The notes under the pieces: model-generated
Database searches by the model: none
Told to the model about the DNA's origin: nothing
Seen by the model: the letters and a program-made list of their open reading frames with translations, nothing else
Assembly (NCBI RefSeq): GCF_017094485.1
Contig: NZ_CP064786.1
Location: 1,426,001 to 1,490,000 of the forward strand
Direction of reading: 5' to 3'
Source of the DNA: Natranaeroarchaeum sulfidigenes
GTDB lineage: Archaea > Halobacteriota > Halobacteria > Halobacteriales > Natronoarchaeaceae
DNA: 64,000 bases
Shown: positions 1 to 64,000 of the stretch, piece after piece
Position numbering within the stretch: position 1 is the stretch's first letter
Layout of the letters: each line of letters opens with the position of its first letter
Program-made: the position numbers and the translations under genes

Positions 1-483
1 AGCGACATCGATCGGTGGCGGCGTCTCCGGTGGATCAAATCGGAGTCGGAACCCCGAAAGTGAGTAGATGTCACCGTCGTACTCCAGCCCTTCGCCCGCG
101 ACGACACGCTCGATGATCTCGACGTATTCGCGGGTACGTCGCAGGGGACGATCGAACGATTCGCCGTGCCATCCTTCGATCACGGCGGGGCCGCTCGGAC
201 CGATCCCCAGACGGAAACGGCCGTTGGACACCTCCTGAAGCGTCGCCGCGGTCTGGCCGAGCAGCGCGGGCGAGCGCGAAAAGACGTTCGCGATGCTGGT
301 TCCGAGTTCGATCCGATCGGTGCGCTCGGCGAGCGTCGTCAGCGTCGTGACACCATCACGACCCCAGGTTTCGGGCATCCACGCGCGGACGTAGCCCTCC
401 GATTCGGCGTGCTGGGTGATCTCGGCGATGCCATCGATACTGCTCTGTGCGGCTACTGGAAGGTGGATCTCTCGGTCTGTCAT
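1..483 (-). CDS. LLM-class F420-dependent oxidoreductase (3' part outside window)
   Basis: The first 161 residues are present; the gene runs off the left edge. The N-terminus reads MTDREIHLPVAAQSSIDG and continues with a luciferase-like TIM-barrel pattern: a TWGRDGVTTL segment, then ERTDRIELGTSI, then a GRFRLGIGPSGP segment typical of the family. Such proteins use coenzyme F420, a deazaflavin hydride carrier made by haloarchaea, to reduce or oxidise small substrates; the substrate is not deducible. The start ATG overlaps the stop of the upstream SDR gene (ATGA), so the two are very probably co-transcribed and may act on the same metabolite. Confidence 0.8.
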   Translation of the reverse strand, partial: MTDREIHLPVAAQSSIDGIAEITQHAESEGYVRAWMPETWGRDGVTTLTTLAERTDRIELGTSIANVFSRSPALLGQTAATLQEVSNGRFRLGIGPSGPAVIEGWHGESFDRPLRRTREYVEIIERVVAGEGLEYDGDIYSLSGFRLRFDPPETPPPIDVA

Positions 484-1256
484 TGGTTCGGTGATTTCAT
501 GAGGTCGGGTGCGCCAGCCGCACGAATCGTCTCGCCGACGATGTAGGATGCAGCCGGACTCGCCAGAAACTGTGCGATATCCGCGATCTCCTCGCTCAGC
601 CCGATCGTTCGGTCGACCGTGTCACGATCGATTTCGTCGGCAGTGACGCCCATCTGTGATTCGACGCCGGGCGTCGCCACGTAGCCGGGTGCGATACAGT
701 TGACGCGGACGTCGTCGCTCGCCCACTCGTGTCCGAGCGTCGTCGTGAGGTTGATCACCGCGGCCTTCGCGGCGGCGTAATGGCTCATATACGGAGCGCC
801 GTCCTGTCCCGCCTCGCTGGAGAGGTTGATGACACTGCCACCGCCGTCTTTCAGGTACTCGCCTGCGGCCTGCGTGCAGTGATAGGTCCCGGTGAGATTG
901 ATATCGACGATCGTCGCCCAGCCATTCGGGCTGATACCGTCGAAGTTCGCCATGAACGAGGCACCGGCGTTGTTGACCAGCACGTCGAGGCCGCCGAACT
1001 CCTCGACCGTCGTTTCGACCAGTGCCTCGACCGCATCTCTGTCGGTGACATCGCACTCGACCGCCAGCGCGGATCCGGGGCGATCGCTCTCTGTGATCGA
1101 CTCGGCTACGGCATCGACGTTGTCCTGCTCGCGCGAACAGATCACGACGTCGAGTCCGTCCGCGGCGAACCGCTCGGCAATAGCCTTGCCGATACCGCTG
1201 GAGGACCCAGTGACGATCGCAGTCGACCCGTCGATGCTGAACTGTGTGTCAGTCAT
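480..1256 (-). CDS. SDR family oxidoreductase
   Basis: A 258-residue classical short-chain dehydrogenase/reductase with a Rossmann fold. The cofactor motif TGSSSGIG lies near residue 16, the NNAG motif near residue 92, and the catalytic YxxxK (YAAAK) near residue 160, with a serine about 13 residues upstream. Family length is normal. It resembles 3-oxoacyl-ACP reductase or glucose dehydrogenase-type SDRs, but the substrate cannot be told from sequence. It overlaps the following F420-dependent oxidoreductase by four bases, suggesting a two-step redox pathway encoded as an operon read toward the left edge. Confidence 0.9.
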   Translation of the reverse strand: MTDTQFSIDGSTAIVTGSSSGIGKAIAERFAADGLDVVICSREQDNVDAVAESITESDRPGSALAVECDVTDRDAVEALVETTVEEFGGLDVLVNNAGASFMANFDGISPNGWATIVDINLTGTYHCTQAAGEYLKDGGGSVINLSSEAGQDGAPYMSHYAAAKAAVINLTTTLGHEWASDDVRVNCIAPGYVATPGVESQMGVTADEIDRDTVDRTIGLSEEIADIAQFLASPAASYIVGETIRAAGAPDLMKSPNQ

Positions 1257-1347
1257 ACAGCACCCCGTATAAACCGATCAGTGAGACTCATGCACACTGC
1301 ATGATACACAATCAATTGTGATAAAGTTTCTCCGGGCGGGACGGTCC

Positions 1348-2751
1348 TCAGGCATCCGGGACTTCGATGGACACACCCGTCGCAAAGCCCACAGGGATCG
1401 TGCCGTCGGATCGACGTCCAGCTACCACCAGTTCGTCCTCTTCATAGGTCGTCGCGAGCACCACACCGTCTGCGTCGTGGAGTCGTTTCTGGTCGATAAG
1501 TTCACCGTCGGAATCGATGATACCCAGCCACGCACTGTCGTCGCGCTGACCGCCAAGGACGTAGTATCCCTCCCCGATGTGATCAACCGTCCGTATCGAT
1601 GCCCCCTCGATTCGCTGTTGCCAGTCAAACGACCCGTCCTGCAGGTACCCGAGCCAGCCGTCTCCAGTAAGAACGTTCGTCCGGAACGGCCGGGCGTACT
1701 CGTAGCTCCCGACAGTTCCGGCCGCAAGGACGTCCGCTCCGTTCAGCGCGAGATCCTCGATTACCCGGTTTTGCCGGTCACTATCCTCGTCTAGCTCTCG
1801 ATCGTCGTACACCTCCCACCGTTTCTCGCCTTCCTCATCGACGGCGAGGATCCACGGTTCCGAGGGAGCCACCGACGAATCCTCACCGAGTGTCGTCGTG
1901 CCAGCCAGCAGGTAACCCTCCTCAACCCGTGTGATCGTCGTCAACCGGTCGTGCCGATCGTCCTCAGTCCAGTCCGTGTGCGTGGTATCGGCCGTATTGT
2001 ACGTTTGCTCCCACTCTCGTTCGCCGTCCGCAGCGATTTTCGCCAGCCAGCCGTCGCCATGCCGTGTATCGACGAACTCGGAGCCGAGTGTGACGCCAGC
2101 GAGAACAGCACCGTCGTCATCGGTGGCCACGCCGTCAAGAAAGACATCCCGAAAGGAGTTAACCTCCGGTCGGGTGTATTCGGCGTCCCATTCCTCGGCT
2201 CCGTCCCCGTCGACTCGTCTGACCCACGCTGTCTTGCTATCGGGAGAGATGTCGTGCGTCCAGCCAACGAGCAATCTACCGTCGTCGACCGGGAGGACGA
2301 GTTCGATCGAATCGTGGACGGCGTATCCTTCGTCGACATCTTGTCTCGATAGATTCAGTTCAGAGACGTAAGTATGGGCAGTTGTTTCGCTTTCAGGGTC
2401 GGCACCGTCGACGAGCCAGCCGACCCCCGCGTCGTCCTCGTCCAACTGGACGCCGCCGAGTTCAAGACCCCCATCTTCGCGGTTCACAGCCGTGAACGTC
2501 CCGGCACGATCGTTACCGTACCTAGTGTCCCAGTCGATTGAGAATAGGTCCATCGATTCCTCACCCTCCGCCTCATCCCCGTCGTCAGGTGGGTCGTCCC
2601 CGTCCTCTTCGTCGTCCTCCAGTTCATCGTCGTCGAGTGCGCTACTCGTCGCGACTATTGCCGCGGAGAGCGCAGTGAGACTGCCAGCCCCGAGGAGCCC
2701 GAGCAGTTGCCTTCTGTTCGGTCCCGGCGAGGCGGCTTCTCCATTGGACAT
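1348..2751 (-). CDS. Tat-exported beta-propeller-like protein, unknown function
   Basis: 467 residues. The N-terminus has a twin-arginine signal (NRRQLLGLLGAG near residue 12) followed by a hydrophobic stretch and a signal-cleavage-like region. There is no lipobox cysteine, so the product is probably secreted or held by an uncleaved signal. Next comes a very acidic linker (about residues 38-65), then several repeats of about 45-60 residues with the pattern DGWLAKI/AADGEREWEQTY, GYLLAGTT, WILAVDEEGEKRWE. These look like beta-propeller blades. No catalytic residues are recognisable. It is transcribed divergently from priS, with about 157 bases between the starts. Confidence 0.65.
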   Translation of the reverse strand: MSNGEAASPGPNRRQLLGLLGAGSLTALSAAIVATSSALDDDELEDDEEDGDDPPDDGDEAEGEESMDLFSIDWDTRYGNDRAGTFTAVNREDGGLELGGVQLDEDDAGVGWLVDGADPESETTAHTYVSELNLSRQDVDEGYAVHDSIELVLPVDDGRLLVGWTHDISPDSKTAWVRRVDGDGAEEWDAEYTRPEVNSFRDVFLDGVATDDDGAVLAGVTLGSEFVDTRHGDGWLAKIAADGEREWEQTYNTADTTHTDWTEDDRHDRLTTITRVEEGYLLAGTTTLGEDSSVAPSEPWILAVDEEGEKRWEVYDDRELDEDSDRQNRVIEDLALNGADVLAAGTVGSYEYARPFRTNVLTGDGWLGYLQDGSFDWQQRIEGASIRTVDHIGEGYYVLGGQRDDSAWLGIIDSDGELIDQKRLHDADGVVLATTYEEDELVVAGRRSDGTIPVGFATGVSIEVPDA

Positions 2752-2908
2752 CGCGGAATCGCACGGAGCGTTCCTGATTAGTTATACGGGTTCAAACAGG
2801 AGTAAGTCGGGCTTACAGTCCAGTCGCCACACAACCCGGATACGACCGATACGACGCCAAAGCGCAAACGGTACCTTAACTATCCCCGCTTTCATACGAC
2901 TGTAACCG

Positions 2909-4117
2909 ATGGAAGAGCGCACCCGAGCGTACCTCCGCGGTCGGTTCCGAGACTACTATCGGCGGACAGCGGTCTCGCCGCCGCCGGACGCGAACCTGCG
3001 CGAGTGGGGATTTATCCCGTGGACAAGCGGCTCCGGCACCACGATGGTGCGCCACCGTTCACTGCTTGATATCGGAGCAGTCGACGACTTCCTCGCACGA
3101 AAGCGCCCGCGTCACGTCTACTTTTCAGCGGGGCGGTACGACGATCCGGGTGCTGGAAAGATGCAACAGAAGGGCTGGCGGAGTTCGGATCTCGTCTTCG
3201 ATCTCGACGCCGACCATCTCCCCGGCGTCTCTCCGGAAGAGGATAGCTACGAGGACATGCTGGCGACCTGCAAAGAGGCTCTTTTCAGGCTACTGGATTT
3301 TCTGGAGTCCGATTTCGCGTTTGAAGACATGACCATCGTCTTCTCTGGTGGACGTGGTTATCACGTTCACGTGCGCGACGAGGGGATTAGACGGCTCGAC
3401 CGGGACGACCGCCGCGAGATCGTCGATTACGTCCGCGGGATCGACGTCGAGTTCGAGAACCTCGTCGAGCACGAGGCAGTTGGTGGCACCGCCGGACGCT
3501 CCAGTCCGGCACACAAGCGGTCGCTGATCACCGATGGGGGCTGGAGCGGCCGTGTCCACAGACGGCTGGTTGACCTCGTCGACGAACTGCTCGCGCTCCC
3601 CGAGGACGACGCGATCGACCGGCTTCAGGAGTTCGAACGGATCGGCGAGGGGAAATCAACCGCTGCGCTCACCGCGGCGCGGAACAACTACGATGAGATC
3701 GTGGCAGGCAACATCGACGTGCATCCAGCCTTCTATCAGGTCGCACGACTGCTAACCGAGGACGTGATCGAAACGGAAAGCGCCCCGATCGACGAGCCGG
3801 TAACCACGGATACGAATCGCTTGATCCGCCTACCGGGGAGCCTGCACGGCGGGTCCGGTCTTGTCGTCTCCCGGATCGAGCGCGACGCGCTCGACACGTT
3901 CAGGCCGCTCGACGATGCCATTCCCGACCCGTTTGTCGGCCAGGAGATCCGGATCGACGTGCCCGATCTCGACGCCCTGCCGGGGACCGGAACCGACCGC
4001 GGCGAGATCCGACTTGGCGGCGATAGCTTTACAATTACGGAGGGTGCACAGACAGTACCCGAGTTCGTGGGCGTCTATCTGATGGCCCGCGGTCACGCTG
4101 AAAAGGAAAAAGAATGA
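2909..4117 (+). CDS. priS: DNA primase small (catalytic) subunit
   Basis: 402 residues, normal for haloarchaeal PriS. The archaeo-eukaryotic primase catalytic motif DLDAD is at residues 98-102. The SGGRGYHVHV motif is at 146-155 and contains the nucleotide-binding His. A downstream conserved segment NRLIRLPGSLHGGSGL lies near residue 310. PriS makes RNA/DNA primers as a heterodimer with PriL, which is not in this window. The stop overlaps the ATG of the following GINS gene by four bases, so primase and replisome scaffold are co-expressed, an arrangement known in haloarchaea. Confidence 0.95.
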   Translation: MEERTRAYLRGRFRDYYRRTAVSPPPDANLREWGFIPWTSGSGTTMVRHRSLLDIGAVDDFLARKRPRHVYFSAGRYDDPGAGKMQQKGWRSSDLVFDLDADHLPGVSPEEDSYEDMLATCKEALFRLLDFLESDFAFEDMTIVFSGGRGYHVHVRDEGIRRLDRDDRREIVDYVRGIDVEFENLVEHEAVGGTAGRSSPAHKRSLITDGGWSGRVHRRLVDLVDELLALPEDDAIDRLQEFERIGEGKSTAALTAARNNYDEIVAGNIDVHPAFYQVARLLTEDVIETESAPIDEPVTTDTNRLIRLPGSLHGGSGLVVSRIERDALDTFRPLDDAIPDPFVGQEIRIDVPDLDALPGTGTDRGEIRLGGDSFTITEGAQTVPEFVGVYLMARGHAEKEKE

Positions 4118-5052
4118 ACCTCGACGATTTGCGCTCCGTACAAAGCAAAGAGCGTCAGAAAGACAGCTTGCAGCACCTGCGCGACTCGTTTTACGAGGAT
4201 GTCGGTAACTACATTGCCAACCTCAAAAACGAACGTGAACGGGCCGCCGAGCGAGCGGACGACCCCTTTTCTTCGACGGAGGTCAGCCAGCTAACTGATG
4301 AGATCGAGACTGCCGAAGAGGTCGTCGAGGCGGTCTACGAACGCCGAATGGGCAAAATCGTCAAGCGCGCGAGCCTCGCCGCGGCGGGAATGCCCGCCGA
4401 CGAAGAGGGCCTGACGAGCGAGGAGTCCGAGTTATTCGGCGACCTCGTCGACCGCATCGAGAGGAACAAAGATCACGTGCTCGACATCCTCGCCGGGGAG
4501 ACGAACCCGGTATCGGATGAAGGCGAGGATACTGAAGCAACCGGTGGTCGGCCTCAGGATCACGGTGCGGACCAGCCCTCCGGCGAGCCGACACCGGACC
4601 GGGCCGAATCGGCTGATGACGCTCCACCGGCACCGCCGGACCGACCCCCCGAGGTTCCGCCCGAAGACGTCGAAACCGTCAACAATACCGATATCGACGC
4701 CGCCGATCTCATGGGCGGTGAGGCAAGCGACGGCTCTGACCCACCCGTGAAAGCATCGCGCGACGGGACCACGCGCCAGGAGGATCCGGCCCCAGGTGGG
4801 GATCCCCCAGGAGATGACGCCGGGAGAGCACCGGAGATACCGCCGGAAGGAGGTACACCAACGAACGGCGCAGAAGCATCGCCAGCAACCGACGATACTG
4901 ACCGAACGACGGTCCGGATCACCGAGGAGATCGGCGAGATATTCGGCGTCGACGACAGGGAGTACGAACTGGATGCAGAGGACGTCGTAACGCTCCCCAC
5001 GGTCAACGCCGAACCGCTGGTCGAACAGGACGCTGCACAGCGGATCGATTGA
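4114..5052 (+). CDS. GINS complex protein (Gins15-like)
   Basis: 312 residues. The N-terminal about 130 residues are helical and fit the GINS A domain (MNLDDLRSVQSKERQKDSL, then a charged helix with YIANLKNERERA and ETAEEVVEAVYERRMGKIVKRA). Next comes a long Pro/Asp/Glu/Gly-rich linker (about 140-255). A short C-terminal beta-rich domain (VRITEEIGEIFGVDDREYELDAEDVVTLPTVNAEPLV) fits the GINS B domain. GINS couples Cdc45/RecJ and MCM in the archaeal replicative helicase. The extended acidic linker is common in halophilic versions. It overlaps priS by four bases. Confidence 0.85.
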   Translation: MNLDDLRSVQSKERQKDSLQHLRDSFYEDVGNYIANLKNERERAAERADDPFSSTEVSQLTDEIETAEEVVEAVYERRMGKIVKRASLAAAGMPADEEGLTSEESELFGDLVDRIERNKDHVLDILAGETNPVSDEGEDTEATGGRPQDHGADQPSGEPTPDRAESADDAPPAPPDRPPEVPPEDVETVNNTDIDAADLMGGEASDGSDPPVKASRDGTTRQEDPAPGGDPPGDDAGRAPEIPPEGGTPTNGAEASPATDDTDRTTVRITEEIGEIFGVDDREYELDAEDVVTLPTVNAEPLVEQDAAQRID

Positions 5053-5105
5053 TCACTGGCTTCCCGTACCGAAACTCGCTTGTCTCTCACTGGCTGACTG
5101 TCTGT

Positions 5106-5555
5106 ATGCTCGATACCGGAGATACTGCGCCAGCGTTCGAACTACAGGACCAGCACGGTGAGGCGGTTTCGCTCGAAGAGTTCGAGGGGCTGGTAGTCGT
5201 CTACTTCTATCCCCGAGCTGATACCCCTGGCTGTACTACGGAAGCGTGTAGGTTCCGGGACCGATGGGAGGAGTTCGAACAGCGCGGAATCGATGTGGTG
5301 GGAATCAGCGACGATCCGATCGACGATCTCGCCGACTTCGCGGGGGAGTACAACCTGCCGATCATGCTGTTGTCGGACGAAGACGGTACTGTCGCGAGCG
5401 CGTACGACTCCTACGGCGAAAAGTCGATGTTCGGCAACACCTTCGACGGCGTGTTCAGGAACACGTACGTCGTCGAGGACGGTGAGATCGTCGCCGTCTA
5501 CGAGGGAGTTGATCCCAAGGGTCACGCCGACGAGATCCTCGCGAACCTGGCGTGA
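5106..5555 (+). CDS. bcp: Peroxiredoxin, BCP/PrxQ type
   Basis: 149 residues from the ATG at 5106, chosen because the family N-terminus (MLDTGDTAPAFELQDQHGE) begins there; the open frame extends further upstream without family similarity. The peroxidatic motif TPGCTTEACRFRD contains Cys at about residue 45 with a second Cys five residues later, the typical PrxQ spacing for an intrahelical disulfide. It reduces hydrogen and organic peroxides using thioredoxin-type donors in the cytoplasm. Starting 53 bases after the GINS stop, it may be read from its own promoter. Confidence 0.9.
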   Translation: MLDTGDTAPAFELQDQHGEAVSLEEFEGLVVVYFYPRADTPGCTTEACRFRDRWEEFEQRGIDVVGISDDPIDDLADFAGEYNLPIMLLSDEDGTVASAYDSYGEKSMFGNTFDGVFRNTYVVEDGEIVAVYEGVDPKGHADEILANLA

Positions 5556-5652
5556 ACTGCCGACTCCGTCCCGAGAACTTCGATCGTTGCTTGCTAGCCA
5601 GTACCACAACTCTCAATAGGGTTGGGTGTCGCCTGACTACCAGTAGAGTCCA

Positions 5653-7245
5653 ATGGAACTCCGCCGGAAGTTCCTGTTGAGTCTGGCCCTCCTCGGCCTG
5701 GTCATCAGCGGAGTGATGTTCGTAACCTTCGAATCACAGCGATCGGCCGCGATAGCCGATGCACAGGCGGATGTCAACGACAGTGCAGACCAGACAGCAT
5801 CGGTGCTGGACCGGCAACTTCAGGAGAATCATCGAACACTCCGGGTGGCTGCGGATGATCCACGGCTACTCGAACACGGCTCGGAGGAGCAGCGAGCAGC
5901 GATGGAGGGCGTATGGGGACTCAACGGGATCGGCGGTGTCTCGGTGGTTGACGCCGACGGCGAGATGGTTAATTTACTCACAGCCGAGGGCGAGTCGCCC
6001 GATGAGGTGATTGGACAGGATTATCGCGACCGCGAGTACGTAAGCAGAGCACTTGCAGGTGACGAGCATGTCAGCGAGCCGATTCTAGCTGATACGGGGA
6101 ACAGAATCGTCGTACTGAGCGTCCCTATCTACGATGACGACGAGGTCGTTGGGACGCTCAACGCCGCGCTGTATCTGGACGGGACGTTCTTCGAATCGGC
6201 AGTCAGCCGTCAGGACACAGCGGAGACGACAGTATCAGTACAGTTTGGCGGAGAGACACTATTCGAGCGACAGGATCGGTTCGACACGACGATCAGTGGC
6301 TCCGCTATCGTCCCCAGCACCGGCTGGGTCGTCACGGTCGACCAACGTGAGTCGGCGGTGACCGAACAGGTCCATCAGCTGGCGCTCGTACAATCAGTCT
6401 TGGCACTCGTCTTGCTCGCCGCAGTAGGTGGGTTCGGGGGATGGATATATCGAAACCATATTCGACAGACAGAACGGCTTCAGATGCGTCTGGAGCGACT
6501 CGAACGCCGGCAGTACGACCAGAAGATACCACTTACCGGGAGCCCGGAATGGGTCGAGATCAGCGACGCGGTCGATCGACTTACCGCAACGCTCGCCCGA
6601 CGTGAACAGATGTTGCTCGTACTAAATCGCCTGTTGCGCCACAACCTGCGGAACACACTCAACGTTGTGATGGGTCAGGCAGAGCAACTCGAAACGGACG
6701 ACGACAGTGGAACAGCCGAGATTGCCGAGGCGTGTGACCAGCTTCTAACCCTGAGCGACCGGGCGCGAATGACCGAAAAACTGCTCATGAGGGGTGCCAC
6801 TGATCACGACAAGACCGCCGATCTCATCGAAATCGCCGAACGGCAGGTGGCGGCCTTTCAGGAACGGTACCCGGATGCCAGCGTGACGCTCGATCACCCA
6901 GAGTCTGCCCCCGTCGCTGTCGGTCCCGACTTTCCAACCGCAGTCGACGAAGTCCTGACGAACGCCGGAGAACACGCAGGATCGGAGCCGGCTGTTGACA
7001 TCACGATCAGCCAGCACGACGGGACGATTTCGTTGGCTATCAGTGATGATGGAGACGGGATACCCCCGGACGAACGGCTAGTGGTCAGCGGCGAGCAACG
7101 GATCTCGCATCTCCACCATAGCGGTGGGCTCGGTCTCTGGCTCGTTGACTGGATCGTTTCACAGTCGGGTGGAGCAGTCGAGATCCGATGTAATTCGGGG
7201 ACAACAGTAGTCATCACCATTCCTGCAGCCGAGGGTGATGGGTGA
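5653..7245 (+). CDS. Membrane sensor histidine kinase with extracellular CACHE-like domain
   Basis: 530 residues. TM1 is at about residues 7-26 and TM2 at about 244-265. Between them is a roughly 215-residue extracytoplasmic domain of dCACHE type (DADGEMVNLLTAEGESPDEVIGQDYRDREYV is characteristic), which would bind a small ligand. After TM2 come a HAMP-like segment, an H-box containing RHNLRN (His near residue 329), an N-box (DEVLTNAGEHA), a G1-type motif (SDDGDGIPPDE) and a GGLGLWLVDWIV segment. So it is a complete kinase. No response regulator is adjacent, so it probably signals to a distant partner, as is common in haloarchaea. Confidence 0.85.
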   Translation: MELRRKFLLSLALLGLVISGVMFVTFESQRSAAIADAQADVNDSADQTASVLDRQLQENHRTLRVAADDPRLLEHGSEEQRAAMEGVWGLNGIGGVSVVDADGEMVNLLTAEGESPDEVIGQDYRDREYVSRALAGDEHVSEPILADTGNRIVVLSVPIYDDDEVVGTLNAALYLDGTFFESAVSRQDTAETTVSVQFGGETLFERQDRFDTTISGSAIVPSTGWVVTVDQRESAVTEQVHQLALVQSVLALVLLAAVGGFGGWIYRNHIRQTERLQMRLERLERRQYDQKIPLTGSPEWVEISDAVDRLTATLARREQMLLVLNRLLRHNLRNTLNVVMGQAEQLETDDDSGTAEIAEACDQLLTLSDRARMTEKLLMRGATDHDKTADLIEIAERQVAAFQERYPDASVTLDHPESAPVAVGPDFPTAVDEVLTNAGEHAGSEPAVDITISQHDGTISLAISDDGDGIPPDERLVVSGEQRISHLHHSGGLGLWLVDWIVSQSGGAVEIRCNSGTTVVITIPAAEGDG

Positions 7246-7327
7246 TCGCAGTAGCCACCCGATTATATAATATAGTGCTACTCGGAACATAATAAATAAT
7301 TTATCGCTAGAGGACAGCGGGGATAGT

Positions 7328-8392
7328 ATGAGCACCGAGGATCTGCGTGGACAACTGGAACGTGTCGGGGATCGGTTCGATCTCGGTGAGTACGAGATCG
7401 ATGCCTATCTGGCAGTGCTGGAACAGGGAACACTGACCGCAAGTGAAATAGCGGAACGTACGGAGATCCCACAGCCACGTGTGTACGATACGGTTCGGAG
7501 TCTCAGCGACCGGGGGCTGGTAGAGCTCCGAGAGTCTCGACCGATGAAGATCACGGCCGTCGATCCATCTATGGCCTTCGGGGAGGTCACAGAGTCCATT
7601 GACGAGATGATCGCCGAACTCGACGCGCGCTACACAGCACCGGCACGTGACACCGAGGCGGTATCGCTTGTCAAATCCCGATCGACGATTCTCAAATACG
7701 TCGAGGATGCCATCGAGTCGGCCGAGTACGAACTCGCGTTATCACTGACCCCCGAACTTCTAGAGCGGTTCGAGGAGCAACTGAGAAGACAGTGTGCAAG
7801 TGGAGTGACTATCGATCTATTGCTCACCCCAGCAGCGGAGGTCCCGGACCCGGCCGAGTATGGGTATCTCGACGTTGCGACCACCGTCCGGGCCAGAAAC
7901 GGTATCACTACACCGATCATTGCCGTTGCGGACTGGGAGTACTCTGTCTACGCCACACAGGACGCCATCCGAAACAACGAACGGGACCGTTACGGCGTGA
8001 TCTTCAACCGCTCCGCGCTCGGCTTTCTCGTGTCGGGCTTTTTCGGGACCGTACTCTGGACGACCGCTTCGAGGACGCTCGCGGAAAACGGTGCGGGCCG
8101 GTCGTTTCCCCGCCGCTACGCTTCGATCCGGCGATGTGTCAAGGACCTCCACAACGACGGCGGAGAGTTCCATGCAACGATCGAAGGCCGGGACGTCGAA
8201 ACCGGACGCAAACGCAGTGTAAGCGGCAAAATTATCGATGTGGAATTCGACCCGTCGGAGCAGGTAGCGGGACTCACCGTCGATACCGGCGACGAACGGC
8301 TTGCCATCGGTGGGCTGGTCGCCGCCTTCGAGGATATCGAGGCGCACGAAATCCACGTTGGACGGGAGCGGCCTCCCGATGTCGGACGTTGA
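7328..8392 (+). CDS. TrmB-family transcriptional regulator
   Basis: 354 residues. The N-terminal winged helix (about 15-85) has the TrmB pattern LGEYEIDAYLAVLEQGTLTASEIAERTEIPQPRVYDTVRSLSDRGLVE. Next comes a coiled-coil-like segment and a PLD-like middle domain (about 115-240). The C-terminal beta-rich domain (about 255-350) is the TrmB sugar-binding type. TrmB proteins in archaea repress or activate sugar, gluconeogenic and nucleotide genes in response to sugars. It is followed by a second TrmB gene on the same strand and then by type III RuBisCO, suggesting control of carbon or nucleotide salvage. An AT-rich stretch (about 7288-7303) upstream is a likely promoter. Confidence 0.85.
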   Translation: MSTEDLRGQLERVGDRFDLGEYEIDAYLAVLEQGTLTASEIAERTEIPQPRVYDTVRSLSDRGLVELRESRPMKITAVDPSMAFGEVTESIDEMIAELDARYTAPARDTEAVSLVKSRSTILKYVEDAIESAEYELALSLTPELLERFEEQLRRQCASGVTIDLLLTPAAEVPDPAEYGYLDVATTVRARNGITTPIIAVADWEYSVYATQDAIRNNERDRYGVIFNRSALGFLVSGFFGTVLWTTASRTLAENGAGRSFPRRYASIRRCVKDLHNDGGEFHATIEGRDVETGRKRSVSGKIIDVEFDPSEQVAGLTVDTGDERLAIGGLVAAFEDIEAHEIHVGRERPPDVGR

Positions 8393-8572
8393 GGGACACG
8401 GCGGAGGACGGATCTGCCGCAGTCCCTACTCTTTTATAACTGATGTTGTACTCATATGTATGACGAACGTGACAGGCGGAAGAGTACGGCTGGTATCCGA
8501 TATGGACAGGCAGCCAGTCCGGAACAGGAAACCGAAAGTAACGGATTCTCTCACAACCAATAGGTACTAACA

Positions 8573-9658
8573 ATGGAACAAGACGAGTTGACGACCGTCC
8601 TTCAGGACGCTGGGCTCTCGCCGTATCAGGCCGAGGCGTACGTGACGCTACTTGAACTCGGTTCAGCGTCCGCAACGGATCTCGCTGATCTTAGTCAGGT
8701 TCCGGACCCACGAATCTACGACGTGCTCCGCGATCTGGAGTCGAAAGGATTCATCGAGACTTACGAGCAGGACAGTCTCCACGCCCGCGCCCACGATCCC
8801 GACGAAGTGCTTGCCGATCTTCGCTCGCGCGCATCGAAATTCGAGAGTGCCGCCAGCGAGATCGAAGAGCGCTGGAGCCAGCCGGAGGTAGGCCAGAGCA
8901 AAGTGAGCATTGTCTCGCGCTTCGAGACCGTTATCGACAGTGCAAAGCGATATATCGGAGACGCGGATAATCAGGTTCAGCTTGCCGTCACGCCCACACA
9001 GTTCGAGGCGCTACGTCCGGCGCTCGTCGACGCAATAGACAGGGGCGTGCTGGTCAAACTCTCGCTCCACTCTGCTGGCCGTGACGAGGTCGACTTGAAC
9101 ACGGTGTCCGGTGCATGTACGGAAGCCCGACACCGTCCACTCCCCTCGCCGTTCGTCGTGATCGTCGATAGAAAACAGACATGTTTCGCGCCACACAGCG
9201 ACTCGATCAATCAGTACGGTGTCCTCGTTGACGATCGAAGCCACACCTACGTGTTTCACTGGTTCTTCCTCACATCTCTGTGGGACGTCTGGGAGCCGCT
9301 ATACACGGCTTACGACGAGGATCGACCGGACAGTTACGTCAATCTTCGATACTTCGTGCGCGACGTCAAACCGATGTTCGACAACGGGGCAGAAATCAGT
9401 CTCGAAATCGTTGGCGTCGACACGTTGACAGGACGTTCACGGACGGTTCGGGGGGAACTCGTTGACATCAGTACGACCAACGAGTTCGACCAGATCGACC
9501 GGGAGCAAACGTCGCCCCCATCGGTCGCCGAGTTTGCGGGCGTCGCCGCGGTCAGCGTCGACACCGGTGACGAGGTTATTTCGGTCGGTGGTTGGGGCGC
9601 GACCATGGAAGACGTCGAAGCCGAGCGGATCACGGTGACGAGCTTCGACTCGGAGTGA
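8573..9658 (+). CDS. TrmB-family transcriptional regulator (second copy)
   Basis: 361 residues and the same architecture as the upstream gene: winged helix with GLSPYQAEAYVTLLELGSASATDLADLSQVPDPRIYDVLRDLESKGFIE (about 13-62), a middle domain, and a C-terminal sensor domain ending VGGWGATMEDVEAERITV. The two are diverged paralogues rather than a recent duplication, so they may sense different ligands. The ATG at 8573 is preceded by a separate spacer of 180 bases. RuBisCO begins 70 bases downstream on the same strand, which makes this the most likely local regulator of rbcL; that is inference from position. Confidence 0.85.
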   Translation: MEQDELTTVLQDAGLSPYQAEAYVTLLELGSASATDLADLSQVPDPRIYDVLRDLESKGFIETYEQDSLHARAHDPDEVLADLRSRASKFESAASEIEERWSQPEVGQSKVSIVSRFETVIDSAKRYIGDADNQVQLAVTPTQFEALRPALVDAIDRGVLVKLSLHSAGRDEVDLNTVSGACTEARHRPLPSPFVVIVDRKQTCFAPHSDSINQYGVLVDDRSHTYVFHWFFLTSLWDVWEPLYTAYDEDRPDSYVNLRYFVRDVKPMFDNGAEISLEIVGVDTLTGRSRTVRGELVDISTTNEFDQIDREQTSPPSVAEFAGVAAVSVDTGDEVISVGGWGATMEDVEAERITVTSFDSE

Positions 9659-9728
9659 ACGGCCTCCGTCCACATTTCCCGGTCGTGCAAAAGGCTATAC
9701 TGCCAGCCCGTGAACGATATGATCTAGC

Positions 9729-10976
9729 ATGACGGGCATCGAGTACGACGACTTTCTTGACTCGGCGTACGAACCGGTCGAAACTGACCTCATCTGCGAG
9801 TTCCGTCTCGATCCGGCTGCAGGAATGAGTATGGACGAGGCGGCGAGCCGCGTTGCGTCCGAAAGCTCAAACGGAACGTGGGCCCCCCTGCAGGCCGGCG
9901 AGGACGTCACCGATCTCAGTGCCGTCGCCTTCGATATTGACGCCGATCGTGCGCTGGTCGCATACCCGGCCGCGCTGTTCGAGGCCGGGAGCCTCCCGCA
10001 GATCCTCTCGTGTATCGCCGGGAACATTCTGGGGATGAAAGCGGTCGACTCGATCCGGCTGATGGACTGTGAGTGGCCCGCCTCGCTCGTTGAGGGGTTT
10101 CGTGGCCCCCAGTTCGGCTCGGAGGTCCGGTCGGAGTTACTCGACGCCGACGGCCGGCCGATCACGGCAACCGTCCCGAAGCCGAAAGTCGGGCTATCGA
10201 CCGACCGGCACGTCGAGATCGGTCGGGAGGCCTGGCGTGGCGGTGTCGACTTGCTCAAAGACGACGAGAACCTGACCGATCAGGCCTTTAATCCCTTCGA
10301 GGAGCGCGCCAGACGGAGCCTGGCTGCGCGCGACGAACTCGAAGACGAAACGGGCGAGCGAAAGGGATATCTGATCAACATCACCGCAGAAACCGACGAG
10401 ATGGTCCGGCGGGCCGAGTTCGTCGCCGACCACGGCGGTCGATTCGTGATGGTCGACATCATCACGACGGGCTGGGCCGCAGTCCAGACCGTCCGTGAGG
10501 CCTGTGAGGAGCTTGGGCTGGCGATCCACGCCCACCGCGCCATGCACGCCGCCTTCGACCGGCTCGATCATCACGGCGTCTCGATGCGCTGTCTCGCGCA
10601 GTTCGCGCGGCTTGCGGGCGTCGACCACATCCACACCGGGACGGCGGGGCTCGGGAAGCTCGCAAACGAAGATACAGTCGGTATCAACGAATGGCTCCGG
10701 AGCGACCTCCACGGACTGAACGATGTTCTCCCGGTCGCATCCGGTGGACTCCACCCTGGCATCGTCGATCAGTTGCTCGACGCCGTCGGAACCAACGTCT
10801 GCGTACAGGCTGGCGGGGGAATCCACGGCCATCCCGACGGAACAGAGGCGGGCGCACGCGCGCTCCGGGAAGCGGTCGAGGCCCACGTCGATGGCGAGTC
10901 ACTGGAGCGCCGCGCAGAAACGGTCCCGGAACTCGCCGTGGCGCTGGACGAGTGGGGAACCGAGACGCCTCGATAG
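9729..10976 (+). CDS. rbcL: Type III ribulose-1,5-bisphosphate carboxylase, large chain
   Basis: 415 residues, the usual length for archaeal form III RuBisCO. Recognisable motifs are KPKVGLSTDRHVEIG, the active-site GGVDLLKDDE whose Lys is carbamylated and whose acidic residues hold Mg, HAHRAMHAAF, and a loop-6-adjacent segment with HIHTGTAGLGKL. No small subunit is nearby, as expected for form III. In archaea this enzyme acts in AMP/nucleoside degradation, converting ribulose-1,5-bisphosphate plus CO2 to two 3-phosphoglycerates; AMP phosphorylase and the isomerase are not in this window. It sits downstream of two TrmB regulators and converges with flpA. Confidence 0.95.
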   Translation: MTGIEYDDFLDSAYEPVETDLICEFRLDPAAGMSMDEAASRVASESSNGTWAPLQAGEDVTDLSAVAFDIDADRALVAYPAALFEAGSLPQILSCIAGNILGMKAVDSIRLMDCEWPASLVEGFRGPQFGSEVRSELLDADGRPITATVPKPKVGLSTDRHVEIGREAWRGGVDLLKDDENLTDQAFNPFEERARRSLAARDELEDETGERKGYLINITAETDEMVRRAEFVADHGGRFVMVDIITTGWAAVQTVREACEELGLAIHAHRAMHAAFDRLDHHGVSMRCLAQFARLAGVDHIHTGTAGLGKLANEDTVGINEWLRSDLHGLNDVLPVASGGLHPGIVDQLLDAVGTNVCVQAGGGIHGHPDGTEAGARALREAVEAHVDGESLERRAETVPELAVALDEWGTETPR

Positions 10977-11002
10977 ACGATACTGTTTCCGCTAGGAACG
11001 AT

Positions 11003-11632
11003 CTACTTCGGCGTCGCCACGACCGCCAGATGGTCGTCGTGGAACGGCTCCATCCGCGCGGTTTCGAGAATCTCGTACCCGTTCTCCAGGGTCGCCAGAA
11101 CCCCCTCGAAGACGTCGTTGGGATCGGCCGTGACGTCCTCGCTTCGTGCCTTGAATGCGGCGACGAGCCGTCCGTCGTGGGCGAGAAACCGCCTATTTTC
11201 GAGCGCGACGCGAGCCTGCCCGCTCGTTGCGACGTCCTGCACGATCGCGTCGAGCTCGCTTTCGACGACGTGGGCGTACCGCTCCGGCATCCGGGCGTCT
11301 TTCACCAGCGGGAACAGCCGCTTGCGGCTCTCGGCGACGTCGAGCAGGTCTCTGGCGGGTCGCGTGGCAAACTCGACTGCGTACGTCGGCCCGGCGAAGT
11401 CGGCGACATGGCTCACCGTAGTCCCACTTGCAGCACCCAGATAGAGAACGTGATCGTCGTCTTCGAGGCCCGTCTCCATCTCCAGTTCGAACATCGCGCC
11501 GAGTTTCGATCGGCGGGCGTCCCAGAGTCGCCAGTCGCCGTCGGTCGGCTCGCCGTAGACCGGCTGGCCGCGGGTAGCGAGTCGCTCCTCGCCGTCGAAC
11601 TCCCGGCGCGTGACGCTTTCTGGCAAACTCAT
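11003..11632 (-). CDS. flpA: Fibrillarin-like rRNA/tRNA 2'-O-methyltransferase
   Basis: 209 residues, normal for archaeal fibrillarin. It has the N-terminal GEERLATRGQPVYGE and WRLWDARRSKLGAM segments and the SAM-binding region VLYLGAASGTTVSHVADFAG. It is the methyltransferase subunit of the C/D box sRNP, methylating ribose 2'-OH of rRNA and tRNA with Nop5 and L7Ae. The start ATG overlaps the nop5 stop by four bases, the standard archaeal nop5-flpA operon. Confidence 0.95.
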   Translation of the reverse strand: MSLPESVTRREFDGEERLATRGQPVYGEPTDGDWRLWDARRSKLGAMFELEMETGLEDDDHVLYLGAASGTTVSHVADFAGPTYAVEFATRPARDLLDVAESRKRLFPLVKDARMPERYAHVVESELDAIVQDVATSGQARVALENRRFLAHDGRLVAAFKARSEDVTADPNDVFEGVLATLENGYEILETARMEPFHDDHLAVVATPK

Positions 11633-12468
11633 TCCGACTCACCCCGCGTGCGGATCCGCTCGATACGCCGATCGAGTTCGGCTTCCAGCTCGGCGTTGTA
11701 CTCGCCGGAGTAATAATCGATCCGGGCGGCGATCGAGAGCTTCCCGGCGAGGGCGCGCGCAGCGGAGCCGCGTTCGTCCGGTTCCGTCGCGCGGACGTAC
11801 TCGTGCGTGAAGATGACGCCGTGTTTCGGCGAGGTCCCGTGCCCCCGGAGGTGGGCAAACAGCGCGTCTTCCGCGCCGAGAACCTGAACGGTCCCGCTTG
11901 GCTTCTTTGCCAGCGACTCCAGATCGCCAGCAAGCGAGATCAGTCGTGCGGCAAGGACGGGTCCGGCGAGCGCCGCGAGGTTCGGTGCGACGTCCGGCGC
12001 ACGGCGCTCGATGAACGTGCGTAGCTCTTCGGCCTCGTCAGTCAGGCCGACGATGCGTTCGGCGAGCGAGACGAGCCGTGGCTCGTGGTCGTCAGAGCCC
12101 GCAATCTCGCGGGCATACTCGACGCCAGAACCAGCCTCGTCGTCCAGACTCCCAGCCCACTCGGTGAGTCGTTCAGCGAGTTCGTTGGCGACCCGGTCAC
12201 AGTCATCCATCGAGCGAACGGCGTGGATCAACTGACGGTCGTCTGCCCGCTCTCGCTCGGTGACTGTATCCCGGGCGGCCCGAAGCGTCGCCGCTCTGAG
12301 TGTGTCGTAGTACGCTTGCTCGTCCGGTACTGCTCCCGACTCGACTGCGAGTACTGGCCACGCCTCCGGCGTCTCTGCCTCGCCGGTCCGGATCCGTGCT
12401 GCGGCAGCCTCCGCCTCCATCTGATCTACATCGGCGAACCAGCCGGCGGACGCAACGTCCTCGTTCAT
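11629..12468 (-). CDS. nop5: Nop5/Nop56-type C/D box RNP scaffold protein
   Basis: 279 residues from the ATG at 12468 (MNEDVASAGWFADVD); the open frame extends 37 codons upstream but that extension looks non-coding. An N-terminal fibrillarin-binding domain is followed by a coiled-coil region and then the Nop domain with APNLAALAGPVLAARLISLAGDLESLAKKPSGTVQVLGAEDALFAHLRGHGTSPKHGVIF, the RNA- and L7Ae-contacting signature. It bridges the guide RNA and fibrillarin. It is immediately upstream of flpA with ATGA overlap. Confidence 0.92.
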   Translation of the reverse strand: MNEDVASAGWFADVDQMEAEAAAARIRTGEAETPEAWPVLAVESGAVPDEQAYYDTLRAATLRAARDTVTERERADDRQLIHAVRSMDDCDRVANELAERLTEWAGSLDDEAGSGVEYAREIAGSDDHEPRLVSLAERIVGLTDEAEELRTFIERRAPDVAPNLAALAGPVLAARLISLAGDLESLAKKPSGTVQVLGAEDALFAHLRGHGTSPKHGVIFTHEYVRATEPDERGSAARALAGKLSIAARIDYYSGEYNAELEAELDRRIERIRTRGESE

Positions 12469-12595
12469 ACCCGTGCTTGTCGGTCCCGCCCCATATCCCT
12501 CCCGATACGTTACGCTCTCTCGGACGAAGAACTGTTCGGATCCGTGCCCTGGCGCGCCGGTACGTTCAACACGCCACACTGGTTACGACAACACA

Positions 12596-15439
12596 ATGGC
12601 GACCGACTCGGAGCCGCTGGCGTCGACCCGACTGCTACTTGCAGGAACCGAATCGTGGATCGGGGAGTTCGAAACGGCACTGGAAACACGGACCGGTGCC
12701 ACAGTCCAGTGCGCGTCGGCTGCGTCAGCAGCAGTAGAAGCCGCGCGTGCCGGGAGGATAGACTGTCTCGTGACGTCGAAGGAACTGGAGGACTCGACCG
12801 GGATCGATCTGCTTCGAACGGTTCGAGACGCCTCGGACACGATTCCTGTCATACTCTGTACGAGTTTCGGCGACGAGTCCGTCGCTAGCGAGGCGATCGC
12901 GGCTAACGCCTCCGGGTACCTCCCAGTCGATACGTTCGGTGACGCCGAAATCGAGTCGCTTATTCAGCGTATTACACAAAGCGTCGGGAGAGCACGTCGT
13001 GAAGAACGACAGCGAGACCGGGCGAGACAGTTCGATGCCATCTTTCAGGACCCTCGTACTGCGACGTGGGTGCTGGACCCGGACGGGGCGCTACGGCGAG
13101 CGAACAAAACAGGAGGTGAAATGATCGATGAGGATGTCGAATCGGTTCTCGGTGAAGAGTTCTGGCGACTCCCGTCGTGGTCTGCCGACCAAGGAGTACA
13201 GGCGGACGTCCGCCGGATCGTCGAAACGGCTATCGAAGGGCGGTTCGGCAACGCAGTCGTAACCCGGACGTTCGATCCGGACGTGCAAGTCGTCGACCTC
13301 TCGGCCAGACCGGTCCACGACGATCGAGGGCAGGTCCGATCGATCGTCGTCGAGGCAGTCGATATCTCTGAGCGAGTTGCGCTCGAACGTGATCTTCGCC
13401 GATCCGAAGAACTCCACCGGGTCACGCTCAACAACATGACGGATACGGTATTGATAACGGACGAGGAGGGGGAGTACACCTACGTCTGTCCGAACGTAAA
13501 CTTCATTTTCGGCTACACTGCAGCGGAGATCCGCGAGCTGGGTTCAATCGAGGCTCTGCTCGGCGAGGACCTGTTCGACCGCGAGGAGCTGGCCGAGGAA
13601 GGTGTATTAAAAAACATCGAAGTCACCGCGACCGACAAGGCAGGCCGCGAGCACACGCTGCTCGTCAACGTCCGTGAAGTGTCGATTCAGGACGGGACGC
13701 TCCTGTACAGCTGTCGAGACGTGACGAAGCGAAAGCAACGAGAGGAGGCGCTCGCAACGCTACAGGAGACGGCGAGGGAGTTCCTGTACGCGGAGACCCA
13801 ACAGGAGATCGCACAACAGGTTGTGGACGACACTGCTGGCGTACTGGATCTTGACGCGAGCGCAGTGTACCTGTTCGACGCGGAAACAAACGAGCTACAC
13901 CCTGCAGCACAGTCGTCCACTATGGAGCGACTGGACGGACCGCTTCCCACTACACGGGCCAACGGTGAGGGTCTGGTTAGCCACAGTTTCGTCCAGAACG
14001 AGGCGATGTTCTTCGATGACGTCCACGAGTCAGCACGCCTTCAGGATCGGGTAACTGGACTCCGGAGTACGGCACACATCCCCCTCGGAGATCATGGGGT
14101 GTTCGTCGTCGGATCGTCATCCGTCAGTGAGTTCGACGACGTGTTGCGAGAGCTGGCGGATCTACTGGCTGCGACGGCGGAGGCAGCGCTCGACCGGGTT
14201 ACCCGAGAGAGTCAACTCCGGAGACAGGACAGGGAATTACAGCAACAGAACGAGCAGCTCACCCGTCTGAACCGTATCAATGAGACGATTCGTGAGATCG
14301 ATCAGGCGGTCGTACAGGCAGAGGCCAGCGAAGAGATAGACCATGCGGTATGTGATCTACTAACAGCCGATGATCGGTTTACGTTCGCCTGGATCGGCGA
14401 AGAGAATCCAGCAACAGGAGTCGTAGAACCGCGTGCCTGGGCGGGGGTAGAACAGGGATACCTGGACAGTGTGACGTTTACTGTGGATGAAACGGCAGTC
14501 GAGCCCGCGGGAAGAACAGCTGCCACGCGCGAGATTACCAACATTCCGAACGTTGCGGGCCGCCTCCGGGAGGAAGACTGGCGGACGGAAGCCCTCCCAC
14601 GTGATTTCCTGTCGGTGATCAGCATTCCACTGGAGTACAATGATCTCTCATACGGGGTATTGAACGTCTACGCCGAGACGCAGGCTGCATTCGACGGAAC
14701 GGTCCGTGCTGTATTACGCGAGCTCGGTGAGACAATTGCGTCCGCAACGAGTGCGATCGAGCGAAAGAACGCTCTGGTCACACGTTCGGTGACCAGTATC
14801 GAGTTCGAAATAGACGATCCGGGCTTTGTTCTCTCGAAAATCGCTCAAGAGAGCGAGTGTGAACTGTCCTATCAGGGTGGGATTCAGCAGACTGCCGACG
14901 GAAGCTACGTGATCGTGACCGTCGATGGGGCCGCGATCGATCGGGTCGAACAGGTTGCAGAGAGCCTGATCGGTGTCGACGAGGTTCGACAGATCAGTGG
15001 GGACGAGTCAGGTGGTGTGCTCGGTCTCAGACTTGCAGAGGCGTTCCTCGCCACCGAACTCGCCGATCACGGGGCCGTGTTCCGAAGCGCACGGGCGACG
15101 CCGGACTCGACGACACTGGTGGTCGAGGTCCCCGAGAGTGTCACGCCACGCCATATTAGCCAGCTCATCCACGAGTTGTTTACCGGCGTGGAGATCCGAT
15201 CGAAACAGGACATCGATCGATCCTCAACGGGACCGGTTCGTTCGCGCGTCTTCGACGAATTGACCGACCGACAGCTAGAAGTGACCCAGACGGCTTACTA
15301 CAGCGGATTTTTCGAGTCACCACGGGAACATACCGGGGCCGAAGTGGCCGAAATGCTTGGAATCTCCCCGCCGGCATTTTCTACACACATCCGGACAGTC
15401 GAACGAAAGCTATTTTCGGCACTGTTCGAGGAGGTGTAG
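12596..15439 (+). CDS. Bat-like regulator: degenerate receiver, PAS, GAF domains, HTH-10
   Basis: 947 residues from the ATG at 12596. The N-terminal about 125 residues look like a response-regulator receiver, but the segment CLVTSKELEDSTGIDLL has Ser where the phospho-acceptor Asp is expected. Two PAS-type regions (about 150-265 and 285-385) follow, then two GAF-type regions (about 400-545 and 570-720). The C-terminal bacterio-opsin activator HTH (HTH-10) ends with a helix pair around LTDRQLEVTQTAYYSGFF and EVAEMLGISPPAFSTHIRTVERKL. Such proteins are large haloarchaeal transcription factors sensing redox, light or small ligands. It is read divergently from nop5 across 127 bases. Confidence 0.85.
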   Translation: MATDSEPLASTRLLLAGTESWIGEFETALETRTGATVQCASAASAAVEAARAGRIDCLVTSKELEDSTGIDLLRTVRDASDTIPVILCTSFGDESVASEAIAANASGYLPVDTFGDAEIESLIQRITQSVGRARREERQRDRARQFDAIFQDPRTATWVLDPDGALRRANKTGGEMIDEDVESVLGEEFWRLPSWSADQGVQADVRRIVETAIEGRFGNAVVTRTFDPDVQVVDLSARPVHDDRGQVRSIVVEAVDISERVALERDLRRSEELHRVTLNNMTDTVLITDEEGEYTYVCPNVNFIFGYTAAEIRELGSIEALLGEDLFDREELAEEGVLKNIEVTATDKAGREHTLLVNVREVSIQDGTLLYSCRDVTKRKQREEALATLQETAREFLYAETQQEIAQQVVDDTAGVLDLDASAVYLFDAETNELHPAAQSSTMERLDGPLPTTRANGEGLVSHSFVQNEAMFFDDVHESARLQDRVTGLRSTAHIPLGDHGVFVVGSSSVSEFDDVLRELADLLAATAEAALDRVTRESQLRRQDRELQQQNEQLTRLNRINETIREIDQAVVQAEASEEIDHAVCDLLTADDRFTFAWIGEENPATGVVEPRAWAGVEQGYLDSVTFTVDETAVEPAGRTAATREITNIPNVAGRLREEDWRTEALPRDFLSVISIPLEYNDLSYGVLNVYAETQAAFDGTVRAVLRELGETIASATSAIERKNALVTRSVTSIEFEIDDPGFVLSKIAQESECELSYQGGIQQTADGSYVIVTVDGAAIDRVEQVAESLIGVDEVRQISGDESGGVLGLRLAEAFLATELADHGAVFRSARATPDSTTLVVEVPESVTPRHISQLIHELFTGVEIRSKQDIDRSSTGPVRSRVFDELTDRQLEVTQTAYYSGFFESPREHTGAEVAEMLGISPPAFSTHIRTVERKLFSALFEEV

Positions 15440-15583
15440 TTCGCGAATATGTTTGTGGAGCCCATCTACGCACGGCTGTCGTCCGCTTTGCCGGAGATGG
15501 TTAATATATTAATAGCATGATTGATTTCTGGGTTTTCATATTAACAAGCATCTATTCCATCATCCCAGCGTAATGGATGTATA

Positions 15584-15606
15584 CAGCACATGAGACTCGT
15601 GTGCTG
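15584..15606. promoter_or_regulatory. Inverted repeat upstream of the zinc-finger/gdhB operon
   Basis: CAGCACA and TGTGCTG form perfect 7-bp arms separated by 9 bases, ten bases before the ATG at 15616. The position fits either an operator or a leader hairpin. An AT-rich tract at about 15500-15545 upstream could hold the promoter. No regulator is known for it. Confidence 0.3.
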
Positions 15607-15615
15607 GGACTACCT

Positions 15616-15759
15616 ATGAGAGATGTCACCCAGGACGCCGGAACGGAAATGACGTATGAGTGCTTCGAGTGTGGAAATATCATCGTTGATCCGACCACGG
15701 CAGGGAACTGCCCGGAATGTAGTGGTGAACTTCGAAACCGGGGAATGCCGATCGAGTAA
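15616..15759 (+). CDS. Rubrerythrin-like zinc-ribbon small protein
   Basis: 47 residues starting [18 protein letters not shown]. The start at 15616 is chosen because haloarchaeal homologues begin MRDV. Two knuckles, CFECG and CPECSG, form a rubredoxin-like zinc ribbon, and the tail NRGMPIE is typical of the small haloarchaeal 'rubrerythrin-like domain' proteins. Function is unknown; the diiron domain of true rubrerythrin is absent. It ends two bases before the glutamate dehydrogenase ATG, so it is surely co-transcribed and may have a regulatory or structural link to that enzyme. Confidence 0.75.
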
Positions 15760-15761
15760 CG

Positions 15762-17060
15762 ATGGCCTCCGAGTCGAAGAGGCGTACTGACCGGGCAGCT
15801 GTTGAGCCCACCCCTGCGGAGGAATCAGCACTCGAGACGGCCCGACGACAGTTGAATCAGGCAGCAGCAAGACTGGAGATCGACCCTGCGATCGTCGAAC
15901 AGCTCAGCCATCCAACGGCAGTACACGAGGTGACGGTGCCGATCGAACGGGACGACGGCTCAGTTGAGGTGTTTACAGGCTATCGAGCCCAGCACGATAG
16001 CGTCAAGGGTCCGTTCAAAGGAGGACTCCGATATCACCCCGAGGTAACCCGGGATGAGTGCGTGGGTCTCGCGATGTGGATGACCTGGAAGTGTGCGGTC
16101 ATGGACCTCCCCTTCGGTGGCGCAAAAGGAGGTATCGCTGTCGACTCGAAGGCGCTGAGTGCTGGTGAAAAGGAGCGACTGACGCGCCGATTCACACAGG
16201 AAATCCGCTCCGTAATTGGTCCGACGAAGGACATCCCTGCTCCGGACATGGGGACGGACCCACAGACCATGGCGTGGGTGATGGACGCATACTCGATGCA
16301 AGAAGACGAGACGATACCGGGCGTCGTCACGGGCAAACCACCGGTCATCGGGGGGAGCGAAGGACGTGAGAAGGCCCCTGGCCGGAGTGTCGCGATCATT
16401 ACTCGCGAGGCGATCGAGTACTACGGACGGGATATCGAACGGACCGATATTGCCGTTCAGGGCTACGGCAGTGTGGGGGCGAATGCGGCGCGCCTCCTCG
16501 ACCGCTGGGGCGCAAACGTCGTCGCGATCAGCGATGTCACCGGCGGTATCTACGACCCAGCTGGGATCGAGACACACTCGGTCCCCTCTCACGACGAGGA
16601 GCCAGAAGCGGTGCTGGACCACGGCGCTCCACGTACGGTTACCAACGACGAGTTGCTCGAACTCGACGTCGACGTCCTGATCCCTGCGGCGGTCGGGAAC
16701 GTACTTACCGAAGCCAACGCAGGCAATATCAGTGCGGAGCTGATCGTCGAGGGGGCCAACGGCCCCACGACGAGTCGGGGACAGGAAATCCTCACAGACC
16801 GAGGCGTCGCAGTAGTACCGGACATCCTTGCCAATGCTGGCGGCGTCACTGTGAGCTACTTCGAGTGGCTTCAGGATATCAACCGCCAGTCGTGGTCGCT
16901 CGAACGCGTCCACGAGGAACTCGAAAGCGAGATGCTTGCCGCATGGGATGCCGTCCGCACGGAAAAGGAGACAGGTGCGCCGACCTGGCGCGATGCAGCC
17001 TATGCGGTGGCACTGTCCCGTATCGCCGACGCCCACGACGTTCGTGGGCTCTGGCCCTGA
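15762..17060 (+). CDS. gdhB: Glutamate dehydrogenase
   Basis: 432 residues, in the normal range for hexameric archaeal GDH. The substrate-binding region [14 protein letters not shown] and the catalytic-lysine motif PFGGAKGGI lie near residues 95-130. The dinucleotide fold [11 protein letters not shown] is near residue 232. The C-terminal part includes [15 protein letters not shown], typical of the family. It interconverts glutamate and 2-oxoglutarate plus ammonia. Coenzyme preference cannot be read safely. It lies in an operon with the 47-aa zinc-ribbon gene and converges with the MFS gene, with only 11 bases between stops. Confidence 0.9.
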
Positions 17061-17071
17061 CTTGCCTTTTC

Positions 17072-18301
17072 TCAGTCGCCCGCCTGTAGTTCCAGCGACG
17101 GGTTCAACCTCCCGGTTTCGGCACGGATCCCGACCAGCAACACGACTCCGGCAACGAGCGGGATCAGCGCACAGGCGACGTAGATCGGCGCGAATCCGAT
17201 ACTCTCGCCCAGGGGGAGCGTGACGAGCGGTCCGAGCCCGCCGCCGATATCACCGAGCACGTTGTTCGTCCCCATCGCTCGTCCCATCCGCTGGTCAGGG
17301 GTGAGATCCGCGAGTAGTGCCATCATTGGCCCCCCGGTCCCGCCCTGTCCACCACCGATCAGGAGACAGGCGAGGATCAGTTGGGAGACAGAACTAGCTC
17401 CCGCCAGCAACACGAACCCCACGCCGGAGACGACCAGCGAAACGAGGATGATCGGGACACGATAGCCGTACAGATCGCTCAGTTTGCCGCCGCCGAGCAT
17501 ACAGACGGAGCCGGAGAGAACGGTTACCGCCATCAACAGCCCCGAGGTACCCTGTGCATCCAGGCCGAAGATCCCGATTTCTAGCTCGCCGAGGAAGACG
17601 ACCAGCGTGGCGAACAGGGCACCGATATACGCGAAGAAGACGCCGAAGTTAACGAGTCCGACCGTCAGTGCGGGCGTCGACGTATCGATCTCCCACGGTT
17701 TGACTCCGCCCTTGCGACGTTCGATCGCCTCGCTGTGAGTTTCGGGCACGATCCAGTACGCGAGGACTCCCGCAAAGAGTGCAAAGGCTGACGCAAGGAC
17801 GAACGCTGCTTCGACGCTGTACAGATCGCTGACTAGCCCGCCGAGCACCAGTCCGGCGGGGAAACCAAAGGTGATCCCGGCACGGACGATGCCCATGCTC
17901 GTCCCGCGTGATTCCGACTCGCTGACGTCTGCTGTAATCGTGTACGCCGTCGCGAAGACGAGCGCGCTCCCGACGCCCCAGAGGATTCGGGCGAGCAGGA
18001 ACCAGATCTCCGGAGCTGGAGCGATGACGGCGACCACATAGCCAAGCGTTGCGATCCCTTCGATAAACAGCCCCGCGACAAAGGGCGTCCGCGTGCCAAT
18101 CCGGTCGACGAGTGCCCCAGCAGGAGCGTTTGCAAACAGCCGGGAGAACCGGTTGGCACTCAGGATGACACCGACGAGAAACGGTGAGATACCCAGCACT
18201 ACCCCGAGATTCGGCAGGATCGGGAAGATAACGCCGCCGCCGAAACCGACGAAGAACGTGCAGGCGATCACCGCGTAGACGACTCGACGCTCGGAGCTCA
18301 C
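17072..18301 (-). CDS. MFS transporter (multidrug-efflux type)
   Basis: About 409 residues from a GTG at 18301; the open frame runs further upstream, but that extension crosses the palindromic operator and the divergent promoter, so I prefer the GTG. About 12 hydrophobic segments are visible. The family loop motif RFSRLFANAPAGALVDRIGTRTPF lies between TM2 and TM3, and the second half has an equivalent GGKLSDLYGYRVP. It probably exports drugs or metabolites by proton antiport. It is divergent from an ABC-2 type exporter, and both starts flank palindromic sites, which suggests common control by a TetR-like repressor encoded elsewhere. Confidence 0.82.
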   Translation of the reverse strand: MSSERRVVYAVIACTFFVGFGGGVIFPILPNLGVVLGISPFLVGVILSANRFSRLFANAPAGALVDRIGTRTPFVAGLFIEGIATLGYVVAVIAPAPEIWFLLARILWGVGSALVFATAYTITADVSESESRGTSMGIVRAGITFGFPAGLVLGGLVSDLYSVEAAFVLASAFALFAGVLAYWIVPETHSEAIERRKGGVKPWEIDTSTPALTVGLVNFGVFFAYIGALFATLVVFLGELEIGIFGLDAQGTSGLLMAVTVLSGSVCMLGGGKLSDLYGYRVPIILVSLVVSGVGFVLLAGASSVSQLILACLLIGGGQGGTGGPMMALLADLTPDQRMGRAMGTNNVLGDIGGGLGPLVTLPLGESIGFAPIYVACALIPLVAGVVLLVGIRAETGRLNPSLELQAGD

Positions 18302-18306
18302 TCTAT

Positions 18307-18324
18307 TGACTGACTGGTCAGTCA
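18307..18324. promoter_or_regulatory. TetR-type palindromic operator between divergent exporters
   Basis: TGACTGACTGGTCAGTCA has perfect 8-bp arms (TGACTGAC/GTCAGTCA) around a 2-bp centre. It lies six bases upstream of the proposed GTG of the MFS gene and inside the divergent region. The length and symmetry fit TetR/AcrR-family operators. No TetR gene is present in this window. Confidence 0.5.
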
Positions 18325-18418
18325 GCCTGTTAACGGATTCGGTATCCGCGAGCAATCGCTCGGTCGGGCTCGACCGGACTGCTCCCATTCGGCGGTGGCG
18401 GGACTGCCGCGTCCGGGA

Positions 18419-18437
18419 GTTTATTGATTGTTCAGTG
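18419..18437. promoter_or_regulatory. Promoter of ABC exporter with degenerate operator half-sites
   Basis: A TTTATT element about 28-33 bases upstream of the ATG at 18453 fits a leaderless haloarchaeal promoter. It overlaps TTGATTG-TTCAGTGA, which looks like a shortened, imperfect copy of the palindrome at 18307. Confidence 0.35.
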
Positions 18438-18452
18438 AGAGTCGTAGTCGAG

Positions 18453-19190
18453 ATGAGTGCAATCGAGATGGTCAACGTCGGCAAGCGCTACGGTGACTTT
18501 CAGGCGCTTGACGGACTCTCCCTGGCCGTCGAGCGTGGCGAGCTGTTCGGGCTGCTCGGCCCGAACGGGGCCGGAAAGACGACCGCAATCGGCCTGCTGA
18601 CTGGGCAGTTAACGCCCGACGAAGGGTCGCTCTCGGTGCTGGGGACGGATCCAGCGACCGAACCGATCGAGACCAGACGGCAGGTCGGGATCGTCCCCGA
18701 GAAGGAGTCGCCGCCGAGCTTTCTGACTCCTCGCGAGTACTTCGACTTCGTCGGGCAGGTACGCGGAATCTCAGAGGACCGGCTGACAGAGCGCGTTGAC
18801 GAGTGGGCCGATCGGCTCTCCTTTGCGGACAAACTCGACGCGATGGCGACGGATCTCTCTCGTGGGCAACAACAGAAGGTGATGATCACGCAAGCGTTTC
18901 TCCACGACCCCGATGCCGTCTTCATCGACGAACCGCTCGCGAACCTCGATCCGATCATGCAGGAGCGAGTCAAGGAGTTTTTTGAGCGATACCGGTCACA
19001 GGACAACGCCTTGCTGCTTTCGACCCACGGTATCGAGGTCGCCCGCGAGCTCTGCGATCGAGTTGGCGTCGTGGGTGACGGCCGACTCGTTGCGGAGCGT
19101 CGACCTGCCGAGATGAACCCCAACGAGTCGCTCCTTGACGCCTTCGAGCGTGAGGGACCGGCCGAACAGCCGACGATTGCATCCCGATGA
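18453..19190 (+). CDS. ABC transporter ATP-binding protein
   Basis: 245 residues from the ATG at 18453 (MSAIEMVNVGKRYGDFQAL). Walker A is GPNGAGKTT (about 34-42), the signature is LSRGQQQK, Walker B is AVFIDEPLANLDP, and the switch His is in LLSTHGIEVA. Architecture and length match the ATPase of ABC-2 exporters. It overlaps the permease gene by four bases. It would energise export of a lipid, drug or peptide. Confidence 0.9.
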   Translation: MSAIEMVNVGKRYGDFQALDGLSLAVERGELFGLLGPNGAGKTTAIGLLTGQLTPDEGSLSVLGTDPATEPIETRRQVGIVPEKESPPSFLTPREYFDFVGQVRGISEDRLTERVDEWADRLSFADKLDAMATDLSRGQQQKVMITQAFLHDPDAVFIDEPLANLDPIMQERVKEFFERYRSQDNALLLSTHGIEVARELCDRVGVVGDGRLVAERRPAEMNPNESLLDAFEREGPAEQPTIASR

Positions 19191-20626
19191 CGATGCCGGG
19201 GATAGACCGCACGGACCGTATCGTCTTCGTCTGGATGCTCCGCGAGGAGTGGCGACTGCATTCGTCGCTCTTTGGCGGTCGCCGCTTTGCGGCGTTTCCC
19301 CTGCTCGTCGCCGTACTGACGGCGGGGGGAGTCGTTGCGCTCGTGGAGACGGGAACGAGCCTCGATGCCGTGATCGCTGGACTGCACGCACTCGTGTTCG
19401 CGTTCGGGCTCCACACGGGGACGATCGGTCTGGTGGGCAGGGACGCTATTGACGACGTCCTCGGCGACGTGACGCTGCTGGTCTTTTCAGCACGGACGCT
19501 ACCGATCTCCCGAGAGCGCCTGCTCGGACATTTCCTGGCCAAGGACGCGCTCTACTACTCGACCCTCTTTCTGGTCCCGGTCGTGGGTGCCTTCGGCGTC
19601 GCAGTCGGTCGAACCGGCCTCGAGCTCGTCGATCTCGGTCGACTCTGGCTCTCGACGACCGCGACGTTCCTGCTCGGTCTGGTCGTGACGCTAGCGGTGG
19701 TCGGCCTCGCCACGCGGGGGATCGCTGGCTGGCTGACCGTCGGCGTGTTCGGCGTGGGCAGCGGTGTACTCTGGTACTCAAACGTCGATCTCTTCGCCGC
19801 GACGCCGTACGCGCTGTACGCCGAGCCGTCACTACTGGCCGCCATCGGGACGCTCGTACTGCTCGCGGGTATCGCCGTTGTCGGCGTTCTGGCGTACGAC
19901 CCCGTGGATTCCACACCGACCCGTACACGCGCGCCAGCGTTCACGACGTGGCGACGACGCCTCCGGGACGACACCGGGCTGACGACCAAAACGCTGCTTG
20001 ATGTCGCGCGAAGTAGTGGCGGCCTCTGGAAAGTCGTCTTCTCCGGTGGCATCATTTTCGCCGTCTGCGTGGGGTTGGTCGAACTCGCCGAGCGGATTAC
20101 CGGCGTCGAACCGTCCGTCGGCGTCACGTTCGGCCCGCTGCTCGGCCTCTCGGCCTATACGACGTATAACTGGATCACACAATACGATGATCCGGCCTCA
20201 TACCTGCGGTATCCGCTCGAGATCCCTGATCTGTTCGCCGCCAAGCGGGCTGCGCTGGTACTTGTCGGACTGCCGACTGCGGCGGGTTACTACCTGCTCG
20301 CGGTGGTCCTGGTAGGAACGGGCCCCGTTGACGCCCTCACTGGACTCGTCTTGCTCATCGGGTACCACCAGTACCTGTTCGGCCTGACGGCAGCACTGGC
20401 TGGCTTCGATCCGAACGAGTTCCTCTTCGACACTGTACTGTTCGTGGTCTTTACAGCCGCCGTCGCAATCGTACTCGTACCGGTGCTCGTTGTCGCTCTC
20501 GTCATCACGCCGCTTACCAGTACTGCTCTCCTCGTACTGGTCACTGTCGGCGTCGGCCTGTTCCTCGCAGGGGAACTGTGCTATCGATACGCCGGTATCC
20601 GGTGGTCAAGTCGACTCGAGGAGTGA
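19187..20626 (+). CDS. ABC-2-type transporter permease
   Basis: 479 residues with roughly 10-12 hydrophobic segments spread over the whole length, for example around residues 40-75, 120-150, 155-200 and 380-470. It has no recognisable catalytic motif. Its start overlaps the ATPase stop (ATGA), and the ATPase has no other partner, so the two form one exporter. The substrate is unknown. Confidence 0.82.
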   Translation: MTMPGIDRTDRIVFVWMLREEWRLHSSLFGGRRFAAFPLLVAVLTAGGVVALVETGTSLDAVIAGLHALVFAFGLHTGTIGLVGRDAIDDVLGDVTLLVFSARTLPISRERLLGHFLAKDALYYSTLFLVPVVGAFGVAVGRTGLELVDLGRLWLSTTATFLLGLVVTLAVVGLATRGIAGWLTVGVFGVGSGVLWYSNVDLFAATPYALYAEPSLLAAIGTLVLLAGIAVVGVLAYDPVDSTPTRTRAPAFTTWRRRLRDDTGLTTKTLLDVARSSGGLWKVVFSGGIIFAVCVGLVELAERITGVEPSVGVTFGPLLGLSAYTTYNWITQYDDPASYLRYPLEIPDLFAAKRAALVLVGLPTAAGYYLLAVVLVGTGPVDALTGLVLLIGYHQYLFGLTAALAGFDPNEFLFDTVLFVVFTAAVAIVLVPVLVVALVITPLTSTALLVLVTVGVGLFLAGELCYRYAGIRWSSRLEE

Positions 20627-20728
20627 CAGCATCGATTCCACGAACGGCCACCTGTGGCCGAGAAGTCGATCTCAACTCCCCGGTTTCCGCCAGTATGATT
20701 TAAGTATTGTTATTTGGTATCATGTACC

Positions 20729-21457
20729 ATGGACATTCGTCACGCAACTTCAGCCGACCGGGACGCCATCAGGAACATTGCCACCGACTCGATGCGGAGT
20801 TCCTACTCGATGAGCCCGGATACCATTGACAGCGCCGTATCGTCGTGGTACGGCGATGACACCCTCGACACGCTGCTGGCTGATGACGAACGAATCCTTC
20901 TGGTGGCTGAAGATGACGACACGCTGACCGGATTCACCGACGCGATCTTGCACGGTCCGGAGCAGCCGGGCGATCTGCTCTGGCTTCACGTCCATCCGGA
21001 CCACCGTGGACGGGGTATCTCGAGGGAACTTATCGAAGAAACCAGAGCGCGTCTCGTCGAAGCAGGGGCTTCACACCTACGCGGACTCGTCCTCGCGGAC
21101 AACAGCGAGGGTAACTCCTTTTATCGACACTTCGGGTTCGAGAAGATCGGAGAACGACACATCGAGATCGATGGAACCCGATACGTCGAGAACGTCTTTC
21201 AGGACGACGAGCCGACGGGTCTGACGACACTCGCCGTCGACGACGAAATCGTCTACGTGGCTGACGACGAGACAGAGCGAGGGTCGATTGCACCATTCAA
21301 CACGATCTACGCCGACCCGAATCGCGACGAACGCTGGGCGTACTACTGTACGAACTGTGAACGGGTCGCCGCGGCGATGGATGCGATGGAGCGTATCGAG
21401 TGCTCGGCGTGTGGGAACACGCGGAAACCGACTCGATGGGATGCAGCGTACCTCTGA
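20729..21457 (+). CDS. GNAT N-acetyltransferase with C-terminal zinc-ribbon (DUF5816-like)
   Basis: 242 residues from the ATG at 20729 (MDIRHATSADRDAIRNIA). The acetyl-CoA-binding motif HVHPDHRGRGISREL lies near residues 88-102, and NSEGNSFYRHFGFEKIG fits GNAT motif B. The C-terminal about 45 residues hold CTNCERV and CSACGNT, a zinc ribbon like DUF5816 of haloarchaea. The natural substrate is not known. A TATA-like TTTAAGTA about 25-30 bases upstream supports the start and a leaderless mRNA. Confidence 0.85.
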   Translation: MDIRHATSADRDAIRNIATDSMRSSYSMSPDTIDSAVSSWYGDDTLDTLLADDERILLVAEDDDTLTGFTDAILHGPEQPGDLLWLHVHPDHRGRGISRELIEETRARLVEAGASHLRGLVLADNSEGNSFYRHFGFEKIGERHIEIDGTRYVENVFQDDEPTGLTTLAVDDEIVYVADDETERGSIAPFNTIYADPNRDERWAYYCTNCERVAAAMDAMERIECSACGNTRKPTRWDAAYL

Positions 21458-21514
21458 ACACCCGCTCCCGTTGAGAAAGACGAATATAAGGCCCTTCTTT
21501 CCTAATCGCCGGGT

Positions 21515-22075
21515 ATGCAAGCACAGGTCAGAGAGCACGTCCCCGCTGTCACGGCCGTGCTGACCATCGTTTCGTTGATACTCGTGTTCGGCGCGGCGCT
21601 ACAGGCGTTCCCACAGGAGTCGATCCCGACCGCGCCCCAGTGGGTGCTCGATGCGATCCCACACCTGAACGCCGCTGTCAGCGCGGTTGCTATCGTTACG
21701 ATTCTCGCTGGGGTCCGAGCGATCCGCGGTGGGGAGATCGAACGTCATCGCCGCCTGATGGTCGCCTCCTTCGTGCTGTTCGCCGGGTTCCTCGTGATGT
21801 ACCTCTATCGCGTCGCGCTGCTCGGACCCTCGTCGTTTCCCGGCCCGGAGACCATCGAACTCTACGTCTACCTGCCGATCCTCGCCGTCCATATCCTGCT
21901 TGCCGTCCTCTCGCTTCCGTTCGTCTACTACGCTCTCCTGCTTGCGGCCACACGATCGATCCACGAACTCCCGAAGACTAATCACGCACGCGTCGGGCGG
22001 ATCGCGGCGACGCTCTGGACCATCTCCTTTGCCGGTGGGATCGTGATCTATCTCATGCTGTACGTCCTCTTTTGA
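21515..22075 (+). CDS. DUF420 family integral membrane protein
   Basis: 186 residues with five predicted membrane segments (about 14-33, 46-66, 78-98, 115-140 and 160-180). The HLNAAVSAVAIVTILAGVRAIRGGEIERHRRLMVASF stretch, with conserved histidines between helices, is typical of DUF420, a family often found beside haem-copper oxidase assembly genes. No oxidase gene is next to it here. Its function may concern respiratory chain assembly, inferred from the family only. Confidence 0.8.
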   Translation: MQAQVREHVPAVTAVLTIVSLILVFGAALQAFPQESIPTAPQWVLDAIPHLNAAVSAVAIVTILAGVRAIRGGEIERHRRLMVASFVLFAGFLVMYLYRVALLGPSSFPGPETIELYVYLPILAVHILLAVLSLPFVYYALLLAATRSIHELPKTNHARVGRIAATLWTISFAGGIVIYLMLYVLF

Positions 22076-22135
22076 ACGTGTAACCTGTCCTGAGCGTCCA
22101 CAGGTTCATATACGAATCCGCGGCCAGAGCGGTGT

Positions 22136-22480
22136 ATGTCGTTGCACCAACGGCGCGATGTACTGGAGAAACTGGCTGCACTGTTCGGAACCGCGTCCGT
22201 CGCTGGACTTCCGTTCCGCGAGGAGAACGGCGAGATCCTGACCGGCGTCGTCGATCGGATCGTCGACGATCTCGCAGTCGTCCTGCTGGAGGATGACGGG
22301 GAACTGGTCGACCAGACGACGCTCCCGGTCGACGAGCTACCGGGCCCTGCAAAAGAGGAAGGGACAGTGCTGGAGTTAGTGATGGACGGTGATGATGTTG
22401 ACCGAGTGCGCTACGACAAACCGGAGACAGAGCGCCGACGAGAAGAGGCCGAGGACCGGTTCGACGAGCTGGCGGATTAA
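22136..22480 (+). CDS. DUF3006-domain protein
   Basis: 114 residues. The core TGVVDRIVDDLAVVLLEDDGELVDQTTLPVDELPGPAKEEGTVLEL (about 36-82) matches the small beta-barrel DUF3006 pattern. It is followed by a charged helical tail. The N-terminal 30 residues (SLHQRRDVLEKLAALFGTAS) are extra and may be helical. Role unknown. It converges with purF, the two stop codons overlapping. Confidence 0.65.
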   Translation: MSLHQRRDVLEKLAALFGTASVAGLPFREENGEILTGVVDRIVDDLAVVLLEDDGELVDQTTLPVDELPGPAKEEGTVLELVMDGDDVDRVRYDKPETERRREEAEDRFDELAD

Positions 22481-23958
22481 TCGTCAGCGATCGTCGATTC
22501 GGTCGAAATCTCTGGGCGGGTCACCTCACGGTCGGTTGCCTCTCCCTCGATGTCGTAGGGGTACTCCCCAGTGACACAGCCGAGACAGAGATCGCTGCGG
22601 GAGGACTGAAGCGCGCTCGCGACGGCGTCGATCGAGAGATACGAGAGGCTATCGGCGTTGATCTTCTCGCGGATCTCGTCGGTCGATTTCCCGGCCGCGA
22701 TCAGCTCGTCGCGCGAGGCCATGTCGATTCCCATGTAACACGGGGCGATGATCGGCGGTGCGCCGATCCGGACGTGGACCTCTTCCGCGCCGACGTCCTT
22801 CAGCAGCTGAACGAGCTGGTTCGAGGTCGTTCCGCGGACGATACTGTCGTCGATGATCGTCACGGATTTACCCTCGACCGTGCTCTTGATCGGGTTGAGC
22901 TTCAGACGCACGGCGCGTTCACGCTCGTCCTGTGTCGGCATGATGAACGTCCGGCCGACGTAGCGGTTTTTCATCAGCCCTTCGGCGAACTCGACGTCCG
23001 AGCCGTCGTCGGTCGCAGCTTCGGCGTAGCCGCTCGCAAAGGATCGCCCCGAGTCGGGAACCGGCATCACGACGTCGCTTTCGACGCCGCTTTCGGCCCA
23101 GAGTTCCCGGCCGAGTTCACGACGTACCTCGTAGACAAGTTCCTCGTCGATGACGCTGTCGGGGCGGGCGAAGTAGACGTGCTCGAAGAAGCAGTGTGCC
23201 GTGTTGTCCTCATCGAACAGTTGATAGGAGTCAAAGCCAGTTCCGTCGCTTCGTAGAACAATCAACTCGCCGGGCTCGACGTCCCGGACGAGTTCGCCAT
23301 CGAGCGTGTCGATGGCTGCGCTCTCGCTCGCGAGGATATACCCGTCGTCGAGTTCACCGATACAGAGCGGCCGATTGCCCTGCGGATCGCGCACCCCGAG
23401 AACGGTGTCGTCGTGCATGATCGTCAGCGAGTACGAGCCATGGATTCGCTCCATCGTACGCTTGACTGCCCGGACGAGATCCTCTTCGAGCAGGTTCCGG
23501 GCGAGGTCGTGGGCGATGACCTCGGTATCGCCGTCCGAAGTAAAGGCGTGGCCGAGTCCCGCAAGCTCGTCCCGAATCTCTTCGGCGTTGACGAGGTTGC
23601 CGTTGTGCGAGAGGCCGAGTGAGCCGCTTTTGAACGAAACCGAGAACGGCTGAGCACAACAGGAGTTGACGCTTCCGGCAGTGGGGTACCGGACGTGTCC
23701 GATCCCAACCGGGCCGTTCAGGCTCTCGACGTCGCCCTCGCCGAACGCGTCGCCGACCAGTCCCATCTCGACGTGGCTGTGCTGCTGGAAGCCGTCGTGC
23801 GTGACGATCCCTGCCGATTCCTGTCCGCGGTGCTGGAGCGCGTACAGTGAGTAGTATAGCGGTCGTGCAGCGTCACGGTCTTCGAGTGAGACGCCAACCA
23901 CGCCGCACTTTTCGGTCATCCCGTTCCGGGAACGCCTGTCGACCCGCCCGTCTGACAT
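22477..23958 (-). CDS. purF: Amidophosphoribosyltransferase
   Basis: About 493 residues. I chose the ATG at 23958 (MSDGRVDRRSRNGMTEK); alternatives at 23964 and 23919 also lie before the catalytic region. The glutaminase nucleophile is the Cys in TEKCGVVGVS, which normally becomes N-terminal after propeptide cleavage, so the upstream residues would be the propeptide. YALQHRGQESAGI, RYPTAGSVN and HNGNLVNA follow. The phosphoribosyltransferase motif VTIIDDSIVRGTTS is near residue 345. It catalyses the first committed step of purine synthesis. A cluster of Cys near the C-terminus (DLCLGCVTGEYP) suggests an Fe-S cluster, as in Bacillus PurF. Confidence 0.94.
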   Translation of the reverse strand: MSDGRVDRRSRNGMTEKCGVVGVSLEDRDAARPLYYSLYALQHRGQESAGIVTHDGFQQHSHVEMGLVGDAFGEGDVESLNGPVGIGHVRYPTAGSVNSCCAQPFSVSFKSGSLGLSHNGNLVNAEEIRDELAGLGHAFTSDGDTEVIAHDLARNLLEEDLVRAVKRTMERIHGSYSLTIMHDDTVLGVRDPQGNRPLCIGELDDGYILASESAAIDTLDGELVRDVEPGELIVLRSDGTGFDSYQLFDEDNTAHCFFEHVYFARPDSVIDEELVYEVRRELGRELWAESGVESDVVMPVPDSGRSFASGYAEAATDDGSDVEFAEGLMKNRYVGRTFIMPTQDERERAVRLKLNPIKSTVEGKSVTIIDDSIVRGTTSNQLVQLLKDVGAEEVHVRIGAPPIIAPCYMGIDMASRDELIAAGKSTDEIREKINADSLSYLSIDAVASALQSSRSDLCLGCVTGEYPYDIEGEATDREVTRPEISTESTIADD

Positions 23959-24197
23959 AGACATGTGTAGCGAGTCATCGGGGATAAATCCTCCCAATCG
24001 TGTTCTACTTGGCCGTATCAAAGTCCAGTATGTGCACAAACATGCATATTACCGTGGAGTCGACAGACACAGCTATCGCTCGTCAATTGGAAGCAAAGAG
24101 AACTGTCGTGGAGCTCAGACTGTTTGTTCTCACTGGTTACCGACGATTGCCCGTAAGGGGTCGGGCGATCACCGGTAAATGACGGGACCAAACAGTA

Positions 24198-24374
24198 TCA
24201 GTTATCGCCAGCTTTCGACTGCCAGGCGTAGCTCCGCTTGCTCTTGGACTTACCGAAGCCACACGACGAGCACTTCTTCTTTTTGATGTGATAGGACTTC
24301 TCACCACAGCGTCGACACTTGACGTGGGTGGTCTTGTTCTTTTTACCCTGGCTTGGGGTTCCTGCACCAGTCAT
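24198..24374 (-). CDS. rpl37e: 50S ribosomal protein L37e
   Basis: 58 residues: [20 protein letters not shown], then [20 protein letters not shown] and a basic tail. The C-x2-C...C-x2-C zinc finger and length match archaeal L37e exactly. Its ATG overlaps the lsm stop (ATGA). Archaeal lsm and rpl37e are commonly paired. Confidence 0.95.
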
Positions 24375-24607
24375 GGGATGATCGAAACGACGTTATCGCC
24401 GCGTATAATGGTTGTGTCTTCGACTGGCGCCTCCGAATCACCCGTCGGATCCTCGGGCGCGGGGACTTTCATGGCGTCTTCGAGCACGAGGTTCATATGC
24501 TGATCGTAGCCTGTCAGGCGACCTTCGTAGATCTCGCCGCCCTTCAGCTGGACCTGTACGTCTTCGCCGAGAGACGCTTCGAGTACGTCGAGGGGTCGTC
24601 CACTCAT
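24371..24607 (-). CDS. lsm: Sm-like (LSm) RNA-binding protein
   Basis: 78 residues from the ATG at 24607 ([19 protein letters not shown]). Sm1 motif: [27 protein letters not shown]. Sm2 motif: [10 protein letters not shown]. Archaeal LSm forms a heptameric ring binding U-rich RNA and takes part in RNA processing. An insertion rich in Pro/Glu/Asp ([13 protein letters not shown]) separates the two motifs, as usual for haloarchaea. It is in an operon with rpl37e. Confidence 0.92.
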
Positions 24608-24906
24608 ACGCTCATACCCTCGCGTGACGGGCATAAACGTACCGGGTTCCAGTGGGATCCGACGACGAACTCGCCGACTGCTCGCCGATCACTGCTGACC
24701 CGGTGGCCCACCCTGTGGCTGGTCGTCGTTCCCATCGCCACCAGCCAGTCGCTCGCTGTTCCCGCTCTCGTCGATCCGAATCGTCGGAGATATCGTTTCA
24801 GGTGTTACATCGTAACAGTATATTACTTGTGCGAGATATCACGGACGCAAGGCTGGGCGACGGCGAGAGTGGGTCCAAAACTGCATGACGGCGAGGGGGG
24901 CGCTGG
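24608..24906. other. Intergenic region without a recognisable gene
   Basis: About 300 bases between lsm (start) and the M42 peptidase (stop), both on the minus strand. It must contain the lsm promoter. I see no convincing ORF, RNA or repeat. Confidence 0.5.
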
Positions 24907-25962
24907 CTAGATGTCGACAGCGAACGCCTCGTACTCGCTGGTACGCTCGGCGAAGGCGGCGAGCAGCTCGACGCTCGCGGTCAGGTCCTCGGTGTCGACG
25001 ACCTCGACCGGGGTGTGCATGTACCGGTTGGGCAGACCGACGTTCAGCGAGGGGATACCGCCGCGCTGGACGAAAAAGGCGTCGGCGTCCGTCCCGGTAC
25101 GGATCCCGGCTGCCTCTAGCTGGACGTCGACGTCGGCGTCATCGGACGCTTCACGAACCGCCTCGACGACGACCGGGTGGTTTGTCGTTCCTCGCGACAC
25201 GACGGGCCCGCCACCGAGTTCGACGTCTGCCGCCCGATCGGAGGGTGCGTTGGGATAGTCGGTAGCGTGTGTGACATCCACCGCAATGGCGGCGTCCGGG
25301 TCGAGATCGAAACCGACCATCTGTGCCCCCTTGAGTCCGACCTCCTCCTGGACCGTGCTTACTGCGTGGATCGTCGCGTCAACGCCGGCCTCGGCCGCCG
25401 CCCGTAGCGTCTCCGCGGCCACGAACGTCCCGACGCGGTTGTCCATCCCGCGTGCGGCGACCAGACTCCCCTGTAGTTCCTCGATGGTCGAGGAGAACGT
25501 GATCGGATCGCCGACCTCCACGAGTTCGCGGGCGGCCTCGCCGTCCTCGGCCCCGATATCGATCCGTTGCTCGCGGATCTCGTCGTACTCCTCCTTGCCC
25601 GCATCCCGCAGGTGGATCGCGTTCTGGCCGACGACGCCGCTGACCGGCTCCTCGCCGTGGATCGTAACGTGCTGGCCGCGCGTTACCGTCCGATCGGAGC
25701 CGCCGAGACGGGCCATCTGGATGAAGCCATCGTCGTCGATCCGGCGCACCAGAAACCCGATCTCGTCGGCGTGACCCGCGATCGCGATCTCCGGTTCTCC
25801 TCCCTCCACTGTTGCGACTGCATTACCGTACTCGTCGGTCTGTATGTCGTCGGCAAATTCGGAGACGTAATCGATCCAGACGCGCTGTCCTGCCGTTTCG
25901 TAGCCGGTCGGACTCGGCGTCGTGAGCAGTTCATCAAGAAACTCCCGCTGTGAGTCGTCCAT
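24907..25962 (-). CDS. M42 family metallo-aminopeptidase
   Basis: 351 residues, normal for M42/FrvX peptidases. The metal-binding motifs are AGHADEIGFLV (His near residue 68), MDNRVGTFVA (bridging Asp), the catalytic EEVG pair and VDVTHATDYP, with a C-terminal NRYMHTPVEVVD. These form large tetrahedral TET-type cytoplasmic complexes that trim peptides downstream of the proteasome. It stands alone on the minus strand. Confidence 0.9.
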   Translation of the reverse strand: MDDSQREFLDELLTTPSPTGYETAGQRVWIDYVSEFADDIQTDEYGNAVATVEGGEPEIAIAGHADEIGFLVRRIDDDGFIQMARLGGSDRTVTRGQHVTIHGEEPVSGVVGQNAIHLRDAGKEEYDEIREQRIDIGAEDGEAARELVEVGDPITFSSTIEELQGSLVAARGMDNRVGTFVAAETLRAAAEAGVDATIHAVSTVQEEVGLKGAQMVGFDLDPDAAIAVDVTHATDYPNAPSDRAADVELGGGPVVSRGTTNHPVVVEAVREASDDADVDVQLEAAGIRTGTDADAFFVQRGGIPSLNVGLPNRYMHTPVEVVDTEDLTASVELLAAFAERTSEYEAFAVDI

Positions 25963-26075
25963 AGCCGAACTTGTCGTCCCGATGTTTCAAGCCTGTCGTC
26001 ACGGCAAGGCTGTCAGGAGACGTGATACGTCGTGACACCCTCATTCCTAAGTTCCGTCTCGTCCAACTAGCAGGT

Positions 26076-26384
26076 ATGGCAAAGATAACGCTGTTCGAGT
26101 TCAACCCGCGTGGACGCATCCAGATCGGGCCCAGCGGTCCTGACGACGAGGGACTGTTCTCGGCCGATATCGATCGAACCGACGACGACGGAGCGGAGGA
26201 CGTAGAGACGGCGGAAGTAGACGACAGCGGCCTCGGCATCGCTGCGGTGCTGATCCCGCTGGTCATCCTCGCCGTCATCGGCGTCGCAGTGAAGACGCTC
26301 CTCGGTGGCGACGACGAGGAAGAATTAGAGCCGGACGAGGAATCGGAAGGTACGATCAGCCGGTTCACTTCGACGACCGAATGA
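26076..26384 (+). CDS. Small membrane-anchored protein, unknown
   Basis: 102 residues from the ATG at 26076 (MAKITLFEFNPRGRIQIGPS). An acidic middle part (about 20-50) is followed by one membrane segment (GIAAVLIPLVILAVIGVAVKTLL, about 51-74) and an acidic tail. Probably type I or tail-like topology; no known domain. It converges with the Zn/Cd ATPase, its stop one base before the ATPase stop codon. Conserved-looking but not recognised. Confidence 0.6.
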   Translation: MAKITLFEFNPRGRIQIGPSGPDDEGLFSADIDRTDDDGAEDVETAEVDDSGLGIAAVLIPLVILAVIGVAVKTLLGGDDEEELEPDEESEGTISRFTSTTE

Positions 26385-28772
26385 CTACTCGTCGAGGAAT
26401 CGGTCCGGCGTCACCCGCGAGAGCCGCATCGCGTTCCCCGTAACGCCGAGACTCATCCCCATGTCGCCGACGATGACCGCCACCGCGACGCTGACGTAGC
26501 CGAAGGGGACGCCGACGGCGAGGAGGGCCTTGACGCCGAGGCTGGACCAGATGTTCTGGCGGATCACGCTGTTGGCCCTGTGGGCGAGCGCGTACAGGTA
26601 GGGCAGTTTTGCGACGTTGTCGCCCATCAGCGCGATGTCGGCAGTCTCGATGGCGGTGTCCGTGCCCGCTGCACCCATTGCGATGCCGACGTCGGCGGTC
26701 GCCAGCGCGGGTGCATCGTTGATCCCGTCGCCGACCATTGCAACCGAGCCGTACTCGGCCTGCAGTTCCTCGACGGCGTCGACTTTTTCCTCGGGCAGTA
26801 GCCCGGCGCGGTACTCGTCGATCCCCAGATCCGTGGCGACGGCCTGGGCTGTGCCCTCGTTGTCGCCGGTGAGCATCACCAGCGGGCCGACGCCGAGACG
26901 GGCGAGCGCGTCCACGGCGAGTCGGGCCTCGGGTCGGATCTCGTCGGCGATGGCGATCGCCCCGAGGAGCCGCTTTTCGGTCCCGACGAGGATCACCGTC
27001 TTGCCCTCGGCCTGTAACGCATCGATCCGGTCGGGGAGCGAGGCAGCGCCCGTGGCGATCCACTCCTCATCATCCGGCAGGACGTCCTCGCTAACCGTCG
27101 ACACGCCGCCGTCGGTACGACCCGGCCCACGAGTCGACTGATCGAGGTCGAATCCGAGTTCCTCGAACAGTCCCGGCTTTCCGGCGTAGTAGGTCCTCCC
27201 GTCGACATCCCCGCGGACTCCCTTGCCGGTGATGCTCTCGAAGGCCGTGACCCCCCGGGGGTCGATCCCCGCCGCGCTCGCACGCTCCAGAACGGCCTCG
27301 GCGATCGGGTGCTCGCTGCGACCTTCGAGTGCAGCGGCGCTAGAGAGGACGTCGTCCTCCTTCACGTCGCCGAGCGCGAGGACATCCGTTACGGTGAGTT
27401 CGCCAGCGGTGAGCGTCCCCGTCTTGTCGAAGGCGACGGCATCCACTTCGCCCATCGCTTCGAGATGGTTACCGCCCTTGATCAGGACGCCGTTCCGGGC
27501 CGCGCTGGTCACGCCGGAGGCGACGCTGACCGGCGTCGAGATGACGAACGCGCATGGGCAGGCGATCACCAGCAGCGTCAGCCCGCGGACGAACCACGTC
27601 AGCGAGTCGTCGCCGAACGTGTGCTCGACACCCGCGAGTCCGACCGTCGCCGTGCCGTCGATGAGCAGTGGTGGCAGGAAGGCAGTAAGCAGTGCCAGCA
27701 CGACCACGACAGGCGTGTAGTAGCTCGCGAAGCGGTCGACGAACTGCTCTTTTTCGGTCTGTTTGGCCTGCGCGTCGCCGACGAGGTCGATGATCCGTGC
27801 GAGCGTCGTCTCGCCAGCCTCGCTCGTCGTCTCGATCTCCAGATAGCCCGCCTCGTTGAGCGTCCCCGCGAAGACCTCGTCGCCGCCAGATTTGTCGACC
27901 GGGACGCTCTCGCCGGTGATCGGCGACTGGTCCACCGAGCTCGTCCCCTCGACGACGATCCCGTCGATCGGGATCTTTTCTCCCGGTCGGACGACGACGC
28001 GCTCGCCGACACGAACTTCCTCGGCGGGGACGGTCACCTCCTGGGGCTCGCCGTCCTCTACTTCCCGGAGAACGGTCGCTTCCTCGGGCGACAGTTCCAT
28101 CAGTTCGCGCAACTCGTCGCGGGTCTGATCCATCGCGTAGCGTTCGAGTAGCTCCGCGATACTGAACAGGACCGCGAGCGTCGCCGCCTCGATGTAGAGT
28201 CCGATCCCCGTCGCGGCGACGATCGCCGTCCCCATCAGGAGATCGATGTCGAGGCTCCGGTTTCGCGCGGAGTAGTAGCCGGACCGGACGACCGGAACAC
28301 CGGCCGCCACGGTCGCGACGAGCAACGTGGCGTTAGCCAATGTGAGCGCGCCGATCGATGTCTGGACCAGCGTGGTGTTCAGTCCAGTCAGCACGAACGT
28401 CAGCGCGAGTCCGACAACGAGAAAGACCGCGCCGATCCACGTTTTGATGGCCCGGGAACTCGTCCAGACGGCCGCGGGTTCAGCGACTCCCGTTCCGCCG
28501 GTATCGGTCCCGTCCGAGCGCTCGGCGACCTTGTAGCCAGCGCTCTCGACGGCGGTCACGATCTCCTGTTCGCTCGCACGGTCCGCAGTGTAGGTGACGG
28601 TCGCAATCCCGGAGGTCGGCCGCAGATCCATCGTTTGCACGCCGTCGATATCGGTCAGTGCGTTCTCGACTTTGCCCGCACAGGAGGGACAGTCCATTTC
28701 GGGGACGGAGAGGCGAAGAGTGACGTACTCGTCTGCGACCTCTTCAGTCTCCGCACGACTATCAGTCATCAC
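26385..28772 (-). CDS. zntA: P1B-type Zn/Cd/Pb-transporting ATPase
   Basis: 795 residues. An N-terminal HMA metal-binding domain has MDCPSC (Cys28, Cys31). The actuator TGES motif is in PITGESVPVDK, the phosphorylated Asp in AFDKTGTLT, and the hinge is GDGINDAPAL. The membrane motif CPCAFVISTP is the P1B-2 (Zn/Cd/Pb) version rather than the Cu type CPC-ALGLATP, and the last helix carries a GDMGMS element like the DTG of ZntA. It therefore most likely exports Zn, Cd or Pb. A pair of palindromes lies upstream (28807-28842) and a Bat-type HTH gene next to them. Confidence 0.9.
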   Translation of the reverse strand: MMTDSRAETEEVADEYVTLRLSVPEMDCPSCAGKVENALTDIDGVQTMDLRPTSGIATVTYTADRASEQEIVTAVESAGYKVAERSDGTDTGGTGVAEPAAVWTSSRAIKTWIGAVFLVVGLALTFVLTGLNTTLVQTSIGALTLANATLLVATVAAGVPVVRSGYYSARNRSLDIDLLMGTAIVAATGIGLYIEAATLAVLFSIAELLERYAMDQTRDELRELMELSPEEATVLREVEDGEPQEVTVPAEEVRVGERVVVRPGEKIPIDGIVVEGTSSVDQSPITGESVPVDKSGGDEVFAGTLNEAGYLEIETTSEAGETTLARIIDLVGDAQAKQTEKEQFVDRFASYYTPVVVVLALLTAFLPPLLIDGTATVGLAGVEHTFGDDSLTWFVRGLTLLVIACPCAFVISTPVSVASGVTSAARNGVLIKGGNHLEAMGEVDAVAFDKTGTLTAGELTVTDVLALGDVKEDDVLSSAAALEGRSEHPIAEAVLERASAAGIDPRGVTAFESITGKGVRGDVDGRTYYAGKPGLFEELGFDLDQSTRGPGRTDGGVSTVSEDVLPDDEEWIATGAASLPDRIDALQAEGKTVILVGTEKRLLGAIAIADEIRPEARLAVDALARLGVGPLVMLTGDNEGTAQAVATDLGIDEYRAGLLPEEKVDAVEELQAEYGSVAMVGDGINDAPALATADVGIAMGAAGTDTAIETADIALMGDNVAKLPYLYALAHRANSVIRQNIWSSLGVKALLAVGVPFGYVSVAVAVIVGDMGMSLGVTGNAMRLSRVTPDRFLDE

Positions 28773-28806
28773 CGGTGGCTAGGGAGCAGGTCGGGATACG
28801 AGTTTC

Positions 28807-28842
28807 TTGGAATGTTCCAACTCTTTGGTTAGAATATTCCAA
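28807..28842. promoter_or_regulatory. Twin palindromic sites upstream of zntA
   Basis: TTGGAATGTTCCAA (28807-28820, perfect 6-bp arms) and TTAGAATATTCCAA (28829-28842, one mismatch) start 22 bp apart, so they lie on the same helix face. They sit about 35-70 bases upstream of the zntA start, just beyond the expected TATA position, which suits an activator site. Binding protein unknown; the adjacent HTH gene is the candidate. Confidence 0.55.
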
Positions 28843-28867
28843 TCCGGAGTGGGTTGTATCGCCTACC

Positions 28868-29608
28868 TCAGAGTAGTGCGGAACTGCTACCGGGCGAAAA
28901 GCGCCGGGAAACGCGTTCTTTCGCCAGGTGAGCCTCTGCCCGCCGGAGCCGATAGGTCAGCGTCGACCGCGGAACGTCGAGGCGTTCCGCGAGTTCGCCG
29001 ACGTTGATCTGTCTGGGCGTCTCGTAGTAGCCGTGCTCGACCGCAGCCTCTAGTGCGGCCTCTTGCTCGGGCGCGAGTCCCTCGTCAGTCCGCACGGATG
29101 GAGAGGGTGCCTCCGTGACGCGCTTGATCTCCAGGTCGGCGCAGTCGCCGACGATCCGTCCAAGCTTGTCGATGAACGAACGGACGTCCGCGGGGCCCGA
29201 GTGGATGATCCGCCAGGTGTATTCTCGCTCGCTATGGCGGGTCTCGAAGAGCGCACCCTCTCCCAGATTATCGAGGGCAGTGTGGGGAACCGACGCGCAG
29301 TCCGGGGTTCGCTTCCAGTAGGAGTAGAGCACGAGCGTGTCGTCTGTGTGTTCGAGGACGTGCATCGTCTGGGTCGCACCGCAGTGGTCGGTCGCGAGAC
29401 AGTCAGCGTAGTAATCCGCGGTGAGAAAGGCATCCTCGATAGCATCGAGGGCGTCAGGCGAGCCGCTCGCGTGGTCGACGCGCCAGAGGCTCGACTCGGT
29501 GGCGTGCAAGGAGAGTGACCGAATCTCGGCGTCTGGATACTCGGCCAGTGTGTCCGCCACCGCGTTACAGCCGGGGCGATAATCGAGCGTGAAGACGAGT
29601 TCGCGCAT
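28868..29608 (-). CDS. Bat-type HTH-10 transcriptional regulator, candidate metal sensor
   Basis: 246 residues from the ATG at 29608 (MRELVFTLDYRPGCNAVAD). The C-terminal HTH-10 has INVGELAERLDVPRSTLTYRLRRAEAHL. The N-terminal sensor part holds Cys/His in PGCNAV, YADCLATDHCGATQTMH, TPDCASVPH, which could bind metal. It is upstream of and on the same strand as zntA, separated by about 95 bases containing the twin palindromes. From this I infer that it regulates zntA in response to Zn or a similar metal. Confidence 0.8.
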   Translation of the reverse strand: MRELVFTLDYRPGCNAVADTLAEYPDAEIRSLSLHATESSLWRVDHASGSPDALDAIEDAFLTADYYADCLATDHCGATQTMHVLEHTDDTLVLYSYWKRTPDCASVPHTALDNLGEGALFETRHSEREYTWRIIHSGPADVRSFIDKLGRIVGDCADLEIKRVTEAPSPSVRTDEGLAPEQEAALEAAVEHGYYETPRQINVGELAERLDVPRSTLTYRLRRAEAHLAKERVSRRFSPGSSSALL

Positions 29609-29697
29609 ACCGAATCTAGCTGTTCGACGAATAAAACGGAACCGGGGGCTGTGGATAGGGGCGAACAGTTTTGCCCGCCCATCCCCTATCTGTAAGC

Positions 29698-30651
29698 GTG
29701 AACCTGTTCCGTAGCGTCCGCGCAGTGACCGGGGCCTCCGGCGACGGCGCAGTCGACTGGGACGCCGTTGTCGAGGCGGCCCGCGCCAGCACCGACCCCG
29801 GCCCCCTCGACGTCTCTGCAGCCGAACGCGAGGCATACGCAACTGATGTCCGGGACGCCCGAACCCGAATCCGATCGATCGGGGACCTGACCTTCGACGT
29901 TCCGGACCGGATCGAGATCCAGAACCGTCACCACTGGATCGACGCGAACGCCGACACGTTTCGGCGCGTGATGCAACCGGTCGAATCACACACTACCGTT
30001 GCGATCCCGGGCGTTTCACGGGTTGTCAACACCGGGACGATGAGCTTTATGCTCGCCTTCCTCGGCCGAAATGTGCTCGGCCAGTACGATCCGCTCTTGC
30101 TCGCAGACTCGAACGATCACGCGCTTTATTTCGTTCGCCCGAACATCGTCGATGTCGCCGACAAACTCGATGTCGAGTACGACCGATTCCGTCGCTGGAT
30201 CGCGTTCCACGAGGTGACCCACGCCGCCGAGTTCGGGGCCGCACCGTGGCTCACCGACCATCTCGAAGCGACGATGGACGACGGAATCGAAGCGCTCTCC
30301 CGGGGCACGCTCGATCGTGAAGCCTTCGAGGAACTCGACACCACGATGACCGTCGTCGAGGGATACGCCGAGTTACTGATGGATCACGCCTTCGACGGCG
30401 AATACGCCGACCTCCGGGCAAAGCTCGACGCCCGACGACAGGGTCGCGGGCCGCTCGCGAGATTCGTTCGCCGGACGCTCGGCCTCGGGATGAAACGCCG
30501 CCAGTACGAACGTGGAAAGGCTTTCTTCGAGCAGGTCGCCGAGCAACGAGATGTCGAGACCGCGAGCGTCGTCTGGGACCGACCGGAAAACCTCCCGACG
30601 AACGACGAAATCGATGACCCGGACGCGTGGCTGCGACGCCTTAATTTGTAA
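29698..30651 (+). CDS. Zinc-dependent metalloprotease-like protein, DUF2342 / F420-associated
   Basis: 317 residues from the GTG at 29698 (reads VNLFRSVRAVTGASGDG). The zincin motif FHEVTHAAEFGAAPWL has the HExxH pair and is the hallmark of DUF2342 proteins, which in actinobacteria are annotated as coenzyme F420 biosynthesis-associated. The protein has a conserved ENRPxxLPTNDEIDDPDAWLRR-like C-terminus (here PENLPTNDEI). No signal peptide is visible. Actual activity is unproven for the family. Confidence 0.8.
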   Translation: MNLFRSVRAVTGASGDGAVDWDAVVEAARASTDPGPLDVSAAEREAYATDVRDARTRIRSIGDLTFDVPDRIEIQNRHHWIDANADTFRRVMQPVESHTTVAIPGVSRVVNTGTMSFMLAFLGRNVLGQYDPLLLADSNDHALYFVRPNIVDVADKLDVEYDRFRRWIAFHEVTHAAEFGAAPWLTDHLEATMDDGIEALSRGTLDREAFEELDTTMTVVEGYAELLMDHAFDGEYADLRAKLDARRQGRGPLARFVRRTLGLGMKRRQYERGKAFFEQVAEQRDVETASVVWDRPENLPTNDEIDDPDAWLRRLNL

Positions 30652-30663
30652 GTATGCAGATCG

Positions 30664-30870
30664 TCAGCCTCTGAGCATCCAGAAGAGGTACTGCATCAAC
30701 GCCGTGCCGACGAGCGCTCCGACGAGGGTGGCTACGGCGATTGCGGTGAGCGAGGCATCGGCATAGACAGCCGTCAGGCCACCCGAAAGCGCGATAAGGA
30801 CCACGAAGCCCCACTTTATCTGGCTGTAGTCGTTGGCTTCCTCGATCTCCGCTCTGGTTGGTCCAACCAT
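30664..30870 (-). CDS. Small two-TM membrane protein
   Basis: 68 residues. After a short charged N-terminus (MVGPTRAEIEEANDYSQI) there are two membrane helices (about 21-37 and 43-65). No domain is recognised. Its ATG overlaps the stop of the SnoaL-like gene (TAATG), so the two are co-transcribed. Confidence 0.6.
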   Translation of the reverse strand: MVGPTRAEIEEANDYSQIKWGFVVLIALSGGLTAVYADASLTAIAVATLVGALVGTALMQYLFWMLRG

Positions 30871-31244
30871 TATAGCTCCCGTGGCGCACTGACGTGCATA
30901 CTCACGAACTTCCAGTCCCCGTCTCCCGCGTCTATCGTCCCGGACCAGCGGGAGTCGAAGGAGAATCGCTCGCCAGTGCCGGTGTCAGTCCACGCCATAT
31001 CGACCAGATCGGCGAACCAGGCACAGTCTCCCCGCTCGGTGACTGATAGATCGGTCGACTCGATGCGCCACTCCTCGGTCGTGCGCGTTTGCTCCGCCAG
31101 GGCTTCAGTAATCTCCTCGGAGCCACGGAGCTGTTCACTGATCCCGAACTTGACCGTAGCGAGGTGATCAGCAAAGTACGGACCCAGGGGGTCGCCGTTC
31201 CGCACTGCCTCGTAATACTCACGAACCGTCGTTTCGGCGCTCAT
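30870..31244 (-). CDS. SnoaL/NTF2-like fold protein
   Basis: 124 residues. The pattern REYYEAVRNGDPLGPYFADHLATVKFGISEQLRGSEEITEALAEQ and the beta-rich remainder (DCAWFADLVDMAWTD, RWSGTIDAGDGDWKFVSMH) fit the SnoaL_3 / DUF4440 cone-shaped fold. It may bind or isomerise a small substrate, or be only structural. It is in an operon with a two-TM protein. Confidence 0.6.
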   Translation of the reverse strand: MSAETTVREYYEAVRNGDPLGPYFADHLATVKFGISEQLRGSEEITEALAEQTRTTEEWRIESTDLSVTERGDCAWFADLVDMAWTDTGTGERFSFDSRWSGTIDAGDGDWKFVSMHVSAPREL

Positions 31245-31306
31245 AGCCTATGTAACGTCCGATGTGAACTTGAAGCCCCCGAAGCAGTCCCGGAAACTGT
31301 GACGAG

Positions 31307-31858
31307 TCAGTAGAACCCTCGATCAACGTCTCCTTCGTCGACGAGCTCGTCGAGTTCCGCGTCGAGTAGCTCCTCGGCTTCCTCGAACGTCGACGCGAGC
31401 TCATCGAGCTCGTCGGGCCGGTCGTACTGGTCGTACTCCATCGGGCCGAACGCTGGACTGTCCAGAACCTCCATCACGTCGTCGAACAGGTCTCCCGGCG
31501 TCGTCGGGGCATCCGAGTGGGCCTTCAGTACTTCTTCGAGGTTGCTGGCCTTCTGCTCGGCGTCACTCTCGTCTTCTGGGGGGCGCTGGACGGCAAATCG
31601 TCCGGAGTCGTGCTGTTCGGGAAGATACAAGCCGATCTCGTCGTCGATCTTCCGTGCGACCTGCGTGCCGACGCCGCGCACCTCGTAGGGGTTCTTCGCG
31701 AACGTCTTGATCTGGTAAACGCCGCCGACTGGATGGCCGAGATACAGATCCTCGCCGACGCCGCCGCTACGGTCGCCCGCGACGGCACGCCATCCCTCCG
31801 GGTCGACGCCGCTGTCGACGATGTCCTCGACGATATCCTGCCAGTCGCGTACGCGCAT
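31307..31858 (-). CDS. Conserved haloarchaeal protein, unknown
   Basis: 183 residues from the ATG at 31858 (MRVRDWQDIVEDIVDSGVD). An N-terminal globular part (DLYLGHPVGGVYQIKTFAKNPYEVRGVGTQVARKIDDEIGLYLP, about 30-75) is followed by an acidic helical C-terminus ending EGDVDRGFY. No known domain is recognised. It is 75 bases downstream of purM on the opposite side of its stop, same strand, so co-transcription with purM is possible. Confidence 0.62.
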   Translation of the reverse strand: MRVRDWQDIVEDIVDSGVDPEGWRAVAGDRSGGVGEDLYLGHPVGGVYQIKTFAKNPYEVRGVGTQVARKIDDEIGLYLPEQHDSGRFAVQRPPEDESDAEQKASNLEEVLKAHSDAPTTPGDLFDDVMEVLDSPAFGPMEYDQYDRPDELDELASTFEEAEELLDAELDELVDEGDVDRGFY

Positions 31859-31933
31859 GGCTACGTGTTGGCGCGGGTGCAGAAAGAACGTATCGGTTCG
31901 TGCGATCCTCCTGTCGTCGATGCCCACAGACCG

Positions 31934-32905
31934 CTACAGCGAGAGCCCACGAACTTCGACGCTCTCACCTTCTTTGACCGTCCCGATGACTTGCCCATCG
32001 GTCGCGTCGGCGAGCGCGTCTGCCTGCTTCTCGGGCACGGCGGCGACGAAGCCGGTTCCCATGTTGAACGTTCGATGCATCTCCTCGTCCGCGACGTTAC
32101 CCAGCTCCTGCACGAACTCGAAGATGTCGTGGGCGGGACACGGGTCGGTGATGTCGTAGCGGTGCTCGCCCATCCGGGTGAGGTTCGTCCAGCCGCCCCC
32201 GGTCACGTGGGCCGCCGCGCGGGCGTCGTGTTCACGAAGCGGTTCGAGCAGATACGTATAGATCCGGGTCGGTTCGAGCAGTTCCTCGCCGATCGACCGG
32301 TCCGGGTTCGGTGGGAACGGATCAGTGTACTCGTACTCGCGGGTCACTGCGGTCCGGGCGAGCGTCAACCCGTTCGAGTGGATGCCGCTGGAGGGAAAAC
32401 CGACGAGAACGTCGCCCGGCTGTGCCTCCCCGTCGAACGTCTGCTCCTTGTCGACGAGTCCGGCGCAGGTACCCGCAAGGTCCAGCCCACGGATCACGTC
32501 GGGCATCACCGCCGTCTCGCCGCCGAGCAGTGAGAGCCCGGCGGCCTCCGCACCCGCTGCGAGCCCGTCACCGACCTGTTCGGAGAACTCCTCGCTTGGC
32601 TCCTCGACGGCGAGGTAGTCGACGAACGCGACCGGATCGACGCCCGCCGCGACGAGATCGTTGGCGTTCATCGCGATACAGTCGATACCGACCGTCGAGT
32701 AATCTTCGAGTGCCTCCGCGACGAGCAGCTTGGTCCCGACGCCATCGGTGGCGAGGCCAAGATACTGATCGCCGATGTCGAGCAGTCCGGCGTACTCGCT
32801 GTCGACGACGTTACCAACCGCGTCGAGCAGTGCTGCAGTCGCCGCATCGCTCTCGTCGATGTCTACCCCCGCGTCCGAGTAGGTGAGTCGCTCCTCGTCA
32901 GTCAT
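31934..32905 (-). CDS. purM: Phosphoribosylformylglycinamidine cyclo-ligase
   Basis: 323 residues from the ATG at 32905 (MTDEERLTYSDAGVDIDES). The open frame extends far upstream, but family homology starts here. Motifs are YSDAGVDID, GVGTKLLVAE, GIDCIAMNANDLVAAGVDP, the Gly-rich AHVTGGGWTNL and the C-terminal part with MHRTFNMGTGF. It closes the imidazole ring to form AIR in purine synthesis. It is divergent from the thiolase gene. Confidence 0.95.
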   Translation of the reverse strand: MTDEERLTYSDAGVDIDESDAATAALLDAVGNVVDSEYAGLLDIGDQYLGLATDGVGTKLLVAEALEDYSTVGIDCIAMNANDLVAAGVDPVAFVDYLAVEEPSEEFSEQVGDGLAAGAEAAGLSLLGGETAVMPDVIRGLDLAGTCAGLVDKEQTFDGEAQPGDVLVGFPSSGIHSNGLTLARTAVTREYEYTDPFPPNPDRSIGEELLEPTRIYTYLLEPLREHDARAAAHVTGGGWTNLTRMGEHRYDITDPCPAHDIFEFVQELGNVADEEMHRTFNMGTGFVAAVPEKQADALADATDGQVIGTVKEGESVEVRGLSL

Positions 32906-33025
32906 ACGAGTGAACGTGCCCGCGGCGAGCAAAAGACCACCGGTCTGTCGCTGGATCGGATCGGAACGGTGCACGCTGGCACGGAACCCGCGGCTTATAT
33001 TATCCCGTCGTGAGAGGAATCGTAC

Positions 33026-34180
33026 ATGGATCGCGTTGCAGTCATCGGCGCGTCGATGACACAGTTCGGGCAACGTGACGCCTGGATCCGCGAACTCCTC
33101 GCAGAGGCGGGTGAAGCCTGTCTCGCGGACGCCGGTGTCACACCCGACGACGTCGAACATCTGTACGTATCGAACATGGCCAGCGGTGAATTCGAGGGCC
33201 AGACGGGCGTTCCGAACGCCCTCGCTCACGACCTCGGAGCCGTCCCTGCCTACACCCAGCGGGTCGACCAGACCAGTTCTAGCGGCGGTGCAGGGATCTA
33301 CGCCGCCTGGCAGTCCGTCGCCAGCGGAGCAAGCGACATGACGCTGCTCGTCGGTGGGGAGAAGATGACCCACCGCACCACCGCCGAAGCCACTGATGTG
33401 ATCGCCTCCCTGACCCACCCCGCGGAGTACAAACACGGTGTCACGCTGCCCAGCTTTGCGGGACTGACCGCCAGACGCTATCTCCACGAGTACGACGCAC
33501 CGCGAGAGAGCCTGGCGAAAGTCGCCGTCAAGAATCACAAAAACGGCGTCGATAATCCCCACGCACAGTTCCAGAAGGAAGTCGATCTGGAGACCGTGAT
33601 GGACTCGCCGATCATCGCCGACCCGCTCCGGCTCTATGACTTCTGCCCGATCACCGATGGCAGCGCCGCGCTCATGCTCTGTCCCGAGTCCGTCGCCGCG
33701 GAATACACCGACAACTACGCGGTTATCTCGGGTATCGGCGGGGCGACCGACACGCACGTCGTCCACGAGCGCGAGGACCCCACTGTAATGGGTGGCGTCG
33801 TCGACAGTGGGGCGGACGCGTACGAGATGGCTGGTATCGGGCCGGATGATCTGGATGTCGCCGAACTCCATGACATGTTCACGATTCTGGAGTTCCTTCA
33901 GATGGAGGGGCTGGGGATCGCTGAACAGGGCGAAGCGTGGAGGGCCATTGAGGACGGCCGAACCGAGAAGGACGGCAACTTACCGGTCAACACCTCCGGT
34001 GGGCTCAAATCCAAGGGCCACCCGCTCGGCGCGAGCGGCGTCGCACAGGGCTACGAGATCTACAAACAGGTCATCGGCGACGCCGGGCCGCGACAGGTCG
34101 ATGCTGACGTCGGCCTCGCCTGCAACGTCGGAGGCTTCGGCAACTGCGTCATCACCACGATCATGGAGGCAGGACGATGA
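33026..34180 (+). CDS. Thiolase family protein (acetyl-CoA acetyltransferase/SCP-2 type)
   Basis: 384 residues starting MDRVAVIGASMTQFGQRDAW, typical of archaeal SCP-2-like thiolases. The family histidines occur in LHDMFTILEFL and in the GHPLGASG motif (KSKGHPLGASGV). A canonical nucleophilic CxS motif is not evident (SSSGGAGIYAAW occupies that area), as in archaeal homologues. It overlaps by four bases an OB-fold gene. In archaea this arrangement, with HMG-CoA synthase elsewhere, supplies acetoacetyl-CoA for isoprenoid lipids. A TATA-like CTTATATTA is about 25-33 bases upstream. Confidence 0.88.
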   Translation: MDRVAVIGASMTQFGQRDAWIRELLAEAGEACLADAGVTPDDVEHLYVSNMASGEFEGQTGVPNALAHDLGAVPAYTQRVDQTSSSGGAGIYAAWQSVASGASDMTLLVGGEKMTHRTTAEATDVIASLTHPAEYKHGVTLPSFAGLTARRYLHEYDAPRESLAKVAVKNHKNGVDNPHAQFQKEVDLETVMDSPIIADPLRLYDFCPITDGSAALMLCPESVAAEYTDNYAVISGIGGATDTHVVHEREDPTVMGGVVDSGADAYEMAGIGPDDLDVAELHDMFTILEFLQMEGLGIAEQGEAWRAIEDGRTEKDGNLPVNTSGGLKSKGHPLGASGVAQGYEIYKQVIGDAGPRQVDADVGLACNVGGFGNCVITTIMEAGR

Positions 34181-34554
34181 GCGACAACGAGCCAGAGCTG
34201 ACAGCACAGCGCTACGAGGACGGCACCGTTTCGTACCCCGGACACCCGCGCGGGTTGAGCGGGGCCGAGCCGACGGAGACCGTCGACCTGACTGATCGGA
34301 CTGCGGAAGTCATTACGTGGACGACCAGTACGGCGACACCACCCGGCCTTCGCGAACCGAACACGCTCGCAATTGTCGAGTTCGACGTGGACGGCGAGTC
34401 GGTGCGGGCGCTCGGACAGATCGTCGACGGCGCGGACATCGAGATCGGAGACACCGTCGAACCGGTCTATGCTGACGAACTTCGTGAACCGGGCGCAGGG
34501 ATCCGCGAACCGGACAGTCAAGAGTGGGACGGCTTCCGGTTCGAGCCGATCTGA
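34177..34554 (+). CDS. DUF35 OB-fold protein, thiolase partner
   Basis: 125 residues. The segment VITWTTSTATPPGLREPNTLAIVEFDVDGESVRALGQIVDGADIEIGDTVEPVYADEL fits the OB-fold of DUF35. The usual zinc-ribbon cysteines of the N-terminal half are missing. Members bridge thiolase and HMG-CoA synthase in archaea, channelling acetoacetyl-CoA. The ATG overlaps the thiolase stop (ATGA). Confidence 0.75.
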   Translation: MSDNEPELTAQRYEDGTVSYPGHPRGLSGAEPTETVDLTDRTAEVITWTTSTATPPGLREPNTLAIVEFDVDGESVRALGQIVDGADIEIGDTVEPVYADELREPGAGIREPDSQEWDGFRFEPI

Positions 34555-34654
34555 CGATTCTGTCGATTTACAGCTAAAGCCACGGCAGATACCCCCACGG
34601 CGGCGTGAAAACGGAACTATTAAACACATCTCCCAACTACCGGTTAGTACACCC

Positions 34655-34729
34655 GCTCCGATGGTGTAGTCCGGCCAATCATATTGCCCTCTCACGGCAA
34701 TGACCTGGGTTCGAATCCCAGTCGGAGCA
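34655..34729 (+). tRNA. tRNA-Glu (anticodon CTC)
   Basis: A 75-nt cloverleaf. The acceptor GCTCCGA pairs with TCGGAGC, the anticodon stem TTGCC pairs with GGCAA around loop CTCTCAC giving anticodon CTC, and the T-arm CTGGG/CCCAG encloses the TTCGAAT loop. The discriminator A is at 34729; CCA is not encoded. An integrase gene begins 247 bases downstream, so its 3' half is the probable attachment site. Confidence 0.97.
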
Positions 34730-34976
34730 TCCTTTTCCTTTCGCCGTCTGGTGGTTTTGTCCTGCGCCACATACCCATGTTCGACTCAACGCGCAGACCA
34801 AGCAAGCTCGAAGGATTCACACACAACCACGCTGTCTTGCGATTATCCGTTTTGCCATACCTATTCGACTCGCAGGACTCGGTACTGACCCCGTCTCAGT
34901 CATGCGATACGAGAATTTGGTCAGCGATCTCAGAGCTACAGAACCACCGATCCGATATTCGTAGAGGGGACAGCCA

Positions 34977-36077
34977 ATGAACCTTGACGATTACCCGGTT
35001 GTCACCGAGCCATCTGAGGCATTTTTGAACCAACGACAACTCTTGGATTACCGCTCCGAACGGGAGGAGTGTCTTCGGTGGCTTCTGGCATACGGGAAAG
35101 AGCCCAAGAAAGCAAAGGGCTATGCAAAAGGCACGGTCAAACCTCGATCGTATCGTATTGATAGGTTCTACAGGTTCGTCTGGGAGCGTGAAGAGGGATA
35201 CACAGTGAACCTTGCACATGATCACGCTGATGCGTGGATGGACCACCTCGCTCACCGTGACGTGAGTGCCACACACAAGGTCAACTGCCAGAAGTCACTC
35301 AAGATGCTTTACAAATGGCTGCACCACGAGCGAAACCTTGGTAAATGGAATCCCGAGATCACTTTTTCAGCAGATAACAGCTCAAACCCCCGTGACTTCT
35401 TGACCAAAGAAGAGCGGAGCGCCATCCGTGATGCCGCTCTTGAATGCGGATCGATTCCGAGCTACAACAATTTGACCCCCACCGAACGCGATCGGTGGAA
35501 ACAACATCTCGCCCAGCGATTCGAGAAGCCAAAGTCCGAGGTCACTCCTGCGGATTGGGATCGTGCTAACGGCTGGAAGATCCCGTCACTCGTGTGGGTT
35601 TCTCTGGATACCGGCTTGCGGCCAACCGAAGTCGAACGCTCAACGATGGATTGGGTAGATACAGACAACAGCGTCCTCCGGATCCCAAAGGAGGACAGTG
35701 CGAAAAATACGGACAACTGGAGAGTTGGCCTCCGGGACCGGACCGCTGAGATACTGCAGAACTGGTGTGAAGAGAGGGTGGCGTACCCCGAGTACGATGA
35801 TACGGATGCGATTTGGTTAACACGAGAGCAGAACCCCTGGTCCGTTTCGTCGCTTCGTGGCCTGCTGCACAGGCTCTGCGAGATAGCTGATATTGAGACG
35901 GCAAATCGGCAGATGAGTTGGTACGCCATCCGGCATTCAGTCGGCACCTATATGACCCGAGAAGAGGATCTTGCGGCGGCCCAGGCACAACTTCGACATA
36001 AGTCTCCAGAGACGACGATGAAGTACGACCAGACCCCAGTTGAAGATAGACGGGACGCGTTAGATCGTATGGGGTAA
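34977..36077 (+). CDS. Tyrosine recombinase/integrase (Int1) next to tRNA-Glu
   Basis: 366 residues. An N-terminal SAM-like core-binding region (about 30-125) precedes the catalytic domain. The catalytic set is Arg215 (DTGLRPTEVE), Tyr316-x-x-Arg319-His320 (WYAIRHSVGTYM), His341 (LRHKS) and the nucleophile Tyr350 (TMKYDQT). Tyr replaces the usual His of box II. It lies right after tRNA-Glu and is oriented away from it, so it probably integrated the accessory region there. A 20-codon ORF directly upstream (34904-34966) may be a leader but is unsupported. Confidence 0.85.
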   Translation: MNLDDYPVVTEPSEAFLNQRQLLDYRSEREECLRWLLAYGKEPKKAKGYAKGTVKPRSYRIDRFYRFVWEREEGYTVNLAHDHADAWMDHLAHRDVSATHKVNCQKSLKMLYKWLHHERNLGKWNPEITFSADNSSNPRDFLTKEERSAIRDAALECGSIPSYNNLTPTERDRWKQHLAQRFEKPKSEVTPADWDRANGWKIPSLVWVSLDTGLRPTEVERSTMDWVDTDNSVLRIPKEDSAKNTDNWRVGLRDRTAEILQNWCEERVAYPEYDDTDAIWLTREQNPWSVSSLRGLLHRLCEIADIETANRQMSWYAIRHSVGTYMTREEDLAAAQAQLRHKSPETTMKYDQTPVEDRRDALDRMG

Positions 36078-36102
36078 TCTTTTCTAACCGAATGAGCAGG
36101 GT

Positions 36103-36156
36103 GTCATAGAACGGTTGGCATCCCTGTATTGCTCTCTCGACCATCGTTAAATATAG
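36103..36156. repeat. 54-bp direct repeat, copy A
   Basis: Begins GTCATAGAACGGTTGGCATC and is matched at 47633-47686 with about 9 mismatches and no gaps. It lies 25 bases after the Int1 stop. It ends in an AT-rich TTAAATATA that could be a promoter. Its origin is unknown; it may be a mobile-element end or remnant. Confidence 0.6.
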
Positions 36157-36185
36157 GGTGTGTACATATCACTCATGAATGTCTA

Positions 36186-36629
36186 CTACGGTAACAGACC
36201 AGTATCTCGTTCTTTCACGATTTCACTCCCAACGGGTGGTTCTTCGGCTACTCTGACGATAGCTGGAAGTTCCTCCTCGAAATGGACTATCACACGATAC
36301 GATACCGCTTCATCAACTTCTTCACATTCGTCTCTTCCATCATGCTGTCTAGTAAGTTCGATATGTAGCTTATCATCCTCTACATCATAGACTGGTTCTT
36401 CAAGATGTGCATCATAGCACATGTCTCCAGTTGAATACACACCACTCGCATATACTGCATTATCACTGAAACGTACTCTTGGATCGTCATCGGGTCTCTT
36501 ATCAACGCCAACGCCGGTTTCAAATTCGACATTAGTAATTTCTGCAGCCCTGTTGAGGTTCCCAATACACCCAGACGCGCCAATAGAGATGGAGAGTCCA
36601 ACGCCAGCAAGCAACTGCCTTCTGTTCAT
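36186..36629 (-). CDS. Tat lipoprotein, unknown
   Basis: 147 residues from the ATG at 36629 (MNRRQLLAGVGLSISIGASG followed by C). It has a twin-arginine motif, a short hydrophobic stretch and a lipobox GASGC, so it should be exported folded and lipid-anchored outside the membrane. The mature part is short, acidic and beta-rich. No domain is recognised. It sits between two convergent integrase genes, probably as cargo of the element. Codon use is noticeably less GC-rich than the core genes. Confidence 0.7.
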   Translation of the reverse strand: MNRRQLLAGVGLSISIGASGCIGNLNRAAEITNVEFETGVGVDKRPDDDPRVRFSDNAVYASGVYSTGDMCYDAHLEEPVYDVEDDKLHIELTRQHDGRDECEEVDEAVSYRVIVHFEEELPAIVRVAEEPPVGSEIVKERDTGLLP

Positions 36630-36778
36630 AATAAAACTAGAACCGTCGTTGCATAAATGTCTTCTACTGACCCGACTGGAGTGAACAGTTCGCAGGAGCA
36701 GTGTAGCAGGCAATTCACTGTTAAAACTATGAACTCAACACTTCATGAAGTGTTCCATGACACCCTCAAACGCTCAAC

Positions 36779-37891
36779 CTACATCAAGTCCGCCACTTCC
36801 TGTTTCAGTTCTGGGAGCGGGTGGATGTAACGATCGGCAGCGGCAGTGCTGTTCTGCCTGAGGGTTTCAGCGACGACCCGCCTGTCTTTATATTTATCGT
36901 AAACGTAGGTTCCGATACTGTGTCGGAACGAATACCACACTATTTTACGATTACCTTCATCGATGCCTGCCTCATCGACGAGATTATCGAGTAGATCGTT
37001 CAGTGATGCTGAAGTGTATGGATTCCCCTCGCGCGTGAGCCAAATCTCGTCACGCCCATCGTACATCTCCTGATTTGCTCGTTGGTCAAGCCAGTTATCA
37101 AGAGCGTGTGCACCTTCCTGCGAGAGTTCTTGCTCCCAGGAATCGTCATTTTTTGGCGCTTCTCCTTCGGGAATATATATTCTCTGGGCCTCCGGGTCAT
37201 ACCACTCGACACTCATACGGCCAATCAAGTCCGGCCTCCATCCAGCACCTCTCGTAGTGCGGACGAGTGATGGGACTTTCCAGTCCTTGTTGAGCGTGTC
37301 CCAGTCGGATGGCGTGACTTCGACTTTGGGCTTGCCGAGCTCTTGAGCGATGTGTGCTTTCCAGCGATCTCGGTCCTCTGGGCTGAGGTTGTTGTAGCTC
37401 GGCACACTCTTGTAGGTGAGAGAAGTCTGCCAAAGCTGTTGGAGTTCGGACTTTCGGAATGGATCTGCGTTCTCCGTTGCCGGTTCGTCATGGAATCTCG
37501 TCTCTGGGTCCCAGTCGATGCCCTGGAACTCGAACCAGTTGACTATGACATCGTTGATCTTCCGCTTGCTCCCCTCCGCGTATCGCCCTCCATCCATGCG
37601 ACGAAACGAGTCCTCAGCGAGAGCCTCGTTGACGATGTCTGCGTCCTCGGTTGTGAATTCGGTCGTGATTGTCTCATTGTTCCAGACCCACTTCATGACG
37701 CGATGGAATCTGGAGATACGTTCGTTGACTTTGCTGTATCCGAGCCCTTTCTTCGGATTCTTGCCCTCTGTCTCCAGATACTGCTTAAACCGACTCAACA
37801 CCGCAGAGTAGATATCCTGCTGCCGACTGTTGAGCGGCTTAAACTGCTCGTCTACTAAGATTTGGTCTTCTGATCTCCCCCGACTACTCAT
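36779..37891 (-). CDS. Tyrosine recombinase/integrase (Int2), convergent to Int1
   Basis: 370 residues with a layout closely like Int1 (shared VPSYNNLSPEDRDRWKAH and GKPKVEVTPSDWD blocks). Catalytic candidates are Arg219 (GAGWRPD), Tyr320-x-x-Arg323-His324 (WYSFRHSIGTYV) and the nucleophile Tyr355 (AADRYIHP). The His/Lys seen as His341 in Int1 is Gln346 here (LRQNS). It may be active with a relaxed motif or may be degenerate. TTTTAAATA about 30 bases upstream supports the start. Confidence 0.82.
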   Translation of the reverse strand: MSSRGRSEDQILVDEQFKPLNSRQQDIYSAVLSRFKQYLETEGKNPKKGLGYSKVNERISRFHRVMKWVWNNETITTEFTTEDADIVNEALAEDSFRRMDGGRYAEGSKRKINDVIVNWFEFQGIDWDPETRFHDEPATENADPFRKSELQQLWQTSLTYKSVPSYNNLSPEDRDRWKAHIAQELGKPKVEVTPSDWDTLNKDWKVPSLVRTTRGAGWRPDLIGRMSVEWYDPEAQRIYIPEGEAPKNDDSWEQELSQEGAHALDNWLDQRANQEMYDGRDEIWLTREGNPYTSASLNDLLDNLVDEAGIDEGNRKIVWYSFRHSIGTYVYDKYKDRRVVAETLRQNSTAAADRYIHPLPELKQEVADLM

Positions 37892-37926
37892 TTTGACTGA
37901 ACAGGCATATGACCCTATTTAAAATA

Positions 37927-37957
37927 AAACTCTGGCTTGTAGGGAAAATCAGAGTTT
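37927..37957. promoter_or_regulatory. Inverted repeat just upstream of Int2
   Basis: AAACTCTG and CAGAGTTT are perfect 8-bp arms with a 15-base spacer, 36-66 bases upstream of the Int2 start and next to its TATA box. It could be an autoregulatory operator or recombinase arm-site. Confidence 0.35.
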
Positions 37958-38246
37958 GTGCCTCACCTCAACACGGCTCTGAAGTACGGTTCTAGCACCT
38001 CTACTACCAGATACCATTCTTCGGGGAAGTGCATGTCAAACGAAGCTGAAAATGTCGAAACAACGCTTTCCTCGGAGAAGTCCAGTAACGATTTTTCAAT
38101 TATTCAGTGACCGCAGCGGGTTCCCATGACATATACCGTGACTCGGGTCTACTACTACAACCTCGTAAGAACAATATTCGCGGCAACTATCTCGTTACTC
38201 AAACCTCCTGAATTAGACGGTGTGTTTTAACTACGACTTTCGAGGA
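37958..38246. other. Spacer between Int2 and the nuclease gene
   Basis: No convincing gene is seen. A 34-codon ORF on the plus strand (38126-38230, beginning MTYTVTRVYYYNL) is open but unsupported by any recognised motif. Confidence 0.3.
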
Positions 38247-39512
38247 TTAGGTTCGCTCATACGCTATCTCCTGTAATGCTTCGTTAAATATCTCCCCGAC
38301 CTCTTGATGGTCTGTAAGCGCTTGCGCCAGCGTTCGGTAATAGCCCTCGCCGCCCTCCCAGTCGAACGGGTATGTCGTGATCGTGAACCGTGTGTACTTG
38401 CGATCGTCCCGCTCTGGTAGTCGAATCGTAGTTCCTTTGCGTTGCTCAATGTCTGCAGCCATCTCTTCGAGCCGTGTGCGGACCCCGTCACTGTAGAGGT
38501 AATCCTGAAATTTCGTTCGTAAGTCCTCGTTGGCACCCGTCAACTGTGTCTTGAATTTGAGCTGGTTGCTGGCGATTTGGTCCAAACTGATCACGTGCTG
38601 GAAGTACGGACGCAGCGAGTGGCTACTACTCACGTCTTCTCCCGGTTCGACATCAGCGATGGGCCACGTTTGCTTATAGAAGGAGAGTTTCTTACCACCG
38701 GTGTGATAGTGCCAATTGTCGTCCCACCCCGCTGGCGCATACGGTTCGAATCGTTGGGGCCAATTCTCTTGATGACTCTCCACTACAGATTCGAACGCTT
38801 CCCTCACGTCGCTGATCGAATCGTGATACTCAATCGCCAATTCGACTTTCTCCTGTTGGTTTGCTTCGTGCTGTGTCATACTGGTCTCACTTCGAACGGT
38901 GTTTAGAAAATCGGTGAACTGTGCATAACTCTGAAGCGGTTGCTCTCTGACCCCTGTTTGCGTCAGTGGCTGGAACGCAGCAATGAGTGTGGTCCAGTCG
39001 AGATTCACGAACGCGTCTGCATCCGCTGTGCTTCTGTCCGGTGCTAAATAAACGTAGAACCTATTCGCTTCGTCGAACGTACTTTTTAGCGTCTCCCCAA
39101 TGTAGTCATCTTCGACATATCGGTTCGTCTGATTTGTTCCCTCTCGTGACCGAACTTTCATCTCAATCCAGATGAACCACTCCTGTTCGTACGTGATGAT
39201 GATATCCGCACGATTGTCGTTCGGAGTCACCACTTCCCGCTGGACATCGACCTCGTCGACGGCGTACCGATCAAAATGAAACCCATCGCAGCGCTCCTCA
39301 ACCAACTCAAGGAACTGCAGGAGTACAGCCTCATCGAAGCCGTGCGGTTCTTTCGAATCGAGGAAATATCGCAGGAGTCGATTCCAGTGATCCTCATCGT
39401 AGTGCTTCTCAAGTATTTCGAGCGTGGTCTTCGGCGGCGCACTTACCTGTTCGATATTCGAATAGAGAGCGTCGAACTCGGCCAATACCCGACGGAGCTC
39501 GTCAACGGCCAT
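38247..39512 (-). CDS. PD-(D/E)XK nuclease superfamily protein (PDDEXK_4-like)
   Basis: 421 residues from the ATG at 39512; a TTATTTA box 25-31 bases upstream favours this over the ATG at 39536. The N-terminal part has the nuclease core RADIIITYEQEWFIWIEMKVRSR, giving Asp103, Glu117 and Lys119. A DEANRFYVYLAP strand follows. The C-terminal part (about 225-410) is rich in aromatic residues and has no known domain. The fold is used by restriction, anti-phage and repair nucleases. There is no methylase or partner beside it, so it may be a solo defence enzyme of the island. Confidence 0.72.
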   Translation of the reverse strand: MAVDELRRVLAEFDALYSNIEQVSAPPKTTLEILEKHYDEDHWNRLLRYFLDSKEPHGFDEAVLLQFLELVEERCDGFHFDRYAVDEVDVQREVVTPNDNRADIIITYEQEWFIWIEMKVRSREGTNQTNRYVEDDYIGETLKSTFDEANRFYVYLAPDRSTADADAFVNLDWTTLIAAFQPLTQTGVREQPLQSYAQFTDFLNTVRSETSMTQHEANQQEKVELAIEYHDSISDVREAFESVVESHQENWPQRFEPYAPAGWDDNWHYHTGGKKLSFYKQTWPIADVEPGEDVSSSHSLRPYFQHVISLDQIASNQLKFKTQLTGANEDLRTKFQDYLYSDGVRTRLEEMAADIEQRKGTTIRLPERDDRKYTRFTITTYPFDWEGGEGYYRTLAQALTDHQEVGEIFNEALQEIAYERT

Positions 39513-39749
39513 GTCACTGCTTGTGATACCTCGCATAAATAAGTCCGCGAAACAGGCCAGTGCTCACATAGCAGTTACTGCATCAGTGACCACCTGAGCT
39601 CACGGATAGGGTTATTGTGTGAGCACTCTGTACTGTCCAATTGTCGCTTTCTCTCTCGACTGTTCGTCGGTATTAGCGAATAGAATCTGAGTAACCGTTT
39701 GTGAAGTAATATACAAGCGCTTTTTATTATTTATAATAAATAGTAACGT

Positions 39750-40067
39750 ATGTCGAGCGAAAATGAGCATGACCACATTCGTTCCGTTCTTGAGCTACTC
39801 GCTGAGGAGGAGGAAACTGTTGAGGACGTGGAAGACTGGGACGACCAGTTTTATGTGAAGATTAACGGAGGGAAGAACGAAGCACAGCGCATCGTCAGTG
39901 CGATCAGAGAGAGCGGGCTAGTTGACGGTGGTTACGTGGCTGAAACGTATCCCGATCCGGACTCGAAGGATGCCATAGGTGTTCGAGTCCTAACTGAAAC
40001 ACTGAGAGAAACCGAAGAAGAGGCGTTAGAGACAATTAACAACGCTTTGGAGAAGTACGAGAACTAA
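39750..40067 (+). CDS. Small acidic protein, unknown
   Basis: 105 residues, beginning MSSENEHDHIRSVLELLAEE. The pattern of charged helix, then DQFYVKINGGKNEAQRIVSAIRESG, beta segments and a final helix suggests an alpha/beta fold, but I do not recognise it. Upstream sequence (39715-39745) is a TA-rich stretch that can serve as promoter. It stands alone between the nuclease and an IS remnant. Confidence 0.55.
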   Translation: MSSENEHDHIRSVLELLAEEEETVEDVEDWDDQFYVKINGGKNEAQRIVSAIRESGLVDGGYVAETYPDPDSKDAIGVRVLTETLRETEEEALETINNALEKYEN

Positions 40068-40079
40068 CAGGCTGTACGT

Positions 40080-40340
40080 GACGTGGTCCCACGACTAAAC
40101 TTGTGGGCTTCCCACCCGGTGTTGGTCGGGCAGGTCAATCCTGAAGCTTGGGAATCTAAGCTTTGTGATCGACTGCATTGGCTCCGCTACGAAGCCGGTA
40201 CTCGTACCCCGTGTTGGGCTTCGAGGTATCTTGTTGTATGTCGGTCGACGCGGTCGACTCACTGTTTTACTTTCGTTTTCACCGTGGCAAACACCGATTC
40301 AACTGCCAGCTTTCCGTGCACAAGACATCCTATAAACGGT
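40080..40340 (-). pseudogene. Remnant of an IS200/IS605-type element (3' end)
   Basis: Read on the minus strand, the last codons give GKPTSLVVG, the tail common to haloarchaeal TnpB genes. The hairpin CCCACGA-N6-TTGTGGG (40088-40107) is the usual end structure of such elements. The rest has stops in all frames. No intact transposase is left. Confidence 0.4.
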
Positions 40341-40399
40341 TGACCAATAAGAGGTCCAATCCGCGAGTTGCTCTGTGATGCAGCATGTAGTGACTACTC

Positions 40400-40588
40400 T
40401 CACAAACGGACAAGAGGAGGAACAAATGCATAGAAGCACACAAAGATCGTTATCACAAGGAATGGAAACTCCAACGAGTCGCCTTGGATGATAAGTCCTG
40501 TAGTAATAACTGCAAGTGCTAATCCAATGATAGCAGTGCGAATCGCACGTAAATGAGCGAAGAGGTTCGAACTCTCATGGTCAGACAT
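40400..40588 (-). CDS. Small two-TM membrane protein
   Basis: 62 residues from the ATG at 40588 (MSDHESSNLFAHLRAIRTAI). Two hydrophobic helices (about 18-36 and 41-58) with a short loop. No domain is recognised and it is AT-rich relative to the core. Being short, it may be a small toxin-like or accessory protein, but nothing supports this. Confidence 0.4.
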   Translation of the reverse strand: MSDHESSNLFAHLRAIRTAIIGLALAVITTGLIIQGDSLEFPFLVITIFVCFYAFVPPLVRL

Positions 40589-40749
40589 ACACAATACGTA
40601 GTATGGCCTTCGTGTATGTTTTTATTATTCCTCCTGACGATACGTAATTTGCCTATATTGACCGATCGGAATAACTGGCTTTCCAGTGGAATACTCGTAC
40701 AAGACTCGCGCATTTCATCTTGCGCGACGACCGAAACCGATCTCCATTT

Positions 40750-40767
40750 GAGGATTTCAACAGAGCC
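40750..40767. repeat. Solo IS6-like terminal repeat
   Basis: GAGGATTTCAACAGAGCC, identical to 46181-46198 and the inverse of the sequence at 44048. No transposase is attached. Confidence 0.5.
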
Positions 40768-40787
40768 GCTACCCCTTGTCTGCGTAC

Positions 40788-41225
40788 TCAGTCTTCCCGA
40801 AGTCGATATCCCCAGTCGCGGAGTTCATCGGCGACTTCATCGGGATGATTTGCACCCACACGAACCAAGGCTTCTCGAACATCAGTAAGGGGGACATCAG
40901 TCCCGAGTTCATCCTCGATAGCATGTCGGGCATCCTTCTCAGTCTCTTGTGTAGCCTCGCGCAAAAAGTACTGAATCATTTTTCGACTGTCCTTGACGCT
41001 GTGTCTCGCAAAAATGTATGGCAGTGTATCACGGTTCTGTCCTGAGCCGGTGGCCTGTGATTGCTTATTTGCTGTCGAGTTAGCACCAGCATCCGAAGTC
41101 GAGGCAGACTCAGATGTTTCCTCCCGTTCTTTGGTCTGTGCTTCAGATTCTTCTGGTGACTCCTCATCGGTGGATGTATCAGAGAATGGATCGCTGCCAG
41201 CTCCTGATTTCATTCCGTTTGTCAT
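40788..41225 (-). CDS. ParA-operon partner, unknown
   Basis: 145 residues. The first about 70 are low-complexity Ser/Thr/Glu/Asp. The C-terminal 75 (LPYIFARHSVKDSRKMIQYFLREATQETEKDARHAIEDELGTDVPLTDVREALVRVG) are helical and could bind DNA or ParA. The ATG overlaps the ParA stop by four bases (ATGA), so this is the likely ParB-equivalent of a plasmid-type partition module, inferred from position since no ParB domain is visible. Confidence 0.62.
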   Translation of the reverse strand: MTNGMKSGAGSDPFSDTSTDEESPEESEAQTKEREETSESASTSDAGANSTANKQSQATGSGQNRDTLPYIFARHSVKDSRKMIQYFLREATQETEKDARHAIEDELGTDVPLTDVREALVRVGANHPDEVADELRDWGYRLRED

Positions 41226-42058
41226 TGGTCTCCTACCTCCTCGATATGTGCTGCAAGGTCTCGTAGTTTATCCAGGGTTTCGGCTTCGTAGTCACGTTTG
41301 TGGGATCGATGATGGCCAAAGTAGTAGAATGCAGTACAACGTTGGTCCCACGACCCCTCGAATAGTGCAGACCGATCCCGGATAGTGACGGGGGCATCGT
41401 AACCCAGTTGCTGAATCTCTTCGAGGTACTGCTCCTGATCTGATGTGCTGCCGATCCCATTCGGTACGATTGCAAGTACTCCCAGATCGAGATCTAGGTT
41501 GGCTTCGAGATTTGTTAAAATATCTTCGATCCCTGCGATGGACTGCATCCCTTTGCCAGTCGGCTTCACTGGTAGGAGTAGTGATCGGGTTGCAGAGACA
41601 GCGTTGTACAGATGAGGACCGGGCGATGCTGGTGGATCGATGATAATCGTATCATACTCGCGTCGGATGTCAGCATCAATTAAAACTTGTCGCAGTCGGT
41701 CGTTTGGGCTAAATTCTTCACCGAGGTCTTCAGCCAGATTTTGAGCTTTCATTAATAACTGTGGCAGGTTTTCCAGCATACCATGGGATGGGACAACGTC
41801 AAATCCATATGGGGTCTCTTGGATCAGTTCACTGAACTCACCCTTTGGCTCATCAATTAAATGTCGAGCAATATTATCAGCTACATCATCGTCACGAGAT
41901 GTTGGGATATCAAGCAGGTACGACAGCGATCCCTGCTGAGGATCTAAATCCAAGACGAGCACGTCTCGTCCTTGTTGGCTGTGAGCGTCAGCGAGGTTTG
42001 CTGTCAGGGTAGTCTTACCGACCCCCCCTGACTCAGAGTACGTTGTATAGGCGAGCAT
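41222..42058 (-). CDS. ParA/Soj-family partition ATPase
   Basis: 278 residues from the ATG at 42058 (MLAYTTYSESGGVGKTTLTA). The deviant Walker A is GGVGKTT (about residues 11-17), Walker A' is LVLDLDPQQGSL and Walker B is IIDPPASPGPHL. ParA polymerises on DNA and segregates plasmids or integrated elements. Palindromes about 38-80 bases upstream (42096-42134) and a TTTTATAAG TATA box at about 42081-42089 fit an autoregulated promoter. The gene suggests that the island was, or can be, a replicating plasmid. Confidence 0.85.
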   Translation of the reverse strand: MLAYTTYSESGGVGKTTLTANLADAHSQQGRDVLVLDLDPQQGSLSYLLDIPTSRDDDVADNIARHLIDEPKGEFSELIQETPYGFDVVPSHGMLENLPQLLMKAQNLAEDLGEEFSPNDRLRQVLIDADIRREYDTIIIDPPASPGPHLYNAVSATRSLLLPVKPTGKGMQSIAGIEDILTNLEANLDLDLGVLAIVPNGIGSTSDQEQYLEEIQQLGYDAPVTIRDRSALFEGSWDQRCTAFYYFGHHRSHKRDYEAETLDKLRDLAAHIEEVGDQ

Positions 42059-42095
42059 ACACAATCATAAGAGCCAGTCACTTATAAAACTAAAT

Positions 42096-42160
42096 AGACT
42101 AATTAGTTAGTCTGTGTAGTTATACTAACTAGTTATACTGCTTTGGATAACTAACGAGAC
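42096..42160. promoter_or_regulatory. Iterated palindromes upstream of parA (operator/centromere-like)
   Basis: AGACTAATTAGTTAGTCT (42096-42113, near-perfect), then AACTAGTT (42127-42134, perfect, within TATACTAACTAGTTATACTG), then a weaker ATAACTAACGAG at about 42147-42158. The shared core is CTAA(C/T)TAGT. The position, directly behind the parA TATA box, fits a parS/operator cluster. Confidence 0.5.
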
Positions 42161-42563
42161 AGACTATCTGAACGGGCTATTGAGATAGACAACTGACCAC
42201 GAAAGCCGGGACATCAACGGTGATAGAAACAGGTCTTGACCCCTCAAGGCTTCATGATTATCGTACCAGTCAAGATAATGTCTTTTTTGCCTTCTCCGTC
42301 CCCGAGTTTTTGCTATACCGTTTAAAAATCCAATTACTCGGGATTGTATCTCCGGCGGGTGATTATTGATAAAGCATTTAAAATACCAATTTATAAATCG
42401 TCAATCACTTTTGAATCCGGGCAATTTTCTCCAGCGGTAAAACCAACTCCGGAACGGGGTTTAACGTCTGAAATCTACAGTATAGCCGATCAAAAATAGA
42501 CCAGTAATACTAGTATACTGTACCCCATTTAGGGGATGTATGGGTGGGGGTGCGAAAAGGGAT
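42161..42563. other. AT-rich intergenic region
   Basis: About 400 bases without a gene. It contains AT tracts and a small CCCCATTTAGGGG palindrome near 42523. An origin is imaginable next to parA, but no Orc1/Cdc6 gene or ORB-like repeat is seen. Confidence 0.3.
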
Positions 42564-43856
42564 CTACCAATCCATTGATGTTACTAGATTGCGGTCGATT
42601 CCAGGGCCATCCCGGCCGAGAGTATTTCGCCACAGAGCTGCAGTAGTTGTCCAGTCTGCAACGTCCCAGCTCAATTGCTCATCTTTGTATGCTTCTTCAA
42701 TTCGTTTCCGACCGTCTTCAATTCCAAATTCGGAATCGAATGGTCCTCGCGGTAATTGAGCAAGTCCCTTTCTATGCCAATGGTTAAATACCTTATAAGC
42801 TGTTTTCCGTGAATCGAATACAACATGCGGAATCATGTCCCGTGCACGGAGATCACTGAGCTTTTCGTAGGTTCGTCGATGAAGCGCCCAGTTATTGTGA
42901 CCGGTCATCACTTCTCCAGCGTACAGCTGACCGCTCGCATCTCGACTGAGTAGATCTACATTGTACCCGTTGACATCGAGGTTATAATATGTCCCAATCT
43001 CTTTGGCGTTCCACTTCTCACGAAGTGCTGCCAGACCCACAGTAACTCGGTGAACAAGCCCCTCATTTGGGTCTCCACGCAGCGATGGGAGATCAGTGTG
43101 TGCGTTGATTAAGGTACGTCCGCGCTGGGTCGGGGCGTACCAAACCTTCTTTCGCAGAATTCGCTTTGGCTTCAGGTATATGGATTGCTCTTGCTCGAAC
43201 CAATCATAGCAATTAAACGCCTCGGCAAGCCTCGGGTCCGCATCAGGATCAACAACCAGACGTTGTAATTCCTCTTGATTGAGGTCGTCAAAAATCTCTC
43301 CCCAGCCAGGACACTTATCCAATAACAGATGGTGGCCACGAACGGTTTCTCCATTCCACAAATGCGCTAACCGAGTGAGTGCTTCTCGACGATCGTCTGT
43401 CAGACTCAGCGGTAATTCAGCGTCATTCGTTGCATCAATCTCTACAGTATCGTTGTCTTCTGTTTTATTTGGCTGGACCCACACTGGCAGTTCATCAACA
43501 TCAACCTCTTGCCGTACTGGGTTGTAGCCGTACCGCGCTTCTAGATATTCTTCTGTTACCCACGCGACGTGAGGAGCAGGAAACGGATTTTGAATAACAT
43601 ACAATTCATCAACATCTGCAGGGTATCCTGGATCCAAATCCTCCAGTGGCCATACTTCAGGATCCGGGTCGTGATTATTCGGATCAAAATCGCCAAACTC
43701 TGCAGGTTGACTCTTTGGCTCGTGAACGGTGCCACCCTCCTGCTTCGGGAAGATGATACGGATATCTCTATCGGGATATTGGAGCCGAGTTGTTTGTTCG
43801 CGCCAGTTATCCCACTCACAGAGAGGATCTGGTTTGAACGGAGGTCCAATCGACAT
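42564..43856 (-). CDS. Element-encoded protein with nuclease-like C-terminal region
   Basis: 430 residues from the ATG at 43856 (MSIGPPFKPDPLCEWDNWRE); TTTTAAAT 24-30 bases upstream favours this start over the ATG at 43958. The middle part has a helical segment (LTDDRREALTRLAHLWNGE) that could be a winged helix. The later part, GTYYNLDVNGYNVDLLSRDASGQLYAGEVMTGHNN, is of the form D...E-x-(K/M/T) found in PD-(D/E)XK folds, with VDLL and GEVMTG as the candidate site; the expected Lys is not clear. It may be a nuclease or DNA-binding protein of an integrative element. Confidence 0.55.
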   Translation of the reverse strand: MSIGPPFKPDPLCEWDNWREQTTRLQYPDRDIRIIFPKQEGGTVHEPKSQPAEFGDFDPNNHDPDPEVWPLEDLDPGYPADVDELYVIQNPFPAPHVAWVTEEYLEARYGYNPVRQEVDVDELPVWVQPNKTEDNDTVEIDATNDAELPLSLTDDRREALTRLAHLWNGETVRGHHLLLDKCPGWGEIFDDLNQEELQRLVVDPDADPRLAEAFNCYDWFEQEQSIYLKPKRILRKKVWYAPTQRGRTLINAHTDLPSLRGDPNEGLVHRVTVGLAALREKWNAKEIGTYYNLDVNGYNVDLLSRDASGQLYAGEVMTGHNNWALHRRTYEKLSDLRARDMIPHVVFDSRKTAYKVFNHWHRKGLAQLPRGPFDSEFGIEDGRKRIEEAYKDEQLSWDVADWTTTAALWRNTLGRDGPGIDRNLVTSMDW

Positions 43857-44004
43857 AGAGAGAATAACCTGTCCTGATTTAAAAGGGTCTGCCCTGTCTT
43901 CATGACGGTATTCAAATAAGGATGGAACGGTGAGAGGGGACGTTTCAAAGTGATGCATGCCCGAAAACGCACGCCTTGATGATGGTATTGAACAGAACCA
44001 GCTT

Positions 44005-44044
44005 ATCTGAACACGACGGTAGCGTGCTCAGCAAGAATAAAAAA
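44005..44044. repeat. 40-bp repeat (copy of 51847-51886)
   Basis: ATCTGAACACGAC then TAGCGT and CAGCAAGAATAAAAAA matches 51847-51886 at 38 of 40 positions. The other copy follows the TumE-like gene, so this is probably what remains of a similar module cut by the insertion at 44048. Confidence 0.55.
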
Positions 44045-44047
44045 AGA

Positions 44048-44196
44048 GGCTCTGTTGAAACCCTTCAAATTTGACATTGGGTGCAGCTACCTTTCTACGG
44101 AGTTTCGCAGATCAGACACGAAACTAGCTTCTCAGTGAATCACAAGACGGCAGGAGGGTTTCCACAGCACCAATGGATAGGATTTCAACAGGCCCG
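44048..44196. mobile_element. MITE-like remnant with IS6-type ends
   Basis: 149 bp bounded by GGCTCTGTTGAAA and TTTCAACAGGCC, an imperfect inverted pair, with no coding capacity. It is inserted behind the poly-A repeat at 44005. No target duplication is visible. Confidence 0.55.
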
Positions 44197-44310
44197 AATA
44201 ACTTCGAGAGAGACCGAAAAATAGTCTTGCCTGACTCGTGCACAATAGAGTGCGTCCGCAAGTAGCAGTAACACCGTGATTTCGATACCACAGTCGCTGA
44301 GGCGTGGTGA

Positions 44311-44739
44311 TCAGCGAACGATGATTACGGGAATCGGTGCACGTTTTGACACAGTCTCGGCTACGTTTCCGACGAGAAACCGGCGTGACACGCGGCTTCG
44401 ATCCGCGCCGTGCGCACCGAGTATGATCGTATCATAGTCTTCGCTACGATCAATGATATTTCGGGCAGGGTGGCCGATGCCCACGAGTGTGCTGATCTTT
44501 CGATTACGCTCGGTTGCTATCTCGTGGGCACATTCAAAGACAGCCTCGGCACGTTCGGCGGCGGCTTCCTCAATATCGTCCGCAAGAGCAAGCCCCGTTG
44601 CTTCACCCATCATCCATGATGGTCCTCCGACGACATTCAACACGGTGATTTCCGCCTCTGGAAACTCATCGAAAGCGTAGCGGAGTGCTTTCTCTGCCAT
44701 CTCAGAGTCGTCCATCGGGACGAGTACGTCTGAAACCAT
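44311..44739 (-). CDS. Universal stress protein (UspA family)
   Basis: 142 residues, one Usp domain. Starts MVSDVLVPMDDSEMAEKALR. The ATP-binding pattern is GAHGADRSRVSRRFLVGNVAETVSKRAPIPVIIV, with the usual G-x2-G-x9-G(S/T) loop modified to G-A-H-G...G-N. It is downstream of and on the same strand as the PiT transporter (39-base gap), so the two are likely co-transcribed; Usp proteins often pair with archaeal transporters as possible regulators. Confidence 0.85.
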   Translation of the reverse strand: MVSDVLVPMDDSEMAEKALRYAFDEFPEAEITVLNVVGGPSWMMGEATGLALADDIEEAAAERAEAVFECAHEIATERNRKISTLVGIGHPARNIIDRSEDYDTIILGAHGADRSRVSRRFLVGNVAETVSKRAPIPVIIVR

Positions 44740-44778
44740 ACGGCAGCTACGTGGGACGTATGAATAAACCCACGATCT

Positions 44779-45948
44779 TTAGACGATGGGTAAGGCCGTA
44801 AAGAATGCATATGCGAGACCAGTAGAGACAGACGGGCCGATAATCCACATTGAAATGTACTTTGCAATCGCTCGCGGGTTGAACAGAGCACCGGCGTCCT
44901 GTACCTCATTTGGTTCTTCTTCACCGATCTTTGTCACATCTGAACGAGGCTCTTCTTTCAACGCACCCATTGCAATATCCGCATCAGTATCACCTCGCAC
45001 GGCGTCGCGGGCTGTGAGCGGACGAGTCGCCCGCCCCCAACCGAGTCCGACAATCGTCATTACCATTGCCATCACGAGACTGATTGGGATGCCAGCCCAC
45101 GAGAGCGCGGTCGTGATTGTCGCGGCAGTAGTCATCACAATCAACGCTGCGAGCAACGGGATCTCACTGAGTTCACCGCCGACGGACTCCATTGTTCGCC
45201 GAGCGATCGTGAACCCACCGACTCCGATTGCGATGGTTGCGATAATAATCGCATTCGTATCACCCAGTGCGCCGCTACTAACCAGCGGTGCGACCGCATT
45301 CGGAACGTTGCTCGCCCCGGCACTGAAAGCCATGTAACAACCGATGACGAGAACAACAACCGTTCCAGCGAGTTCTCCAGTTGTCGTGTTTGGCCCGAAC
45401 GATAGTTTTGGGACAGTTTTGGATCGATCGAGAACGAGCAACGGCCCCTCAGAGGAGGTGATCTCGACCCGTTTATTGAGTTCGGGATACAGATAACGAC
45501 CGATAACTGCTCCAATCCAGAAGGCGATAACTGGCGTTACCAACCACCACGAGACGATCCAACCGATCACCGCGAAATCAAGTGTTTCAGTCGCAAGGCC
45601 CAGTCCTGCGATCGCCCCAACAGTCGTCATGGAGGTTGGAACAGGAACGCCGAAGATGTTTGCGATGAGGATGCCGAACCCAATGAAAAACAGGACTGCG
45701 ACGCCCGCAGCCAGTGGAATCCCACCTTCCATCGTAATAATATCTCCACTCAGTGTATCCATAACATTCCGACCGACTGTCCAGCCACCAAAGAAGACAA
45801 AAAACGTCATCAAGGCCGCTGCGGTGGTCTTTCTCAACAACCCTGCACCGACAGCAGGCCCCCATGCGATACCTGTCGAGGACCCACCGATATTGAATCC
45901 GACAAAAACGGCTGCGACGAGTCCGACCAAGAGAATGGTAGAAATCAC
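44779..45948 (-). CDS. PiT-family inorganic phosphate transporter
   Basis: 389 residues from a GTG start (45948), with about 10-11 membrane helices. The two PiT repeats are GFNIGGSSTGIAWGPAVGAGLLRK near the N-terminus and GASNVPNAVAPLVSSGALGD near residue 215, which replaces the usual GANDVANA. A long acidic loop (about 315-360) precedes the last helices. It imports phosphate using Na+ or H+. CTTAAAAA about 20-28 bases upstream fits a promoter. A UspA gene follows. Confidence 0.85.
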   Translation of the reverse strand: MISTILLVGLVAAVFVGFNIGGSSTGIAWGPAVGAGLLRKTTAAALMTFFVFFGGWTVGRNVMDTLSGDIITMEGGIPLAAGVAVLFFIGFGILIANIFGVPVPTSMTTVGAIAGLGLATETLDFAVIGWIVSWWLVTPVIAFWIGAVIGRYLYPELNKRVEITSSEGPLLVLDRSKTVPKLSFGPNTTTGELAGTVVVLVIGCYMAFSAGASNVPNAVAPLVSSGALGDTNAIIIATIAIGVGGFTIARRTMESVGGELSEIPLLAALIVMTTAATITTALSWAGIPISLVMAMVMTIVGLGWGRATRPLTARDAVRGDTDADIAMGALKEEPRSDVTKIGEEEPNEVQDAGALFNPRAIAKYISMWIIGPSVSTGLAYAFFTALPIV

Positions 45949-46180
45949 ATAATATAATAGGTGATGGGTTTTTAAGTATGTTCTGCAACTAATTCATAAG
46001 TTATACAAATAGTATAAGAGAACTTTTTTGTATTATATTTGGTTGGCAGTTAGCCCTTCAGACTCTCCCACTACGGAAACTGGCCCTGCCAAACTACTCA
46101 TCAAGAACCGATTTGGAGATCAAAGCGGTAGGTATGAGTCTCCAGCGACCGGCTATTTCATTCGATTTGTGTCCGAATAA

Positions 46181-46198
46181 GAGGATTTCAACAGAGCC
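46181..46198. repeat. IS6-like terminal repeat closing the UspA-PiT segment
   Basis: GAGGATTTCAACAGAGCC. Its 13 bases TTTCAACAGAGCC are the exact inverse of GGCTCTGTTGAAA at 44048. Confidence 0.55.
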
Positions 46199-46217
46199 GG
46201 TAGAATATAATGCCGCG

Positions 46218-46559
46218 TTAGGCCGGACTGGAGTCGAAGACTGGTTCTGGGTCTGTGGGCCGAGTAGCGTCACAGACGCGGATACGACCGTCCCTCCGGA
46301 TGAACACGTTCCAGGTATCAACATTGAAACTGAGGAGAGCTTCAGTTTCTTCGGCTCCGTCGTGTCGGTCGAACAGCGCGTCAAGCGCATCGGCATCAAT
46401 AAATTCGTATAGTGGTGGGAGCTCTATCGGATCGGTTTCGGCTGCCTCCGCCACTGCCTCGACGATAACTTCCGCAGGGGACCGGTCATTGTCGGATCGG
46501 TAATTGGCATCGACAACTGGTGTACACTCTCGGTAAACGGTCAGACCACCTGTTCCCAT
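46218..46559 (-). CDS. HalOD1 output-domain protein
   Basis: 113 residues. The pattern SPAEVIVEAVAEAAETDPIELPPLYEFIDADALDALFDRH, then VSFN-like LLSFNVDTWNVFIRRDGRIRVCDA, is the haloarchaeal HalOD1 domain, thought to be a signalling output. No receiver domain is fused. Function unknown; its gene begins just after an IS end and seems otherwise intact. Confidence 0.78.
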   Translation of the reverse strand: MGTGGLTVYRECTPVVDANYRSDNDRSPAEVIVEAVAEAAETDPIELPPLYEFIDADALDALFDRHDGAEETEALLSFNVDTWNVFIRRDGRIRVCDATRPTDPEPVFDSSPA

Positions 46560-46670
46560 ATTGAAATCTTACAATGGGAGTACAATCATTCTGTCGTTCA
46601 TTCTATGGTGTTGCCGTTTGTTTCTCATGAGCTAATCGTTTGGGCTTAAAACGAGCCGCAACCCGGATAA

Positions 46671-46692
46671 CCATCTACTACAGAGTAGATGG
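46671..46692. promoter_or_regulatory. Palindromic operator of the wHTH-HicB-HicA cassette
   Basis: CCATCTACT and AGTAGATGG are perfect 9-bp arms with an ACAG centre. A GTTTTATCC TATA-like element follows at 46692-46700, about 24-30 bases before the ATG at 46723. The layout fits an autorepressor site. Confidence 0.55.
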
Positions 46693-46722
46693 GTTTTATC
46701 CTACGCATCCGTACAGCAAGGT

Positions 46723-46962
46723 ATGAGTGGGAGCGAACGTGATGAGCGTGGGCGTTTCTCCGCGAAACACAGTGACGACGAGGTCCTCGACACCGTGCGA
46801 AAACACGGGCCTGCAGGTACGACGGATGTTGCCGAGGAGTTGGGAATTAAGCGCCCCAGCGCGGACTACCGACTTCGCCAATTCGAAACCGACGGCAAGG
46901 TGGAGAGTAAGATGATCGGGAACTCTCTCGCGTGGAGTCTAACTCCGGAGGCTGAAGCATGA
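46723..46962 (+). CDS. Winged-helix DNA-binding protein
   Basis: 79 residues. DDEVLDTVRKHGPAGTTDVAEELGIKRPSADYRLRQFETDGKVESKMIGNSLAW is a winged-helix/MarR-like domain. It overlaps the HicB gene by four bases (ATGA), so it is part of the same operon, and a perfect palindrome lies in the promoter. It probably autoregulates the cassette and may act with HicB. Confidence 0.78.
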   Translation: MSGSERDERGRFSAKHSDDEVLDTVRKHGPAGTTDVAEELGIKRPSADYRLRQFETDGKVESKMIGNSLAWSLTPEAEA

Positions 46963-47231
46963 GCACTGACTCCAGCAGCAACCATGACCCGCCGACGGGC
47001 ACCACGATCACGCTTACCCGTGAAACCAACTGGTGGGTCGCAAAGGATGAAGAAACCGGCGTCGCCAGTCAGGGTAAGAGCCGTCAGGAGGCCCTTGAAA
47101 ACCTCGATGAAGCACTTCAAGGCTATCACGGAGATGGCGACCCTCCTAGCGACGAGGATCTCCGCGAGATGGGGATTGACCCCGAGCACAACACCTCCGA
47201 CTCTCTCGATGACTCAGGGATTTTCGAGTAA
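46959..47231 (+). CDS. HicB-family antitoxin
   Basis: 90 residues. TITLTRETNWWVAKDEETGVASQGKSRQEALENLDEALQGY is the HicB partial RNase H-like fold. The tail is Asp/Ser-rich with no ribbon-helix-helix or HTH, so DNA binding is plausibly delegated to the upstream winged-helix protein. It lies directly before a HicA-like gene. HicB neutralises HicA. Confidence 0.8.
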   Translation: MSTDSSSNHDPPTGTTITLTRETNWWVAKDEETGVASQGKSRQEALENLDEALQGYHGDGDPPSDEDLREMGIDPEHNTSDSLDDSGIFE

Positions 47232-47255
47232 CCTCTCCTGTTACGAAGAGACGTT

Positions 47256-47459
47256 GTGACGGTAATGGTCAACAGCGGAATCTACGAGTGGAAGCGCACG
47301 CGCGGCGACCATGCGATCCTCCGCTGGGAGCCGCCCGAGGACCACGACGCCGAAGCGCGCACCGTCCCAGTCCCGCTCCACGACGAGATTAGCGAGGGCA
47401 CGCTCAAAGACATCGCAGATCAGGCCGGCGCGAACGATTACCAGAAATTCAAGGCCTAG
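47256..47459 (+). CDS. HicA-family toxin, N-terminus uncertain
   Basis: 67 residues from a GTG at 47256. The double-stranded RNA-binding-like fold of HicA is visible: GIYEWKRTRGDHAILRWEPP with the catalytic-type His in GDHA, then VPVPLHDEISEGTLKDIADQAG. The usual first helix would need about five to six more residues (frame open from 47232, CTG at 47238 or no AUG), so the true start is unclear and the gene may be N-terminally decayed or use a non-AUG start. HicA cleaves mRNA. Confidence 0.7.
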   Translation: MTVMVNSGIYEWKRTRGDHAILRWEPPEDHDAEARTVPVPLHDEISEGTLKDIADQAGANDYQKFKA

Positions 47460-47530
47460 ATCGACCAAAACCGATAATTGACGGGTACTGGAACCCACTC
47501 GACCACTCACACCCCAGTGTGGCCTAGATC

Positions 47531-47629
47531 AACGCGGAACCGTTCGGCGAGATGCGTGAGGACACCATCGACACCGTTGAAGCCATGCGCGAGAAGGGGC
47601 AGACCAGGCCACCACAGGGAACAGATTAG
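47531..47629 (+). pseudogene. Gene fragment (C-terminal tail)
   Basis: An open tail NAEPFGEMREDTIDTVEAMR...PPQGTD ends in TAG at 47627-47629. It has no start and no upstream partner, so it is probably the end of a lost gene. Not recognised. Confidence 0.35.
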
Positions 47630-47632
47630 GAA

Positions 47633-47686
47633 GTCATAGAACGGATGGCATACCTGTATTGCTCCCCCGGGAATCGTTCCATATAG
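47633..47686. repeat. 54-bp direct repeat, copy B
   Basis: Begins GTCATAGAACGGATGGCATA; see copy A at 36103-36156. The two lie 11.5 kb apart in direct orientation. Confidence 0.6.
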
Positions 47687-47855
47687 AAGATGTACTTGTC
47701 ACCAGTGACTATTGATTTTATACTGTATCAAACGACTGACGGACAAGAGTTGCAAAAGGTGATCAAAGACGGAAATCAATCAGATTGTTTTATAGATACA
47801 ATCACCACAATATTGGTTGAGAAAGCTTATCAAATCCGGGAAATTGATTATCTAC

Positions 47856-48287
47856 ATGGGTGATTTCTCGGAACTTTCGAAGCCCTACCGTGAACGGGTG
47901 CAGTACGCATCGGTAACCGAACGGGGCTTCGCATGGGCGGTCGATATCGTATTGGTTTTTCTCACTGCCGCCGTAGCTGAACTTATTGTGCGTATTTTCA
48001 TCACCGTTCCTCCTAGCATACTGTTTTTGGCCGTGTTTATTGGATATCACGTCATTTTAGAGGCAAAATGGGGGAGAACAATAGGAAAGCTGCTGTTGGG
48101 AATCAAAGTTGTCACTACCGGGGGTGAATCGATTTCGACGTATTCGGCAGTCGTACGAAACGTAACCAAGGTTGTTGGGGCGTTCTCGTTAGTACTCATT
48201 CTCGTAGGGGTCATCCTAATTGCAGACTCGCGGTATGATCAGCGTCTCGGGGATCGCTGGGGGAATACCATCGTTGTCTACGGCTGA
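47856..48287 (+). CDS. RDD-family membrane protein
   Basis: 143 residues from the ATG at 47856 (MGDFSELSKPYRERVQYASV). Three membrane segments (about 29-52, 58-75, 108-128). RDD features are the GFAWAVDIVLV start (here with a modified Arg/Asp), the KWGRTIGKLLLGIKVV loop and the end RLGDRWGNTIVV. Role unknown, perhaps transport or stress. The region upstream holds the 54-bp repeat B. Confidence 0.75.
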   Translation: MGDFSELSKPYRERVQYASVTERGFAWAVDIVLVFLTAAVAELIVRIFITVPPSILFLAVFIGYHVILEAKWGRTIGKLLLGIKVVTTGGESISTYSAVVRNVTKVVGAFSLVLILVGVILIADSRYDQRLGDRWGNTIVVYG

Positions 48288-48777
48288 ACTACTTCGTCAC
48301 GAGACAGAGTCCTGAGCGGCGGTCGGTGCGTTTCTGTATTGGCCACGATGTTTCGAGTAGGCCAGCTTCTGAGGCATGGCTCACGCGTTACATCTTGCAA
48401 GCCCGTTAGGGAAAATAGGGATATTGGCAGACATCTCAACGGTCAGTTCGCAAACCTACTGAATGGATGATTCGATGATTCCAACCTGAAATAAACGAAT
48501 TCCCGATGCTGAACCCATCCTCTATGTCTCGCACGTTGCTACTGGCAGATCTCGAAGATCTGTTGCAGGAGCTGCTGAATAGAAGGCGCATATTCACCAC
48601 CAGGCGTTCTCGATCTCGGACCGACTCCGATCGGCCAATATAGACAGGAGAGCCCAATAGTGGAAGGGTTTCACCCCACCTTTGTGGACGCAAAGTGTCT
48701 TTTCTGCCCGGAAAATCCACTCTTCTGGACGCAAAATTCTCACCGTTGCTTTATTAGTAGCTATCTTTGGTTGACCT
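48288..48777. other. Intergenic region, possible decayed element
   Basis: About 490 bases. A 45-codon ORF on the plus strand (48506-48643, beginning MLNPSSMSRTLLLADLEDLL) is open, but I cannot identify it. Nothing else is seen. Confidence 0.3.
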
Positions 48778-49194
48778 GTGGATATGAAGTCACAACACCG
48801 ACGCATCATACGAGAGGAATTGTTGCGAAGTATCGCGTGGATTGCCCTCGGAATTGTTGGATGGCCGCTCGTCATTTCAGAGACAGCATGGTTAGACGCG
48901 ACAGTTCTGACGGTTTTCGGGCTCCCCGTACTCACGTGGGCATTGTTGACCGCAGGAACGATTGGGATTCGCGTTTTGACATCGACAGAGTTGCAGGTTC
49001 AGACGCCGGTTGGGCTGTCGATGAGTCTCTATCTTGGAATCATGATCGGTGGTGTTGGCGCTGTGTATCTTGTCACAGCTGGTGGGTATTCCGCGCTGCC
49101 GGTGATTACTGCGTACGTCGCAGTGACAGGTGTCACTATTGTCTGGTACTGGATCACGGGGGAGGAGGTAGTTGAGACCACAATGACAACGTAG
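48778..49194 (+). CDS. Four-TM membrane protein (paralogue of the next gene without wHTH)
   Basis: 138 residues. After RRIIREELLRSIAWIALGIVGWP there are four hydrophobic helices (about 18-36, 40-62, 80-102, 106-127). The sequence GLPVLTWALLTAGTIGIRVLTSTELQVQTPVGLSM is closely similar to GLPLLTWASLTVGMIGIRLTTGSDLQVQSTEGLHV in the protein encoded at 49325. So the two are recent relatives; this one has lost, or never had, the winged helix. Function unknown. Confidence 0.65.
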   Translation: MDMKSQHRRIIREELLRSIAWIALGIVGWPLVISETAWLDATVLTVFGLPVLTWALLTAGTIGIRVLTSTELQVQTPVGLSMSLYLGIMIGGVGAVYLVTAGGYSALPVITAYVAVTGVTIVWYWITGEEVVETTMTT

Positions 49195-49324
49195 TACCTT
49201 CACGAGGAGATCACCGGTAGATCGGGTGACAACAGGACGACGATCAGCCTTCACGTGCGACCGATGAAAGCAAAGAAATACAAGCCGAAACAGCCATGTT
49301 TCTCTGATGGGTCGTGAACAATAA

Positions 49325-50080
49325 ATGTCACTTCCTCCGTGGATATCTGAGCAACTGCCCGAAGACAGGAGGGTGAATACGAAGCTGACGCAACAGCACG
49401 TCATCGAGACGATGTATCAATCCGACCGTCCATTCTATTCACTACAACAGATTCAACAGCGAATCAAACCAGATGTCTCGAAGGTTACCGTCCGCAATCG
49501 TTTGGACGACCTAGAAGAACACGGAATTGTTGCAACAGAAACGTTTGCCGACTCGTTGACCCTGTATTATATCGACCATCCGGAATCAGAGTGGCCTGTC
49601 TCACCAGAGGGAAAACGAGCACTGAACGAAGAGTCGGAAGAAAAAGCGAATTCCCTCAAGGAATTTCTACAGCATTCACGGGTCCGCTTGATCCTCCGTG
49701 AGGAACTCCTGCGGAGTATCGGGTGGGCAGCGTTCGGTTTCTTCGGCTGGGCAATACTGATTAGCTTATCGGAACAGTTGCCAGCAACCGTTGGCACGGC
49801 AATCGGGCTTCCGCTCCTCACATGGGCGTCCCTCACTGTTGGAATGATCGGAATTCGACTGACGACTGGTAGCGATCTACAGGTCCAGTCTACGGAGGGA
49901 CTACATGTCATGTTGTTGGGAGGGGTTGTATTCGGCGGCTTCTGTGCCGGGCTTTTGATATTTGTTATAGACTGGTCACCATTGTTGATTGGTGGACTGT
50001 ATCTTTTCATCACAGGCATATTCATTGTCTATTATAAACGGGTGATGCTTCCCAAGTTGGACTTGCCCGTCGACAAGTGA
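49325..50080 (+). CDS. Winged-helix protein with four-TM C-terminal domain
   Basis: 251 residues. The N-terminal about 100 are a winged helix (TQQHVIETMYQSDRPFYSLQQIQQRIKPDVSKVTVRNRLDDLEEHGIV). The C-terminal domain starts RLILREELLRSIGWAAFGFFGWAILIS and has four membrane helices. This would be a membrane-tethered transcription factor. The paralogous four-TM domain stands alone at 48778. No ligand or target is known. Such wHTH-TM fusions occur in haloarchaea, but this precise pair is not one I recognise. Confidence 0.65.
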   Translation: MSLPPWISEQLPEDRRVNTKLTQQHVIETMYQSDRPFYSLQQIQQRIKPDVSKVTVRNRLDDLEEHGIVATETFADSLTLYYIDHPESEWPVSPEGKRALNEESEEKANSLKEFLQHSRVRLILREELLRSIGWAAFGFFGWAILISLSEQLPATVGTAIGLPLLTWASLTVGMIGIRLTTGSDLQVQSTEGLHVMLLGGVVFGGFCAGLLIFVIDWSPLLIGGLYLFITGIFIVYYKRVMLPKLDLPVDK

Positions 50081-50188
50081 CCGATTTGCAGTTCCTTCAA
50101 ACGGGCAATTCACCGGATTTCGAATGCAAGCAACATCTTGTGAATCGTTCTGTGACACCCGCAACAGAGCCTTATTTTCGAGCTGCCG

Positions 50189-50329
50189 TCACTCATTATC
50201 AGCTATGGCATCCCTCGCCTCAGTGTTCGGTGCGCAATGAATACAGATTGGGACTGAGCCGCTCGAATCACCGAACACACGAACATACTCCGGGGTGAGG
50301 TGCGCGCCACAGTTGTCACACTCAGGCAT
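50189..50329 (-). CDS. Small zinc-finger protein (DUF7563-like)
   Basis: 46 residues: MPECDNCGAHLTPEYVRVFG, then a linker, then CIHCAPNTEARDAIADNE. Two C-x2-C knuckles form a zinc finger. The opening MPECDNCGAH and RVFGD are shared with small haloarchaeal zinc-finger proteins of the DUF7563 type. Function unknown. It lies in a region otherwise empty of genes. Confidence 0.62.
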   Translation of the reverse strand: MPECDNCGAHLTPEYVRVFGDSSGSVPICIHCAPNTEARDAIADNE

Positions 50330-50515
50330 CCCGACTCACCTGCCCGCAGACCATGTGATCGCACATATACATCCGTGTGGGGACCCCACCCATTTTAACA
50401 CCAAGGGTGTTCTCAAAACACCAACCAATTTCGTTCGCAGATATCCGTGAAGAAAATTGAGGACACCCCCGAAACGAGAGTTATCGCACTCCAGAACCTC
50501 AGAATATGTCTGACT

Positions 50516-50563
50516 GACGGTGACTTACTCACACTCATCCGGGAGCGCACCGAGTCCCAGTAA
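50516..50563 (+). pseudogene. Tail fragment of the 115-aa gene family
   Basis: DGDLLTLIRERTESQ followed by TAA matches the last 15 residues of the protein encoded at 56770 (DGDLLTLARECTECQ). The rest of the gene is absent. It sits 100 bases upstream of the HTH gene of the TumE-like pair. Confidence 0.55.
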
Positions 50564-50663
50564 GCATGTGGGGCTTGACAGCCCCAGACGAAGCAGAAAT
50601 AATTCAGTGCACAGTAGATATATATCGTTCCATGCAGTAGGTCACAGTACGGAGGCGTCACGA

Positions 50664-51233
50664 ATGGACATCACTGATATTCCCGATGACGCGTACGCTG
50701 GCGAGGAATCACCGCCCGACATCGATGAACTAGAGTCACCCGAATCGCTGCTCAAAAGTGGACCAATCCGCGAACGAGTTCTCAACGTCGTCACCGGACT
50801 TCGAACCCCAACCAAGGTTTCAGATATCGCTGACCTTGCTGACTGCGATACCGAGACTGCCCGCGACTACCTAGAATGGTTCGACGAGATGGGCATGGTT
50901 CACCGCCATGACGGCCGTCCCGTCCGGTACGAGCGCAACGACGCGTACTTCCAGTGGCGACGGATCGACCGCATCCGCGAGGACTACTCCACCCAAGAAA
51001 TCGTCGAGACGCTTTCAGACACTCTTGAACAGATCGAAGACTACAGAGAACAGTTCGACGCAAACGATCCCAACGGTGTCTCCCTCCTAGAAGCCAGCCG
51101 AGACATATCTACTGAGGACGCATGGGAAGCACTCTCCGAGTGGAAAACGCTCGAACGCAGAGCGGCCCTCCTCGACGCGGCGCGACGTGACCATCCTGCA
51201 TCCGGTAGCACCACCGGTCACATCGATGCCTGA
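50664..51233 (+). CDS. HTH protein, putative TumA-like antitoxin or regulator
   Basis: 189 residues from the ATG at 50664 (MDITDIPDDAYAGEESPPDI). A winged helix (GPIRERVLNVVTGLRTPTKVSDIADLADCDTETARDYLEWFDEMGMVHRHDGRPVRYERND) is followed by a helical region. The layout resembles haloarchaeal DUF7342-type HTH proteins. It overlaps the next gene by seven bases, so the two are translationally coupled. The pair looks like an antitoxin/regulator plus TumE-like toxin module; the assignment rests on similarity I recall and on gene order. Confidence 0.7.
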   Translation: MDITDIPDDAYAGEESPPDIDELESPESLLKSGPIRERVLNVVTGLRTPTKVSDIADLADCDTETARDYLEWFDEMGMVHRHDGRPVRYERNDAYFQWRRIDRIREDYSTQEIVETLSDTLEQIEDYREQFDANDPNGVSLLEASRDISTEDAWEALSEWKTLERRAALLDAARRDHPASGSTTGHIDA

Positions 51234-51663
51234 AACTCCAACTGACCCGCCCAGTACCGGCCCCATCGATGCTGAAATTCTCGACCGTATTGCTGCGCAC
51301 CTCACTCGAAGCTCTCGCTTCGACGATGTCCACGCACGCCCTCCGTATGCGCCGAATGCTGTCGTCGCCGACTATGATCTCGGGTACTTCCCCGGCGGAA
51401 TTACGCGTGCGTCTCTCCGGATCCGGTGGTTCGAAACCGATGACTTCAGCATCCATTACTCCGAGCAATACCGGGCGGGTGAATCGTGGGAGTGCCGCTG
51501 GGATCGCCACCCAAACGATCACAACACTCGTAACCATTTACATCCACCTCCAGACGCACCGACACCAGGCGAGGACAATGACTATCCCGACGAATGGCGG
51601 GCCGTACTCGCCACCGTACTCACTCGTCTCGACGACCGAATCGAAGCATTCTGGAACGAGTAG
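51227..51663 (+). CDS. TumE-like toxin candidate
   Basis: 145 residues beginning MPETPTDPPSTGPIDAEILD. The core SLRIRWFETDDFSIHYSEQYRAGESWECRWDRHPNDHNTRNHLHPPPDAP, with its aromatic beta-strands and repeated histidines, resembles TumE (DUF6516) family toxins. The family is a suspected ribonuclease. A decayed second copy exists at 59673-59818 with the same downstream 145 bases. Activity not shown here. Confidence 0.6.
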
Positions 51664-51805
51664 TGAATTAGAGCGGCGACATGGTGTGCGGTTCTGCAGT
51701 CGGAAGCGATCATCGCCCCTCAAACGAAACGCAGGAGGGCCGACGAAGACACACCGACATGAGCAGTCTAAGGCGACTCACAGTACGACCATATCGCGGG
51801 AAGAT
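51661..51805. repeat. 145-bp downstream repeat of TumE-like module, copy 1
   Basis: Aligned without gaps to 59816-59960. Begins at the stop codon of the TumE-like gene. It holds no recognised gene; the conserved spacer may be a module end or a recombination boundary. Confidence 0.6.
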
Positions 51806-51900
51806 TTCCCGGGGCTGCTCACTCCGCTAACTCAATCAGATTCGCCATCTGAACACGACTGTAGCGTACTCAGCAAGAATAAAAAAGAGTGAACGATGGA

Positions 51901-54900
51901 TTATTCGTTCCGGGACAATCGCGTACCGACCAGTAGCCCAAGCAGGGCAATCACAGCGACGGTCACGCCAAAGCCAGGCTGGTCATCATCTTCTACAATT
52001 TCATCTTCCGCTGGTTCATCATCTGTCTCTTCTGCTTCTGCGGAGTCATCAGACGCTTCTTCGGAGTCGTCTTCAGTCTCCTCAGTGTCAGCTTCATCTG
52101 CGTCGTCCTCATCTGCTTCCTCCGTTTCATCGCTCTCATCAGTCTCTTCTTCAGTCTCAGCCTCTACGGCCAGAGATGTCTCGACAGCATCGTCATCTGA
52201 GCTGAGAATAAATGTTTGTTCACCATCAGCACCCTCATCTACTTCGCCAGTGAGGGTGATGAACCGCTGTTGATCACGAGAGAGTTCCAGGGTGTCATCA
52301 GCAATCTGGTCACCATCATGCTCAAGCGTGATCGTTTGCTCACCGGTTGTCCCGCCGACATTCTCCACAGCAACCTCTACAGAGACCGTTTCACCAGCAG
52401 CCACACTATCTGGAGCTTCACGGATACTCACCTCGAACTCAGCCGGACCGAGGGACGGAGCACCGCCACCGCCGGCATCGGTTTCGTCATCCTCCTCTGC
52501 AACGAGTGTGAAGTCCTGAATTGAGATCTCTCCCTCAACAAGTGTAACCTCAGAGTCTTGTGCTTCATACTCGTCTTCATCGACTGACACAGTGTATTCG
52601 CCGAGCACCAACTCCGTTTCGTAGAATCCGTCGTCGTCAGTTGAGACGGACTCAACCTCTTCGTCATCTTGGAGGATGCTAATCTGAGCGTCTTCGATCG
52701 GATCTCCATCCTCGCCAATGACTTCACCTTCAAGCGAGCCTGTCGCCAGCTCCAACTCGAACTCCTGCGTTACGGTTTCATCCTCAGTGATTGTGACTTC
52801 GTGGTCTTGTGCTTCGTATCCGTCTTCATCGACGGACACGGTGTACTGGCCAAGGACCAGTTCTGCTTCGTAGGAGCCGTCTTCGTCAGTTGAGACGGAC
52901 TCGACCTCTTCGTCATCTTGGGTGATGCTAACCTCAACCGCTTCAATCACATCTTCGTCTTCATCAAGGACTTCACCTTCAACCGTTCCTGTTGCTAGTT
53001 CCAACTCGAAGTCCTGTGTCACTGTTTCGTCTTCAGTAACTGTGACTTCGTGGTCTTGTGCTTCGTATTCGTCTTCATCGATTGTTACGGTGTATTCGCC
53101 GAGTGGTAACTCTGCTTCGTAGGAGCCGTCTGCGTCAGTTGAGATGGATTCGACCTCTTCGTCGTCTTGGGTGATGCTAATCTGAGCGTCTTCGATCGGA
53201 TCTCTGTCCTCATCAATGGCTTCACCTTCAACCGTTCCTGTCGCTAGTTCCAACTCGAAGTCTTGTGTTACTGTTTCGTTTTCAGTGACTGTGACTTCAT
53301 GACTCGCTTCTTCGTAACCGTTTGCGTTACCTGTCAAGGTGTACTCTCCCGGTGGAAGAGGGGCTTCGTAGTACCCATCAGCTCTCGTCATGAAGGAGTA
53401 GAGGATTTCACCATCCTGTTCAACTTTCACGGTGCTATCCGATAGTTCACCGTTACTATCCTCAAGAACCGTTCCTTTGACTGTTCCTGTCTCTTCCAGA
53501 ACGATGTCTTCTGTCGTTGTTTCACCAGCTTCGACTGTGATCGATGCTATAAGTGTGTTACCGTCTTCTGCATCGACGACGGCAGTGTACTCGCCTTCAC
53601 CGAGGTCAACGTCGTATGTTCCATCTTCAGCACTGTCAACAGACTCCGTGAACACGCCGTCTTGGTATATACTAATAAGAGCACCTCCCATTGTGTTTCT
53701 ATCTTGGTCAGTGACCTCTCCCTCAAGCGTTCCCGTACTCACCGGGGTTGCTTCAAGATCTTGAGTTGTCGTTTCGCCGCTGACCAACGAGACTTCTTCA
53801 CTATCTCCGTCGTGCGTCGCATCAGTAATGCTGACCGTGTACTCACCCTCAGCTATGTCCTGTGAGTAGTGCCCATCTTCATCCGTAGCAGTAATAGACA
53901 CCACAACTCCGTCTTGTTTAATACCAACAAAGATACCTTCTACTGCGTTATCGTCTGCATCAGTCACTTTCCCTGCAATCTCCGCTGCTATTTCCAACTC
54001 AGCGTCTACGGTTGTCGTATCGTCTTCCGAAATACTAACCCTGTGTTCCTCCCCTGCGAACCCGTCTGCCGAGATAGACACGTCATAATCCCCTTCTTCA
54101 ACTTCAACTGCGTAGTTACCCTCTTCGTCAGTCTGAACAGAGCCAACAGATTCAGCATCCTGAAAAATACTGACACGGGCAGCTTCAATCGGCTCACCTT
54201 CTTCATCAGTTACCTCTCCTTCAAGCACACCTGTCTCAAGAGGTTCAAGTTCGAAGTCCTCTGTCGTCGTCGTCTCTTCCTCAATGCTGGTGTCTCTCTC
54301 TTTGCTCGCAAACCCATCTTCATCAATGGACAGTGAGTACTCGCCCTCACCTAGTTCTACTTCGTAGGTACCATCATCGTCAGTCTCGACAGACTCAATG
54401 AAGTCGCCATCCTGAAAGATACCAACCTCAACATTTCCGATCGGATCATCTTCGTTGTCTTTGTCTGTGACTGCCCCTTCAAGCGTCCCAATACTCAGTG
54501 GCGTCGCTTCCAGATCTTGGGTTACAGTTTCTCCTTTTTCTACTGAGAATTTCTTGCTAACGTCCTCAAACTCAGAGTCGGTAATGCTAACTGTATTCTC
54601 TCCTTCTGGAACATCAATCGAGTAGTCCCCATTCTCATCAGTCCGAGTCCCAGTAAATCCGTCTTGTCCCGCAGTGACTCTAACGCCTTCTACTGCATCA
54701 CCATCTTCATCTGTCACCGTTCCCTCGACTACGCCTGCTATTTCGAGTTCAAAATCTTGGGTCCTGTCCTCATCGAGATTCACCGTCGTAAAGTCAGATA
54801 AGAACCCATCCGCGTCAGCCCGGACGTTGTACTCGCCTTCTTCAAGCTCTACTTCATAATTGGCTTCCTCGTCAGTTTGGACACTATCAACGAAATCACC

Positions 54901-56340
54901 GTCTTGAGTAATACTGACACGAGCATCTTCAATTGGCTCGCCTTCTTCATCGGTGACTTCTCCCTCAAGAGTAAGTGATTCTTCAAGCTCGACGTTTTCT
55001 ATCGATGTGGCGTCCTCCTCGATGTTGACAGTCCGCTCTTCAACCTCGAATCCGTCTTTGAATACGGTTGTAGTGTACTCACCTTCCTCTAGTTCAATGT
55101 CGTACTGTCCATCTGCATCAGTCTGAGTGAAATCAACGCTCTCCTGATCATGCTGGACATCAATAGTCGCCCCCTCAAGTGGCTCACCGTCTTCATCAGT
55201 AACTTCCCCTTCGAGCGTACCTGTGGCCAGCGGTTCGAGCTCGAAATTCTTCGTCTCTGACTCATCAAGTGTCACCACTTCGTCGAGGTCTTCATGAACA
55301 CTATCAGAGATCTCAACAGTGTACTCTCCAGTAGGGACTTCGACTTCGTATTCCCCATCCGTGTCGGTCTCAGTTTCCTCTACGGTTTCGCCATCTTCGA
55401 CGAGACTGATGTCAACCCCATCGAGAGCATTGTCATCTGTATCGGTCACTTCCCCATCAAGAGTCACCAATTCTTCCAACTCGAATTCTTCTATCGTTGT
55501 GGCGTCCCCGTCAATAGTGACAGTCCTCTGTTCAAACTGGAATCCGTCTTTAGCTGCGAATACGGTGTACTCACCGTCAGCCAGTTCAATGTCGTACTGT
55601 CCATCTGCATCAGTCCTGACAAAGTCAACTTGCTCCCCATCCTGCTGGATATCAACGAATGCCTCTTCAAGTGATTCACCATCTCGATCGGTGACTTCCC
55701 CTTCGAGCGTTCCAGTACTCAGCTTCGTTGCTTCGAGATCTTCTTCTTTGGTCTCTCCCTTCTCTAAGAATACATCGACACTGCCGCCCTCAAATCTGTA
55801 GTCAGAAACGGTGACTGTATAGTCGCCCTCGGGCACATCAATCGAATACATCCCTTCCTCATCGGTCGAAGTGCTGTAGGATGAACCGTCCTGTTCGGCC
55901 GAAACACTGACATCCTCTATCTCGGTATCGTCTTCATCTTTCACCGTACCCTCGATCGTCGCTGCGGTCTCCAACTCTAAGTTTTGGGTCCTGTCCTCGT
56001 TGAGAGTCACCGTAACTGGGCTCGGGGACAAGAATCCGTCTGCTTCGGCGGCCATGACGTAATCACCTTCTTCTAGTTCGATCTCGTATTCCCCATCTGC
56101 GTCGGTGGGTACCTCAGCAACAAGCTCATCGGTATCATCATCTTGAATAAAAACGTCTGCATCCTCAATGGGGTCATCGCTTTCGTCGACCACGGTGCCG
56201 CTCAGCACATGTTCTGTTGAGTCACTCTCTGCCGCTGCAGGTGAGGCGATTATTGCACCACCCACCATCGCCATGACAACGAATAGAGCGAGTATAGTAA
56301 TACGACACTTTGTTAGTTTTCGTGAAGTTCCAACTGCCAT
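51901..56340 (-). CDS. Giant surface protein: 15 carboxypeptidase-regulatory-like (Ig-fold) repeats, PGF-CTERM
   Basis: 1479 residues from the ATG at 56340 (MAVGTSRKLTKCRITILALF); a signal peptide (about 1-40, ending AAAES) is cleaved. Then come 15 repeats of about 80 residues of the CarboxypepD_reg type, each starting with a (L/V)EG(E/T)V(T/K)D pattern and with (D/E)G-(E/D)Y-T/V-V strands. A CARDB-like domain follows (FEVSIREAPDSVAAGETVSVEVAVENVGG), then an acidic Asp/Glu/Ser/Thr linker and a C-terminal PGFGVTVAVIALLGLLVGTRL, the PGF-CTERM signal processed by archaeosortase A. The product is probably a lipid-anchored cell-surface stalk or adhesin. The repeats make the gene prone to recombination. 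Confidence 0.85.
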   Translation of the reverse strand: MAVGTSRKLTKCRITILALFVVMAMVGGAIIASPAAAESDSTEHVLSGTVVDESDDPIEDADVFIQDDDTDELVAEVPTDADGEYEIELEEGDYVMAAEADGFLSPSPVTVTLNEDRTQNLELETAATIEGTVKDEDDTEIEDVSVSAEQDGSSYSTSTDEEGMYSIDVPEGDYTVTVSDYRFEGGSVDVFLEKGETKEEDLEATKLSTGTLEGEVTDRDGESLEEAFVDIQQDGEQVDFVRTDADGQYDIELADGEYTVFAAKDGFQFEQRTVTIDGDATTIEEFELEELVTLDGEVTDTDDNALDGVDISLVEDGETVEETETDTDGEYEVEVPTGEYTVEISDSVHEDLDEVVTLDESETKNFELEPLATGTLEGEVTDEDGEPLEGATIDVQHDQESVDFTQTDADGQYDIELEEGEYTTTVFKDGFEVEERTVNIEEDATSIENVELEESLTLEGEVTDEEGEPIEDARVSITQDGDFVDSVQTDEEANYEVELEEGEYNVRADADGFLSDFTTVNLDEDRTQDFELEIAGVVEGTVTDEDGDAVEGVRVTAGQDGFTGTRTDENGDYSIDVPEGENTVSITDSEFEDVSKKFSVEKGETVTQDLEATPLSIGTLEGAVTDKDNEDDPIGNVEVGIFQDGDFIESVETDDDGTYEVELGEGEYSLSIDEDGFASKERDTSIEEETTTTEDFELEPLETGVLEGEVTDEEGEPIEAARVSIFQDAESVGSVQTDEEGNYAVEVEEGDYDVSISADGFAGEEHRVSISEDDTTTVDAELEIAAEIAGKVTDADDNAVEGIFVGIKQDGVVVSITATDEDGHYSQDIAEGEYTVSITDATHDGDSEEVSLVSGETTTQDLEATPVSTGTLEGEVTDQDRNTMGGALISIYQDGVFTESVDSAEDGTYDVDLGEGEYTAVVDAEDGNTLIASITVEAGETTTEDIVLEETGTVKGTVLEDSNGELSDSTVKVEQDGEILYSFMTRADGYYEAPLPPGEYTLTGNANGYEEASHEVTVTENETVTQDFELELATGTVEGEAIDEDRDPIEDAQISITQDDEEVESISTDADGSYEAELPLGEYTVTIDEDEYEAQDHEVTVTEDETVTQDFELELATGTVEGEVLDEDEDVIEAVEVSITQDDEEVESVSTDEDGSYEAELVLGQYTVSVDEDGYEAQDHEVTITEDETVTQEFELELATGSLEGEVIGEDGDPIEDAQISILQDDEEVESVSTDDDGFYETELVLGEYTVSVDEDEYEAQDSEVTLVEGEISIQDFTLVAEEDDETDAGGGGAPSLGPAEFEVSIREAPDSVAAGETVSVEVAVENVGGTTGEQTITLEHDGDQIADDTLELSRDQQRFITLTGEVDEGADGEQTFILSSDDDAVETSLAVEAETEEETDESDETEEADEDDADEADTEETEDDSEEASDDSAEAEETDDEPAEDEIVEDDDQPGFGVTVAVIALLGLLVGTRLSRNE

Positions 56341-56769
56341 TACTAATGAACCTGCCGAAAGGTCACGGTGCATCTTACTTATAGATTGTCATGTGAGGAT
56401 AAGGACTATTGCAAAATTTGGCGCTGCTAAATCACTAGACAAAATCGGAACGACTCGACAGAACAAGGCAGTTGAAGCGAGAAACTACGAGTCTTGGACA
56501 TATTGAATAGCACTAACCAAGGGGCCATCCGGCATCGCCCCAACATATCTCGACCGTGAGACCGGCAGTGAACACTTTTACTGAGGCAACCCACCCAATC
56601 AACAGCATCAGATCGCTACCTGACCTCGTATTTTCTTACCTCTCCCTACACTCATCCACGACCGTTCAATTGTATGAGATCCCCCATCTATTCGTCGTAA
56701 AGGTGTTGAATAGAACCTGTTAAACCGCCACCTCTAAATACAGTGATGCTGGAGTCAGTAGTCCGCACA
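56341..56769. other. Spacer with promoters of two divergent genes
   Basis: A CTATAAGTA box (about 56374-56382) can drive the surface-protein gene. A TCTAAATA box at about 56731-56738 lies before the 115-aa gene, as does a similar box at about 62262-62270 before its copy. No other gene is seen. Confidence 0.4.
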
Positions 56770-57117
56770 ATGCCCGTGACCGCTACCCCAACGATCCAGT
56801 ACGAGTGGTCGATTGACGCTGTCGACGCCAATCATGGAGCGCGCTACTCCGGTGGTTCGAGCAAGGAAATGCTGACCTCTCTGTTCGCACTCTGGCTCAA
56901 AGATCAAGGAGACATCTCTGACTGGGAGCAGGCACCCCGGTTCGGCAAAATCGTCCACACATACAGCACCCTTTCCCTACCAATCATCGCTGTCTGGCTC
57001 GGTGTCACCGAACAAACGATTTACGAGGAGCCCGCACCCGGGACCCCACCATTCGAGTTCCGTGGCCCTGATGGTGACTTACTCACACTCGCCCGGGAGT
57101 GCACCGAGTGCCAATAA
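56770..57117 (+). CDS. 115-aa protein, duplicated family, copy 1
   Basis: 115 residues (MPVTATPTIQYEWSIDAVDA...). A segment ALWLKDQGDISDWEQAPRFGKIVHTYSTLSLPIIAVWLGVTEQTIYEEP could hold a helix-turn-helix-like element (VWLGVTEQTIY), but no family is known to me. The start is chosen at the ATG that the copy at 62304 shares, about 32 bases after the TATA box. Copies differ by only a few residues. Two dispersed copies and a fragment suggest it travels with mobile DNA. Confidence 0.6.
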   Translation: MPVTATPTIQYEWSIDAVDANHGARYSGGSSKEMLTSLFALWLKDQGDISDWEQAPRFGKIVHTYSTLSLPIIAVWLGVTEQTIYEEPAPGTPPFEFRGPDGDLLTLARECTECQ

Positions 57118-57128
57118 TCCGGGCGTGC

Positions 57129-57572
57129 TCAGGCAGACTGGTCGCGGAAGCGTTCGATGAGATGATTGAAGCCCTCAGTGGCCTCAAACACGTCGTAGTC
57201 GTCGTCAGCGCCAACAAGGAGGGTTACGTTCCGCTGCTGATCGTTGTTGTCGAGGTCCTTGGCGGCAGCGACGGCGTATGCGTCTCCGATAGATGGGCTG
57301 TACGTGGCTTTCAAATCTGCTGCAGATTCCCAGAGACCATCGATGTTGTACTCGGACACGCCCATCTCTCGGAGGTCGTTGATATGAGCGTCGGCCTGCT
57401 CTCCAGATGCTTCTCGGGCGGCGATGTATCGAAATTCAGCGAGATTGATAGTGGAGACGTACCCATCGAGTTCCCCGTCGTACACTTGATCAAGCCAGCG
57501 TTCGACCTCGCCTGCACCCTGCTCGTCGAACGAAAAGGCAAGCAGTGGTTCGGCATCAAAGACGACAGTCAT
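57129..57572 (-). CDS. PIN-domain toxin (VapC-like)
   Basis: 147 residues. The PIN acidic residues are Asp6 (MTVVFDAEP), Glu46 (INLAEFRY), Asp97 (SIGDAYAVAAAKDL) and an Asp near 125. VapC toxins are Mg-dependent ribonucleases that cut tRNA or other RNA. The ATG overlaps the stop of the AbrB-type gene by four bases, the usual antitoxin-first order. Confidence 0.88.
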   Translation of the reverse strand: MTVVFDAEPLLAFSFDEQGAGEVERWLDQVYDGELDGYVSTINLAEFRYIAAREASGEQADAHINDLREMGVSEYNIDGLWESAADLKATYSPSIGDAYAVAAAKDLDNNDQQRNVTLLVGADDDYDVFEATEGFNHLIERFRDQSA

Positions 57573-57865
57573 TCCTCCTGCTCCGAAACACCGTGTTTCT
57601 CGTCAGTCCTCGTCTTGTCACGCTGTCGCTCTTCACGAAGCCGCTCCGTGGCCGACTTCCCATGGTCCGTTTCTTCAGTTGCGAGTGCGCCTCGAAGTTC
57701 GGATGGCCGTTTGATTGGTTGAACCACAATCTCTCCCGCTTCGTTCTCGACAAATCGGACTCGGCCCGGCGTGTCGATGTTGAGTTTGTCACGAAACTCT
57801 TTGGGGATCGTCGCTTGCCCCTTGCTTGTGACGGTAACAGTCGTCCCGTCTTCTGCATCACTCAT
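57569..57865 (-). CDS. AbrB/SpoVT-type antitoxin (VapB-like)
   Basis: 98 residues. The swapped-hairpin AbrB core VTVTSKGQATIPKEFRDKLNIDTPGRVRFVENEAGEIVVQPI is followed by a charged tail that should bind the PIN toxin. It precedes VapC and overlaps it by four bases. Likely an autorepressor. Confidence 0.88.
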   Translation of the reverse strand: MSDAEDGTTVTVTSKGQATIPKEFRDKLNIDTPGRVRFVENEAGEIVVQPIKRPSELRGALATEETDHGKSATERLREERQRDKTRTDEKHGVSEQEE

Positions 57866-58029
57866 GCGTAATGATTAGGAACGTGTAATACTTTAATCTT
57901 CGTAATATCTTTCTGAAAACCCGACAACGGCCCTGTTTCTCTCACTTGCGAAACTGAACAATACCATCCCTTGCATCGGCCAAAAAACCGCATTTGGAAC
58001 GTCACTTCTCACGAATCGTCCAACAGTCG

Positions 58030-58103
58030 GCCCACATACCGGTGACATCCTCCTCGCCGTAAACGGCGAGGCTTCCCGTACCGCAGGTGGGATATTTGCC
58101 GGT
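58030..58103 (-). ncRNA. Right-end hairpin and probable omega-RNA region of the TnpB element
   Basis: CCTCGCCGT-AA-ACGGCGAGG (58052-58071) is a perfect 9-bp hairpin directly after the tnpB stop. It matches the usual 3' structure of haloarchaeal IS200/IS605 elements, where the guide-bearing RNA is made from the gene end into the flank. Boundaries are approximate. Confidence 0.5.
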
Positions 58104-59354
58104 CTACGACACGACTTGCTCTCTCGTGCGAAACATCCCGCTCTCGCGGTCGAACAAGTATGTCGATGGCTGTGCCACACAGCCGTTACTCCTATCCTCT
58201 CCATGAGGACTCGGAGTTATCTTCTGGCGCATATTCTCCGCCCCATTGCAATCTGCGTTCCCGACCAACTCGCACGACGAGCAGACGTACAACCCACGTT
58301 CGACACGGTTCGACTTCGTGTCGTCACCACACCGTGAACAGGTCTTCGAGGTGTTCCACTCGTTCTCTTTCAGCACCTCAACGCCACGGATCTCGCCTTT
58401 GTATTCGAGGTACTGGTAGATACGGTCAAACGCCCACGAGTGCAACTTCTTGTTGCCGGTCTTCCCCCAATCAGACTCTCGCACGTCTTCAGGCCAACTC
58501 ACCGCGAGTGTACCCACACCGCGTTCGACACACTCGGTGATGATGGTGTCCGTCAACGTGTGGTAGAAGTGCGTCTCGCGGTCTGCGAGTTTTCTACGTG
58601 CCCACATCGACCTCTCCGAGGGGCCGTTTTCACCCTCAGTATCGTACTCAGCACGTTTGAAATAGTGCTTGTCTTCTTTTAGCGAGTTACCGGGGTAGAG
58701 TACGTATTCGTCTGGGAATGCGACTGTGGCGATGTTTTTGATACCGAGGTCGGTACCTGCCACGCCTTCGCCTGCTGAGTCGTTCGTTTCGAGGCTGACG
58801 TTGCAGACGAAGTGTAGTTCCCATTCGTCGCCGTTCCAGACGGCCCGAACGTTCTGCACGCTGTTGACTTTTGAGAGGTCAACGTCGGGTCGTGTCTGGT
58901 ACTCGCAGAGCAGGAAGTCTGACCAATACTCCTTGAGGTTCTTCCCCTTGCTGAGTCGGACGCGGTTGTTCTCGGGATCGTGTTTGAAGCCGTCTTCTTT
59001 GAACGTGACCGTGCTACGGGGGCGTTCGTCGCCGTGTTTGCGGTAGCCGGGCGGATTCGCCTCCTCATCCTTGTGTCGCAGGTCGAACCATGACTGGAAA
59101 GCGTCGGAAAGTTCTTCGATGACTTTCTGACTGGATTGTGCGTTCAGGTCTTTCCAGCATGACTGGTTCTTCATGTACGATTTCAGCACACCCTCGTCTG
59201 GGATTTCACCGGTCTCATTCCAGATGCGGTCGGCTGTCCATCGTGCGACATTCCAGATTTTGGAGGCGGAGTCTCCGAGCGAGTCGAGGCCATCGCAGAC
59301 TTGTCTGTGGTTCTGGATGGAACCAACATAGGTGCGAGTGACCTCAATCGCCAT
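58104..59354 (-). CDS. tnpB: Lone TnpB (IS1341-type) RNA-guided nuclease homologue
   Basis: 416 residues. The RuvC-I Asp is Asp202 (AGTDLGIKNIA). The third Asp is Asp368 (NADCNGAENM). The zinc finger is C339-x2-C342...C358-x2-C361. The second acidic residue, normally Glu in an I-x-E-D-L context, is not at its usual place: the strand reads GTLAVSWPEDV, with Glu289 displaced by two to three residues. TnpA is absent, so it cannot move alone. The N-terminal part is the usual beta-barrel/helical DNA- and RNA-binding region. Confidence 0.85.
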   Translation of the reverse strand: MAIEVTRTYVGSIQNHRQVCDGLDSLGDSASKIWNVARWTADRIWNETGEIPDEGVLKSYMKNQSCWKDLNAQSSQKVIEELSDAFQSWFDLRHKDEEANPPGYRKHGDERPRSTVTFKEDGFKHDPENNRVRLSKGKNLKEYWSDFLLCEYQTRPDVDLSKVNSVQNVRAVWNGDEWELHFVCNVSLETNDSAGEGVAGTDLGIKNIATVAFPDEYVLYPGNSLKEDKHYFKRAEYDTEGENGPSERSMWARRKLADRETHFYHTLTDTIITECVERGVGTLAVSWPEDVRESDWGKTGNKKLHSWAFDRIYQYLEYKGEIRGVEVLKENEWNTSKTCSRCGDDTKSNRVERGLYVCSSCELVGNADCNGAENMRQKITPSPHGEDRSNGCVAQPSTYLFDRESGMFRTREQVVS

Positions 59355-59453
59355 ACATAGCCTATGTAGACAGACTTACTTAATGGTGTGGATTAGCGTT
59401 GAATATCCGGCCTGCCATCGGCGGTGGTCTGTGTAGGAGTTGTCGGATTCACT

Positions 59454-59471
59454 CCCGCCCTGAAGGGCGGG
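59454..59471. mobile_element. Left-end hairpin of the TnpB element
   Basis: CCCGCCCT-GA-AGGGCGGG is a perfect 8-bp hairpin typical of IS200/IS605 left ends. The element would span roughly 58030-59480. Confidence 0.5.
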
Positions 59472-59484
59472 ATTCTCTCCTTGC

Positions 59485-59690
59485 AGGAAGATAGATCGGC
59501 GCGTCGAGCCAGTCTCGCCCGGTAACGATCGCCTCGAACGCGATTTCTGCGTCCTCGGAACTGAGTGCGTCAGGTTTGACGAGCGCTCGGAGCACGATCG
59601 GTGACACTGCCACCTCCGGCGTCTACCAGTCCCTGTAGTTCGGCGAGTGCGGTTGGGACCGTACCCCGATTGATCATAACACGCGCGCAC
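59485..59690 (-). pseudogene. Decayed gene next to the TnpB left end
   Basis: Minus-strand reading gives LVKPDALSSEDAEIAFEA and DWLDAPIYLP, which look coding, broken by stops and at least one frameshift. The remainder probably ended at the element insertion. Not recognised. Confidence 0.35.
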
Positions 59691-59818
59691 ACTTCCACCC
59701 GCCGCCAGACCCACCAACCCCTGGAGAAGACGCACACTATCCCGACGAATGATGTGACGTACTCGCCACTGTACACACCCATCTCGACGAACGGATCAAG
59801 GCCTTCTGGAGCGAGTAG
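59673..59818 (+). pseudogene. Decayed TumE-like C-terminal fragment
   Basis: In one frame, DHNTRAHFHPPPDPPTPGED then HYPDE-stop-CDVLATVHTHLDERIKAFWSE matches residues 100-145 of the TumE-like protein (DHNTRNHLHPPPDAPTPGED). A TGA replaces the Trp codon after DE. The 5' part is missing. Confidence 0.6.
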
Positions 59819-59960
59819 TGAATTGGAGCAGGGGCATGGTGTGCGGTTCTACGGTCGGAAGCGATCATCGCCCGTCAAACGGAACGTAGGACGGCCGACG
59901 AAGACACACCGACGTGAGCAGTTCAGGGGGACTCACAGTACGACCATATCGCGGGAAGAT
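59816..59960. repeat. 145-bp downstream repeat of TumE-like module, copy 2
   Basis: Gapless match to 51661-51805, following the decayed TumE fragment. It implies that a whole module was once duplicated, then decayed here. Confidence 0.6.
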
Positions 59961-60094
59961 CTCTGTGATTCTGATCTCTCTTATTGGCACCAACGCGGCA
60001 AGTTGCGGTCTATTCGCCAACTGGTAGGATGCCCGCAGAAGATACAGAGAATTTGTGAAGCACGAAAAGCGTAGATAGTGTTCGTCGGATAGCT

Positions 60095-61954
60095 TCAGTT
60101 AGATTCTTTTTCAGTCTCAGATAGGCGGCGTTTTAGCATGTATCCTAGGCTACCGATACCCGCGAGCGCGCTACCAACCCCGAAGCCGGGACTGCCATCG
60201 TCAGTAGCTTCACTTTCGTCATCAGAATCGCGGTCGCTCTCGCCATCATCCTCACTGTCTGTCTCACCGGAGTCAGTCTCGTCACCACCCTCACTGTCTG
60301 TCTCACCGGAGTCAGTCTCGCCACCACCCTCACTGTCTGTCTCATCAGAGTCAGCGTCCTCAGTGGTCTCGTCATCGGCATCAACAACGACTTCGATGGT
60401 CTCCTCATGCTGTGTCCCTTGATCAGTTGTCACCGTCAGAGTCACCGAAAGCTCGCCTGCCTCGGTGTACGTGTGGGTGGTTGTCTCCCCAGTGCCATCC
60501 TCACCATCACCGAAGTCCCACTGGTATGAGAGAATCTCGGCATCGCCCGGAACAGTACTCTCACTTGCATCAACGTTTATTTCGCTGCCACTAACTGGAT
60601 CAGTTGGTGAAACATCGATTCGAAGAGTGGTTCCGACATCCTCGCCGAACATGCTCACGTCGTCGTCATCGAGGCTTCGCTGATGGAACTCCTTGATGTC
60701 ATCAACTGCCGGGCGAGGTGTGTGGCCTGCATCAGAATAGACGCGAAACTGCGCTGATACGCCGGCTTCCTCATAAGCGTGTTGAGCCGTTGGGAACCGT
60801 TCGGCGATCATATGGTCGCCGTACACGTCTAATGCCAACTGCTCCAACGAGTCATCTGTCCAGGCGTCACCGTACCCAATCGTGTCGTTATCGTCTTCAC
60901 TGCCCATGTAGAGGAACTGGTTCATCTCATCGAGTGCTTCACGATCGACTGCCGAACCAGTCAGGGCTTCGACATCCGCAGTTCCGACGTGGTACGGAAG
61001 TTCCCGACCCTCGAATTCATCGAGTGGGAGTAACGGCATGCCGTTCAACCCACCAGCTGTAACCGAAATCACTTCGTCAGGGTGCAAGACTGCAAATCGG
61101 TCGACGAAGTTACCAGAGGCTGAAAAACCATTCAGCAGGATACCGTCTGTCCGAACGGGATAGCCTTCGCTTTCAAGAAAGTCATGTGCCCACTCAACCA
61201 TATTCAACAATTGGAGGTCAACACGTTCGAGTGGACCATCGTCAATACTCATCGACGTATCATCAAGGGCGTGGATGTAGTGAGTCCAATCAACCGGCTC
61301 CTCTCGCGGTCGGGGGAACACCGGAATAACAAGTGGCGCACCCAACCCGTCCGCGATATCTCGGGTTTGACTACTTTCAACTAACTGGTTACCCGCATCG
61401 AGATGTACTTCCATATCATCCGTTGACTGCCCGGAGTTGACCGGTTCGACCAGCACTGGTTTAGGGTCGTCGTCGCCAGTACTGACGCTCGTTGGCGCAT
61501 AAATAAAGAACGGGTACTCGAAGCCGGCCGCTGGGTCAGCCTCAATCAGCGTCGGCTCAATCCCCTCGGGTTCTTCAAGATCCTCAGGAACGTCTACAAT
61601 CGCTGTATCACGAGCAAAGCCGGATCCGCCCCCCTCTGGGTAGAGACTCACAGAAACTTCCGATTCCTCGATGATTGGCGGGGCAACAGATACCTCGTAG
61701 TCATTGTACGTACCTGCTTCGATGGTAGACCAAGAGAGGGCTTCGTCAGTCCGCTGATTTATAATGCCGAGAGTAGCGTCTTCTTCAGCTTCGACTTCAG
61801 CGATGACGAGTGTCTGCCCGTCAGAGGAAGTTTGGTCCTCAAACGTAATCGACCCACTCGGTTCAGCCATAACAGAACCAGAGATAGCGCCGACTGTGCT
61901 ACTGGTAGCGATACCCATACCGATAGAAGTTGTAAAAAACGTCCGTCTGTCCAT
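60095..61954 (-). CDS. Tat-exported alpha/beta hydrolase with PKD domain and PGF-CTERM
   Basis: 619 residues. The Tat signal DRRTFFTTSIGMGIATSST is at the start. An N-terminal beta-rich domain (ITFEDQTSSDGQTLVIAEVEAEEDATLGIIN) is of the DUF7282 surface type. The middle holds an alpha/beta-hydrolase with nucleophile motif GFSASG (about residue 273) and candidate His in GHTPRP. A PKD domain (YQWDFGDGEDGTGETTTHTYTEAG, about 485-515) is followed by an acidic linker of near-identical repeats (DSGETDSEGG) and C-terminal PGFGVGSALAGIGSLGYMLKRRL, a PGF-CTERM. Likely a surface-anchored esterase or polymer hydrolase. Confidence 0.8.
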   Translation of the reverse strand: MDRRTFFTTSIGMGIATSSTVGAISGSVMAEPSGSITFEDQTSSDGQTLVIAEVEAEEDATLGIINQRTDEALSWSTIEAGTYNDYEVSVAPPIIEESEVSVSLYPEGGGSGFARDTAIVDVPEDLEEPEGIEPTLIEADPAAGFEYPFFIYAPTSVSTGDDDPKPVLVEPVNSGQSTDDMEVHLDAGNQLVESSQTRDIADGLGAPLVIPVFPRPREEPVDWTHYIHALDDTSMSIDDGPLERVDLQLLNMVEWAHDFLESEGYPVRTDGILLNGFSASGNFVDRFAVLHPDEVISVTAGGLNGMPLLPLDEFEGRELPYHVGTADVEALTGSAVDREALDEMNQFLYMGSEDDNDTIGYGDAWTDDSLEQLALDVYGDHMIAERFPTAQHAYEEAGVSAQFRVYSDAGHTPRPAVDDIKEFHQRSLDDDDVSMFGEDVGTTLRIDVSPTDPVSGSEINVDASESTVPGDAEILSYQWDFGDGEDGTGETTTHTYTEAGELSVTLTVTTDQGTQHEETIEVVVDADDETTEDADSDETDSEGGGETDSGETDSEGGDETDSGETDSEDDGESDRDSDDESEATDDGSPGFGVGSALAGIGSLGYMLKRRLSETEKESN

Positions 61955-62303
61955 TGCGAATTTCCTCTGCCTACCTGTCTCATTAGAAACAGAAAAAGTC
62001 TTGCATTATTGCTAGCTGAAAAGTTCAATAAAAGCTATAATCATAGATAGCAGCGGGCAACTCTGTGCTCTGACTGAACTGTCTCCCCACGAATCGGAGT
62101 AACTGATATTTTGAGAGAGTCTGCATCTACTCAAACTACCGACTGAACCTGTATCTCACTACGTATTTTAACAGCGCCTCAAAGCTGTGTTCGGGCAACT
62201 CTTCCCATCTGATTGTACGATTCTTTTCTGGGAAATAGTCAGAATAGAACCTAGTAAAGCGTTATTTATAAATACAGTGATGCTGGACTCAGTAGTCCGC
62301 ACA
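61955..62303. other. Intergenic region
   Basis: About 350 bases between two divergent genes. It contains a TTTATAAATAC box (about 62260-62270) for the downstream 115-aa gene. No other feature seen. Confidence 0.4.
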
Positions 62304-62651
62304 ATGTCCGTGACCGCTACCCCAGCGATTCAGTACGAGTGGTCGATTGACGCCGTCGACGCCAATCACGGAGCGCGCTACTCCGGTGGGTCTAGCAAAA
62401 AAATGCTGACCAAACTGTTCGCACTCTGGCTCAAAAACCGAGGTGATCTGTCTGACTGGGACCAAGCACCACGATTCGGGAAGATCGTCCACACATACAG
62501 CACGCTTTCCCTGCCGATCATCGCCGTCTGGCTCGGTATCACCGAACAAGCGATTTACGAGGAGCCTGCACCCGGGACCCCGCCATTCGAATTCCACGGG
62601 CCGAACGGCGACTTACTCGAACTCGATCGGGAACTCACTGAGACCCAGTAG
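62304..62651 (+). CDS. 115-aa protein, duplicated family, copy 2
   Basis: 115 residues (MSVTATPAIQYEWSIDAVDA...), nearly identical to copy 1 (56770), and its promoter region is also similar, including the CAGTGATGCTGGA context. The C-terminal six residues have diverged (DRELTETQ against ARECTECQ). Selection seems to keep both. Function unknown. Confidence 0.6.
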   Translation: MSVTATPAIQYEWSIDAVDANHGARYSGGSSKKMLTKLFALWLKNRGDLSDWDQAPRFGKIVHTYSTLSLPIIAVWLGITEQAIYEEPAPGTPPFEFHGPNGDLLELDRELTETQ

Positions 62652-63066
62652 AACGCAACACGACCGCGAACGACTTATCAGAACTCCAGAGGACGCATTC
62701 ATACAACCTCCCTTCTTGGCGACTGTTATCGATATATTCACCCGCGTGTTCGGACGAGGAAGGACCCGTGCAGGCGCGAAATTGACGAGTGTTTAGCGGC
62801 TGACGCCGACAACGATTCGGAGTGTCCCTCATGTTATTCACCGGGGCGACATCTCACACGTGTTCTCGAAAGATGGGTATATAAAGGGGATTGAGGGTCG
62901 TGTGAATGTCTCGGGGGAAGTGCTGTGGATACACTACAATCCTCGATCAGAAGAACAAAAAGTGGAGCAACAACGGTAAAACTCAGCGATTTGGTGAAAT
63001 AGAGATTCAGCACTGTCATTCGCTCCCACCACAATTTTAATAATACATTGACAGCTCATTAGACAC
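62652..63066. other. Intergenic region
   Basis: About 415 bases without a convincing gene. A TTTTAATAATACATTG stretch at about 63034-63048 before the ATG at 63067 can serve as its promoter. Confidence 0.4.
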
Positions 63067-63942
63067 ATGTCCCGACGCGAAATTCCGAGTAATAATCCAA
63101 ATCTGGACTCTATAGAAGTCCAAGAACTTAGAAAGCAGCTAAACAAACTCATAAAATCGCTTGGAAAGAACCGGGATAATTTCAAAAGTGAGCCAGTACA
63201 TGGTCGGATTTATCCTGCCGATTCAATTGATTACACTGAGCAAAGTGGGCTTACACAGACGGGAAGTTCTCCTAGTTACTGGGGTGGTCTTTGGTCTCTC
63301 ACCTGCTGTAAGCATGATATGCGCCAAGAACACTTTTTCGACTATTTTGAGGAACGAGAAGCTGGTGTGCTTCGACCTACTGAACCTTTGTTTATATTTA
63401 CGTGTGCAGGGAAAATGGGATCTGATAGACCTAAATGGGCAGATACTAAAAGAAGATGGTTATCCAGTGTTGCGCTCGTAACACACGCATTTAGAGGAAT
63501 GGATGATTATGGCGAATTTTTACTGGACCGCAGGGAAGAGATATGGCGCCCTCGTATTTCGACCCAGTCGGGTGAAAAAAGTAATAAATGGGCCATCGAA
63601 CACGGAGATTGTCATGCTATTATCGGTGATAATGAGGTAGAAGAAGTTGGATCACCATTCCCAGATCACGACCACGTTTCAACCTCGGGTACCTCGTCCT
63701 GCGGATGTAGCGAAACGATTGATCCTGACCACGATCATACGTATCACGACGACAATGACCCATCAAGTTTGAAATTTGTATCGACGCCTGGTTACTGGAT
63801 TAGCTGGTCAGAACCAGAATTCTACTGGACCGTTGGTAACAGCCCAGATATATATGGCGGTGGTCAGGATAAACTAGCCTACAGCCGTGGTAAGAACTTA
63901 GAAACAACTACCGTACTCTCTCAATTAAAGGGTGTGGTGTGA
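63067..63942 (+). CDS. Possible nucleotide-modification-associated (Nmad2-like) protein
   Basis: 291 residues (MSRREIPSNNPNLDSIEVQE...). A segment YWGGLWSLTCCKHDMRQ, then PLFIFTCAGKMGSD, and a YWISWSEPEFYWTVGNSP strand resemble the Nmad2 layout (LxxCKPxxR, then a GD/(V/I)F(T/G) strand, then a late FxYFG). Two C-x-C/His clusters (SCGCS and HDHVSTSG...DHDHTYHDD) suggest metal binding. Stop and next start overlap (TGATG). The assignment is tentative. It is AT-rich compared with the core genes. Confidence 0.45.
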   Translation: MSRREIPSNNPNLDSIEVQELRKQLNKLIKSLGKNRDNFKSEPVHGRIYPADSIDYTEQSGLTQTGSSPSYWGGLWSLTCCKHDMRQEHFFDYFEEREAGVLRPTEPLFIFTCAGKMGSDRPKWADTKRRWLSSVALVTHAFRGMDDYGEFLLDRREEIWRPRISTQSGEKSNKWAIEHGDCHAIIGDNEVEEVGSPFPDHDHVSTSGTSSCGCSETIDPDHDHTYHDDNDPSSLKFVSTPGYWISWSEPEFYWTVGNSPDIYGGGQDKLAYSRGKNLETTTVLSQLKGVV

Positions 63943-64000
63943 TGTCAGTTCTTCTCGTTGGTGTAGGTGCTGATGGTGACCATGTTATGCCAGAATTGCA
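63942..64000 (+). CDS. Downstream partner gene, cut by window edge (Nmad3-like start)
   Basis: Only 19 residues are visible: MSVLLVGVGADGDHVMPEL. The opening (M-x-V/A-LLVGVG-x-D) resembles the start of Nmad3-type proteins. Overlap TGATG with the previous gene shows they form an operon. The rest lies outside the window, so the call is weak. Confidence 0.35.
   Translation, partial: MSVLLVGVGADGDHVMPEL

Follow-up and report, generated by a model that had tools for sequence, protein, structure and literature searches.

Why would an integrative element carry two related tyrosine recombinases that face each other beside one tRNA gene, and what would the second of them do? The question is raised by a stretch of 64,000 nt from the haloarchaeon Natranaeroarchaeum sulfidigenes, here called the window, which holds the following features.

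34655..34729 (+): tRNA-Glu(CTC), the integration target, called by ARAGORN
34684..34700 (+): anticodon stem-loop TTGCC-CTCTCAC-GGCAA, a palindrome with a 7-nt spacer, the putative core site
34834..34844 (+): candidate arm-type site GTCTTGCGATT, exact copy of a motif first chosen by eye
34868-34878 (-) and 34899-34909 (+): further candidate arm-type copies, 2 mismatches
34977..36077 (+): Int1, tRNA-targeting tyrosine integrase, 366 aa, with a complete RKYRHY active site
36098..36172 (no strand assigned): 75-nt sequence with a copy at 47628-47702 (77%)
36186..36629 (-): small lipoprotein-like ORF, 147 aa, between Int1 and Int2
36779..37891 (-): Int2, partner recombinase, 370 aa, with an RKYRQY active site

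Two recombinases at one end of an element

Both recombinase frames are intact, match Pfam Phage_integrase (E 5.5e-17 for Int1, 1.6e-09 for Int2) and are 36% identical, in agreement with an earlier note that described two related recombinases facing each other around a lipoprotein gene. The shared blocks it listed, PSYNNL..RDRWK and KPK.EVTP.DWD, occur in both translations. Int1, whose start lies 247 nt downstream of the tRNA, has the active site R215 K243 Y316 R319 H341 Y350, and Int2 has R219 K247 Y320 R323 Q346 Y355; as noted earlier, Tyr replaces the first His of box II in both proteins (Y316 and Y320), and His341 of Int1 corresponds in Int2 to a Gln (Q346), at the H/W place of the tyrosine recombinase set. 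Int1 and the HSTV-2 integrase share 49.4% identity across 98% of Int1, which by pairwise identity exceeds the minimum given for HSTV2-like integrases (30% identity across 60% of the protein; PMC8371274).

The AlphaFold model of Int2 has a recombinase fold, with core-binding and catalytic domains (mean pLDDT 80; an earlier model from 6 rows, at pLDDT 55, was discarded). It matches XerA (Z 20.5, rmsd 16.6 over 265) and XerH (Z 18.3, rmsd 4.8 over 282) and, at Z 11.6-12.6, YopR (= MrpR) and SroF; active recombinases stand above YopR and SroF in the list of fold matches, and topoisomerases IB are level with them. With its 370 aa and recombinase fold, Int2 is not a Xis-type directionality factor, which is a small accessory DNA-binding protein.

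The window contains one end of a haloarchaeal integrative element, the one next to the tRNA. The 3' part of tRNA-Glu(CTC) recurs as a direct copy at genome G000 1670435-1670479 (+) (45 nt, 98%) and as an inverted copy at 1549288-1549329 (-) (42 nt, 98%). The direct repeat marks a far end, and the region that it bounds in G000 is composite and 210 kb long, with a second module adjoining the inverted att copy, 88 kb off. Simpler direct att pairs, 25-90 kb apart, are present in seven further genomes (G221, G140, G108, G075, G053, G188 and G111, the last with three att copies), and in all seven the two recombinase genes are found together at the end of the element that has the tRNA (or left att). 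The att repeats begin at 34685 or 34688, a few nucleotides ahead of the anticodon loop (start 34689), and these start points would place the crossover in the loop. In a search of 9 genomes of the family with left and right flanks, no empty site was found: the left flank is in all of them, and the right flank is near full length, besides G000, only in G001, where it is on a separate contig.

Copies of the candidate arm motif stand about +15 and +101 to +104 past the tRNA, whether or not the element has a partner. We dropped the number of arm sites as a signature of the partner, which it does not discriminate. Few 10-mers are common to left and right arms.

The lipoprotein-like ORF has no homologue among the loci scanned with it. 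In Halorubrum salsamenti, the closest named relative, the two recombinase frames are 18 bp apart and the lipoprotein is absent. The 75-nt repeat at 36098..36172 lies at the left edge of the stretch missing from close relatives. Because 17 of 27 convergent pairs leave a gap of 3-101 bp between Int1 and its partner, we regard the lipoprotein as optional cargo. Five of the 10 ORFs tested from larger gaps have a Pfam match (a PKD protein, a dual-specificity phosphatase, an HNH protein, a TPR protein and another Phage_integrase protein). The gap between convergent genes may pick up cargo such as the lipoprotein, but since its contents vary between elements, a core role for the lipoprotein is ruled out; the small cargo gene of the earlier note is there in the window, but it is incidental.

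Distribution and descent of the pair

Our census consists of the best 87 Int1 places by score (down to E 2.2e-130). It counts the 82 whose downstream stretch reaches 3 kb or more, leaving aside L047, L048, L127, L166 and L176, which have less; eight loci fetched for other reasons (L042, L054-L059 and L105) lie outside it. A tRNA adjoining Int1 is called in 73 of the 82. A second recombinase of the family lies within 10 kb at 26 of 41 tRNA-Glu(CTC) loci versus 2 of 32 at other tRNAs (Fisher p 4e-7, with kinship among loci not removed), and at 5 of 9 loci that have no called tRNA close by. A partner is not indispensable at tRNA-Glu(CTC), since 15 of the 41 loci have none in the searched stretch; three of these 15 have a family recombinase 12-29 kb off and one has it on another contig. 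The layout recurs across haloarchaeal families, with the two genes in tandem rather than convergent at 6 of the 33 partnered loci. Among plasmids, 4 records matched, none spanning 80% of Int2; viral contigs gave no match to the single queries P0001 and P0002, and a single contig matched profile A2, its one recombinase lying at the contig end.

The earlier note had called for a phylogeny of both recombinases. In a quick Int1 tree (94 rows, without L105), all partner-bearing Int1 proteins fall into one 51-row clade (SH-aLRT 98), and a branch with support 99/98 separates 39 second-recombinase rows from 15 chosen Int1 rows. The 39 include L106, L112 and L113, which have no Int1 in their stretch, and the third recombinase of G111 (L102x); the near-identical pairs L099/L101 and L129/L131 are retained in the counts. 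Tree distances of Int1 and partner agree over 32 pairs (rho 0.71, with 0 of 5000 permutations as high; L105, L125 and L137 excluded from the Mantel test). From this apparent joint evolution, the second recombinase probably controls the first rather than being part of a separate element.

The partners differ in their active sites, counted without one misframed ORF (L105 7953-8909) and with the 850-aa L105 ORF outside the alignment. Eight of the 39 rows have the full RKYRHY set. All nine window-type rows (eight after collapse at 90% identity) have RKYRQY, so the Gln is no decay peculiar to the window's Int2, and the change from His to Gln would alter catalysis in this clade. In 16 of 39 rows, forming one clade (99/97) sister to the window type, I, T, A, L or P stands at the place of Arg I; all 15 readable rows retain Lys, Arg II and Tyr, and the frames are intact except in L045 and L137. 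To judge from these residues, the Arg-less clade has very probably given up catalysis. Its frames look selected in the pairs tested, which were picked by hand: the Arg-less L128 and L129 have dN 0.07 against dS 0.54. Between the window and H. salsamenti Int2, differences by codon position are 0.22/0.18/0.53, and we take both patterns as signs of purifying selection.

What the second recombinase may do

In the reading that we prefer, and to which we give an even chance, Int1 is the integrase, and Int2 is a dedicated paralogue of altered catalysis, which binds DNA of the element and regulates it, comparable with MrpR or Tfp/GinC. Int1 would be the working enzyme, integrating and excising at a core in the anticodon loop of tRNA-Glu(CTC). 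Int2, an old paralogue retained as a partner, would bind att or regulatory DNA of the element, by itself or with Int1, and would either set the timing or direction of Int1 or repress it. We infer the reactions of Int1, and both DNA binding and a regulatory role for Int2. The wider history, in which one copy of a duplicated integrase gene became a dedicated, partly catalytically dead regulator long kept at one tRNA-Glu site, is advanced more tentatively, at a little under even confidence. The separate control of integration and excision suggested in the earlier note fits the conserved layout, the co-evolution and the altered active site of the partner; the reaction itself we infer.

Such a regulator might act as a repressor or a directionality factor, or might guard against elements that neighbour it at the same tRNA. 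We also considered as a partner operator a palindrome by the TATA-like box of the right end. It is present in partnerless tRNA-Glu(TTC) elements as well and is thus no evidence for Int2; in the three of these read by eye, it carries stem letters of that tRNA, and in L049, a fourth solo element, at tRNA-Gly, it has no clear copy.

The Int2 of the window may itself be active, because Arg I, Lys, Arg II and Tyr are all in place and because two solo Int1-type integrases share its Gln (L054 and L178, 2 of 94 Int1-type rows, both beside tRNA-Gly with no partner found). It could then divide the strand exchanges with Int1 in the manner of XerC/XerD, in a mixed tetramer on an asymmetric att core, each subunit cutting one strand. 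Retention of R219, K247, R323 and Y355, the partners with a complete RKYRHY, the agreement of the two trees and attP left half-sites that, read by eye, are unlike the tRNA half all accord with such a division of labour. We nonetheless consider it unlikely, as the Arg-less clade should not catalyse and Int1 relatives stand solo, with no partner, in 30 of 32 loci at other tRNAs.

A different reaction, in which Int2 resolves dimers of the excised circle or inverts DNA within the element, is improbable. The retention of most catalytic residues by Int2 is compatible with it, and a haloviral recombinase of phiCh1 that inverts a tail-fibre module offers a precedent (PMC8651126). However, no second core-like site lies near the module in the 10 examples tested, no inverted repeats (at least 7 nt) upstream of Int2 are consistently common to 8 relatives, and the Arg-less clade argues against this reaction too.

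Two nested elements, an alternative also raised in the earlier note, or two tandem ones, with one integrase each, have very little probability. Several elements at this tRNA do occur (in G111, and as the second module of G000), but in 10 modules no att core lies between the pair or within about 1.5 kb beyond it (best 18 mismatches of 42), which leaves nesting unsupported, and the tight gaps and the position of both genes at the tRNA end are likewise against it. Scarcely any probability attaches to Int2 being a functionless, decaying duplicate of Int1: some partners sit on long branches and three have frame breaks (L045, L125 and L137), but decay is contradicted by same-layout orthologues in several families (52-71% identity), which the earlier note had expected a decaying copy to lack, by the Gln fixed in its clade, by the codon-position pattern of selection and by the agreement of the trees.

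Comparison with known systems

XerC and XerD are two cooperating paralogous tyrosine recombinases. They belong to chromosomal dif systems, whereas the module described here is encoded by an element and has a tRNA core.

Int1 itself resembles the HSTV2-like archaeal tyrosine recombinases in being haloarchaeal and in having a Phage_integrase domain (PMC8371274). Phage records have one match to it each (50 places in 50 records), unlike the paired layout. The archaeal integrase review by Badel et al. (2021, PMC8371274) nowhere uses 'two integrases', 'second integrase' or 'heterodimer'; it describes every characterized archaeal integrase as working both ways with no directionality factor, and gives IntSNJ2 two helper proteins. 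A partner of recombinase type that follows its integrase within one lineage, one of its clades lacking a catalytic residue, would be a natural candidate for archaeal control, and named strains carry the paired module, among them Halorubrum salsamenti Y69 and Halopenitus (L208/L209). If our preferred reading is true, the module would show the change from recombinase to regulator while an active relative still adjoins.

SE elements (IntA-Tfp-IntB-Srap) and GInts (GinA-GinB-GinC-GinD) also encode more than one protein with the recombinase fold, of which one (Tfp or GinC) is without the catalytic motif (PMC10214605). Those systems are found in Gamma- and Betaproteobacteria, with intA-tfp-intB as an operon; here the host is archaeal, the two genes are mostly convergent and the target is a tRNA. 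The window has facing recombinase genes with a lipoprotein ORF between them, rather than the SE/GInt gene set in one operon.

MrpR (YopR) of SPbeta and SroF of phi3T, both fold matches of Int2, exemplify the recombinase fold as a DNA-binding regulator. MrpR is a repressor in a mobile element that has the recombinase fold without catalysis (PMC10516654), and no close integrase paralogue is paired with it in the parts of that paper used here. The Int2 of the window, for which a regulatory role would apply by our reading, keeps Arg I, unlike MrpR; MrpR lacks Arg I and His/Trp and keeps Lys and Tyr, losses much like those of the Arg-less partner clade.

The recombinase pair and its tRNA

The element studied here is tRNA-borne and carries a full integrase gene, and in its family a second, mostly convergent recombinase is present whose tree agrees with that of the integrase. 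Active-site changes are fixed in two clades, and the partners show signs of selection in the pairs tested. In the window, the tRNA-targeting tyrosine integrase (Int1) and its partner (Int2) are arranged as follows.

34655-34729, tRNA-Glu(CTC), 247 nt ahead of Int1
34977-36077, + strand, Int1, 366 aa
36186-36629, - strand, lipoprotein-like ORF, 147 aa
36779-37891, - strand, Int2, 370 aa

The two recombinases, which both match the Phage_integrase domain and share 36% identity, thus flank the small ORF in the layout that an earlier note had given. The active-site residues are R215 K243 Y316 R319 H341 Y350 in Int1 and R219 K247 Y320 R323 Q346 Y355 in Int2, and what the note says of them is correct: Int2 has Q346 where Int1 has H341, and both have Tyr in box II (Y316/Y320). 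A PD-(D/E)XK nuclease family protein (38247-39536) and a ParA-like ATPase (41222-42064) adjoin the module.

On the 3.04-Mb, single-contig chromosome of the window's own genome (G000), the 3' part of tRNA-Glu(CTC), the att core, recurs as a direct copy at 1670435-1670479 and an inverted copy at 1549288-1549329, and GC, about 0.60-0.66 ahead of the tRNA, drops to about 0.45-0.54 over the kilobases past it. The left flank of the sibling genome G001 aligns with G000 as far as the tRNA (87.5%), directly past which G001 has a different module, equivalent to G000 1545043-1549329 (96.4%). Thus, two different elements have used tRNA-Glu(CTC), and because the second now lies inverted in G000, 88 kb away, the 210-kb region of G000 is composite. 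This second module (L042:16545-19146; G000 C1 1546545-1549146) is of the type lacking Arg I and adjoins the inverted att copy. It has the Int1-type gene split across two frames and the partner frame intact, the reverse of the sibling's locus L045, where Int1 is intact and the partner split.

Farther along the window, 58104-59354 encodes an OrfB_IS605/Cas12f1-like TNB protein (TnpB-like), a stretch with a 1.5-kb relative within the G001 element (86%). Direct 300-nt repeat pairs (51490-51789/59645-59944 and 56708-57007/62242-62541; 80% and 87%) surround an internally repetitive ORF of 1490 aa (51901-56373) and a PKD-domain protein (60095-61954), and short inverted and direct repeats (40751-40770/44045-44064, 44005-44044/51847-51886) resemble insertion-sequence ends.

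Spread and ancestry of the pair

When Int2 was searched against 392 genomes of the order, eight had orthologues at 53-62% and four more (G137, G252, G108, G198) at 43-44%, below which Int1-type genes were mixed among the matches. The fetched loci comprise a tRNA, Int1 and Int2, with the genes mostly convergent and in some cases tandem. Scanning genome_contigs with the profile A2 returned ten named haloarchaeal loci, of which seven (Halopenitus malekzadehii, Halopenitus persicus, Halobacteriaceae archaeon SHR40, Haloarchaeobius sp. FL176, Natronorubrum texcoconense, Natrialba hulunbeirensis and Halomicrobium katesii) are probably records already in the set and so no independent evidence. The remaining three are Halorubrum salsamenti Y69, Halohasta litorea and Halobellus rarus. 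Int2 of H. salsamenti is 71% identical to the window's, with 18 bp between the frames and the lipoprotein absent; in Halohasta litorea the pair sits at tRNA-Glu(TTC), Halobellus rarus has only the Int1-type gene within the stretch, and the Haloarchaeobius contig, which does not include Int1, stops beside Int2.

Int1 itself matched in 104 of the 392 genomes at E up to 1e-120. The census took the first 87 Int1 places, down to E 2.2e-130 and including the window, 82 of them with at least 3 kb downstream.

Loci with a second family recombinase within 10 kb (82-locus census)
tRNA-Glu(CTC): 26/41
tRNA-Glu(TTC): 1/12
tRNA-Pro: 1/1
tRNAs Arg, Gly, His, Leu and Met together: 0/19
no tRNA called nearby: 5/9

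Comparing Glu(CTC) with the other tRNAs gives a Fisher p of 4e-7, with kinship between loci still included. Twenty-seven of the 33 partnered loci are convergent and 6 tandem; convergent gaps measure 3-101 bp in 17/27 and 0.7-6.8 kb in the other ten, and 708 nt in the window when measured in the same way. ORFs inside the larger gaps appear mutually unrelated, except in the near-identical L099 and L101. A family recombinase lies farther off in G123 (12 kb), G234 (29 kb) and G242 (19 kb), and on another contig in G269.

All partner-bearing Int1 fall within one 51-row clade (SH-aLRT 98) of a quick tree of 94 Int1 rows (support by SH-aLRT only, L105 excluded). Because parsimony needs 14 changes in partner presence on this tree, partner losses, or partners outside the stretch searched, are frequent. 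One branch (99/98) splits the second recombinases from Int1 (39 rows, including the four unproven pairs L106, L112 and L113, whose stretches show no Int1, and L102x, a third G111 recombinase; 15 selected Int1 rows). Nine rows, the window's Int2 among them, group as one clade (100/99), and the 16 Arg-less rows group as another (99/97). In an earlier tree of only 23 rows, the window's Int2 was a long, unplaced branch. Tree distances of Int1 and partner correlate (rho 0.71 over 32 pairs, near-identical loci among them), with 0/5000 permutations as high.

Element ends and candidate sites

In seven other genomes the 3' half of the tRNA is repeated directly farther along, at 68.3 kb (G221), 24.8 kb (G140), 62.3 kb (G108), 35.5 kb (G075), 89.9 kb (G053), 54.4 kb (G188) and, in G111 with its two tandem stretches, 24.8 and 61.1 kb. 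Int1 and a second recombinase lie side by side at the tRNA end of these elements (at the middle att copy in G111), and a search of 10 modules, extended to about 1.5 kb past the partner, gave no second att core (the best candidate had 18 mismatches in 42). G111 has three direct att copies (C1 2512664, 2537478, 2598537; L102, L189) bounding its two stretches and one tRNA-Glu; its first stretch carries a third recombinase of the family (RKYRIY) at the right end. Most att repeats start within a few nucleotides of the anticodon loop. Since the anticodon stem-loop (TTGCC-CTCTCAC-GGCAA, 34684-34700) reads as a palindrome interrupted by a 7-nt spacer, we infer crossover within that loop, a known archaeal pattern (PMC8371274).

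Two further motifs were chosen by eye from the same sequences. So selected, GTCTTGCGATT-like sites occur at about +15 and +101 to +104 past the tRNA in partnered and in solo (partnerless) elements, averaging 2.1 per partnered arm at tRNA-Glu(CTC) versus 0.05 shuffled and 1.4 versus 0.06 in solo arms, with 0.8 at Glu(TTC) and a weak 0.2-0.6 at Gly; these candidate sites probably belong to Int1. The second motif, likewise picked by eye, is a right-end palindrome, TTGCC-N5-GGCAA, exact in 8/13 arms and with one mismatch in 3 more, starting 120-133 nt ahead of the core; among these 13 arms it is absent at G000 1670435 and the G111 middle copy. A TATA-like TTTATR lies about 27 nt past its start in 10/11 arms. 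Three solo tRNA-Glu(TTC) elements have a palindrome TTGGC... resembling the stem of the tRNA at which they sit (spacer of 5 or 6 nt, by eye), and a solo element at tRNA-Gly has no clear right-end copy. This arrangement suggests that a core copy unable to recombine is bound by Int1 itself, beside a promoter which, in the excised circle, would point towards int1. The palindrome, which at these right ends (L179-L188, L157, L156, L172) copies the anticodon-arm stem of the target tRNA, may be an Int1 operator. It is a side finding and no evidence for a role of Int2.

Active sites and the proposed role of Int2

In the order Arg I, Lys, His/Lys/Tyr, Arg II, His/Trp, Tyr, the complete RKYRHY is found in 87/94 Int1-type rows and RKYRQY in 2/94, with 5/94 truncated or misframed. 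The 39 second recombinases divide into RKYRQY (9, all 9 of the window's type), RKYRHY (8), Arg I replaced (16: I 8, T 3, A 2, L 2, P 1) and others (6); collapsing at 90% identity leaves 8 RKYRQY and 14 Arg-less rows. In several Arg-less rows a one-residue insertion displaces the Tyr in the alignment. Judged from their codons, the Arg-less frames look selected: dN is 0.073 and dS 0.54 for L128 versus L129, dN 0.19 and dS 1.27 for L132 versus L128, and third codon positions are most divergent between L138 and L145, a pair with incalculable dS. Third positions are also most divergent between the Int2 genes of the window and H. salsamenti. In this family, recombination should not survive the loss of Arg I. 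MrpR, as described in PMC10516654, also has no Arg I and shows no recombination.

A model of Int2 built on 18 aligned sequences (mean pLDDT 80, pTM 0.57) matches XerA, XerH, integron integrase, Cre and lambda Int (Foldseek; Z about 15-20), the XerA rmsd of 16.6 probably reflecting differing domain placement. The recombinase-fold regulators SroF (9rd5, 9rgl) and YopR (8bpz, 8bj6) score Z 11.6-12.6, at the level of topoisomerases IB and below active recombinases; likeness in fold does not establish a function.

In the mechanism we propose, Int1 would perform both integration and excision, while Int2 would bind att or regulatory DNA and repress or steer Int1. The main alternative is that Int1 and Int2 form an active mixed complex, as XerC/XerD do, with which the Gln of the window's Int2 is compatible because two solo integrases carry the same residue. 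No description of the paired layout was found in the largely non-subscription literature searched, which included PMC8371274, PMC10214605, PMC8651126, PMC7911831 and PMC10516654. Int2 as a regulator is plausible because recombinase-fold proteins without catalysis are known: MrpR acts as a repressor, and Tfp and GinC retain the fold with the catalytic motif missing.

Follow-up and report, generated by a model that had tools for sequence, protein, structure and literature searches.

A haloarchaeal hicBA toxin–antitoxin variant with a predicted trans-acting winged-helix autorepressor

Introduction

In the omega–epsilon–zeta toxin–antitoxin system the repressor, the antitoxin and the toxin are encoded by three genes, an arrangement resembling that of the locus described here; its RHH repressor and zeta kinase toxin set it apart, and the proteins are unrelated. 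A second system, paaR2-paaA2-parE2, likewise opens with a gene for a separate regulator and includes an antitoxin without a DNA-binding motif, and the paaR2 mRNA is leaderless (PMC8630535), a property that it would share with the wHTH transcript predicted below. It differs in being bacterial and in combining a CI-like prophage repressor with unrelated antitoxin and toxin families, whereas the regulator found in haloarchaea, a winged helix of 79 aa, occurs repeatedly with several toxin families. Bacteria are known to possess three-gene systems in which the regulator has a gene of its own, and the haloarchaeal association of a winged helix–turn–helix (wHTH) gene with hicBA represents a new variant.

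A 2024 survey sorted HicA toxins into 14 classes, of which classes 1–10 are bicistronic and none includes a gene for a separate regulator (Gerdes, PMC10865869). The same survey names the regulation of hicAB operons whose HicB lacks a DNA-binding domain, the commonest kind, as an open question, and states that classes 1 and 2 lack experiments. Class 2 hicBA is common in archaea and resembles our cassette in that hicB comes first and encodes, in 63–103 codons, a HicB without a recognisable DNA-binding domain; the cassette differs from it by an additional upstream wHTH gene and operator. A 2009 survey of type 2 systems had described HicA–HicB as a strictly unique pair (PMC2701414). In the literature searched we found no mention of DUF7387, the family to which the antitoxin belongs, and nothing specific on a haloarchaeal link between winged-helix proteins and toxin–antitoxin systems.

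Organisation of the cassette and its promoter

The cassette lies on the forward strand of the window, by which we mean the whole stretch of 64,000 nucleotides of Natranaeroarchaeum sulfidigenes DNA that was analysed. Its first gene (46723–46962) encodes the 79-aa wHTH protein and overlaps the HicB-like antitoxin gene (46959–47231; 90 aa, DUF7387, PF24113) by the four nucleotides ATGA at 46959–46962, the hicB start lying inside the wHTH stop. After the hicB stop follows a frame homologous to HicA (PF07927; 47232–47459), which is a remnant. A sequence-only reading had drawn attention to this overlap, to a perfect 9-bp palindrome beside a TATA box and to the absence of a DNA-binding domain from hicB, and all three observations hold. 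NCBIfam and PADLOC returned nothing useful for the cassette.

The first protein matches winged-helix families in Pfam below threshold only. Its AlphaFold2 model, built with 40 homologues (pLDDT 78), comprises the three helices (residues 18–28, 33–40 and 44–56) and the beta wing (60–65 and 68–73) of a wHTH fold; the recognition helix carries the sequence KRPSADYRLRQ, with Pro45 near its N-terminus as residue 2 of the modelled helix. Winged-helix neighbours in the PDB include PapI (2htj), AspA (5k5q, an AspA–DNA structure), the MarR-type ZitR and SlyA bound to DNA (3q5f), and a dN/dS of 0.11 against the paralogue described below points to constraint.

The DUF7387 match of the antitoxin (84 bits) covers nearly all of its 90 residues, and neither Pfam nor the structural model contains a DNA-binding domain. 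We looked for the partial RNase H-like beta-beta-beta-alpha fold of HicB; the model, of low confidence (pLDDT 62), places strands at residues 17–21, 26–30 and 36–39 and a helix at 42–56, and its best fold matches in the PDB, the HicB-like 2yzt (E 0.12) and the antitoxin 3k6q (E 0.33), are both weak. Plasmid-borne relatives carry the annotation HicB, and dN/dS against the paralogue is 0.106. The operon hence combines a DNA-binding protein encoded by its own gene with an antitoxin devoid of a DNA-binding domain. It agrees with class 2 in its small HicB of this kind and in the order hicB before hicA, and departs from the bicistronic layout of that class in the wHTH gene, whose 4-nt overlap with hicB is seen in 14 of the 15 wHTH–HicB pairs surveyed below.

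Upstream of the operon, the candidate operator is a perfect 9-N4-9 inverted repeat, CCATCTACT-acag-AGTAGATGG (46671–46692), with arms at 46671–46679 and 46684–46692 and a spacer of 4 nt; against local shuffles its p is about 0.002–0.003. Next to it on the forward strand stands the TATA-like element TTTTAT (46694–46699), centred ~26 nt 5' of the wHTH ATG. By analogy with known haloarchaeal promoter spacing this element would be the promoter, and its position suggests a leaderless transcript.

An intact twin and the decay of hicA

The genome of 3.04 Mb, a single contig, contains three hicA loci. One belongs to L002, a complete duplicate of the cassette ~150 kb away in which HicA is intact (84 aa), and an orthologue of this copy with an intact hicA occurs in another genome of the genus (L037, genome G140). 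Aligned with L002, the window hicA has suffered a 24-nt deletion after 47244, which removes the start codon and the residues SYSPFSG, and a change of TGG to TAG at codon 79 (47457–47459), upstream of the ancestral TAA stop at 47475–47477. The frame still matches HicA_toxin PF07927 with 42 bits (cutoff 27) and retains the invariant catalytic-type histidine (His30 column), yet the beginning of helix 1 is gone, as is Gly8, a residue that hardly varies, so that the complete alpha-beta-beta-beta-alpha frame with a start codon exists in L002 and L037 and not in the window. The sequence-only reading was right in placing a hicA frame after hicB but wrong in taking the frame at 47256–47459 for an intact gene, having overlooked both the decay and the complete twin.

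The third hicA of the genome (L001, 1480–1704, at ~524.4 kb) also carries TAG at the homologous Trp codon, with the frame readable beyond it. Of the three hicA genes in the genome, two thus have TAG at this near-C-terminal codon, compared with none of 51 other sampled hicA frames, and parallel decay is the probable cause. Recoding of TAG was considered and rejected in view of its absence from those 51 frames and of the missing start codon in the window copy.

Local alignment delimits the duplicated unit common to the window (46628–47504) and L002 as the cassette plus ~45 bp on each side, so that it apparently moved in one compact piece. The two HicB proteins are 97% identical, and zero-mismatch operator sites occur just twice in the genome, each before a copy of the cassette. 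The operator arms are the same in both copies, whereas the 4-nt spacer differs and so does the DNA upstream, as selection on the operator predicts.

Might the window copy nevertheless be a decaying remnant, with wHTH and hicB drifting without function? Its hicA carries two inactivating lesions, and hicA is broken in 4 of the 11 wHTH–HicB–HicA loci of our survey. Against this, both wHTH and hicB retain intact frames at a dN/dS of ~0.11, even if the greater part of this divergence may have arisen before hicA decayed; the operator arms of the window copy are perfect; and an operator common to the intact copy, together with a near-identical antitoxin, leaves it a plausible role. We consider a functionless remnant rather unlikely, and hold instead that a toxin-less copy with identical operator arms and a 97% identical antitoxin probably co-regulates and buffers its intact twin.

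Recurrence in haloarchaea

Across a sample of 392 haloarchaeal genomes DUF7387 is present in 303 and homologues of the wHTH in 147. Among the loci whose neighbourhoods were examined there are at least 15 wHTH–DUF7387 operons, in 13 genomes and seven families; these recurrence counts are lower bounds, drawn from part of the listed places. In 11 of the 15 a hicA comes next, intact in seven (L002, L037, L040, L041, L044, L064 and L152, where it lies directly 3' of hicB) and broken in four, including the window. The regulator-bearing form is in the minority, most DUF7387–HicA pairs having no wHTH.

Mapped onto the HicB tree, the presence of the wHTH requires eight changes, of which at least six are forced by well-supported branches. 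The sequence-only reading had proposed a tripartite variety that would fall if the triplet were not conserved, and had supposed a transfer of DNA binding from the antitoxin to a third protein. The triplet survives the survey, and a separate wHTH with an operator of its own does recur with HicB; the supposed transfer is not supported, since DUF7387 without a DNA-binding domain is also found in the commoner two-gene form. A loss of the domain by HicB was rejected likewise, DUF7387 lacking it whether the wHTH is present or absent. At least six gains or losses, along with two-gene DUF7387 loci without the domain, suggest that the regulator was added (or lost) repeatedly.

Which protein reads the operator

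As a rule, antitoxins, HicB proteins with HTH or RHH domains among them, bind to palindromic sequences within their own promoters (PMC10865869, PMC11594946), and by this precedent HicB or a HicB–HicA complex might bind the palindrome as in canonical hicAB, with the wHTH gene as a passenger. That DUF7387 is devoid of a DNA-binding domain speaks against it, as does the distribution of palindromes. Scored by symmetry only (9-N4-9, at least 7 of 9 pairs), a palindrome begins between −53 and −49, a start window of 5 nt, in 21 of the 69 wHTH loci of a non-redundant set, the median for other start windows being 1, and in just 2 of the 34 two-gene loci where hicBA encodes a HicB of the DUF7387 family. 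The same operator also precedes wHTH genes with other partners (L039 and L187, see below), and the identity of the half-site tracks the recognition helix of the wHTH. Binding by HicB is accordingly highly improbable in our estimation.

A blind scan of the 392 genomes found five exact sites, all directly 5' of a wHTH gene; in one of these genomes (G044) the partner of the wHTH is a HicB–DUF433 fusion. One site with a single mismatch adjoins a truncated wHTH. Four other one-mismatch sites (in G024, G234 and G294) have no wHTH beside them and resemble chance matches or repeats. When 84,980 genomes were scanned, 18 stretches were returned, none in haloarchaea, which amounts to chance background only. 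Allowing up to three mismatches in the source genome adds one site just 5' of a third wHTH homologue, whose helix is of the Arg type and whose half-site reads AGG; since a control with the reversed pattern likewise yielded one site, this further site is weak when taken alone.

At its third position the half-site varies with the residue that aligns to Pro45: Pro goes with T in 5 of 5 loci, Gln with C in 11 of 13 and Arg with G in 6 of 9, the Arg type accounting for three exceptions. The permutation p is 0.0002, and none of the other eight bases falls below 0.05. Shared ancestry weakens this association: kinship-corrected contrasts on well-supported branches leave one or two independent cases, almost never contradictory and not significant. 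Four plasmid loci (L187–L190) were added after the code had been derived. L187 (ERPSADYRLR, Pro) has CCGTCTACT-tcat-AGTAGATGG at −53, with AGT as predicted; L188 (ARQSADYRLR, Gln) has AGC at −53, also as predicted; and L189 and L190 (both Gln) have imperfect sites containing AGC. Because the L188 protein is that of L045, surveyed earlier, only L187 puts the code cleanly to a new test.

Triplets with diverged wHTH proteins (L040, L064, L066 and L152) have a weak palindrome or none. Three loci with CTRRTAYTRL helices (L097, L113 and L118) seem to have one or two palindromes at about −68 and −38, and not at −53.

From these comparisons the operator appears to track the winged helix and not HicB, and the wHTH very probably controls its operon via the promoter palindrome.

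Other partners of the regulator

Near the closest homologues of the wHTH, Pfam identifies PIN, HEPN, PemK, Fic/Doc, Mrr and DUF433–DUF5615 proteins as next-gene partners. Single family members stand directly 5' of an Mrr-type restriction endonuclease (L061, G322) and of a Fic/Doc protein (L119, G167). In two wHTH–DUF7387 operons (L049 and L050) the third gene encodes a PIN toxin, and a Salinirubellus plasmid outside the set of 15 (L187; NZ_CP147842.1, 1501–2532) combines the wHTH with a HicB-like protein and a PIN toxin. In G044 (L039) the gene behind the wHTH encodes a fusion of the HicB domain with DUF433, and a PIN-like DUF5615 protein comes next. A perfect palindrome of 12 bp, AGTCCATCTACT-ctac-AGTAGATGGACT, accompanies the wHTH gene of this locus.

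Haloarchaeal wHTH–PIN operons (L053–L058 and L189) share with the cassette a homologous wHTH and, in several cases, an operator of the same type at the same position. They differ in that the wHTH has a C-terminal tail and the PIN toxin follows directly, so that DNA binding occurs in cis with the presumed antitoxin part; in the window cassette it is in trans. The HicB-like protein of L187 ends in a DDPFF...DEYL tail, and a similar tail is fused straight to the wHTH in L055, L057, L072 and L077, a PIN gene coming next.

Given a family spread over 147 of 392 genomes, many of whose members have no toxin–antitoxin partner downstream, the wHTH could be a stand-alone transcription factor, cotranscribed by chance and not specific to toxin–antitoxin systems. 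The closest homologues, however, repeatedly have a toxin–antitoxin gene next, in the case of HicB with the 4-nt overlap, and the scan of the source genome revealed no other target of the same operator. This alternative, which overlaps with a role of the wHTH in its own operon and mainly disputes its specialisation, we judge unlikely.

Proposed mode of action

Taken together, the computed architecture, recurrence, operator position, linkage to the wHTH and decay of hicA make it likely, in our view, that the cassette is a modular haloarchaeal variant of class 2 hicBA, in which the first gene would encode a trans-acting autorepressor and the toxin-less copy would co-regulate and buffer its twin. 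A dimer of the 79-aa wHTH is predicted to bind the 9-N4-9 palindrome just 5' of the TATA box. With TTTTAT directly beside the palindrome, the bound dimer should block TBP/TFB at the BRE/TATA elements and would thereby repress the leaderless transcript of its own operon. HicB, presumably co-translated with the wHTH through the ATGA overlap, would serve only to neutralise HicA, and the window copy, itself without a toxin, would probably share regulation with the intact copy and supply HicB against the HicA of the latter. Judged from sequence, the wHTH may instead activate the operon rather than repress it, and HicB may modulate the wHTH.

Concluding remarks

A broader proposal, for which we regard the arguments as evenly balanced, is that haloarchaea possess a swappable three-part system made up of a wHTH repressor with its operator, a HicB-domain antitoxin and a varied toxin (HicA, PIN/VapC-type or DUF5615), with a residue–base code of Pro–T, Gln–C and Arg–G. 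HicB-like antitoxins accompanied by PIN and DUF5615 toxins argue against the statement that HicA and HicB form a unique pair (PMC2701414). For a minority archaeal form, the cassette offers a concrete and testable answer to the question of how operons with a HicB lacking DNA-binding ability are regulated, together with a predicted operator open to footprinting and a predicted residue–base code, and its layout suggests how toxin–antitoxin pairs with a non-DNA-binding antitoxin may be regulated. If the swappable system is real, such operons would trade toxins and specificities while autoregulation is kept.
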